Source: an uncultured Anaeroplasma sp. (GTDB lineage: Bacteria; Bacillota_I; Bacilli_A; Acholeplasmatales; Anaeroplasmataceae). From it: DNA of 35,480 nucleotides. Shown here one piece after another: positions 1-35,480 of this stretch. Each line of letters starts with the position of its first letter. The first letter of the stretch is position 1. The position numbers and the translations under genes were made by a program. The notes beneath the pieces were generated by a model. It was not told the DNA's origin, made no database searches, and saw only the letters and a list, made by a program, of their open reading frames with translations. The stretch is taken from assembly GCA_945919465.1 (NCBI GenBank), contig CAMEJG010000019.1, positions 1-35,480 on the forward strand, written 5' to 3'.

Positions 1-179
1 CCTTAAAAAGTGAATTAGATTATAATAGTGCTATAAAGAGTGCCAAGGAAGAAGGCATTAATCAAAATAAAAAAGAGGTAATATTTAAATTATTTCAAAA
101 AGGAAAATCTTTTGAAGAGATAGCAGACCTTTTAGATTTATCAATTGATGAGGTAAAAGAGATTTTAAAAATAAAATAG
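1..179 (+). CDS. Rpn-family nuclease/transposase-like protein, 3' end only
   Basis: The reading frame is open from the window edge (codons from base 3) to TAG at 177-179 and gives about 58 C-terminal residues. It contains SAKEEGINQNKKEV followed by a short helical segment, FEEIADLLDLSIDEVKEIL. A Lys/Glu-rich 'AxEEGxxxGxxE' helix followed by a small helix-turn-helix-like 'IA..t.Ls..eV..i' end is typical of the C-terminus of Rpn/PDDEXK_2 family recombination-promoting nucleases (often annotated as putative transposases). The catalytic part lies outside the window, so the family call rests only on this tail. A hairpin terminator follows 10 bases after the stop. Confidence 0.55.
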   Translation, partial: LKSELDYNSAIKSAKEEGINQNKKEVIFKLFQKGKSFEEIADLLDLSIDEVKEILKIK

Positions 180-188
180 AGACTTTAG

Positions 189-218
189 GGGACTAATAGA
201 AATATTAGTTCCTTTTTT
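189..218 (+). terminator. Rho-independent terminator
   Basis: A 9-bp stem (GGGACTAAT 189-197 with ATTAGTTCC 204-212, including one G-T pair), a 6-nt loop and six T's (213-218) end the Rpn-like gene. Confidence 0.8.
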
Positions 219-261
219 GCAATAAAATAATAAATTTTTTATAATAATTTTTAAATAATGA

Positions 262-267
262 TATAAT
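262..267 (+). promoter_or_regulatory. Possible -10 box for the CBS-domain gene
   Basis: TATAAT at 262-267 lies 30 bases before the preferred start at 298. There is no convincing -35 at the expected distance (239-244 is only T/A-rich), so the call is weak in this AT-rich context. Confidence 0.35.
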
Positions 268-297
268 AAATCTATGTTATTTATATGGAGTGATAAA

Positions 298-993
298 ATG
301 TATAATCAAGAATTTTTGGATTTGTATAATGAGTTAGATAGCTTATTAAGAGATATTTATGATATAGATGATAATTCTCAATCTGCTATAATGAAAAAAA
401 TCAATGAATTAAAACAAAGCTCTCGTTCTGATAAACAATCAAGAGCTATGATGCTAGATTCAGCAAGAAATATAAGAAATTTCTTAGCTCATGATTCTAA
501 AAAGGGAGTAACATTTATTGAGGTTTCAAATGAATTAATTTATTTTATTAAAAAGGAAATAGAACTATTAAAAAGAGAAAAGAAAGCTTCAAATATAATG
601 ATTCCATTCGATAAAATATTATATTGTGAAAATAATGATAATATTAAAGATATAATTACTAAAATGAGAGAAAAAAGATATACCAATGTACCCATATTAA
701 ATAATAAATATGTAATTGGTATATTTAATGAAAATATATTAACAACAAATATTGTATTTAATAATTCTAAATATGATGATTCAATTAATTCTAGTAATTA
801 TTCATTAGATGATGATTACTCGAGCTATTTTTTATTTACTTCTATAGATACTAGAGTTACTGATTTAGAATATCTTTTTGAAGAAAAAAGAAATAATAAA
901 AGATTAGAAATGCTATTTGTAACCCAAAATGGATTAAATACAGAAAAATTATTAGGTATTATTACAGTATATGATGTAATAGAAAACAATTAA
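298..993 (+). CDS. CBS-domain protein
   Basis: This is a 231-residue cytoplasmic protein. An ATG exists at 274, but the ATG at 298 is preceded by GGAG (287-290) at good spacing and is the likelier start. The N-terminal half is helical and charged. The C-terminal half contains a CBS pair: the first module runs from IMIPFDKILYCENNDNIKDI through KRYTNVPILNNKYVIGIF, and the second ends in LLGIITVYDVIENN, matching the 'vPVvd..g.lvGiiT..Dil' pattern. CBS pairs usually bind adenosine nucleotides and regulate a partner. No attached enzymatic domain is visible and the partner is unknown. The linker between the modules is long and Asp/Ser/Tyr-rich. Confidence 0.7.
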   Translation: MYNQEFLDLYNELDSLLRDIYDIDDNSQSAIMKKINELKQSSRSDKQSRAMMLDSARNIRNFLAHDSKKGVTFIEVSNELIYFIKKEIELLKREKKASNIMIPFDKILYCENNDNIKDIITKMREKRYTNVPILNNKYVIGIFNENILTTNIVFNNSKYDDSINSSNYSLDDDYSSYFLFTSIDTRVTDLEYLFEEKRNNKRLEMLFVTQNGLNTEKLLGIITVYDVIENN

Positions 994-1011
994 ATAACAA
1001 GAGGTAAATAA

Positions 1012-1519
1012 ATGATTTATGAATTATTAAATTCAAAGAACTTCAATTTGAATTCTTTAGATAATTTTATAAGAACTCAAGAGGTTAAAAAAGTATATAG
1101 AAAAATAGATGGAGAATATAAAATAATAGATTGTGATTATATAGATGATTGGAGTATAGAAAAGAAGCGTTCTGTTGCGGAAAAAATAAGTAGTGATAAA
1201 TATATTACATATTTAGCAATTAATGATAAAGAAATAGCTGGATTTCTATCATAAAAAAAAGAAAAATATAATCAATACATGATATTAGATTTAAGTCAAG
1301 TATCAGCTTCCTATAGAGAAAAAAATAGGAAAAGAATTATTCGAATTAGCTAAAAAAGAAGCTATAAAATCTAATAGAGAAGCAATATATATTTCAGCAT
1401 GTCTTTCATTAGAAACTATTGCCTTTTATAAGGCTATGGGAGCTTGTATTACAAATAAACCAATAAAAGAAATGGTAGAAAATGAACCATATGATATTCA
1501 AATGATATATTATTTATAA
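1012..1519 (+). pseudogene. Broken GNAT N-acetyltransferase gene
   Basis: The first 80 codons (ATG 1012, AGAGGT upstream) read as the N-terminal part of a GNAT acetyltransferase and stop at TAA 1252-1254, inside an A8 run. The same frame then continues as family-like sequence (KYNQYMILDLSQVSASYRE). After an A7 run near 1319-1325 the rest is in another frame (IGKELFELAKKEA ... AFYKAMGA ... EPYDIQMIYYL, ending at TAA 1517-1519). Two lesions are therefore present: an in-frame stop and a frameshift, both at poly-A tracts. They could be real decay or homopolymer errors in the assembly. The intact gene would have encoded roughly 168 residues, a normal GNAT length. Confidence 0.75.
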
Positions 1520-1535
1520 TAATTGGGAGGTTATT

Positions 1536-2003
1536 ATGAGAATAGTTCCATATGATAAAAAATATAAAGATGATTTTATTAATATGAATAAAGCTTGGAT
1601 AGAAAAAATGTTTAAGCTTGAAGAAGCAGATTTTATAGAATTTAATTCTATTGATAATGCAATAAATGAAGGAGCTAATATATTCTTTACATTAGATGAT
1701 AATGATAATGTAATGGGTTGTTCTATGGTAGCTCCTAGAGATAATGGAGAGTGGGAAATTTTTAAATTTGCTGCTAAGAATCTTTATACAGGTACAGGAG
1801 CAGGTAATTTATGCTTTAAAGCTTGTATTAATTATGCAAAAGAAATGAATGCAAAAAAGATAATAATAGTATCTAATACAAAATGTGAAGCAGCTATTCA
1901 TTTATATAAAAAAAATGGTTTTATTGAGGTAGAAATAGATAGAAATAAATTTCCTTTTGAAAGAGGAAATATCGCATTTGAATTAGAATTAAATAAATAT
2001 TAG
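1536..2003 (+). CDS. GNAT-family N-acetyltransferase
   Basis: This is a 155-residue single-domain GNAT protein expected to transfer an acetyl group from acetyl-CoA to an amine; the substrate cannot be read from the sequence. The core is visible from VMGCSMVAPRDNGEWEIFKF (strands 3-4), through motif A at about residue 88 (YTGTGAGNLCFKACINYAKE, an acetyl-CoA pyrophosphate loop with the pattern TGTGAG in place of the usual RGxGxG), to the C-terminal CEAAIHLYKKNGFIEVE, the motif B tyrosine/GF region. A strong GGGAGG (1525-1530) precedes the ATG. It follows the remains of another GNAT gene by 16 bases and may share a transcript with it. Confidence 0.85.
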   Translation: MRIVPYDKKYKDDFINMNKAWIEKMFKLEEADFIEFNSIDNAINEGANIFFTLDDNDNVMGCSMVAPRDNGEWEIFKFAAKNLYTGTGAGNLCFKACINYAKEMNAKKIIIVSNTKCEAAIHLYKKNGFIEVEIDRNKFPFERGNIAFELELNKY

Positions 2004-2013
2004 AGGTAGAAAA

Positions 2014-2910
2014 ATGAGATTGAAAGTTACTAGAATATTATTATTGTTTTGGACAATATTTATAGGTGTTGGTGCTTATATAGGCGGAATATGTATGCTT
2101 ATAAAGCCTGATGGAAGCCTTCTTCAAATGCAAGCAATGCTTCCATATTTTCAGGTTTTACCATTTAGTGATATATTATTTCAAGATTATATTTTTTCAG
2201 GTATAATGTTAATTATTGTTAATGGTATATCTAATACAATAGCTACTTATTTTCTATTTAGAAATAAGAAAATAGGCTATATATTAGGTACTATATTTGG
2301 TTTTACATTAATATTATGGATAATAATTCAGCTTGTAATATTCCCACCTAATTTATTAGATACATTATATTTTATCTTTGGTATCTTGCAATTTATTACA
2401 GGCTATATTGCTTTAGTTTCTTTTAATCAAGAATATTTTATTTTTAATAAAGAAGATTATTGTAATATAAAAGCTCTAAGTGATACCTTAGTAGTATATT
2501 TTTCAAGAAAAAAATACACTAAAAAAATAGCTTATCAAAAAGCTAATGAATTAGAATCTGAAATATTAGAAATTACAACAAATGAAAGAACAAAAGGTGA
2601 TTTAGGATTTTGGTGGTGTGGTAGATTCGGTATGCATAATTGGGAAATGGATATTAATGAGAAAAATATAAATTTAGATAAATATAAAAATATAATAATT
2701 GTTACACCAATATGGGTATTTAAAATGGCATCACCAATTAGAGGCTTTGTAGATTTTTATAAAGAAAAATTATCAACAAAAAATATCACTGTTATATTTA
2801 ATCATTTCAATCCTTGGCTACCTAAAGGAGCCATAAAGGAAATAAAGAATTATATTCCAGTAAATAATATTGAATCTAAAACTACAATGCTTGGACATAT
2901 ATTTAAATAA
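2014..2910 (+). CDS. Membrane protein fused to a flavodoxin-like domain
   Basis: The product has 298 residues. Residues ~1-145 contain four predicted membrane helices (starting ILLLFWTIFIGVGAYIGGI, then IFSGIMLIIVNGI, IGYILGTIFGFTLILWIII and LYFIFGILQFITGYIALV). Residues ~155-298 resemble flavodoxin: LVVYFSRKKYTKKIAYQKA is the first beta strand and FMN-phosphate loop, although the usual T/S-G-N-T residues are replaced by RKKYTK. NIIIVTPIWVFKMASPIRGF matches the 'sPiy.g..p..v..F' loop. The motif WWCGRFGMHNWE is reminiscent of flavodoxin relatives in Clostridia. A membrane-bound flavin redox role is inferred. AGAGGT (2002-2007) supports the ATG. A terminator follows. Confidence 0.65.
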   Translation: MRLKVTRILLLFWTIFIGVGAYIGGICMLIKPDGSLLQMQAMLPYFQVLPFSDILFQDYIFSGIMLIIVNGISNTIATYFLFRNKKIGYILGTIFGFTLILWIIIQLVIFPPNLLDTLYFIFGILQFITGYIALVSFNQEYFIFNKEDYCNIKALSDTLVVYFSRKKYTKKIAYQKANELESEILEITTNERTKGDLGFWWCGRFGMHNWEMDINEKNINLDKYKNIIIVTPIWVFKMASPIRGFVDFYKEKLSTKNITVIFNHFNPWLPKGAIKEIKNYIPVNNIESKTTMLGHIFK

Positions 2911-2917
2911 TAATATG

Positions 2918-2943
2918 AGCTTTAGCTTAATGCTAGAGTTTTT
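2918..2943 (+). terminator. Rho-independent terminator
   Basis: The stem AGCTTTAGC (2918-2926) pairs with GCTAGAGTT (2932-2940) with two G-T pairs and a 5-nt loop, followed by a run of T's to 2943. It separates the flavodoxin-fusion gene from the tmk operon. Confidence 0.7.
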
Positions 2944-2978
2944 ATTATTATTAAATGTAATGTTTTTTCTTCATTGTC

Positions 2979-3007
2979 TTGAAATAAGTAATATTTGTTA
3001 GTAAAAT
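2979..3007 (+). promoter_or_regulatory. Sigma-A promoter of the tmk operon
   Basis: TTGAAA (2979-2984), a 17-nt spacer and TAAAAT (3002-3007) lie 28 bases upstream of the tmk start and just after a terminator. Confidence 0.7.
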
Positions 3008-3034
3008 ATAACTATATTAATTTAGGAGTATTTT

Positions 3035-3655
3035 ATGAATATGAAAAACTTTATCACCTTTGAGGGTGGAGAATGTAGTGGAAAAACAACTATTATTAAC
3101 GAAATAATAAAAGAATTTGAAAAAGATAATATTCCATATATTACAACAAGAGAACCAGGTGGCATTGCAATATCTGAAAAAATAAGAGATATTATCTTAG
3201 ATATAAATAATACTGATATGACTGGAGAATGTGAGGCATTACTATATGCAGCAAGTAGAATGCAGCATCTATCACAAAAGGTTATCCCTGCATTAAAAGA
3301 TGGAAAAATAGTATTATGTGATAGATTTTTAGATTCATCACTTGCATATCAAGGATATGCTAGAGGATTAGGAATGGATATGGTATTAAAAGCTAATTCC
3401 TTTGCTTTAGACTATTTACCAGGATTAACCTTGTTTATAGATGTCACACCTGATGTAGCATTAAAAAGATTATCAGGAAGAGATAAAACCGATAGATTAG
3501 ATTTGGAAAAAAAGGATTTCCATGAAAGAGTATATAAAGGATATCAAGAGGTATTGAAAATGTATCCTGATAGAATTGTTAGAATTGATGGAAATCAAGA
3601 ATTAGATAAGGTAATAAAGGATTGTTTAAATACTATTAGAAATTATTTAAAATAG
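3035..3655 (+). CDS. tmk: Thymidylate kinase
   Basis: This enzyme phosphorylates dTMP to dTDP with ATP in dTTP synthesis. The 206 residues match the usual length. The P-loop is FEGGECSGKTT (about residues 8-18). TREPGG is the substrate-binding loop. CDRFLDSSLAYQGYARG is the DR(Y/F) motif with dTMP contacts, and SGRDKTDRLD is the LID region. AGGAG (3024-3028) is 6 bases before the ATG; a second Met two codons later is a weaker option. It is the first gene of a housekeeping operon and is followed after 10 bases by holB, the classical Bacillota order. Confidence 0.97.
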   Translation: MNMKNFITFEGGECSGKTTIINEIIKEFEKDNIPYITTREPGGIAISEKIRDIILDINNTDMTGECEALLYAASRMQHLSQKVIPALKDGKIVLCDRFLDSSLAYQGYARGLGMDMVLKANSFALDYLPGLTLFIDVTPDVALKRLSGRDKTDRLDLEKKDFHERVYKGYQEVLKMYPDRIVRIDGNQELDKVIKDCLNTIRNYLK

Positions 3656-3665
3656 GAGGTTTTCT

Positions 3666-4631
3666 ATGAATGTTAAAAGAGCTATATTAAGTCAAAATAA
3701 TATATTTAATATGCTTAAAAAGGCTAATAATAATCATAGATTATCTCATGCATATTTATTCTATGGAGAAAAGGGCACTGGAAAAAAAGAGTTAGCTTAT
3801 GCATTAGCTACAATTTTATATTGCCCTAATGGTGGATGCTTAGAATGTAATACCTGTAAAAATATTTTAAATAACAATCATATGAATATTGATTATATAG
3901 GCATTGATTCTAATAAAACAATGATATCTAAAGAACAAATAATGGCACTTCAGGATGAATTTTCTAAAACCTCATTGGTAGATGGTACTAGAGTTTATAT
4001 TGTAGATGGAATAGATACAGCATCATCTGCTGCTCAAAATTCACTTTTAAAGTTTATAGAGGATCCTGAAAATCAAACTCCTACAATAGGAATATTTTTA
4101 GCTACTGATTTATCAAATGTAGTATCTACAATTATTTCAAGATGTGAATTAGTTCATTTTGATTCTATTCCTATTTCATTAAGGGCTAATATGCTTAATG
4201 AAGAAGGAATAGATCTATTAGATGCACTTTTAGCATCAATATTAACAAATAATGTTGAAGATGCTGGATTAATGATTCAGGATACAAATTATTTAAAAAG
4301 AAAAGAATTATTTTTAAATTTTATTTCTATAGATAAAGCTCAAGATGCGGTATTGTTTTTTGCGAATAATGTAGGTTTTTATTCTGATAGTAATGAATTA
4401 AAAATTTTACTTTCTTGGTTAATTCAATTTTTAGAGGATTCAAATTTAGTCGAAAAATCTAATGAAAATTTGATTTTGAATCCTTTATATGATAAAATTA
4501 AAATGTATAGTAAAAAAAATAAAGATTGTTTAAATAATAAGCTTGAATTTGTATTAAGCTTATTTGATAAACTTAAATATAATGTATCAGCTAAAAATAT
4601 ATTTCATGAGCTGATTGTAAATTTTATTTAG
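3666..4631 (+). CDS. holB: DNA polymerase III subunit delta'
   Basis: This is a clamp-loader subunit of the replicative polymerase (321 residues). It shows the AAA+ fold with P-loop GEKGTGKKE (about residue 34), where Lys replaces the usual Ser/Thr as in other Bacillota delta' proteins, so ATP hydrolysis is not expected. A zinc-binding knuckle follows (CPNGGCLECNTCKN). Further features are YIVDGIDTASSAAQNSLLKF, LEDP-like IEDPENQTP and the SRC motif (ISRCELV). The C-terminal part is less conserved. AGGAGG overlaps the tmk stop codon. Confidence 0.95.
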   Translation: MNVKRAILSQNNIFNMLKKANNNHRLSHAYLFYGEKGTGKKELAYALATILYCPNGGCLECNTCKNILNNNHMNIDYIGIDSNKTMISKEQIMALQDEFSKTSLVDGTRVYIVDGIDTASSAAQNSLLKFIEDPENQTPTIGIFLATDLSNVVSTIISRCELVHFDSIPISLRANMLNEEGIDLLDALLASILTNNVEDAGLMIQDTNYLKRKELFLNFISIDKAQDAVLFFANNVGFYSDSNELKILLSWLIQFLEDSNLVEKSNENLILNPLYDKIKMYSKKNKDCLNNKLEFVLSLFDKLKYNVSAKNIFHELIVNFI

Positions 4632-4643
4632 GCTGGTGTAATT

Positions 4644-5495
4644 ATGAAGACTATAAAAGTACAATTTAAAACCTTAGGTAAAAGATATTATTTTGGTACT
4701 GCTGGATTAAAATTAGAACAAGGTACTGCAGTAGTAGTGAATACAATAAGAGGTCTTGAACTAGGTTATTGTTTTGGTGAAATTTTCGATTTAAAACTTG
4801 AAGATTTAACCTCTGAATTAAAAGATGTTGTTAGAATTGCAACAGAAGAAGATATAAAAAAATATAATGATAATAAATTAAAAGAACCTGAAATTCTAAA
4901 GAAAACTAAAGAATTCTCAAAAAATCATAATCTAGAATTAAAGGTATTAGAAGCAGAATACACTTTAGATTGTTCAAAATTAATCATTTATTTTGAATCT
5001 GAAGGTAGAGTTGATTTTAGAGATTTAGTTAAGGATTTAGCAGAAGAATATCATACCCGTATTGAATTACGTCAGGTTGGTTCTCGTGATGGAGCTAAGG
5101 TATTTGGTGGAATTGGACCTTGTGGTTTGATTGTATGCTGCCAAACCTTTATTACTGAATTTGATAATGTTTCTGTTAAGATGGCAAAAAATCAAAATTT
5201 ATCACTTAATCCAGTAAAAATAAGTGGTAATTGTGGAAAACTATTATGCTGTATTAATTACGAAAATGAAACCTATAAAGAATTACGAAAGCATGCTCCT
5301 GATACAGGAGATATAGTTGAAGCTCCAGATGGTCCTGCAAAGGTATTATCATGTGATGTATTAAATAAAAATATTAAGGTAAAATATCTTAATGAGGATA
5401 ATAAATTTGGCTATTATAAGCTTGATGAAGTAAAATTTACTAAATCAATGGATAAGAAAAAAGAATCAATTGAGGATGATAATGATAGTATGTAA
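4644..5495 (+). CDS. ricT: RicT/YaaT (PSP1 domain) protein
   Basis: The 283-residue PSP1-family protein corresponds to B. subtilis YaaT/RicT, part of the RicAFT (Y) complex that carries Fe-S clusters and promotes RNase Y-dependent maturation of transcripts. Visible features are the N-terminal YYFGTAGLKLEQGTAVVVNT, the central RVDFRDLVKDLAEEYHTRIE and a Cys-rich core (GGIGPCGLIVCCQTF, then GNCGKLLCCINYE) that supplies the cluster ligands. It sits between holB and yabB exactly as in B. subtilis. RicA and RicF are not in the window. The ribosome site (GGTG) is weak. The last 14 bases overlap yabB. Confidence 0.93.
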   Translation: MKTIKVQFKTLGKRYYFGTAGLKLEQGTAVVVNTIRGLELGYCFGEIFDLKLEDLTSELKDVVRIATEEDIKKYNDNKLKEPEILKKTKEFSKNHNLELKVLEAEYTLDCSKLIIYFESEGRVDFRDLVKDLAEEYHTRIELRQVGSRDGAKVFGGIGPCGLIVCCQTFITEFDNVSVKMAKNQNLSLNPVKISGNCGKLLCCINYENETYKELRKHAPDTGDIVEAPDGPAKVLSCDVLNKNIKVKYLNEDNKFGYYKLDEVKFTKSMDKKKESIEDDNDSM

Positions 5496-6213
5496 TGAGC
5501 TATTGGGTAGACCCTTATTAAAAATATATCAGGATCCTGATTATTTTAGCTTTTCACTTGATTCTATGCTATTAGCTAGTTTTGCAACAATTGGGTATAG
5601 AACTAATAAAATAGTTGATTTATGTTCTGGCAATGCACCAATTCCTTTATATTTATCATTAAGAACGAAAGCTAAAATAATAGGAATAGAGGTGCAAGAG
5701 CATTCCTATAATTTAGCTTTAGATTCTATTAAAATTAATAATTTAGATAATCAAATTGAAATGATTAATGATAATTTAAAGGATATCAATAAAAAGATAG
5801 GATTCAATGAATATGATTTAGTAACTTGTAATCCACCTTATTTTAAGGTTGGTAGTCATAATATTAATCCTAAGGATTCAAAGGCTATAGCTAGACATGA
5901 AATATTAGCTACTCTTGAAGATATTATTATTGAAGCTTCTAATTTATTAAAATCTAAAGGTCGATTTGCAATGGTACATAGACCTGATAGATTAATAGAA
6001 ATATTAGAACTAATGAAAAAATATCGAATTTATCCTAAAAGATTAAGACTTGTATATCCTAAAATTAATAGTGAATGTAATAATATATTAATTGAAGGAA
6101 TTAAAGATGGAAATGAAAATGGATTACGTATTTTATCGCCACTTTATGTATATAATAATGATAATAAATGGACTAATGAAGTCGTAAAAATATATAATTT
6201 CGAGGAGGAATAA
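5482..6213 (+). CDS. tRNA1(Val) A37 N6-methyltransferase-like (YabB/TrmN6)
   Basis: This is a SAM-dependent N6-adenine methyltransferase of the YabB/TrmN6 family (243 residues from ATG 5482). The SAM motif I is VDLCSGNAPIPL, the acidic strand is IIGIEVQ, and the catalytic NPPY motif (TCNPPYFKV) identifies an amino-methyltransferase. The N-terminal DYFSFSLDSMLLASFA matches the family opening. The frame is open from TTG 5470, but ATG 5482 lies 6 bases after GAGG (5472-5475) and gives the family-like N-terminus. It overlaps ricT by 14 bases, suggesting translational coupling. Confidence 0.9.
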   Translation: MIVCNELLGRPLLKIYQDPDYFSFSLDSMLLASFATIGYRTNKIVDLCSGNAPIPLYLSLRTKAKIIGIEVQEHSYNLALDSIKINNLDNQIEMINDNLKDINKKIGFNEYDLVTCNPPYFKVGSHNINPKDSKAIARHEILATLEDIIIEASNLLKSKGRFAMVHRPDRLIEILELMKKYRIYPKRLRLVYPKINSECNNILIEGIKDGNENGLRILSPLYVYNNDNKWTNEVVKIYNFEEE

Positions 6214-6218
6214 TTTAT

Positions 6219-6626
6219 ATGCTATTAAGTCTATTAAATAAAAAGGAAATGCTAAAATTCTTGGATTTGGCTATCTATATGGTAGATATAGATGGAGATC
6301 CAACTGATGCAGAAAAACGCATTTTAAATAAAATGCTAGCAGAATTAGAGGATATTAAGGATGAATATTCTTTTCGTTTAACTGATACTGCAGAAAATAC
6401 AGTTAAATTCTTTGTAGGTTCTAATCAGGTTGTAAGAAATATCGTATATTTAAATTTAGTTTCTATTTCAATGCAAGATGATTTATATAATACATCTGAG
6501 CTTTTATTCTTAGAAAAGATTCAAAAGGCATTTGAAATCACTGCAGAAAAGCGTAGAGAATTAATTTCTATTGTTTATGCTGAACGTGATTTAAGAGAAA
6601 AGGCTATTAGAATCATTAAAAACTAA
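6219..6626 (+). CDS. TerB-like helical protein
   Basis: This is a 135-residue all-helical cytoplasmic protein. The segment FLDLAIYMVDIDGDPTDAEK resembles the TerB/DUF533-type opening 'L..la..vA.aDG.i...E...l', in which acidic residues can bind metal. The Asp residues at DIDGD keep that pattern. It lies between yabB and rsmI, where B. subtilis carries yazA (and, a gene earlier, yabA); it lacks the zinc cluster and coiled coil of YabA and the GIY-YIG motif of YazA, so it is neither. GAGGAGG inside the end of yabB serves it, and its stop overlaps the rsmI start by one base (TAATG). Its role is unknown. Confidence 0.6.
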   Translation: MLLSLLNKKEMLKFLDLAIYMVDIDGDPTDAEKRILNKMLAELEDIKDEYSFRLTDTAENTVKFFVGSNQVVRNIVYLNLVSISMQDDLYNTSELLFLEKIQKAFEITAEKRRELISIVYAERDLREKAIRIIKN

Positions 6627-7474
6627 TGCGAACTAGAAGCTTTACAAATGAAAAGGGCATATTGTATTTAGTAGCTACTCCAATAGGCAATTTGAGTGAT
6701 TTTTCATTTCGCGCTATTGAAATTTTAAAAAGCGTTGATAAAATCTATGCAGAAGATACTAGAAATTCAATAGTTCTTTTAAAACATTATAATATATCAA
6801 CACCACTTGAAAGCTATCATGAATATAATCAAGATATTAAAACTGATAGTGTTGTTGAAGAAATAGAAAAAGGATTAAATATAGCTATTATTTCTGATGC
6901 TGGATTACCAATAATATCAGACCCGGGCTATAAAATAGTTGAAAAGGCAAGTAAATTGGGTTTAAGAATTTCAACTATTCCTGGAGCATCAGCTGGTATT
7001 AGTGCTTTAATAGCATCAGGACTTGCTCCTATGCCTTATACCTTTTATGGATTTTTAGATAGTAAAAAGGCTAAAAGAATCAAGGAATTAAATGATTTAA
7101 AATATATAAATCACACTATTATTTTTTATGAGGCACCTCATAGAATTATGGAAACTCTTAGTGATATGTTAGAGGTTTTTGGTAATAGAAATGTGGTTAT
7201 CGCAAGAGAATTAACTAAAACATTCGAAGAATATATTAGGGGTACTATTAAAGAATTATTAGAATTAGATTCAATAAAGGGAGAAATAGTATTAATAGTT
7301 GAGGGATATAAGGATGAAAGCAGGCTTGATGATAATCCATATCAAAAGATAGAAGAGCTTATTTCCTTAGGATATAAGCCTAATGAGGCTATAAAAGAAA
7401 TTAGTAAGCTTTATAATTTAGATAGAAAGGAATTATATAAAGGCTATTTAGATTATAAAAACCAGGGGGAATAA
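6626..7474 (+). CDS. rsmI: 16S rRNA (cytidine1402-2'-O)-methyltransferase
   Basis: This enzyme 2'-O-methylates C1402 of 16S rRNA using SAM (282 residues, normal length). The tetrapyrrole-methylase-like fold shows LYLVATPIGNLSDFSFRAIE at the start, AEDTRNSIVLLKHYNI, ISDAGLPIISDPGYKIV (SAM-binding loop), IPGASAGISALIASGL and YEAPHRIMETL. The start overlaps the preceding stop (TAATG), implying coupled translation. Its position in the tmk-holB-ricT-yabB cluster is classical. Confidence 0.96.
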   Translation: MRTRSFTNEKGILYLVATPIGNLSDFSFRAIEILKSVDKIYAEDTRNSIVLLKHYNISTPLESYHEYNQDIKTDSVVEEIEKGLNIAIISDAGLPIISDPGYKIVEKASKLGLRISTIPGASAGISALIASGLAPMPYTFYGFLDSKKAKRIKELNDLKYINHTIIFYEAPHRIMETLSDMLEVFGNRNVVIARELTKTFEEYIRGTIKELLELDSIKGEIVLIVEGYKDESRLDDNPYQKIEELISLGYKPNEAIKEISKLYNLDRKELYKGYLDYKNQGE

Positions 7475-7475
7475 C

Positions 7476-7961
7476 ATGAATTATTGTGATGAATATTCTC
7501 TTTTAGAGGATAGAGATAATTTATATAAAAAGGTAGATATTGATGAATTATTAGATATTATTTCTGGATTTGGCTCAGAGGTGATCTATATTGGGGGAAG
7601 CTGGGATCAAAATTGTCAGAAAATTGTACCAATTGCGAATAACTTAGCTAAATCATTACATATTGATGCAATTTATAATTATGATCCAAAGTTTATTAAT
7701 GTTTTTAAAGAGGAAGAAAATCTTATTGATTGTAAAACTTTAGAAAATAAATTGAAATATTATAGTATTATTGAAAAGCTTGGTTATAAATCAAATGAAT
7801 TAGTAAAGGATACCTTAATTCCGAGAATTCATTTACCATTCTTTGCAGTTATTAAAAATGGTAGCTGTATTGGTACTGTAAGTGCTGAAGATGAAGAAAA
7901 ACAAGATAATTTTGAAAGAAATTTCCTTGATTTGATTAAAGAAATTGGTTATTATAGATAA
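7476..7961 (+). CDS. Thioredoxin-like protein with a single active-site Cys
   Basis: This is a 161-residue cytoplasmic protein. IYIGGSWDQNCQKIVPIANN aligns with the thioredoxin strand-CxxC-helix unit, with WDQNC in place of WCxxC, so only the second cysteine is kept. IHLPFFAVIKNGSCIGTVS matches the cis-Pro strand ('tPt.i.fk.G'). With one active-site Cys it could not act as a normal disulfide reductase and may be a redox-inactive binding protein or resemble bacteriocin-accessory (PedC-like) folds. A GGGGGA ribosome site precedes it. It is the last gene of the tmk operon. Confidence 0.55.
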   Translation: MNYCDEYSLLEDRDNLYKKVDIDELLDIISGFGSEVIYIGGSWDQNCQKIVPIANNLAKSLHIDAIYNYDPKFINVFKEEENLIDCKTLENKLKYYSIIEKLGYKSNELVKDTLIPRIHLPFFAVIKNGSCIGTVSAEDEEKQDNFERNFLDLIKEIGYYR

Positions 7962-7972
7962 ATATTTACAAA

Positions 7973-8008
7973 CTCCTATTTGGCTTATTGTCAATAGGAG
8001 CTTTTTTT
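7973..8008 (+). terminator. Rho-independent terminator of the tmk operon
   Basis: A perfect 8-bp stem CTCCTATT (7973-7980)/AATAGGAG (7993-8000) is followed by C and seven T's (8002-8008). Confidence 0.88.
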
Positions 8009-8239
8009 AATATTCAAAACATCTTTAATATTTGTTCTTTTATATTTGATTATTAATGGGATAAGATATAGGTTTAGACAAACTATAGTTATACATAATT
8101 ATAATTGTATAGTCATTTAGCTAACAAAGAATTATTATTGTTTTTTATTTAGAGGAAATGCAATTCATGAATAATTTTTTAGGATTCCCACTTAATAAAT
8201 TACACTTTTTTCACATATTATCTATGTTATAGTTTTTTA
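8009..8239 (+). other. Intergenic AT-rich stretch, no gene seen
   Basis: Between the tmk-operon terminator and the promoter at 8240 there is no credible gene. It holds an imperfect dyad (ACTATA 8082-8087 with TATAGT 8108-8113) and a 20-odd codon reading frame near 8160-8230 with poor support. It could hold binding sites for a regulator of the following operon, but none can be identified. Confidence 0.4.
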
Positions 8240-8268
8240 TTGAAAAATATTATTTATCGTGTTAAAAT
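8240..8268 (+). promoter_or_regulatory. Sigma-A promoter of the first McrB-like operon
   Basis: TTGAAA (8240-8245), a 17-nt spacer and TAAAAT (8263-8268) lie about 50 bases before the ATG at 8319. The hexamers and spacing are the same as in the tmk promoter. Confidence 0.75.
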
Positions 8269-8318
8269 AAAATAAGAAACAATAGATTTTTACAAAAAAA
8301 TATAAGAGGTGAGAAAAC

Positions 8319-9860
8319 ATGGGAGGATTCGCACAATATTATGTTGAATTCCTTGGAAAGCTTTGGAATAATATATGTGAATGGTTTATGAATCATATAT
8401 CAATTATTGTCAATGTCTTTTATGGTGATTTTGCAGAAGCAGGCGGATATTTTTATATCCTTAGTAAATATATAACAAGCTGGAATGCATTAGACTATAT
8501 CGCATTTATTATAGTTATGATTATTAATATTGGATTTATTGCATTACTTGCAGTATTATTATTCCAATTAATTCGAAGATATGTTAGATTTGTTAAGAGA
8601 GAAATTGATAAGGATACTTTAGTTGAAGAGGTTTCTTTACTAAATCAAAAAGTAGTTGAGCTTATTGATGAAAAGAATAAGATTTTAGCAATGAGAGTAT
8701 CTCAAATTGGTGCAGGTTCACCTGGTATGGTCGATTATGAAGGCTCTGGTGGAAAGAAAAAGGCTGAGCATGAGTCAAGATTCTCTAAGCTTATTCAAGT
8801 TGATCAACAAGCCCAAGAAAACCCTAGAATTACAGTTATGAATCAAACAGATATGCTTGATTTATCTGGATTAGTTGATAGATTTATTGCATTCTCTGCA
8901 TCTCAACTACACCTATATTATACAAGAGATATTATTGCTAGATTCTTTGCAGGTATGGCTACTTCTAAGGTATTAATTCTTGAAGGTATTTCAGGTACTG
9001 GTAAAACATCATTACCATATGCAATGGGTAAATTCTTCCAAAATGATACCTCTATTATTTCAGTTCAACCATCTTGGAGAGATAGAGCTGAGCTATTAGG
9101 ATATTTAAATGAGTTTACTAAGAGATTTAATGAAACAGATTTCTTAAAATCAGTTTATGCAGCAAGCTATTCTGATACTATTAATTTAATAGTACTAGAT
9201 GAAATGAATCTAGCACGTATTGAATACTATTTCGCTGAATTCTTATCAGTAATGGAAATGCCAGATGTTAGTGAATGGAAAATAGATATCGTTCCTACAT
9301 CTGAGGCTCATGACCCTAAGAATTTAATTAATGGTAAGATTTTGATTCCTCAAAATCTATGGTTCATTGGTACAGCTAATAAGGATGACTCTACTTTCAC
9401 AATCACTGATAAGGTTTATGACCGTGCTGTTGCGATAGCAATTAATAAAAAAGCTGAATTAGTAGATGCTCCATTTACTGATAATGTTTCTATGACATTT
9501 GAGTACTTAGATGATTTATTTAAACGTACTCAATCAGGCTTCCAATTATCAGATAGTGCTCAATCTTCATTTAATCAGCTTGATGCCTTTATTCAAGAGA
9601 AATTCAAGATTGCCTTCGGTAACCGTATTATGAAGCAAATTCGTTTATTTGTTCCAGTTTATATGGCATGTGGATTTAGTGAGTATGAAGGATTAGATTA
9701 TATGTTAACATTTAAGATTTTACGTAAATTTGAAATGTTAAATCTTACTTTCTTAAAGAAAGAATTAGATGAATTAATATTATTATTAGATAAGCTATTT
9801 GGTAAAGAACAATTCCTTGTATCAAAGGATTTTATTCAAGATTTAAAGAAGAATGCATAA
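8319..9860 (+). CDS. Membrane-anchored McrB-like AAA+ ATPase (module 1)
   Basis: The product has 513 residues. Residues ~58-84 (DYIAFIIVMIINIGFIALLAVLLF) form a membrane helix; the preceding aromatic segment may be a second helix. A basic/coiled-coil stretch to ~125 and a Gly/Lys linker follow. The ATPase domain covers ~180-500: Walker A GISGTGKTS (from ~222), PSWRDRAELLGYLNEF, Walker B IVLDEMNLARIEYYFAEFL (~293), sensor-1-like WFIGTANKDDS (~350) and KVYDRA (~366, possible arginine finger). The DEMNLAR.EYYF signature and the 'nELLGyyN.F' block are typical of McrB/AAA_5 NTPases. McrB normally carries a DNA-binding N-terminus, here replaced by a membrane anchor. It resembles the ATPase domain encoded at 21600-22640. 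AGAGGTGAG precedes the ATG. The activity is inferred and the role unknown. Confidence 0.8.
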   Translation: MGGFAQYYVEFLGKLWNNICEWFMNHISIIVNVFYGDFAEAGGYFYILSKYITSWNALDYIAFIIVMIINIGFIALLAVLLFQLIRRYVRFVKREIDKDTLVEEVSLLNQKVVELIDEKNKILAMRVSQIGAGSPGMVDYEGSGGKKKAEHESRFSKLIQVDQQAQENPRITVMNQTDMLDLSGLVDRFIAFSASQLHLYYTRDIIARFFAGMATSKVLILEGISGTGKTSLPYAMGKFFQNDTSIISVQPSWRDRAELLGYLNEFTKRFNETDFLKSVYAASYSDTINLIVLDEMNLARIEYYFAEFLSVMEMPDVSEWKIDIVPTSEAHDPKNLINGKILIPQNLWFIGTANKDDSTFTITDKVYDRAVAIAINKKAELVDAPFTDNVSMTFEYLDDLFKRTQSGFQLSDSAQSSFNQLDAFIQEKFKIAFGNRIMKQIRLFVPVYMACGFSEYEGLDYMLTFKILRKFEMLNLTFLKKELDELILLLDKLFGKEQFLVSKDFIQDLKKNA

Positions 9861-9867
9861 TTATATT

Positions 9868-9940
9868 GAGGATTAAGACTTTTATGGTTTTAATCCTCTC
9901 TTATATGCCTAAGATTTTTAGACCTATAATAGAGGATTAA
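9868..9940 (+). other. Alternative-pairing hairpins between the two genes of module 1
   Basis: GAGGATTAA occurs at 9868-9876 and again at 9932-9940, and its complement TTAATCCTC lies between them (9890-9898). The middle arm can pair with either outer arm (9 bp each), giving two mutually exclusive hairpins. Neither has a proper T-tract on this strand. The second hairpin would sequester the GAGG at 9932-9935, which is a candidate ribosome site for the ATG at 9948. Confidence 0.5.
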
Positions 9941-9947
9941 AAAATAG

Positions 9948-12695
9948 ATGGTGGTGATTAGATTGGCTAAGGATAAATATAAAGATGAGGATTTAGTAAA
10001 CTACTATACTAAAGTTTATGAAGAAATTGATAATGCCTCCTCAAGTGATCCATATGGTACATATATTTTATCAAGAGTTAAAGGTGGCCAAAAAACAGTT
10101 TCAAATAAAACTCAATCAGAAATTCGTAATTTCGATATGTCATTTTTGGATATGATTGAGAGTGTATATCCAGCAATAACTAAAATAATGAGAGATCCTA
10201 AAAAATCTATTCGTTATGAACAAGAGGTTGTGGCTGTTGAAAAGGCAAAAAAAGTTAATTCTGATACAGTACGCCATTTATCAAGTCATACTCAGCTAAT
10301 TAAGGAAATAACTAAAGAAGGAGATGTTATACCTTCTAAGGTTCAGACTACGTTTGCTGAAGAGGAGCTTGCTATTTATGAAAATCGTTTCATTAAATCA
10401 TTAGTAAGACGTATTGAAATGTTCCTTGAAAGAAGATATGAGGTAATGAAGGTTTCATTAGAATCCTTTGAAACTGAAAGATTAAATGTTCAAAATGAAT
10501 TCCTTATGTCTGGCCAAAAGGTTTCAGTTTCTTTAGATATTCAAATAAAAAATGATTTAACAGTTAATGTTGAAACAACAAAGGAACAATATAATAGATT
10601 ATTATATATTAGAGATTTAGTTCAATCCTTAAAGGGTACTGATTTTATGAGAGCTTTAGCTAAAGCTCGTGATGTAGTACCTCCAATCATGAAAACTAAT
10701 ATTATTATGCACAATCCAGATTTTAAGCTTTGTTATGGATTGTGGCTATATTTGGATAGAGTTGATGGTATTTCAACAAATATTGATGTTTCAGAAAAAA
10801 CTCTAAAATACAGTAATGCCTTTGATAAGGATATTAATACCTGTATGGCGCTTGCTGTAACATCATTTATTAAAAATAGAAATATTGAGGATATTCATGC
10901 GTCTAAAAAGCTTCCTCAACAAAAGGCACCAAAGCCAATAAGAAATGATAATTTAGAGCTTGAGTTAAATCTAGAAGCTGATAATAAGAAGCTTGAAGAT
11001 TATACAATGAACGAAATATTATTATCTCAAACTGCTAAATTCTTTGAGGCTTCCTTTGAGGGAATGAAGGAAACAGGAAATACTTACAATGAATCAATTC
11101 GTGTTGTATATAGACAAATGCTTGATATGCTAGATCAAATCTACCCAAAGGCTTTTGGTGTTGCGGATGACGAGTTAGATTCGAAGAGCTATTATGAGCA
11201 ATTAGAGTATGCTAGACGTCGTATGATGATATTTAAAATTGTAAGACAGGCTAAACAAATGAATATTGCTCGTATGGCCAAGGAAGAAAAGAGAATTGAA
11301 AAGCTAATCACTAAACTTGAGGATAAGATTAAGCTTCAGGAACAAAAGGAACGTGAAAGACTTGAACGTGAGCGTATCCGTGATGAGCAAGAAAGAATTA
11401 ATAAGCTTGAACGTGAAAAAGCTCTTCAAGAGAAAAAGCGTAAGCTTGAGAAAGAAGCTATTGAAAAACAAAAGAAACTTGATAAAGAAGCATTACTTAA
11501 TGAAGAGGCTATGCTTGAAAAGAATCAAGAGCGTGATAGAAAGAATGCAATTCTTAAATCATTCATTGATGAAAGAATTTCTTCAATGAAGGCATTAAGA
11601 GAGCGTGAAATGAAAAAACCAGTCAATACTACTGAATTACCTATTCCAATTAGACGTATTGATGAATATGATGATTTATCTAACACAGAGCTTGAGGCAT
11701 TAATGGCTGAAAATGATTTGTTAGAAGAAACTCCAGCAGCAAAAGAAGAGCCTAAGGAGGAAAAAACTGCTCCAAAGAAAAAGAAGGCACCTCAAAAGAA
11801 GAAAAAAGCCCCTATTAAGTCTATAGAGGATAAGTCAATTGAGGAAATGACTGATGAAGAACTAGAAGTATTATTAAATGCTAATCAGCTTGATGGAATT
11901 GATTCAATTATTAATGATTCATCATTTGATAATATTGAAGATGCTATTAAAGAAGAAGAGCCTGTTGATTCAATTGATAATCTAGATGATTTATCAGATG
12001 AAGAATTAGAGGCTTTAATGAATAGTAATTCACTAGAGGATATTGATAAATTAGATGAAAATAAACCTTTAAATAGTGCTGCTTCAAATGCAAAAATAAC
12101 AAAGGGATCTAAAAAGACAAAAGCATTAAAGGAAGAAGCTAAAAAGGATGAGGGAATATCAGATTCAGAGCTTTCCAAAATCTTAAGTGAGTCTAATCCT
12201 CATGATTTTGATAATTTAGATGATTCCAAACCAGAAAAAACTGAAGCTCAAAAGGCTACAATAAAGCGTTCTAAACCAAAAACTGATAGAATAATAAAAA
12301 AGCCTGAAGATAATAAAGAAGCTTCAAATGAAGAGCCTAAAGAAGAATTTAAGGAAGTTTCAAATGAAGAACCTAAAAATGAATCAAAAGAAAATTCCAA
12401 AGAAAAATCAAATACCCCAATTAGTAATCTAGATGATTTATCAGATGAAGAGTTAGATAACTTAATGAATATAAATGCTGATGATAGTGATTCGGATATT
12501 AATCCATTTGTAGCTAGTGATAGTGATCAAGCTTCTTCTAATGATGAGAGTGCTACAAATCTAGATGATGTATTATTAGATGATTCATTAGAGGTAGATT
12601 CATCAGCTTCTTCTAATGATTTAGATGATTTATCAGATGAAGAATTAGAGGCCTTAATGAATGCGAATGGATTATTTGATGGAGATAATAATTAG
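9948..12695 (+). CDS. DUF2357/McrC-like partner with coiled coil and repetitive acidic tail (module 1)
   Basis: The product has 915 residues. The N-terminal ~440 residues resemble the DUF2357-type region of McrC-like proteins: HLSSHTQ at ~109 and, in an acidic context, IYENRFIKSLVRR at ~142, the 'YENRFvk..l' hallmark. Residues ~443-556 are a long charged coiled coil (RERLERERIRDEQERIN). Residues ~557-915 are acidic and disordered and contain about six copies of a motif close to LDDLSDEELEALMNAN, the last at the C-terminus. No PD-(D/E)XK nuclease motif or membrane helix is seen. Known McrC-like partners carry a nuclease after this region. Start: ATG 9948 has a distant GAGG; TTG 9963, preceded by GGTGGTGATT, is a good alternative. 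The stop overlaps the next start (TAGTG). Confidence 0.7.
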   Translation: MVVIRLAKDKYKDEDLVNYYTKVYEEIDNASSSDPYGTYILSRVKGGQKTVSNKTQSEIRNFDMSFLDMIESVYPAITKIMRDPKKSIRYEQEVVAVEKAKKVNSDTVRHLSSHTQLIKEITKEGDVIPSKVQTTFAEEELAIYENRFIKSLVRRIEMFLERRYEVMKVSLESFETERLNVQNEFLMSGQKVSVSLDIQIKNDLTVNVETTKEQYNRLLYIRDLVQSLKGTDFMRALAKARDVVPPIMKTNIIMHNPDFKLCYGLWLYLDRVDGISTNIDVSEKTLKYSNAFDKDINTCMALAVTSFIKNRNIEDIHASKKLPQQKAPKPIRNDNLELELNLEADNKKLEDYTMNEILLSQTAKFFEASFEGMKETGNTYNESIRVVYRQMLDMLDQIYPKAFGVADDELDSKSYYEQLEYARRRMMIFKIVRQAKQMNIARMAKEEKRIEKLITKLEDKIKLQEQKERERLERERIRDEQERINKLEREKALQEKKRKLEKEAIEKQKKLDKEALLNEEAMLEKNQERDRKNAILKSFIDERISSMKALREREMKKPVNTTELPIPIRRIDEYDDLSNTELEALMAENDLLEETPAAKEEPKEEKTAPKKKKAPQKKKKAPIKSIEDKSIEEMTDEELEVLLNANQLDGIDSIINDSSFDNIEDAIKEEEPVDSIDNLDDLSDEELEALMNSNSLEDIDKLDENKPLNSAASNAKITKGSKKTKALKEEAKKDEGISDSELSKILSESNPHDFDNLDDSKPEKTEAQKATIKRSKPKTDRIIKKPEDNKEASNEEPKEEFKEVSNEEPKNESKENSKEKSNTPISNLDDLSDEELDNLMNINADDSDSDINPFVASDSDQASSNDESATNLDDVLLDDSLEVDSSASSNDLDDLSDEELEALMNANGLFDGDNN
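11669..12680 (+). repeat. In-frame repeats encoding an acidic 16-18 residue motif
   Basis: Within the tail of the 915-residue protein, copies lie at about 11669-11720 (DDLSNTELEALMAEN), 11840-11894 (EMTDEELEVLLNANQLD), 11979-12036 (LDDLSDEELEALMNSNSL), 12153-12200 (divergent, GISDSELSKILSESN), 12426-12480 (LDDLSDEELDNLMNINAD) and 12616-12677 (LDDLSDEELEALMNANGL). Spacers of variable length rich in Glu, Lys, Ser and Asn separate them. Copies 3, 5 and 6 are nearly identical in DNA as well. Confidence 0.85.
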
Positions 12696-13333
12696 TGAAA
12701 AAGAAAAAAGGATTAGTTAAGTCAATAGTAGAGTATTCTATTGGATTTATATGCTTATTTCTTTGTCTTTATATCTCAGTAGAGGTTATAAGAGCTAATG
12801 TAGAGGGAAGACCCCCAAGAATATTTAATATCAGCGTATCATATACTCCTACTGGTTCTATGGAACCAACAATAATGACTAATGATTATGTTATGTTTGT
12901 TGGTACAGATTTTGATTCAGTTAATGAACAGGATATTATTGTTTATAAAAGTAAAGAACAAGGAATATATATAATTCATAGAGTTATTGAAAAGCATGAG
13001 GATTATTTGATTACACAAGGAGATAATAATCCAATACCTGATACTGAAAGGATTACACCAGATATGGTGTATGGTAAATATGTTATGACTTTAGGCTTCA
13101 TGTCAATATTTAGTGGAGGAATCTCTCAAAATTTAATCTTTGTTATCATCTTTGTTATCTTTATCATTATGATTATTATGCAAGTAATATCTATTGTAAT
13201 AACTAACAAAAATGAAAAGCTTAAAAAGGATATAGAGGCTGAAAAGGCAAAACTAAAAGAAGAATTGAAAATGCAAATTCTTGAAGAGGAATTAAAAAAA
13301 TTAAGAGAACAAAATAAAAATCAAAACAAATAA
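12695..13333 (+). CDS. Signal peptidase I, SipW/ER (S26B) type
   Basis: This is a 212-residue membrane serine protease that removes signal peptides outside the cytoplasmic membrane. An N-terminal membrane helix (~14-33) is followed by the catalytic Ser55 in TPTGSMEPTI. IIHRVIEKHEDYLITQGDNN carries His95 in place of the Lys of ordinary SipS-type enzymes, marking the archaeal/ER/SipW group. GDNNPIPD supplies the conserved Asp residues. A second membrane helix (~145-170) is followed by a long charged coiled-coil tail. The start is GTG (12695), overlapping the previous stop by one base (TAGTG) with GGAG at 12681-12684. In B. subtilis SipW processes TasA and TapA; the substrate here is unknown, but the coupling to the McrB-like pair suggests a joint function. 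Confidence 0.88.
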   Translation: MKKKKGLVKSIVEYSIGFICLFLCLYISVEVIRANVEGRPPRIFNISVSYTPTGSMEPTIMTNDYVMFVGTDFDSVNEQDIIVYKSKEQGIYIIHRVIEKHEDYLITQGDNNPIPDTERITPDMVYGKYVMTLGFMSIFSGGISQNLIFVIIFVIFIIMIIMQVISIVITNKNEKLKKDIEAEKAKLKEELKMQILEEELKKLREQNKNQNK

Positions 13334-13339
13334 TATACT

Positions 13340-13372
13340 AAAATGGATGCTAAAAACATCCATTTTATTTTT
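13340..13372 (+). terminator. Rho-independent terminator of module 1 operon
   Basis: A perfect 10-bp stem AAAATGGATG (13340-13349)/CATCCATTTT (13357-13366) is followed by T-rich sequence broken by one A. Confidence 0.85.
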
Positions 13373-13422
13373 ATAGTAATATTATATACATTATCTATCA
13401 TATAATATAATAGAGGGATAAT

Positions 13423-14328
13423 ATGGTATATAAGAACATTAAAGAAATGATAGGAAATACTCCGATATTAAAAATAGATAGATATGTTCAATATAAGGAT
13501 TTTGAATCAGAGATATTTGTAAAGCTTGAAGGCTTTAATCCTACAGGAAGTGTTAAGGATAGAGCAGTTTTAGGAATGATAGAAGCCCTAGAAAATGAAG
13601 GAAAAATTAATAGTGATACTATTATTATTGAGCCTACTAGTGGAAATACTGGTATTTCAATTGCATCAATTGCTGTAGCATCTAAATATAAATCAATAAT
13701 TGTAATGCCAGAAAGTATGTCTATAGAAAGAAGAAAAATAATAACCTCCTTAGGACAAGAACTAGTATTAACAAAGGCATCACTTGGAATGAGTGGAGCT
13801 ATAGCTAAAGCAAATGAACTTCATAATAATATTTTAAATAGTGTCATTTTAAATCAATTTAATAATCAAAATAATTATTTATCACATTATCAAACTGCTA
13901 AAGAATTAATAAGAGATTTAAATAATATTGATATATTAATTGCTGGAGTTGGTACTGGAGGTACTATTACAGGAATTGCTAAATATTTTAAAGAAAATAA
14001 TATTAATACCAAAATAGTCGCTGTAGAACCAGCTGAATCTAGTGTTTTATCTAATAACAAACCAGGATCTCATAAAATACAAGGAATTGGTGCTGGATTT
14101 ATTCCTAGTATTTTAGATTTATCACTAATAGATGAAATAGTCACAGTCAGCTATCTAGAATGTGTAGAAGAAATGCATATTTTTTCTAAAACAGAGGGAT
14201 TGTTAATAGGAATCTCTTCTGGTGCAGTATTAGCTGCCTTAAAGAAACTAAATATTGGAAATAAAAAAGTAGCATTAATTTTTCCTGATCTTGGTTATAA
14301 GTATCTATCATCAGATATTTATAAGTGA
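13423..14328 (+). CDS. cysK: Cysteine synthase (O-acetylserine sulfhydrylase)
   Basis: This PLP enzyme makes cysteine from O-acetylserine and sulfide (301 residues, usual length). PLP-binding Lys45 lies in NPTGSVKDRAVLGM, the substrate-binding loop is EPTSGNTGISIA, and the phosphate-binding glycine loop is AGVGTGGTITGIAKY. KIQGIGAGFIP and the late SSGA motif are also present. GAGGGAT precedes the ATG and TATAAT occurs at 13401-13406 without a clear -35. It ends in TGA. It stands alone between a terminator and the T-box leader, upstream of methionine uptake genes, a sulfur-amino-acid neighbourhood. Confidence 0.93.
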   Translation: MVYKNIKEMIGNTPILKIDRYVQYKDFESEIFVKLEGFNPTGSVKDRAVLGMIEALENEGKINSDTIIIEPTSGNTGISIASIAVASKYKSIIVMPESMSIERRKIITSLGQELVLTKASLGMSGAIAKANELHNNILNSVILNQFNNQNNYLSHYQTAKELIRDLNNIDILIAGVGTGGTITGIAKYFKENNINTKIVAVEPAESSVLSNNKPGSHKIQGIGAGFIPSILDLSLIDEIVTVSYLECVEEMHIFSKTEGLLIGISSGAVLAALKKLNIGNKKVALIFPDLGYKYLSSDIYK

Positions 14329-14348
14329 TTATAGTTTGTTATAAATTT

Positions 14349-14370
14349 TATTTATCGCAAATGATAAATA
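14349..14370 (+). other. Inverted repeat after cysK
   Basis: TATTTATC (14349-14356) and GATAAATA (14363-14370) form a perfect 8-bp stem with a 6-nt loop. There is no T-tract on the + strand, so it may be a weak terminator, an mRNA-end structure or an operator upstream of the T-box promoter. Confidence 0.4.
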
Positions 14371-14377
14371 TAAAAGA

Positions 14378-14407
14378 TTATACAAAGGTATTTACTTTTG
14401 ATATAAT
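14378..14407 (+). promoter_or_regulatory. Probable promoter of the metNIQ T-box transcript
   Basis: TATAAT (14402-14407) with a weak -35 (TTATAC 14378-14383, 18-nt spacer) lies just upstream of the structured leader. Confidence 0.5.
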
Positions 14408-14409
14408 GT

Positions 14410-14686
14410 AATTGTCTTAAAGATAAATGAATATAGCGTTGATAGGAAGAGTAATTAATTAATGGCTTATAGAGAGGTCTAGTTTGGTGAAATAGACTAG
14501 CAATTATTAATGAACATGGTCCAGGAGCTTCATCTTAAGGCTACTGCTAAATGATGAGGGATTCGCCCTTTAAAGCGATAGAGTATGTTTGTACTCGAAA
14601 AGGCAAATACTGTGAGGTATTTGTGAAGTAAGGTGGTACCACGATTAATTCGTCCTTAAGCAAATGTAGCTTAAGGATTTTTTTTT
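14410..14686 (+). promoter_or_regulatory. T-box riboswitch, probably methionine-specific
   Basis: The leader carries the hallmark T-box sequence AGGTGGTACCACG (14631-14643), followed by a terminator: TCCTTAAG (14653-14660) pairs perfectly with CTTAAGGA (14670-14677), with nine T's to 14686. Upstream is a stem I region with a GGAAGAGTA motif (from about 14444) and, on its 3' side, GAACATGG, where ATG 14516-14518 is the likely specifier codon. Uncharged tRNA would bind the specifier and the T-box and favour the antiterminator, switching on transport when methionyl-tRNA charging is low. The Met specificity agrees with the downstream genes, but the specifier call is tentative. Confidence 0.92.
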
Positions 14687-14700
14687 GAGGAAGTGAAGAT

Positions 14701-15687
14701 ATGGAAGAAGAAATACTTGTTTTAAAAAATCTTTCCAAACATTTTGGAAATAATGTAGTGTTAAAAAATATTAATCTTACAGTAAATAAAGGAGACATTT
14801 ATGGTGTTTTAGGATTATCTGGCGCCGGTAAATCCACACTTGTTCGCTGCATAAATGGACTTGAGAAATTTGATAGTGGCGAAATACTATATAATGGTGT
14901 TCCAGTAGTATTTGATAGATTTTATAAAAGACAAGTAGCAATGATTTTCCAAGGCTTTAATTTACTTCAGCAAAGAACAGTTCTAAAAAATGTTGAGCTT
15001 GCAGGTCAATTAATTGGAATGTCAGATTATAAAATAAGAGCAATAGAGCTACTTAAAAGAGTAGGACTTGAAGAAAAGCTTAATTGTTATCCTTCTCAAT
15101 TATCAGGTGGACAACAACAAAGAGTAGCGATTGCTCGTGCATTAATGACCAATCCTAATGTGTTGTTATGTGATGAGGCAACCTCAGCACTTGACCCTGA
15201 TACTACTCAATCAATTTTAGAGCTTTTAAAGGAATTAAATAAAGAACTTAACCTTACAATAATTATTATTTCTCATCAAATGTCAGTTATTGAGGCAGTC
15301 TGTAATAAGGTTGCAATAATAGATAAGGCAGAAATAGTTGAAAATGGAAAACTATATGATGTATTTCTATCTCCAAAAACAGATATTGCTAAAAAGCTTG
15401 TATATTCAGGACATGTTAATACTAAGCTTGATGAACATAAGCTTATAAAAATTATCTTTAATGGAGAAGTAGACACCCCTATTATTGCCAATATTATTCA
15501 AGATTGTAGCATACTAGTTTCTATAGTATATGCTGATTCAAAAACCATAGATGGAAAGATTTATGGTCAAATAATCATTAAGCTTCCTTATTATGAAAAG
15601 GATATTCTAAAGCTAAAAACTTATTTAGAATTAAAGCAATATCAATTTGAGGAGGTGCTAGATAATGAAATTATCAGAAAAAATTAA
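14701..15687 (+). CDS. metN: Methionine ABC transporter, ATP-binding protein
   Basis: This is the ATPase of a methionine importer (328 residues). Walker A is GLSGAGKSTLV, the Q-loop is MIFQGFNLL, the signature is LSGGQQQRVAIARAL, Walker B is VLLCDEATSALD and the switch His is in IIISHQM. After ~240 a C-terminal extension (LIKIIFNGEVDTPIIANIIQ) corresponds to the NIL/ACT-like domain through which methionine inhibits transport in known MetN proteins. It is the first gene after the T-box. The end overlaps metI by 23 bases. Confidence 0.95.
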   Translation: MEEEILVLKNLSKHFGNNVVLKNINLTVNKGDIYGVLGLSGAGKSTLVRCINGLEKFDSGEILYNGVPVVFDRFYKRQVAMIFQGFNLLQQRTVLKNVELAGQLIGMSDYKIRAIELLKRVGLEEKLNCYPSQLSGGQQQRVAIARALMTNPNVLLCDEATSALDPDTTQSILELLKELNKELNLTIIIISHQMSVIEAVCNKVAIIDKAEIVENGKLYDVFLSPKTDIAKKLVYSGHVNTKLDEHKLIKIIFNGEVDTPIIANIIQDCSILVSIVYADSKTIDGKIYGQIIIKLPYYEKDILKLKTYLELKQYQFEEVLDNEIIRKN

Positions 15688-16441
15688 GCTAAAGCATATA
15701 ATTATCCTACTATTATTAATCATTGCAATAGCTGGATTTATTACATTATCTTGTATTTTCCTAACAACAGATCAATGGTCTATTTTAGGTCAATCAGTAT
15801 TAGAAACAATACTTCAAACATTAATATCGACATTTTTAGCATATTTATTGGGTATACCTATAGGTGTGTTATTAAATATAACATCAAAAAATGGATTAAA
15901 ACCTCATAAGAATATTAATTTTATTCTAGGCTTAATTGTGAATGTTTTAAGAAGTATACCTTGTTTAATCTTAGTAGTAATTTGTATGCCATGGACAAGA
16001 GCATGGTTCTTAAGAGGAACAGGAGCTTGGTATACTATATTAATACCATTAACAGTAACCGCATTTGGATTTGCGGCAAGAATGGTAGAACAATCATTAG
16101 CTGAGGTACCAGTTGGAGAGATTGAAGCGTTTAGATCACTAGGTGCTTCAGATTTCCAAATAATAACAACTGTATTATTACCTGAATCAAGATCATCATT
16201 AATTTCAGGAATAGCAGTTACAGCTGTAACCTTATTAGGTTATACATCATTTGCTTATAATATTGGTGCGGGTGGTTTAATATCAACAATTTATAGTTAT
16301 TTTACTAAACATACTGGTGACTTTATGTCAAGTTGGTATTTCTGGGCATTAATAATTGTAGTAGTGGTTGTAGTTCAATTAATTCAAGAATTTGGACTTT
16401 ATATTTCAAAAAAATTAGATAAGAGGAGATCATTAAAATGA
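15665..16441 (+). CDS. metI: Methionine ABC transporter, permease
   Basis: This is the membrane subunit of the methionine importer (258 residues), with about five or six membrane helices starting IIILLLLIIAIAGFITL. The EAA coupling loop is EIEAFRSLGASDFQI, which docks on MetN. GAFGFAARM-type and LLGYTSFAYNIGAGGL segments are typical of MetI. AGGAGGTG lies inside the end of metN, upstream of the ATG. The N-terminal extension before the core is slightly longer than usual. The stop overlaps the metQ start (ATGA). Confidence 0.95.
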   Translation: MKLSEKIKLKHIIILLLLIIAIAGFITLSCIFLTTDQWSILGQSVLETILQTLISTFLAYLLGIPIGVLLNITSKNGLKPHKNINFILGLIVNVLRSIPCLILVVICMPWTRAWFLRGTGAWYTILIPLTVTAFGFAARMVEQSLAEVPVGEIEAFRSLGASDFQIITTVLLPESRSSLISGIAVTAVTLLGYTSFAYNIGAGGLISTIYSYFTKHTGDFMSSWYFWALIIVVVVVVQLIQEFGLYISKKLDKRRSLK

Positions 16442-17277
16442 AAGGTTTAAAATATATTTTAGGAAGTGCAGCATTAGTATTAGCATTAGCTAGCTGCGGA
16501 AATAATGGAGAAGATAAAAATATCACTGTATGTGCATCAGATGTACCACATGCAGAGATTTTAAATGGTTCTGTAAAATCATATGTAGAAGCACAGGGTT
16601 ATAAATTAAATGTAACAGTATTAGATTGGACTACTCAAAATGATGCAGTAGCAAATGGAGATTATGATGCAAATTATTTCCAACATGTACCATATTTAGA
16701 GACTTATACAGGAACTACTGAGCTTGTAGCTACTTGTAAGGTTCATTATGAGCCACTAGGAATTTATAAGGGAAAAGCAGATGCTTCATTAGATAATGTA
16801 AAATCAATTGAGGTTTGTGATGATGCATCAAATGCAATTCGTGCTTTTGAATTATTAAAGGCAAAGGGTATTTTAAGTGAGATTCCTGTTAAGGATGACG
16901 CATTAACATTTGAAGGAAGTAGCTGGACATCAACAGAAGGAATCACAGTTACTTTAATTGCTGAAAATCTATTAGTATCTTCTAGAACTGATTATGACCT
17001 AGCTTGCTTACCTTGTAATACAGCATTAACAGGTAATGTTTCTGCAGATGAACGTTTATTAGTAGAGGATGACCCAGCTCAAGTATCATTAAAGGCAAAT
17101 GTTTTAGCAGTAAGAAAGGCTGATTATTTAAATAATGCTTCTTATAAAGCAAAGATTGATGTTTTAACTGATGCATTATTATCTACTGAAACTTCAACAT
17201 TTGTAAAAAATCAATATAATGGTGTTATCACTTGTGATTCTTCATCACAAATTGATTTAAGAAGCTTAATAAAGTAA
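16438..17277 (+). CDS. metQ: Methionine-binding lipoprotein
   Basis: This is the extracellular substrate-binding lipoprotein of the importer (279 residues). The signal peptide ends in the lipobox LALASC with Cys20 as the lipidation site, typical of a Gram-positive-type cell without periplasm. The mature part shows VPHAEIL, the MetQ/NlpA family opening, YFQHVPYLETY and DDASNAIRAFELL. AGAGGAGA lies in the end of metI. It overlaps metI by 4 bases and is the last gene before the terminator. Confidence 0.95.
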   Translation: MKGLKYILGSAALVLALASCGNNGEDKNITVCASDVPHAEILNGSVKSYVEAQGYKLNVTVLDWTTQNDAVANGDYDANYFQHVPYLETYTGTTELVATCKVHYEPLGIYKGKADASLDNVKSIEVCDDASNAIRAFELLKAKGILSEIPVKDDALTFEGSSWTSTEGITVTLIAENLLVSSRTDYDLACLPCNTALTGNVSADERLLVEDDPAQVSLKANVLAVRKADYLNNASYKAKIDVLTDALLSTETSTFVKNQYNGVITCDSSSQIDLRSLIK

Positions 17278-17285
17278 TATATAAT

Positions 17286-17315
17286 TCCAAAGGTTAATTC
17301 CTTTGGATTTTTTTT
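17286..17315 (+). terminator. Rho-independent terminator of metNIQ
   Basis: A perfect 8-bp stem TCCAAAGG (17286-17293)/CCTTTGGA (17300-17307) is followed by eight T's (17308-17315). Confidence 0.9.
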
Positions 17316-17335
17316 GATATTTTCTATTTGTATTA

Positions 17336-17364
17336 TTGTTTTTGTGATAAAAAAAATTTATAAT
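17336..17364 (+). promoter_or_regulatory. Sigma-A promoter of the LysR-SGNH operon
   Basis: TTGTTT (17336-17341), a 17-nt spacer and TATAAT (17359-17364) lie 17 bases before the LysR start. Confidence 0.65.
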
Positions 17365-17381
17365 GTATTGTGGTGATTATT

Positions 17382-18284
17382 ATGACACTTCAACAATTAA
17401 GATATGTTATTACAATAGCTAATACCGGAAGTATGCATACAGCTGCAGAATCTTTATTTATTACACAGCCTAATTTATCAAAGGCAATTAAGGATTTAGA
17501 AGAAGAATTAGAAATAATCATTTTTAATAGAACTAATAAAGGAGTTTTATTAACTGATGAAGGAATAAAATTTCTATCTTATGCAAGACAGGTATTAGAA
17601 CAGGTAGATTTATTAGAAGATACTTATAAGAATAAAGAAGGCTTAAAAAGAATATTTGCTATATCATCACAGCATTATGGCTTTGTAGTTAATGCCTTTG
17701 TAAAGCTTGTTTCAATATTAGGTAAGGACAAATATGAATTTTCCTTAAGAGAATGTAAAACCTTTGAGGTTATTAATGATGTTAAGGATGGAAGAAGTGA
17801 ATTAGGAGTAGTTTATTTATCTAATTTTAATAGTGAAATAATAAAAAAATTCATCTCAAATAATAATTTAAAATATGAATTCTTATTTGAGGCTAAGCCC
17901 CATGTACTATTAAGTAAAAATCATCCTCTTGCTGAAAGAGAGATTATAAATCTTTCTGATTTAGAGAATTATCCAAGATTAAGCTATGATCAAGGAATAA
18001 ATAATTCATTTTATTATTCTGAAGAACCCCATGCATTAGAGGCAGTAAAAAAGTCAATAGTAGTTTCAGATAGAGCTACTTTATTTAATATATTAATTGG
18101 GTTAAATGGATATACAATATCATCGGGAATGATATCTAATTCATTAGATGGAGATAATATTATTTCTATTCCATTAAATTCAGATGAGGTTATGGATTTA
18201 GTATATGTATATAATCCTGATAAACCAATGAAGGATATTACAAAAATGTATTTAGAGATATTAAAGGAATATACAACAATTTAG
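17382..18284 (+). CDS. LysR-family transcriptional regulator
   Basis: This is a DNA-binding regulator of 301 residues from ATG 17382; an upstream in-frame GTG at 17370 is part of the ribosome site (GTGGTGAT). The N-terminal winged helix-turn-helix runs from TLQQLRYVITIANTGSMHTA through FITQPNLSKAIKDLEEELE to FNRTNKGVLLTDEG. A linker helix and a periplasmic-binding-protein-like co-inducer domain follow (FAISSQHYGFVVNAF onward). Its N-terminus resembles the CmbR/FhuR group of lactic acid bacteria that control sulfur amino acid genes. With metNIQ and cysK next door a sulfur role is plausible, but it is inference. The SGNH hydrolase gene follows after 8 bases. Confidence 0.9.
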   Translation: MTLQQLRYVITIANTGSMHTAAESLFITQPNLSKAIKDLEEELEIIIFNRTNKGVLLTDEGIKFLSYARQVLEQVDLLEDTYKNKEGLKRIFAISSQHYGFVVNAFVKLVSILGKDKYEFSLRECKTFEVINDVKDGRSELGVVYLSNFNSEIIKKFISNNNLKYEFLFEAKPHVLLSKNHPLAEREIINLSDLENYPRLSYDQGINNSFYYSEEPHALEAVKKSIVVSDRATLFNILIGLNGYTISSGMISNSLDGDNIISIPLNSDEVMDLVYVYNPDKPMKDITKMYLEILKEYTTI

Positions 18285-18292
18285 GTGAGATT

Positions 18293-19726
18293 ATGAAAAG
18301 ATTATTTGTTATTGGAGACTCAACTGTATGCTTATTTAATGATAGTACTTATTTTTATCCTAGATATGGATATGGTACTCAATTAGAAAAGTATTTAAAT
18401 GATTTTGAGGTTATTAATTTAGCATTATCAGGTAGAAGCTCAAAAAGCTTTAAGCTTGAAGAAAATTATCAAATACTAATTAATTCATTACAAGAAGGAG
18501 ATTATTTATTAATTGGTTTTGGACATAATGATGAGAAATATGATGATCCAATTAGATTTAGTAGTGCTAGTTTAGATATAGAAAATCCTAATTCATTTAT
18601 GTATCAGCTTAATGAGTACCTTTTACTTGCAAATAGTAAAGGGGCTATACCTATATTATGTACTCCAATTACTAGATATAATGATAATAATCAGTATAAT
18701 ATAAATTGTCATAAAACTAAATATGGAGATTATAGAGAAGCAATTATTAATTTAGGAAAGCTTAAAAATGTAGAAGTAATAGATTTAACTTTATATTCTG
18801 TTAATCTATATAATAAATTAAAGGAAGATGCAATATATTTTCATGCTGTACCTATTGGAAAAAAAGATAATAATAAGCTTATATGTGATTTTTCAAGTGT
18901 AGATAAAACTCATATTAATATTTTAGGTGCTTCATATTATGCTTATTATATTGTAACTAATTCAAAGCTACTTAATCCATATTTTAATAATAAAAAAGCT
19001 CCTACAAAGGAATTAGATCTAATAATGAATCCTAAGTATAAATATGTAGAATATACTATTCCAAACTTAAATAATTTAGAATATAAATATAAGGATTGGT
19101 ATTATACAATATTTGGGGACATTGGTACTACTATTGATAAAGCAGGTTTTATTTTTGAAGATTTAGGTGACTCTTTTATTATGGGGCAAGTTGGTAGTCT
19201 TTGTGGTAAGATTTGCTTGACAATGGAAGGATACTCATTCCTATTTAAAAAATTATCAATTGAGGATAATTTCATATTAGAAGCTAATTTTGATATCCTA
19301 GAAGCAAAGGGCTTAAAGGATGATAGTTTTGGATTAATGGTTAGAGATGATTGTTATTTGAATCAAAAAAGTGAAAAGGAGCTCCATTTATCAAATTATG
19401 TAGCAGCTGGAATGTTAGGGTTACAATCAACCTCTCATGTTATTTTTTCTAGAACCGGTTTTTCAGAATTAAATAAAGGAAATAATATATATAATTCTAA
19501 ATTTAGGATTAATGATAAATGCTATGCTAAAATAGAAAGATTAGGTCAAAGAATTAGTTGTGATTTTACTATCAATGATAATAAATATCATAATGATTTT
19601 TATGATTTTGATTTAACCAAGGTTGATAATAAAAATATGTATATAGGAGTATTTGTTACTAAGGGTACTAAAATAAAGGTTAGTAATCTATCATTAAAAA
19701 TGACAGGAAAAGCCTTAGGAGCTTAA
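18293..19726 (+). CDS. SGNH/GDSL hydrolase with C-terminal beta-sandwich domain
   Basis: The product has 477 residues. The N-terminal ~230 residues form an SGNH esterase close to the rhamnogalacturonan acetylesterase group: block I VIGDSTVC with the nucleophile Ser, the Gly-bearing LALSGRSSKSF, block III IGFGHNDEK and the catalytic DKTHIN (Asp and His). The C-terminal ~250 residues are a predicted beta-sandwich (FILEANFDILEA, FGLMVRDDCYL, YAKIERLGQRISC, NMYIGVFVTKGTKIKVSN), like concanavalin-type/DUF1349 modules. There is no signal peptide or membrane helix, so it probably acts in the cytoplasm on imported deacetylatable sugars. It follows the LysR gene by 8 bases, with AGGTGAG as ribosome site. 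Confidence 0.8.
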   Translation: MKRLFVIGDSTVCLFNDSTYFYPRYGYGTQLEKYLNDFEVINLALSGRSSKSFKLEENYQILINSLQEGDYLLIGFGHNDEKYDDPIRFSSASLDIENPNSFMYQLNEYLLLANSKGAIPILCTPITRYNDNNQYNINCHKTKYGDYREAIINLGKLKNVEVIDLTLYSVNLYNKLKEDAIYFHAVPIGKKDNNKLICDFSSVDKTHINILGASYYAYYIVTNSKLLNPYFNNKKAPTKELDLIMNPKYKYVEYTIPNLNNLEYKYKDWYYTIFGDIGTTIDKAGFIFEDLGDSFIMGQVGSLCGKICLTMEGYSFLFKKLSIEDNFILEANFDILEAKGLKDDSFGLMVRDDCYLNQKSEKELHLSNYVAAGMLGLQSTSHVIFSRTGFSELNKGNNIYNSKFRINDKCYAKIERLGQRISCDFTINDNKYHNDFYDFDLTKVDNKNMYIGVFVTKGTKIKVSNLSLKMTGKALGA

Positions 19727-19732
19727 TTATTT

Positions 19733-19765
19733 AGATAATTGTATGATATGCAATTATCTTTTTTT
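19733..19765 (+). terminator. Rho-independent terminator
   Basis: A perfect 9-bp stem AGATAATTG (19733-19741)/CAATTATCT (19751-19759) is followed by T's to 19765. Confidence 0.85.
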
Positions 19766-19841
19766 CATTATTTTATTTTTTTATTAATTATAATATAATA
19801 ATTATAAGAGTTATTAAGATTTTTATAAAGAAGGTATGCTT

Positions 19842-22640
19842 ATGGAGAAAATATATAATAATAAGGTTTTAAAAAGAATTGTTCCTACTTGTATTTTAAT
19901 ATTAATGACACTAATATGTTTCTTTTTATTATTTATTATTAAAAATAATGAGAAAACAATTTTTGAACAGGCAATTAATTTTTCTCAAATTGATATCGCC
20001 CCAATCGTTTTTTCAATTTCCTTAGTATTAGAAATAATAATATTTGTTATTGGTATGTTTGTTATATTAATAAAAAATAAAAAATACAATCCTTTTTATA
20101 TTTTAGGATTAATATTTACAATAATTTTATTATGTAGTGGTATTTCACTTGGACTATTAGCAGTAGGACATGTTGCTCTTTTAGTTTTTAATTTAATTCT
20201 TTCCATATTAGGTATTGTTTATTATTATGTTGGTAAGCTTAAATATAATAGTTTTGAATCTTTAGAAGAGAGTAATTGTGAATATACTGAAAAACAGCAT
20301 ATTAACAAATTAAGAGCGATTAATGTATTTAATATTATTGAGCTTTTTTTGATATTAATGCTATTTTTTATACCTATTGCTCAATTTGAATATGAATCAA
20401 ACATTTATAGCTGTTATTTAATTAGAGGCATATTTGGTTCTAAGGATTTATATGAAATAATACCATGTATAGCCCTAATTATTTTCTATGTTTTCGCAAT
20501 AAACCAATATTTTAATTTATTTAGATTATTTAAATGTCGTAGTAAGAAATTTTTAGAATCATCTAAAAAGCTTCTTTATTATATTTTTGGAATAGTTATT
20601 GTTTTCTTTATTACAGGTGTAGTGGGTGCTAATGTTATTTCTACAGCATTATCAATAGAAAAAGTAAATACTTATTCAGTTATTCCATTTTTTATTTTCA
20701 TTCCAATAGTAATTATTCATGGTTTATTAATTGGTAGTGTAGGTTATGAGGTTGAAAATAAAAAGCTTAATAATTCTTCATATAAATGGGCAATTTTCTT
20801 TTTTGTTACATTATTTACTTTAGTAACCTTTGTTTCTTTATTCCTTCCAATTATTTCTATATCATATTCGGATAATCAAATGAATGTTCTAGCACCTGAT
20901 TATACATTAACACCATGGGATTTATTAGTTAATTCTAATCAAGATGCTAAATTAAATTTATTATCATTTGTAGTATTAGCAGTTGTTTTAGTTTCTTCAA
21001 TTCTATATATATTAGCAGTTATAGCTATATTTGCTAAAAGTAAAGAAGCAAAAAGAATAGGTCTAACCTCTATTTTTGCAAATTATTTTTTCATAGTAGT
21101 TATGGGATTATTTGGTAGATATTATAAGATATCTTATTATATGATTAAGGATCAAATACTATCTTATTTTTCATCAAAATATCCTATTGTTAATTTTATA
21201 GCCTTTGAGGATCCAATTATATCTAGTCAAATCTTTATTTTAATATTTGTTGATACTATTATTGCAATTTTATTATTATTATTTAAACCATTTACTAATT
21301 CTGATAATGAGCTATTAGGAAGTATTAAGCTAGATACTAATGATGAACCGATTAGAGTTAATGCTGATATTGATTTAGATAGTGAAGAAATAAAGGAAGA
21401 AGAAACTATAGAAGAACCTAAAGAAGAAATAATAGAAGATACTTTAGCTACTGAAGAGATAGAGCCTATTGAGGATATAGAGTCAATAGAATCTACTAAA
21501 GAGGAAGCTAAGGAATTATATTCCTTTGATGCATGTCCAAGCTTTACAGAGCTTGATTTAGAGAATGAGCATTTTATAGAAGAATATAATATTAGAAGAA
21601 CTAAATTATTTGAAAATCCATCACTTCCAGCATTAGTAACTTTTGTTGTTGATTATGCAAGAGAATCAAGGTTACATTTATCTTATACTCCTGAGGCGAT
21701 TGCATCTTTTATTGCAGGATTAGGTGCTACTAGACTTGCCATTTTACAGGGTATGTCAGGTACTGGTAAAACTTCATTGCCAAAAATCTTTCTTGAGGCG
21801 TTATTAGGTAATTGTGAAATAATTGAGGTTGAATCCTCATGGAAGGATAAAAATGAGCTTTTAGGCTATTATAATGAATTTTCTAAAATTTATACTCCAA
21901 AGAAATTTACAAGAGCCTTATATAAGGCTTCCTTAAATCCATCTATTATTACATTTATAGTTTTAGATGAGATGAATTTATCTAGAATAGAATATTATTT
22001 TTCTGATTTCTTGTCATTGATGGAAAATGAACCAGATAACAGAAAAATTCAATTGACAAATATTAAAATTCATCGTACAGAGGATTCTATTGATTATTCA
22101 TATTTGAAATTAGAAAATGATCATACTCTTTTGGTTCCTAGTAATGTTTGGTTTATTGGTACTGCAAATAGGGATGAATCTACCTTTGAAATTTCTGATA
22201 AGGTATATGATAGAGCCTTTACAATGAATTTCAATAAACGTGCTCCTAAGGTAAGAAATTATTCTCAACCTATAGAACAAAGATTCCTTGAATACCAAAC
22301 ATTTGAGGGAATGCTTGAGGAAGTAATAAATACTTATGATTTTGATTTAGAATCAGTACCATATATTAAAGAAGTTGAAGAAATTTTAAGACCATTTAAT
22401 ATTTCCTTTGGTAATAGAATAATGAATCAAATTGAAAAATATGTAAAAATATATTCAGCTTGTTTTAATTATTCTCCTGAGGCAATAAATGACGCTATAG
22501 AGGATATTTTGTTATCAAAGGTTGTAGCTAAACTAGAATTTAAGGCAATAGAGGATAAGGAAGAATTAATAAGAAAATTTGAAAAGCTTGATTTATATAA
22601 ATGTTCAGAATTTATTAAGAGATTAAGCGAGGATTTCTAA
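19842..22640 (+). CDS. Polytopic membrane McrB-like AAA+ ATPase (module 2)
   Basis: The product has 932 residues from ATG 19842 (7 bases after AAGG; the ATG at 19836 touches the ribosome site). Residues ~12-485 contain about 12 hydrophobic helices. Two four-helix blocks look related: IPIAQFEYESN ... SKKFLESSKK and LPIISISYSDN ... SKEAKRIG occur at equivalent places. An acidic Glu-rich linker (~500-560) leads to a McrB-like ATPase domain: Walker A GMSGTGKTS (~636), ESSWKDKNELLGYYNEF, Walker B IVLDEMNLSRIEYYFSDFL (~708), WFIGTANRDES (~772), KVYDRA (~787) and FGNRIMNQI. All of these blocks align with the ATPase encoded at 8319-9860. A 1-base overlap (TAATG) couples it to the next gene. The function is unknown. 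Confidence 0.8.
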   Translation: MEKIYNNKVLKRIVPTCILILMTLICFFLLFIIKNNEKTIFEQAINFSQIDIAPIVFSISLVLEIIIFVIGMFVILIKNKKYNPFYILGLIFTIILLCSGISLGLLAVGHVALLVFNLILSILGIVYYYVGKLKYNSFESLEESNCEYTEKQHINKLRAINVFNIIELFLILMLFFIPIAQFEYESNIYSCYLIRGIFGSKDLYEIIPCIALIIFYVFAINQYFNLFRLFKCRSKKFLESSKKLLYYIFGIVIVFFITGVVGANVISTALSIEKVNTYSVIPFFIFIPIVIIHGLLIGSVGYEVENKKLNNSSYKWAIFFFVTLFTLVTFVSLFLPIISISYSDNQMNVLAPDYTLTPWDLLVNSNQDAKLNLLSFVVLAVVLVSSILYILAVIAIFAKSKEAKRIGLTSIFANYFFIVVMGLFGRYYKISYYMIKDQILSYFSSKYPIVNFIAFEDPIISSQIFILIFVDTIIAILLLLFKPFTNSDNELLGSIKLDTNDEPIRVNADIDLDSEEIKEEETIEEPKEEIIEDTLATEEIEPIEDIESIESTKEEAKELYSFDACPSFTELDLENEHFIEEYNIRRTKLFENPSLPALVTFVVDYARESRLHLSYTPEAIASFIAGLGATRLAILQGMSGTGKTSLPKIFLEALLGNCEIIEVESSWKDKNELLGYYNEFSKIYTPKKFTRALYKASLNPSIITFIVLDEMNLSRIEYYFSDFLSLMENEPDNRKIQLTNIKIHRTEDSIDYSYLKLENDHTLLVPSNVWFIGTANRDESTFEISDKVYDRAFTMNFNKRAPKVRNYSQPIEQRFLEYQTFEGMLEEVINTYDFDLESVPYIKEVEEILRPFNISFGNRIMNQIEKYVKIYSACFNYSPEAINDAIEDILLSKVVAKLEFKAIEDKEELIRKFEKLDLYKCSEFIKRLSEDF

Positions 22641-24115
22641 TGAATAATAATATTAATAATGAATTAAGCTTAATTATAAATGATTACGATTCCTTTCCTA
22701 ATTTTATCTTTAAATATAAGGAATTATCAATTATTGAATATAATTATTATTCTGTTAATGATTTATCATTATTTTTTGTACATGAGAATTATGATTTTGA
22801 AGCAGTAGGATTATTATTAGAAAAAATAGAGAATGCATTACCTGCAATAAAAAGAATCTTTGCAAAGCCAATTATTCATCTAAAAGAACAAGATGAAGTT
22901 TTACCAGTTGAAAATGTAAGATTAATTAATAATGCAACTATCAATCATATAGCTACTCATAGTGAATTATGGGATGATTATACTAAAAATGGAATCAAAC
23001 CATTAAAATTACTAACTAGAACCTATCATGATGATTATTCTATTTATGAGAATATTGTATTTGCTAAAACTGTAGATTGTATCTTAGATTTTTTAAGAAA
23101 GAATATGCGTGAATTAAAAAATCTAATGAATTCATGTAGAATAATAGAGCTTAATTTACTCGAAAGAACTAATCATTGGGATTATTTTTTAGCACTTGGA
23201 AAACTTCAAATTGGATATGTTAGAGATTTTGGTAAACATTATATTGAAGCAAAAAATATATATGATAGAATGTCATTTATTTATGATTCCATAACTGCCA
23301 GATTAAAGAGAAATGTATATAGATTGAATCATAAAAAGACCAAAGGTCTAGAATTACATAATTCTAATATTTTGCATATGGATAAGGATTATCATAAAAT
23401 TTATTTATTATATAAAAATTATTTAAGAAAGCATAATATTGAAGTTGAAAATTTAAATATAAATAAAGATGATTTTTATTATAATTACTTTTCATTTGTG
23501 AAAATATTATTTATATTTTCTATTCAACATTTTAATTTTAGTTGTGATGAAAATACAAGATTTTCTTTAGAAAATATGAATATTGATTTTGAATTTAATG
23601 ATTGGGAATTACATATAGAATCTAATGATAATTCTATAACTTTAACAATTACAAAAGATAAAGCATATGTAATTGTAGTAACCCCTTCAATATATAAAAA
23701 TGTTAAATTTATAGCTGATGAGGTAGTTTATGTTTCTCCATTTATGGATGAAAGAAGATGTCAATATATTAGTATAAATGATATTGAATCCTTTAGAAGA
23801 ATTCAAAGAATTATTCAAAGAGGTATGATCTATTCTGATTTAACCTTTGATACTTGTTTATTTTGTGGAGATTTATTAAAGGATATATCTTTAGATGATG
23901 AAAATAAAGAATATTTATGTAATAGTTGTAGAATGCATATTATAGAGAAAAAATGTAAGATTACAAAAGAAAAATATTTTTTAACCTCAATATATGGGTA
24001 TAAAAATAATATTGAGGTTTATAATGATCCTTCTGCTTTATATCATTATAGAAATATTACAGAAGTAACTAAAAAAGGAGAATTTATTTGTCCTAGATGT
24101 AAAAGAATCCATTAA
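22640..24115 (+). CDS. DUF2357-like partner with C-terminal zinc ribbon (module 2)
   Basis: The 491-residue protein is encoded directly after the second McrB-like ATPase with a 1-base overlap. Residues ~85-145 match the partner of module 1: DEVLPVENVRLINNATINHI, then HIATHSELW (~103) and SIYENIVFAKTV (~134, the YEN hallmark with the following Arg replaced). The middle is a mixed helical/strand region; the strand region NDWELHIESNDNSITLTITK lacks a recognisable D...ExK nuclease pattern. The C-terminus has three cysteine pairs: CLFCGDLL (~404), CNSCRMH (~427) and CPRCKRIH (~484), which look like a zinc ribbon plus one extra pair. It lacks the coiled coil and the repetitive tail of the module 1 partner. 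The role is unknown. Confidence 0.7.
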   Translation: MNNNINNELSLIINDYDSFPNFIFKYKELSIIEYNYYSVNDLSLFFVHENYDFEAVGLLLEKIENALPAIKRIFAKPIIHLKEQDEVLPVENVRLINNATINHIATHSELWDDYTKNGIKPLKLLTRTYHDDYSIYENIVFAKTVDCILDFLRKNMRELKNLMNSCRIIELNLLERTNHWDYFLALGKLQIGYVRDFGKHYIEAKNIYDRMSFIYDSITARLKRNVYRLNHKKTKGLELHNSNILHMDKDYHKIYLLYKNYLRKHNIEVENLNINKDDFYYNYFSFVKILFIFSIQHFNFSCDENTRFSLENMNIDFEFNDWELHIESNDNSITLTITKDKAYVIVVTPSIYKNVKFIADEVVYVSPFMDERRCQYISINDIESFRRIQRIIQRGMIYSDLTFDTCLFCGDLLKDISLDDENKEYLCNSCRMHIIEKKCKITKEKYFLTSIYGYKNNIEVYNDPSALYHYRNITEVTKKGEFICPRCKRIH

Positions 24116-24152
24116 ATTGATAATATTCTCCTAAATACTTTAGTGCTAATTC

Positions 24153-24181
24153 TTGACACCCTTTATTTATTATTTTATAAT
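24153..24181 (+). promoter_or_regulatory. Perfect consensus sigma-A promoter before the EAL genes
   Basis: TTGACA (24153-24158), a 17-nt spacer and TATAAT (24176-24181) match the consensus exactly, in contrast to the weaker promoters elsewhere in the window. Transcription should start near 24188, about 148 bases before the gene. Confidence 0.88.
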
Positions 24182-24187
24182 AAATGA

Positions 24188-24300
24188 AGAGGCATTCACT
24201 TATATTATGACATAGCTAGTAATAACTAGTGATTAGATATAGATACTATAATTAGTATTAAGTTGTCATTTTGAGGATGATTCTTGATGACAACTTTTTT
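24188..24300 (+). promoter_or_regulatory. Structured leader with intrinsic terminator (candidate attenuator or riboswitch)
   Basis: Three successive hairpins follow the promoter: CTAGT/ACTAG (24216-24220/24225-24229), ATACTA/TAGTAT (24243-24248/24253-24258) and a 10-bp terminator stem AAGTTGTCAT/ATGACAACTT (24260-24269/24287-24296) with a T-run to 24300. ATGACA at 24207-24212 repeats the 3' arm of the terminator, so it can pair with TGTCAT of the 5' arm and act as an antiterminator. The sequence does not match the conserved core of c-di-GMP-I (GEMM) riboswitches as I know it. The ligand or factor is unknown. Confidence 0.6.
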
Positions 24301-24335
24301 ATTTTAATACTGATTTCAAGAAAAGAGGAGATCTA

Positions 24336-26774
24336 ATGAGATTAAAGGATTTAAGATTTCATATTTTATTTAGCTTAATATTAATCATTTCATATGCTGC
24401 AATAGCGATATGCTTTTACTTATCTATAAGTAGTGGTAAGGTAGAATCCTCTATGAAGGAATTAGGTCTTGAAAAATCTACTGCATCTGTTGAGCTATTT
24501 AATGAAACAATAAGAAGCTATGATAGAATCTATCAAGCAGATGTAGAGGGAAATAATAGTATTTTCAAGCCATTAGCTACTCAAGCTAGTGAGGAATCAT
24601 TTGCTAATATAAAAGAAGGAGAGCCTAAGGTTATTATCGCACAAGCAAGTAGCTTCGAGTCTGATATTTTAACTGGACTAGAACAAGATAATAATTATTA
24701 TTTATATTTTTATAATCCAAATAGAGCTACTAATAAAATATCTAGAATTTTATTAAATGATTTATTAAATATAGCTTTTGGTGATGAGAAATGGATAGCA
24801 TTAACTCTATATGAAAATACCGATAGAATGATTGATACTAATATTAGTGATAAAACAAGTATTTTATCAAAAAGCTTAACTAGCTTAATTGGTGTTTCTT
24901 CTGTAAATTTAGCAGAAGAGAATGGATATTTTAATGAAATATTAAATATGCCTGGTGATTTAGGTAGAGGTGTATTATCTGGTAATAAAACTATTACCTC
25001 AAATATTTATTTAGCCTTCTTTATTTCCTCTGATGATGCTTTATTAGGAATTTCATGGGTATTAACTCAAGCAATTATTTTTTATTCTAGTGGTATCATT
25101 GTATGTATATTAATGTTAGTAATATTAGTATTGGGCTGTAAAAAGGCTTCAGCATTATTACGTGTTGATAGAAGATCAACAGAAAAAACTAAAGCAATGG
25201 TCATTAGAATTGATCCTAATGGTAAGGTAATATTTACTAATAGAACCTTTAAGCAAATGTATGGATTAACTACTAAGCTTAATAATGTTGATGAATTTAT
25301 TGATGTTTTAACAGAAGAGCCTATATTAGCTACTGTAAAAAAGAATCAAGCATTTGAATGTTCATTAATTACTGATGATGGTATTGTTCATTATCTTCAT
25401 TTATCCCCTTTATATATTTCTAATTCATATTATTTAATGGGTACAGAAATAACAGTAGATTATGAAAGAAGAAAGCATCTAGAGGAAATGAGTGGTAAGA
25501 ATGAAAACACTCGTTGTGATAATGCATTTACATTAGCAAACCAATTTAAAACAATTGTTACAAATAGTGATTCTACAGATTTAGCATTTATTCAATATAC
25601 TATTACAAGATATGAAGATATTATAAAGGTATTTGGTAGAAAAAATTTTGCGGTAGTACAAAATGAATTCTTAACTAAGCTTAGAGAAAATTTTGAGGAT
25701 TTAGCAATTTTTCAATTAAATGATAATCAATTTATTGTTATTTTCCCTAACCTTAATATTGAAGATTCAGTAGAAATAGTTAAAAAGACTGTTGATGATT
25801 TTAAACGTCCTATTCATGTTGAAAAGCATAATGTTTACTTAACTGTAAAAAGTGTTATTTATAATTTAAAAAGAGAAGATTTTGCAGATATTACTCTTGA
25901 TAAGATAATGGATAAGCTAGAGCTTGCCTATAAGAATATTGTTGATTATAATGGTAAGGATTATATATTATATGATCCAGCTATGGATGGTATTTTGCTT
26001 ACTAAAGAGGAAATGGAAAAGGATCTTGAACATGGCTTAATAAATAATGAATTTAAAATGTTCTTACAGCCTCAATTTGATATTATAAATAATAGGGTTG
26101 ATGGTTTTGAAGCTTTAATCCGTTGGATGAATCCTAAATACAATAGACAATCTCCTCAGGTATTCATTGAACTCGCTGAGGAAAGAGGTCATATGCTTGA
26201 TATTGGTAGATTTGTTATCTCAGAATCCTTTAAGCTAGCTAAGAAGCTAGAACCATATAACATTCATATTTCTGTTAATGTTTCACCTATTCAGCTATTA
26301 CAAGCTGGATTCGTTCAAAATATCATTGATGAATTTAATTTATTAAAATTGAAAAAAGGTTCTATTGCGATAGAAATAACAGAAACTTTCTTAATGGATA
26401 ATTTCCATTTAATGAATGAAAAGCTTCATTTATTACGTGATTTAGGCTTTAGAATTCATCTTGATGATTTCTGTACAGGCTATTCTTCATTATTATATCT
26501 TAAGGATTTACCTGTTGATACACTAAAGATTGATAAGGAATTTACTAAGAATATTGTTAATGATAAGGTTTCTGAAAATATCGTAAAAACAATTTGTAAT
26601 CTAGCTAATTCATTAGATCTTGATATTGTTTGTGAGGGTGTAGAATCAGAAGAACAATCAAATATGGTAAAGAAATATGGTTGTAGAGTTATTCAAGGTT
26701 ATCTAATTGGTAAGGCAATGCCTTATGAAGAAGCTTTAGCATTATTAGAACAATATAATCAAAATAGTAAATAG
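24336..26774 (+). CDS. Membrane c-di-GMP phosphodiesterase (PAS-like, degenerate GGDEF, EAL)
   Basis: The product has 812 residues. A membrane helix (~9-30), an extracytoplasmic sensor region to ~240 and a second helix (~242-268) are followed by a PAS-like domain (~285-375, VIRIDPNGKVIFTNRTFKQM), a GGDEF-like fold (~405-560) with LNDNQF in place of GGDEF and no metal-binding Asp pair, and a C-terminal EAL domain. The EAL domain keeps the catalytic set: E592-A-L in GFEALIRW, NVSPIQL, EITETFLM, D710-D711 in LDDFCTGYSS, LKIDKEF and CEGVES. It should hydrolyse c-di-GMP. AGAGGAGA precedes the ATG. The EAL gene at 26786 follows after 11 bases. Confidence 0.88.
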   Translation: MRLKDLRFHILFSLILIISYAAIAICFYLSISSGKVESSMKELGLEKSTASVELFNETIRSYDRIYQADVEGNNSIFKPLATQASEESFANIKEGEPKVIIAQASSFESDILTGLEQDNNYYLYFYNPNRATNKISRILLNDLLNIAFGDEKWIALTLYENTDRMIDTNISDKTSILSKSLTSLIGVSSVNLAEENGYFNEILNMPGDLGRGVLSGNKTITSNIYLAFFISSDDALLGISWVLTQAIIFYSSGIIVCILMLVILVLGCKKASALLRVDRRSTEKTKAMVIRIDPNGKVIFTNRTFKQMYGLTTKLNNVDEFIDVLTEEPILATVKKNQAFECSLITDDGIVHYLHLSPLYISNSYYLMGTEITVDYERRKHLEEMSGKNENTRCDNAFTLANQFKTIVTNSDSTDLAFIQYTITRYEDIIKVFGRKNFAVVQNEFLTKLRENFEDLAIFQLNDNQFIVIFPNLNIEDSVEIVKKTVDDFKRPIHVEKHNVYLTVKSVIYNLKREDFADITLDKIMDKLELAYKNIVDYNGKDYILYDPAMDGILLTKEEMEKDLEHGLINNEFKMFLQPQFDIINNRVDGFEALIRWMNPKYNRQSPQVFIELAEERGHMLDIGRFVISESFKLAKKLEPYNIHISVNVSPIQLLQAGFVQNIIDEFNLLKLKKGSIAIEITETFLMDNFHLMNEKLHLLRDLGFRIHLDDFCTGYSSLLYLKDLPVDTLKIDKEFTKNIVNDKVSENIVKTICNLANSLDLDIVCEGVESEEQSNMVKKYGCRVIQGYLIGKAMPYEEALALLEQYNQNSK

Positions 26775-26785
26775 GAGGCTATAAT

Positions 26786-28345
26786 ATGTTTTTAGAAAAT
26801 ATAAATGATGGCTTAGCTATAGTTATAATGCTAATAGCTGTATTAGTAACTATAGGTTTAGGTGTATTAATGTTTTTCTTAATTAAGAGAAATGTAATGA
26901 AGGAAAAAGAAGAACATGATGTTATTGTTGAAAATGCTATTACTCAAAGAGCAATGGTTGATTCAATAAAACAATTTATTAAAAAGGTAGATCGTTTTGG
27001 AGCAATGACTCTATACTATATTGATATTGATGGCTTTGGTGATTTAAATGAAGTATTTGGTACTGAGGCTTGTGATCAAATATTAAAAGAAATTGCTGCA
27101 AGAATTTTACGTGTTCTACCATATAAGGCTTCCTTATGTAGATATAAAAATGATGAATTCTTAGTATTCATTAAGGATGAAGATAATAAAGGAAGAATTG
27201 AAAAAATAGCTTCTCAAATTAATGAAATAATTAATTCTCCTTATCAGGTTTTAGTTGGTGAATCATTAAATTTAACTGCATCAATTGGTATGGTTACTTA
27301 CCCTCAAGCAGGTGCTACTTTTGATGAACTATATTCTAATTTGGAATTGACTACTTACGTTTCAAAAAGAGATGGTGGTAATAAATTTACTAACTTCTAT
27401 GCCTCAATTAAGGAAGAAGAAACAGACAATATGGTTTATTTCCAAGAAATCAAGAATGCTATTCTTAATAAGGAATTCGTATTATATTTCCAACCTATCG
27501 TTAATTTGAAGGATAAAACTATGGAGGGTGCCGAAGCCCTAATGCGTTGGAATCATCCTACAAAAGGTGTACAAGCTCCATCAACCTTCTTGAAGGTTCT
27601 AGAACAATCAGGAGATATTAAGTGGGTAGGTGAATGGGGTATTGAATCAATGATTCGTATGCATAATCAAATGGCTGAAAAATTCCCTACTATTCCAATG
27701 AGATTCTCACTTAACTTATCTACTAAGCAGCTACTAGACCCAACCTTAGCAACTAAATTTATTGATATTATGAATAAGAATAATGCTAAACCAGATCAAT
27801 ATATGCTAGAAATTTCTGACTTTATGATGGTTGAGCGTATTGCAGTTATTAAGACTAATATTTATAAGCTTAGAGACTTCGGATTTAAAATCGCAGTAGA
27901 CGGATTTGAACTTGATGGTCAATCTGTACAAAATATTCAAAGATCTCCTATCGATGTTATTAAGCTTGGTAGAGGATTCCTTAAGGATATTGAAAACAAC
28001 TTTATGAAGGAAAGATTCTTACAAATTCTTGTTAAATACGCAATGGATAATAACCGTCAATTAATTTGTGAGGGTATTGAAACTGCTGAAGTTACTAAGT
28101 ATGTTAAGGAACAAAATGTATTCTATGGACAAGGTTATTATTTTGCAAAGCCTATGAGTCAAGAGGCCTTTGCAGAATATCTTGAAAAGCATCAATATAA
28201 AGTATTACTTGATGATGTATCATCACTTGAGGATAGTGAAGCATTATTTAAGGATCAAGATATGACTCCAGAAGAAGAGCATGAAGAGACTCCAGAGGAG
28301 CTTCTTGAAAGAATTGCTCGTGGTGAGGATATCGGAGAAAGTTAA
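26786..28345 (+). CDS. Membrane protein with degenerate GGDEF and degenerate EAL domains
   Basis: The product has 519 residues. One N-terminal membrane helix (~10-34) is followed by a GGDEF-like domain (~60-210) with RYKNDEF in place of the GGDEF loop, though YIDIDGFGDLN keeps a metal-type Asp. The EAL domain (~225-470) keeps E250-A-L in GAEALMRW, NLSTKQL and CEGIET, but the loop-6 motif DDFGTGYS is VDGFELDGQS: the second metal Asp is Gly373, and EITE is EISD. Catalysis is therefore doubtful; a c-di-GMP-binding or scaffold role is likelier. An acidic tail ends the protein. It is probably co-transcribed with the active EAL gene 11 bases upstream, and AGGAGG precedes its ATG. Confidence 0.85.
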   Translation: MFLENINDGLAIVIMLIAVLVTIGLGVLMFFLIKRNVMKEKEEHDVIVENAITQRAMVDSIKQFIKKVDRFGAMTLYYIDIDGFGDLNEVFGTEACDQILKEIAARILRVLPYKASLCRYKNDEFLVFIKDEDNKGRIEKIASQINEIINSPYQVLVGESLNLTASIGMVTYPQAGATFDELYSNLELTTYVSKRDGGNKFTNFYASIKEEETDNMVYFQEIKNAILNKEFVLYFQPIVNLKDKTMEGAEALMRWNHPTKGVQAPSTFLKVLEQSGDIKWVGEWGIESMIRMHNQMAEKFPTIPMRFSLNLSTKQLLDPTLATKFIDIMNKNNAKPDQYMLEISDFMMVERIAVIKTNIYKLRDFGFKIAVDGFELDGQSVQNIQRSPIDVIKLGRGFLKDIENNFMKERFLQILVKYAMDNNRQLICEGIETAEVTKYVKEQNVFYGQGYYFAKPMSQEAFAEYLEKHQYKVLLDDVSSLEDSEALFKDQDMTPEEEHEETPEELLERIARGEDIGES

Positions 28346-28351
28346 TTATTT

Positions 28352-28386
28352 TAGTACTAGGAGATAATTCTTCTAGTACTATTTTT
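28352..28386 (+). terminator. Rho-independent terminator of the EAL operon
   Basis: A perfect 9-bp stem TAGTACTAG (28352-28360)/CTAGTACTA (28373-28381) is followed by five T's. Confidence 0.85.
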
Positions 28387-28435
28387 ATACCTTAGGAAAT
28401 TGTATTTTGTTTCTAAATTATCCATATATAATGGT

Positions 28436-28464
28436 AAAAATCCTAGAATTTAGGATTTTTTTTT
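28436..28464 (+). terminator. Second Rho-independent terminator
   Basis: A stem AAATCCTA (28438-28445)/TAGGATTT (28451-28458), extendable by two A-T pairs, has a 5-nt loop and a T-run to 28464. It lies 50 bases after the first terminator, so either it is a backup or it ends a short leader RNA. Confidence 0.8.
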
Positions 28465-28520
28465 GACTAGGATGGATAGTTTTAAATTAATTTTGAGTAT
28501 ATATTTTTTTATAAAAATTA

Positions 28521-28549
28521 TTTCTTATTTTTATTTATAGTGATATAAT
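28521..28549 (+). promoter_or_regulatory. Probable promoter of glyA and the rnf operon
   Basis: TTTCTT (28521-28526), a 17-nt spacer and TATAAT (28544-28549) lie 40 bases before the glyA start. The -35 is weak. Confidence 0.5.
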
Positions 28550-28589
28550 TTAAATTAGAAGTAAATTTATTTATTTTGGGAGAGAGAAA

Positions 28590-29828
28590 ATGAATTTAAT
28601 AAATGAAGATGTAGAAATTTTTGATGCGATTAACGAAGAGCTTAATAGAGAGCGTACTCATATTGAGCTTATTGCCTCTGAAAATTTTGTGTCTAAAGCA
28701 GTATTAGATGCTATGGGTAGTATCCTTACTAATAAGTATGCTGAAGGCTATAGCGGTAAAAGATATTATGGTGGCTGTGAATATGTAGATATTGTTGAAA
28801 ATATAGCAATTGAACGTGCTTGTAAGCTATTTAATGTAAAATACGCTAACGTTCAGCCTCATTCAGGCTCTACTGCTAATATGGCAGCCTATAACGCTAT
28901 TTTAAAGCCAGGGGACATTATATTGGGAATGTCACTTGATGCAGGTGGTCATCTAACTCATGGCTATTCAAAGAGCTTTAGTGGAAATTTATATCAAGCT
29001 TATAATTATGGTTTAGATGATAATGGTTATATTGATTATGAAGAAGTAAGAAGAATAGCTAGTGAAATACATCCAAATGTGATTGTAGCAGGAGCTTCTG
29101 CTTATTCTAGAATTATAGATTTCAAAAAATTTAGAGAAATTGCTGATGAGGTAGGGGCTTATTTAATTGTAGATATGGCTCATATTGCGGGACTTGTTGC
29201 GGCAGGATTACATCCTAATCCTTGTGAATATGCAGATATTGTAACCTCAACTACTCATAAGACTTTAAGAGGACCTAGAGGTGGCTTAATTCTTACAAAT
29301 GATAAGGATTTATTTAAGAAGATCAATTCCTCAGTATTTCCAGGAATTCAAGGTGGTCCTTTAATGCATATTATTGCTGCTAAAGCAGTAGCTTTTAAAG
29401 AAGCTTTAGAGCCTTCATTTAAGGATTATGCTTCTCAAATAATTAAAAATTGTAGGGTATTATCAGATGAACTTAAAAAACTAGGCTATAATATTGTTTC
29501 AGGTGGTACTGATAATCATTTAATTTTAGTTGATGTTTATTCTACAAGTGGAGTTACTGGTAAGGAAGCAGAAAATATTTTGCATTCAGTAAATATTACT
29601 TGTAATAAGAATGCCATACCTCATGATACTTTAAAGCCTACTATAACCTCAGGTATAAGATTAGGTACTGCAGCTATAACAACAAGAGGCTTTAAGGAAG
29701 ATGAAATGAAGCTTATTGCAGGATTTATTAATGAGGCTTTAAGAAATAAAGATAATCAAGAAATACTTAATAAAATTAAAAATGCAGTATGTGAATTGAT
29801 GAAAAAGCATCCATATTTAGAGGATTAA
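28590..29828 (+). CDS. glyA: Serine hydroxymethyltransferase
   Basis: This PLP enzyme interconverts serine and glycine with tetrahydrofolate, feeding one-carbon units (412 residues, normal length). [18 protein letters not shown] and [18 protein letters not shown] are family signatures. The catalytic PLP Lys224 lies in [14 protein letters not shown], and [18 protein letters not shown] and [11 protein letters not shown] are also conserved. GGGAGAGAG precedes the ATG. The ANTAR gene starts 26 bases downstream without a terminator between them, so glyA probably shares a transcript with the rnf genes. Confidence 0.97.
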
Positions 29829-29854
29829 ATTAATTGTTACACAATGGGGTGTAT

Positions 29855-30418
29855 ATGAAAAAATTATTTATCTTTTCAATGGATTCTATTTTTAATAGAA
29901 ATTTAGAATTGACTATTAATAAAAATGAATATATGCTAGTATATCCTAATATTAATAATCTAATGCTTTATAGCTATGCTATAAAGAATAACACTAACTA
30001 TATAATTATTCATTCAAGCTTCTTAAATAAAAATTATCAATATATTGATATGTTAATATCTATGAAAAAATATATTGTTATTTATATTTCTAATAATTTG
30101 GAATATGGTTTTTTATATAATGCCCTAAATTCTTCATATTTTCATATGATGAATGATAAATATTTGTCTTCTATTAATGAAATAATTCCTTTAATGGAAA
30201 AAAATACTAAAATATTATGTAGTTTAGAAACTGAGCTTGTTGAGCTAAAAAATAAAATGGAAGAGGAACGCTTAGTTAAAAAGGCTAAGCTATTATTAAT
30301 GAAAAAATATTCATTAACTGAAGATGAAGCATATAAGTTAATTTTAAAGCGTGCAATGGATGATAGAGTATCAAAGATGATTGTTGCAAAAAATATTATA
30401 AAAGAGGTGGAGAAATGA
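29855..30418 (+). CDS. ANTAR-domain RNA-binding regulator
   Basis: The protein has 187 residues from ATG 29855 (GGGGTG at 29846-29851); the in-frame TTG at 29834 would remove the ribosome site. Residues ~1-115 look like a degenerate receiver (alternating strands such as YIIIHSSFL and YIVIYISNN) without the phospho-acceptor acidic pocket. Residues ~125-187 form an ANTAR domain: a coiled coil, then VKKAKLLLMKKYSLTEDEAY and KRAMDDRVSKMIVAKNII, matching the three-helix 'ra.L...y.ltE.eAy..Lrr.Am' signature. ANTAR proteins bind dual-hairpin RNA and block terminators. It overlaps rnfC (ATGA) and is thus tied to the Rnf operon. No obvious dual-hairpin target was found. Confidence 0.8.
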   Translation: MKKLFIFSMDSIFNRNLELTINKNEYMLVYPNINNLMLYSYAIKNNTNYIIIHSSFLNKNYQYIDMLISMKKYIVIYISNNLEYGFLYNALNSSYFHMMNDKYLSSINEIIPLMEKNTKILCSLETELVELKNKMEEERLVKKAKLLLMKKYSLTEDEAYKLILKRAMDDRVSKMIVAKNIIKEVEK

Positions 30419-31713
30419 TTGCGAAAACAAGAGAAATTGAGAATACTAGAAGATTAACGAATAGTTTGCCAACCATTCGTTATGTAGACCCCGATTATAC
30501 CTATTATGCAGTAACTAATGCTCGTTGTAATTCGGGTGAGGTTTTTGTAAAGCCTGGTGATTATGTTAAGGTAGCACAACAAATAGGATTAAGAAAGGGG
30601 CCATTTTTTGAACAGCCTATTCATTCAAGTGTTAGTGGTACAGTAGAAGGAATAGTAAAGAAATTTCATAGAAATGGACGTCTAGTAGAGTTTATTAAAG
30701 TAAAAAATGATAAAGAATATATCTTTGTAGAAACTGCAAAAGAACGTACTCCAGAGGAAATTAGTAAGCTTACTAGAGAGGATTTTGTTCAAATTACAAA
30801 GGATATGGCATTAGTAGGCTTAGGAGGAAGTTCTTTCCCTACTTATATTAAATTCCAAACAACAGATCCAATTGATACAATTGTTATTAATGCAGTAGAA
30901 TGTGAACCATATATTTCTGCTGACCATAGATTAATTATGGAATATCCCTTCCGTATTTATAAGGGTATTGAATATGCAATACAGGCTTTTAATGCAAAGC
31001 GTGCTGTAATTTGTATTAAGAGTAAATATCACGATTTATATGATTGCTTAACATCAGCTAAATTGAGATTTCCGGATTTAAATGTTGAAGTTAAAAAAGT
31101 TGGTAATTACTATCCACAAGGATGGGAAATTGAATGTATAAAATCTGGTATTGGTATTGAAGTGCCAGCCGGAGTACTACCTGCAAAGCTAGGAGTTATG
31201 GTGTTTAATGTTTCTACAATTGTAGGTTTATATAAAGCTATTAGATATAATATCCCGGTATTAAAGCGTAATTTTACAATTACAGGAGATGGAATAATGT
31301 ACCCATCTAATTATCGTGTTCGTATTGGTACTTCACTTCAAGAGCTAATTGAAAAAAGTGGTGGCTATAAGGGTGATGAAAATAAGGTTCTAATTATGGG
31401 TGGACCTATGATGGGTGCTAATCTTGTAAGAGATGATGCTGTTATTACTAAAACCTGTACCTCATGTATTATTCTAAATGAGCATAAGGAAGTAGAAGAG
31501 CCTTGTGTTAGATGCGGCTCTTGTGTATATTCTTGTCCTGCAGGATTACAGCCAGTTAGTATTATGCAGGCTGTAAAGAATAATGATAAGGATGCATTAA
31601 AGAATAAGCTTAATATTAGAGCTTGTATTTTATGTGGTATGTGTTCTTATACTTGTACATCAAAGATTCACTTAACTGATTATTGCCGTAAGGCAAAGAA
31701 AATGGCATTATAG
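30415..31713 (+). CDS. rnfC: Rnf complex subunit C
   Basis: RnfC is the peripheral subunit of the Rnf ferredoxin:NAD+ oxidoreductase, binding NADH and FMN (432 residues). The N-terminal domain shows FFEQPIHSSVSGTVEGI, then the nucleotide site VGLGGSSFPTYIKF and INAVECEPYISADHRLIMEY. The C-terminus carries two [4Fe-4S] motifs: CVRCGSCVYSCPAG and CILCGMCSYTCTSK with a remote Cys in DYCRKA. The ribosome site GAGGTGGAG is within the ANTAR gene. It opens the rnfCDGEAB order typical of Bacillota. Confidence 0.96.
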   Translation: MIAKTREIENTRRLTNSLPTIRYVDPDYTYYAVTNARCNSGEVFVKPGDYVKVAQQIGLRKGPFFEQPIHSSVSGTVEGIVKKFHRNGRLVEFIKVKNDKEYIFVETAKERTPEEISKLTREDFVQITKDMALVGLGGSSFPTYIKFQTTDPIDTIVINAVECEPYISADHRLIMEYPFRIYKGIEYAIQAFNAKRAVICIKSKYHDLYDCLTSAKLRFPDLNVEVKKVGNYYPQGWEIECIKSGIGIEVPAGVLPAKLGVMVFNVSTIVGLYKAIRYNIPVLKRNFTITGDGIMYPSNYRVRIGTSLQELIEKSGGYKGDENKVLIMGGPMMGANLVRDDAVITKTCTSCIILNEHKEVEEPCVRCGSCVYSCPAGLQPVSIMQAVKNNDKDALKNKLNIRACILCGMCSYTCTSKIHLTDYCRKAKKMAL

Positions 31714-31723
31714 GGAGGATATT

Positions 31724-32818
31724 ATGAAATTAGTTCCACAATCTTCTCCATACATTCGTAAGAACGTCTCTGTAAAGAGAATGATGCTAGATGTTATTAT
31801 TGCATTAATGCCTGTAACATTATTTGCGATGATTCAAAACGGATGGTCTGGAATTTATGTTTTTTTAATTTCAATATTTACTATGGTTTTTATTGAATTA
31901 TTATGTCACATGATGATTCATTGGCCAGAGGGAATGAAAATAAAGGAGTTATTTAGTAAGGAAGGTTTTTTAAGAGTAAAGTCTAATTTTACAATTAATA
32001 ATATTACCGCTCCAGTAATTTCTGCATTAATTTATTCATTAATTATGCCTGCAGGAGTTAGTCCTTATGTAGCCTTAATTGGTGCAGTGTTTGGTATTTT
32101 AGTAGCTAAAATGATTTTTGGAGGTTTAGGTAGTAATATATTTAATCCTGCCGCTTGTGGTCGTATGTTTGTTGGAGTATGTTTTGGAAGTGCTTTATCT
32201 GATGCATATAAGACGCAGCCAACCTATATTGAATCAGTAGGGGCTACTCCACTTGGTTTAGTAAAAGGAGATTTATCAAATATTGGTGGTTATAACTTAC
32301 TTGATTGCTTCTTAGGTAATGTACCTGGCTCTATGGGTGAGGTATCTATTATATTAATTTTAATTGGTGCTATTTATTTATTTATGAGACATTCAGCTGA
32401 TTTAAGAAGTGCATTAAGCTATTTCTTAAGCTTTGCGGTGATTTCTTTTGTTGCAGTATTTGCATTTTATTTTAAGAAATCTAATGCTACAGATATTTTC
32501 TCTATGTGGTTATATCAATTATTAACTGGTGGTGTATTATTTGCGGCAGTATTTATGATTACTGACCCTGTAACCTCACCAACAACTAAATTCGGTAGAG
32601 TAGTATTTGGCACTATGGCTGGTTCAATTACTGCATTAATTCGTTTCTTAGGTGCTTATCCTGAGGGTGCAGCATTTTCAATTTTAATTGTGAATATGTT
32701 TGCCCCTTGTATTGATTATTTTATGCGTGGTAAGCCTAATACCTATACTTGGAAGCAAGTACTTGGACTTGGTATTTGTCTTGTTGTAGTATGTGGTATT
32801 GTTGCCTTAGCTATATAG
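31724..32818 (+). CDS. rnfD: Rnf complex subunit D
   Basis: This is a membrane subunit with about ten helices (364 residues) belonging to the NqrB/RnfD family. The flavin attachment site SVGATPLG is present, with Thr175 expected to carry covalent FMN through ApbE. SSPYIRKNVSVKRMM is the typical N-terminus, and AGSITALIRFLGAYPEGAAF, FNPAACGRMF and TDPVTSPTTKFGR are conserved loops. GGGAGGAT precedes the ATG. It lies between rnfC and rnfG, and its stop overlaps the rnfG ribosome site. Confidence 0.96.
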   Translation: MKLVPQSSPYIRKNVSVKRMMLDVIIALMPVTLFAMIQNGWSGIYVFLISIFTMVFIELLCHMMIHWPEGMKIKELFSKEGFLRVKSNFTINNITAPVISALIYSLIMPAGVSPYVALIGAVFGILVAKMIFGGLGSNIFNPAACGRMFVGVCFGSALSDAYKTQPTYIESVGATPLGLVKGDLSNIGGYNLLDCFLGNVPGSMGEVSIILILIGAIYLFMRHSADLRSALSYFLSFAVISFVAVFAFYFKKSNATDIFSMWLYQLLTGGVLFAAVFMITDPVTSPTTKFGRVVFGTMAGSITALIRFLGAYPEGAAFSILIVNMFAPCIDYFMRGKPNTYTWKQVLGLGICLVVVCGIVALAI

Positions 32819-32829
32819 GAGGTGCCAAG

Positions 32830-33405
32830 ATGAAAAATTTAAAGATTGTTTTAGTGTTATTTGTAATTTGTTTAATTTGTGCAGCTGGTATTTCTGGTAT
32901 GTATATGCTAACAAATCCTATTATTGAGGCTAATAACAATAAAAAAGAATTAGAAACAGTTCAATCCATTTTTGATTCTTACGATCAATCAAAATCAGAA
33001 ACTATTACTGAGGGCTTTAGTAGTAGCTATATTTCTAAAAAGATAATTGCAAGAGATCATAATAATAATGATTTAGGTACTATATATACTGTAGCTGGAA
33101 AAAATGATTATGGTAATATTTCATTAATGGTAGCTATTAAGGGAGAGTCTATTTATAGAATTGAATTTTTAGAAAATGGTCAATCCTTTGGTGCAAATGT
33201 CAATTCTTTCTTAAAAACAAATTTTCCATCTAGTAAGGAAAATGTGATTGAAGGTGGATTTGTAGCAGAATCAGAAACCTTTGAGGGTGAATTGAATTTT
33301 TCTAATATTGACAGTATTGATGTTTCATGTGGTGCAACTTATGGCGCTAAGCTCATTATGGAGCTTGTTAATGCTGCAGTAGAAGATAGTAAGGGGGTAA
33401 ACTAA
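32830..33405 (+). CDS. rnfG: Rnf complex subunit G
   Basis: This FMN-bearing subunit faces the outside of the membrane (191 residues from ATG 32830). An open frame extends upstream to 32749 inside rnfD, but AGGAGGTG at 32817-32824 fixes the start at 32830. One N-terminal membrane helix (IVLVLFVICLICAAGISGMY) is followed by an FMN_bind domain. The C-terminal VSCGATYGAKL carries Thr170, the expected covalent FMN site of the S/T-G-A-T motif. Confidence 0.95.
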   Translation: MKNLKIVLVLFVICLICAAGISGMYMLTNPIIEANNNKKELETVQSIFDSYDQSKSETITEGFSSSYISKKIIARDHNNNDLGTIYTVAGKNDYGNISLMVAIKGESIYRIEFLENGQSFGANVNSFLKTNFPSSKENVIEGGFVAESETFEGELNFSNIDSIDVSCGATYGAKLIMELVNAAVEDSKGVN

Positions 33406-33406
33406 T

Positions 33407-34177
33407 ATGGCTGATGTGAAAAAGAAAGTTTCTGCAAAAGCAATATTACTTGCAGGCTTAATTAGTGAAAATCCAGTATTTGTGTCCCTATTAGGTATGT
33501 GTCCTACTTTAGCTACTACTAAATCAGTAGAATCTGCATTAGGTATGGGTTTATTAGTTATTTTAACTTTAATTGGTTCAAATGTTTTAATTTCTTTATT
33601 AAGAAAATTTATTCCTGCTGAGGTTAAAATTCCTTGTTATATTGTAATTATCGCAACCTTCGTAACAATAATTAAAATGCTATGTCAAGCATTTATTCCT
33701 GATTTGTATAGTTCACTAGGTGTATTCATTTCATTAATTGTTGTTAACTGTATTATTTTAGGTAGAGCAGAAGCATTTGCATCTAAAAATGGTCCTTTTG
33801 CTTCTTTTATGGACGCAATAGGAAGTGGCTTAGGCTTTACAATGGCAATTTGTATTATTGCCTTCTTTAGAGAAATAATTGGTACTGGTGCTATTTCATT
33901 TGGAGTTTATTTTCCAATTGGAGTTGAATTAAAATTCCATATTTTCCCAGAACAATACGCAATTAGTTTATTTACTCTTCCTGCTGGTGGTTTCTTAACT
34001 TTAGGCTTAGTTTTAGCATTTATGGCATGGAGAAAGAATAAAAGTGAAGCAAAAAAGCAAGCATTAGAAAAGGCTCGTATTGAGGAATTAAAGAAAAAGA
34101 AAGCTTTAGAGCTTGAAAAGAAAAAACAAGAGGAAGCCTTAGCTAAAGCTAATACTACAGTAAAGGAGGCAGCATAA
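33407..34177 (+). CDS. rnfE: Rnf complex subunit E
   Basis: This is a membrane subunit with about six helices (256 residues), paired with RnfA around an intramembrane iron-sulfur centre. NPVFVSLLGMCPTLATT carries Cys32, and VVNCIILGRAEAFA carries Cys115; these are the two ligands provided by RnfE. The first ~210 residues are standard. A charged Lys/Glu-rich coiled tail of about 45 residues (RKNKSEAKKQALEKARIEE onward) is longer than in most RnfE proteins. The rnfA gene starts 1 base after its stop. Confidence 0.95.
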   Translation: MADVKKKVSAKAILLAGLISENPVFVSLLGMCPTLATTKSVESALGMGLLVILTLIGSNVLISLLRKFIPAEVKIPCYIVIIATFVTIIKMLCQAFIPDLYSSLGVFISLIVVNCIILGRAEAFASKNGPFASFMDAIGSGLGFTMAICIIAFFREIIGTGAISFGVYFPIGVELKFHIFPEQYAISLFTLPAGGFLTLGLVLAFMAWRKNKSEAKKQALEKARIEELKKKKALELEKKKQEEALAKANTTVKEAA

Positions 34178-34178
34178 T

Positions 34179-34766
34179 ATGGGATGGTTAGTTACCTTTT
34201 TATTAGCAATTGTTAACGCAATGCTAATTAATAATGTTACATTATCAAGATTTTATGGTATTTGTCCTTTCCTAGGTGTATCAAAGAAAACCTCTGGTGC
34301 TCTAGGTATGGGTGCTGCAGTAACTGTAGTAATTATTATTGCTGCAGCGGTATGCTGGCCAATTTATAATTTTATATTAGTTCCAGCAGGCATTCCTTTT
34401 ATGGATACAATCACTTATATTTTAGTAATTGCTTCATTAGTTCAATTGCTTGAGATGATTATAAAAAAATATTCACCAAGCTTATATAAGACATTAGGTG
34501 TTTATCTTCCATTAATTACTACAAATTGTGCTGTATTAGGTGTGGCACAAGGTAATACAGATTCAGTATTAGACTTTGGCTCTTCAATGGCAAACGCGAT
34601 TGGTACTGGTTTAGGCTTCGCACTTGTAATATTTGTATTCTCAACAATTCGTTATCGTCTTGATGCTCTTAACGCACCAAAGGCATTTAAGGGTATTCCT
34701 ATTGCTTTAGCTACTGCTGCAATTATGGCATTAGCATTCTTAGGCTTTACAGGAATGATTAAATAA
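34179..34766 (+). CDS. rnfA: Rnf complex subunit A
   Basis: This is a membrane subunit with about six helices (195 residues, normal length), homologous to RnfE and NqrE. LINNVTLSRFYGICPFLGVS carries Cys29, and TTNCAVLGVAQGN carries Cys117, the RnfA ligands of the intramembrane Fe-S centre. IGTGLGFALVIFVFSTIRYRL is the conserved second half. AAGGAGG lies in the end of rnfE. The stop overlaps the next start (TAATG). Confidence 0.96.
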   Translation: MGWLVTFLLAIVNAMLINNVTLSRFYGICPFLGVSKKTSGALGMGAAVTVVIIIAAAVCWPIYNFILVPAGIPFMDTITYILVIASLVQLLEMIIKKYSPSLYKTLGVYLPLITTNCAVLGVAQGNTDSVLDFGSSMANAIGTGLGFALVIFVFSTIRYRLDALNAPKAFKGIPIALATAAIMALAFLGFTGMIK

Positions 34767-34984
34767 TGACTATTTATCATTTTCTAGCAATAGGAATTAT
34801 AGTATTACTTATTGTGGTTTTCTTTATTACTTATTTATTAAATAAAAAAACTCCTCTTCCAAAGGGGTGCGAGGATTTAAAGATTAGTGAAGAAAGCTGC
34901 AGTAAATGTAATAATACTATGTGTGATTTTAAAAATAAAATCGATTTTGAGAAAATAGAAGAGGATATTAAGGAGGATAAATAA
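34766..34984 (+). CDS. Small Cys-rich membrane protein in the rnf operon (NqrM-like)
   Basis: This is a 72-residue protein with one N-terminal membrane helix (FLAIGIIVLLIVVFFITYLL), followed by NKKTPLPKGCEDLK, then SCSKCNNTMCDFK and an acidic tail. The layout (single helix, K-P-x-x-G then four cysteines, C-x(8)-C-x2-C-x4-C) resembles NqrM (DUF539), a maturation factor that helps load iron at the NqrD/NqrE cysteines. RnfA and RnfE are homologous to those proteins. A role in maturing the RnfA/RnfE centre is therefore inferred. A FeoB-associated Cys-rich protein is the alternative. It overlaps rnfA by one base and precedes rnfB by 1 base. Confidence 0.65.
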   Translation: MTIYHFLAIGIIVLLIVVFFITYLLNKKTPLPKGCEDLKISEESCSKCNNTMCDFKNKIDFEKIEEDIKEDK

Positions 34985-34985
34985 A

Positions 34986-35306
34986 ATGATTATCTTATGG
35001 TCAATATTAGTTCTTGCTGGATTTGGAATAATCTTTGGTTTAGGTTTAGCAGTTGCTTCAAAAATCTTTCATGTTGAGGTTGATACAAGAATTGAAGATA
35101 TTACTAAAATATTACCAAATGCTAATTGTGGTGCTTGCGGTTTTCCGGGATGTAGTGGTTTTGCAGAAGCAATAGTTGAGGGTGTTGCTGAAAACTTAAG
35201 TCAATGTAAGCCTGGTTCTAAATCTGGTAAGCCAGAAGAAATTAGAAAGTATTTGGATGAGCATCCTAATCCAGATGGGTCTATTAATCCAATAAAAATA
35301 AAATAA
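34986..35306 (+). CDS. rnfB: Rnf complex subunit B, short form
   Basis: The product has 106 residues: an N-terminal membrane helix (WSILVLAGFGIIFGLGLAVA), then a [4Fe-4S] domain with Cys48, Cys51 and Cys56 (NANCGACGFPGCSGFAEA) and Cys74 (LSQCKPG). It ends at a true stop soon after this domain and two terminators follow. Standard RnfB has another 80-200 residues with ferredoxin-type clusters that pass electrons from ferredoxin, and these are missing. No ferredoxin motif is seen in any frame after the stop, so this is not a frameshift. AGGAGGAT precedes the ATG. Confidence 0.88.
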   Translation: MIILWSILVLAGFGIIFGLGLAVASKIFHVEVDTRIEDITKILPNANCGACGFPGCSGFAEAIVEGVAENLSQCKPGSKSGKPEEIRKYLDEHPNPDGSINPIKIK

Positions 35307-35315
35307 TAATTATTG

Positions 35316-35347
35316 ATTCCAAGATTATTAATAGTCTTGGAATTTTT
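35316..35347 (+). terminator. Rho-independent terminator of the rnf operon
   Basis: A perfect 9-bp stem ATTCCAAGA (35316-35324)/TCTTGGAAT (35335-35343) is followed by T's to 35347. Confidence 0.88.
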
Positions 35348-35380
35348 AATTCATATAATTTTTTATCAAATTTTATTTAT

Positions 35381-35407
35381 AAACTAGTGTATTACTAGTT
35401 TTTTTTT
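35381..35407 (+). terminator. Second terminator after the rnf operon
   Basis: A stem AAACTAGT (35381-35388)/ACTAGTTT (35394-35401) with a 5-nt loop is followed by T's to 35407. The rest of the window (35408-35480) is AT-rich with no feature seen. Confidence 0.85.
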
Positions 35408-35480
35408 ACATTTTCAGACAAAATGAAAAAAATTAAGAAAAATCCAAAAATTTTTGAAAAATCTTACTATTATTCTATTA

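What the first reader, a model, noticed from the sequence alone, without database searches (positions are those of the whole stretch)
24182..24335. Attenuator-like leader of unknown class before c-di-GMP turnover genes
A perfect consensus promoter is followed by a 148-nt leader containing three hairpins, the last an intrinsic terminator. ATGACA at 24207 repeats the terminator's 3' arm and can form an antiterminator with the 5' arm. Leaders before EAL/GGDEF genes are often c-di-GMP riboswitches, but the conserved GEMM core is not visible here. It may be a new riboswitch, a protein-binding attenuator (for example an ANTAR target) or simply an early terminator.
Basis: partly seen in the sequence, partly recalled or inferred. 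Interest (0 to 1): 0.62.

Follow-up and report, generated by a model that had tools for sequence, protein, structure and literature searches.

The report
Decayed c-di-GMP riboswitch, terminator kept
The RNA leader in front of two c-di-GMP turnover genes in an Anaeroplasma-type bacterium appears to be a relic of a known c-di-GMP riboswitch: sister species still carry the intact switch at the same place, but here the signal-sensing part has been erased while the on/off terminator remains.

Summary
A 12/12 sigma-A-type promoter is followed by a 118-nt leader with two hairpins and a strong intrinsic terminator, and ATGACA (24207) can pair with the terminator's 5' arm. Rfam finds nothing, even at E = 10. 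The class is nevertheless identifiable from relatives. The window belongs to the GTDB genus Anaeroplasma. The four orthologous operons that form the sister clade of this one (99/97 support) all have a c-di-GMP-I (GEMM-I) riboswitch between promoter and gene. The focal terminator matches GEMM expression platforms of the genus: 4 of the 5 other matches to its arm pattern in 27 genomes are GEMM platforms. A covariance model of GEMM plus platform, built without the focal sequence, hits 24202-24300 full length; it is the best non-GEMM hit in all 27 genomes (E 0.00035 in the window). The upstream part aligns collinearly with the aptamer (0 of 1000 shuffles), but GACGCAAAGC with A47, the C44-G83 pair and the GNRA loop are gone. 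It is most likely a riboswitch that lost its c-di-GMP pocket and persists as an attenuator with no trigger or an unknown one. It is not an ANTAR target. A re-specialised aptamer is not excluded, because only one genome carries this version.

The parts
24153..24181 (+). Sigma-A-type promoter TTGACA-17-TATAAT; transcription start inferred near 24188
   Evidence: 12/12 consensus. Similar TTGACA/TATAAT promoters lie in front of the GEMM leaders of L003, L004, L006 and L015 (by reading). No start-site mapping.
24188..24206 (+). 5' leader; in the nascent fold parts pair with 24272-24284 to extend P1
   Evidence: Fold of growing transcripts; inferred
24207..24212 (+). ATGACA: antiterminator strand; 24209-24212 aligns with GGCA (positions 20-23) of the GEMM aptamer
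   Evidence: Alignment A3, pairing table, fold
24215..24230 (+). Hairpin aligned with GEMM P2 (GCUAGU-AAUA-ACUAGU); the GNRA tetraloop is lost
24231..24241 (+). Junction aligned with GEMM GACGCAAAGCUAUAG; three bases shorter, with A47 and C44 lost
24242..24259 (+). Hairpin aligned with GEMM P3; the conserved 3' GCC is replaced
24260..24302 (+). Intrinsic terminator (11-bp stem, U-tract), homologous to GEMM expression platforms of the genus
24324..24330 (+). Shine-Dalgarno-like AGAGGAG before the ATG at 24336
   Evidence: Sequence
24336..26774 (+). Membrane protein with degenerate GGDEF (NDNQF) and intact-looking EAL domain (EAL, DDFCTGYSS): likely c-di-GMP phosphodiesterase
   Evidence: Pfam EAL 5.7e-62; motifs read
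26786..28345 (+). GGDEF-EAL protein with both active sites changed (KNDEF; DGFELDGQS); second gene of the conserved pair
   Evidence: Pfam, translation; tandem arrangement in relatives

Best explanation
The leader is a strongly diverged descendant of a c-di-GMP-I (GEMM-I) riboswitch. Its expression platform is kept and its c-di-GMP pocket is lost. As RNA polymerase moves through it, the 5' half first folds into a three-way junction closed by AUGACA/UGUCAU; this holds the terminator's 5' arm. When the 3' arm emerges, the 11-bp terminator takes over and most transcripts stop at about 24300, so the downstream phosphodiesterase operon is expressed from the fraction that reads through. In sister species the comparable terminator should be prevented when c-di-GMP locks the aptamer, an ON switch. 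Here that input is most likely gone, leaving a constitutive attenuator or one with an unknown trigger. Shown by computation: homology of the platform, collinearity of the upstream part, loss of the core, and presence of GEMM at the orthologous site in the sister clade. Inferred: transcription start, termination in vivo, ON logic in relatives, and absence of c-di-GMP response.
For: (1) Orthologous operons in L003, L004, L006 and L015 carry RF01051 hits (60.0-65.8 bits) directly between promoter and gene, and the focal protein is sister to exactly that clade (99/97). (2) The terminator pattern GTTGTCA-N4-34-TGRCAACTTTTT occurs 6 times in 27 genomes: the focal site, four GEMM platforms and one other site (GEMM coordinates). 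(3) Local alignment to GEMM leaders with the TTGTC platform: best score 28.8 versus 14.2 +/- 1.9 in shuffles; platform alone 24.1 versus 12.1 +/- 1.6; 0 of 400 each. (4) The upstream 56 nt, delimited by the platform, align end to end with these GEMM aptamers better than all 1000 dinucleotide shuffles. (5) Model R1, trained without the focal sequence, hits 24202-24300 over its full length: 24.6 bits, E 0.00035 in the window, and is the best non-GEMM hit in 27 genomes; four other weak hits inspected are coding sequence or unrelated terminators. (6) The GGCA/UGUC pairing is kept in all ten aligned relatives and is GACA/UGUC here. (7) Nascent-fold calculation: antiterminator probability about 0.9 until 24290, terminator 0.95 from 24296.
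Against: The aptamer alone is not recognisable: model R2 gives 5.9 bits, E 7 in the window, and a free local alignment of the upstream part is not significant (29 of 400). The upstream hairpins are no more stable than in shuffled sequence (z -0.84). The four sister leaders at this very operon have a different terminator (AGTTGTCT...), and the closest platforms stand before other genes, so the exact line of descent is open. A perfect promoter followed by a strong terminator without a working input would be an odd thing to keep.
Confidence: 0.66

Rival explanations
1. Re-specialised riboswitch: the GEMM scaffold was rebuilt into an aptamer for another ligand. The three-way junction, P2, P3 and the antiterminator would be the working parts, with the old terminator as output.
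For: Promoter, terminator and antiterminator pairing are all intact while the pocket changed. The alternative pair at position 21/92 is restored from G-U to A-U. The nascent three-way junction is predicted at about 0.9 probability, reached by only 15-19 of 500 shuffles.
Against: Only one genome has this version, so conservation cannot be tested. The upstream structure is not more stable than chance. No ligand is suggested by the genes beyond c-di-GMP itself.
Confidence: 0.14
2. Unrelated simple attenuator: a promoter and terminator that resemble the GEMM platform by chance, without common descent.
For: The Rfam model and the genus aptamer model find no aptamer.
Against: Platform similarity far outside shuffles, the pattern's near exclusivity to GEMM sites, the collinear upstream alignment, and the GEMM at the orthologous site in the sister clade.
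Confidence: 0.12
3. The 118-nt terminated transcript is itself the product: a small RNA that keeps the promoter and terminator of the former riboswitch.
For: Perfect promoter, strong terminator, defined short transcript.
Against: No target or conservation evidence; the Shine-Dalgarno and ATG lie about 30 nt after the U-tract, and no second promoter is visible between terminator and gene.
Confidence: 0.05
4. Protein-bound attenuator of the ANTAR type.
For: An ANTAR-domain gene lies at 29834-30418, and two hairpins precede the terminator.
Against: Neither hexaloop has A1 and G4; the hairpins do not overlap the terminator arm.
Confidence: 0.03

Closest known systems
c-di-GMP-I (GEMM-I) riboswitch, RF01051, of the orthologous operons in Anaeroplasma (L003, L004, L006, L015)
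   Same: Same place between promoter and the orthologous gene; same order P1-P2-P3-platform; GUUGUC strand and G20 aligned
   Different: GACGCAAAGC with A47 and C44 lost, GCC before AG lost, GNRA loop lost; scores below any threshold
GEMM-I leaders with an ATGRCAAC terminator in the same genus, mostly before a neighbouring membrane-protein-like gene (L035, L060, L083, L091, L097, L100)
   Same: Nearly the same terminator (AGTTGTCAT...ATGRCAACTTTTTT; AGTTGTCATTTTG identical to L091 and L097)
   Different: They have intact aptamers and stand before another gene
Bc1 c-di-GMP-I riboswitch of Bacillus thuringiensis (PMC11218506)
   Same: GEMM aptamer followed by intrinsic terminators that open when c-di-GMP binds; a response to c-di-GMP in vivo was hardly seen
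   Different: Bc1 keeps the predicted contact residues; the focal leader does not

Membership tests
c-di-GMP-I riboswitch (RF01051) | Match to the Rfam covariance model above 35 bits | tested here: not met
   No hit at gathering or at E 10
c-di-GMP-I riboswitch (RF01051) | Ligand-contact residues G20, A47, C92 (PMC4744006) | tested here: not met
   In the alignment G20 is kept, A47 falls in the deleted/replaced junction, and position 92 is U as in all 13 TTGTC relatives
c-di-GMP-I riboswitch (RF01051) | Interhelical C44-G83 pair and GNRA tetraloop in P2 | tested here: not met
   C44 and G83 replaced; loop AAUA
c-di-GMP-I riboswitch (RF01051) | Common descent with GEMM leaders (platform and collinear aptamer) | tested here: met
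c-di-GMP-I riboswitch (RF01051) | Binds c-di-GMP | not testable with these tools
   Needs in-line probing
c-di-GMP-II riboswitch (RF01786) | Match to the model | tested here: not met
   No match in the own genome at E 10
ANTAR target RNA | Two hairpins with hexaloops having A at 1 and G at 4, the second overlapping the terminator (from general knowledge) | tested here: not met
   Loops UAAUAA and AUAAUU
Intrinsic transcription terminator | Stable stem directly followed by a U-tract | tested here: met
   11 bp, -14.0 kcal/mol, U-run

The most novel reading that the evidence does not exclude
The GEMM scaffold at this site has been rebuilt into a riboswitch for a different ligand, giving a case in which a riboswitch changed its signal while keeping promoter, terminator and target operon.
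Probability: 0.14. Interest if true: 0.72.

Novelty: new variant of a known kind. Interest (0 to 1): 0.42.

Why it matters
Riboswitch classes are catalogued by intact aptamers; what becomes of a riboswitch after its pocket is lost is rarely seen. Here synteny, a tree and a conserved platform identify one beyond the reach of Rfam. If c-di-GMP control is lost, this species has cut a feedback loop (c-di-GMP switching on its own phosphodiesterase) that its sisters seem to keep. If instead the aptamer changed ligand, it would be a rare look at how a new riboswitch class can begin. The approach, a platform-plus-aptamer model combined with synteny, could sort other 'orphan' attenuators.

Tried and rejected
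Rfam at gathering and at E 10 on the leader: only chance hits to eukaryotic snoRNAs and the like. c-di-GMP-II: none. Direct DNA search for the leader in 55 genomes of the family: no close copy, short AT-rich matches only, but two of them lay beside GEMMs, which gave the lead. Single-protein scan of genome contigs: nothing; with an alignment: genus members named, no closer relative. Aptamer-only model R2: not significant. Other weak R1 hits in the genus inspected and rejected as coding or unrelated terminators. Leader peptide: ATG ACA TAG stops at once, rejected by reading. ANTAR target: rejected. Literature: no paper in the library holds both Anaeroplasma and riboswitch.

Full report
What is there. 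The coordinates are right. A 12/12 promoter (24153-24181) is followed by a leader that folds into two AT-rich hairpins and an 11-bp terminator with a U-tract (-27.0 kcal/mol, z -3.0). ATGACA at 24207 can pair with UGUCAU in the terminator's 5' arm. On its own this 6-bp complementarity has a chance of about 4% (86 of 2000 shuffles), and the two upstream hairpins are no more stable than in shuffled sequence (z -0.84). From the leader alone one could not go further; Rfam is silent.

The downstream genes. The first gene encodes a membrane protein with a degenerate GGDEF and an intact-looking EAL domain; the second encodes a GGDEF-EAL protein whose motifs are altered in both domains. The pair is found in tandem in other species of the same genus. 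Named records show that the genus is Anaeroplasma in the GTDB sense, mainly rumen and gut MAGs plus A. bactoclasticum.

The relatives give the answer. Reading the sequence in front of 17 orthologues and scanning it with Rfam shows c-di-GMP-I riboswitches in front of eight of them. In four (L003, L004, L006, L015) the riboswitch sits exactly where the focal leader sits, between a TTGACA/TATAAT-type promoter and the gene. A protein tree places the focal protein as sister to precisely these four (support 99/97). The focal genome has seven GEMM-I riboswitches elsewhere and none here.

Is the focal leader descended from a GEMM? Three tests say yes. First, the terminator arm pattern GTTGTCA...TGRCAACTTTTT occurs only six times in 27 genomes; besides the focal site, four are GEMM expression platforms and one is not. 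Alignment of the focal platform with GEMM platforms scores 24.1 against 12.1 +/- 1.6 in shuffles. Second, when delimited by the platform, the 56 nt upstream align end to end with the aptamers of the TTGTC subclass better than all 1000 dinucleotide shuffles: GACA with GGCA, CTAG..CTAGTGA with P2, AGATATAG with AGCTATAG, and AAGTTGTCAT with CAGTTGTCAT. Third, a covariance model made from ten GEMM-plus-platform sequences, without the focal one, hits 24202-24300 from first to last position with 24.6 bits, E 0.00035. In all 27 genomes it is the best hit after the true GEMMs, and four other weak hits that were inspected are coding sequence or unrelated terminators.

What has been lost. Of the positions invariant in 79 GEMMs of the genus, the focal sequence lacks the heart of the pocket: the junction GACGCAAAGC has become GAUUAGAU (A47 and C44 gone), AGCCAG has become AUUAAG (G83 gone), and the GNRA loop of P2 is AAUA. 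The contact residues and the interhelical pair are taken from PMC4744006. The aptamer-only model scores 5.9 bits, indistinguishable from background. Membership in RF01051 as a functional c-di-GMP riboswitch is therefore not claimed; descent from it is.

How it works. Folding growing transcripts gives a three-way junction closed by AUGACA/UGUCAU, extended by pairing of the 5' leader with the later terminator loop, with probability about 0.9 up to 24290; from 24294 the terminator dominates. In relatives the terminator's 5' arm is likewise shared with the aptamer (GGCA/UGUC and AGCU/AGUU), so ligand binding should prevent termination (inference; c-di-GMP opening terminators is described for Bc1, PMC11218506). 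In the focal leader the ligand-dependent part is missing. The best reading is a residual attenuator whose read-through is fixed or controlled by something unknown. The alternative, an aptamer with a new ligand, fits the intact promoter, terminator and antiterminator but has no comparative support, since no second genome with this version was found. Both readings agree on origin.

Caveats. The best platform matches are GEMM leaders that stand before other genes rather than the four leaders at the orthologous operon, whose terminators differ. Whether the focal leader was inherited in place or copied from such a paralogue is open. Nothing about transcription was measured.

Noticed in passing
GEMM-I riboswitches of the genus (A4; e.g. 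L076, L077, L078 in the own genome; L048, L049, L088, L096): 21 of 79 aligned GEMM-I aptamers of the genus have A instead of G at position 20, the change that marks cGAMP-responsive GEMM-Ib riboswitches in Geobacter (from general knowledge); three are in the window's own genome.
   Followed up: partly
L003, L004, L006, L015, L034, L035, L059, L060, L083, L090, L091, L097, L100: 13 of 79 GEMM-I aptamers have U at the position aligned with ligand-contact C92, always with G20 and always with a GTTGTC platform; also seen in L146 and L150 from other Tenericutes. Possibly altered ligand preference or affinity.
   Followed up: partly
L010:1298-1375: A weak R1 hit (11.5 bits, E 0.87) in front of the orthologous operon of G005, near the distance at which its sister L008 has an intact GEMM: perhaps a second decayed GEMM.
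   Followed up: partly
window 29834-30418: ANTAR-domain protein without a recognised sensor domain, directly after a serine hydroxymethyltransferase gene; its RNA target is unknown.
   Followed up: no
window 14430-14660: T-box leader, 120.5 bits.
   Followed up: no
L059 (G021:C58), L005, L007, L034: Tandem GEMM-I aptamers: three in a row in L059, two in L005, L007 and L034.
   Followed up: no
window 28352-28381: A long, nearly perfect hairpin (TAGTACTAG-GAGATAATTCTT-CTAGTACTA) just after the second gene, perhaps the operon's end.
   Followed up: no
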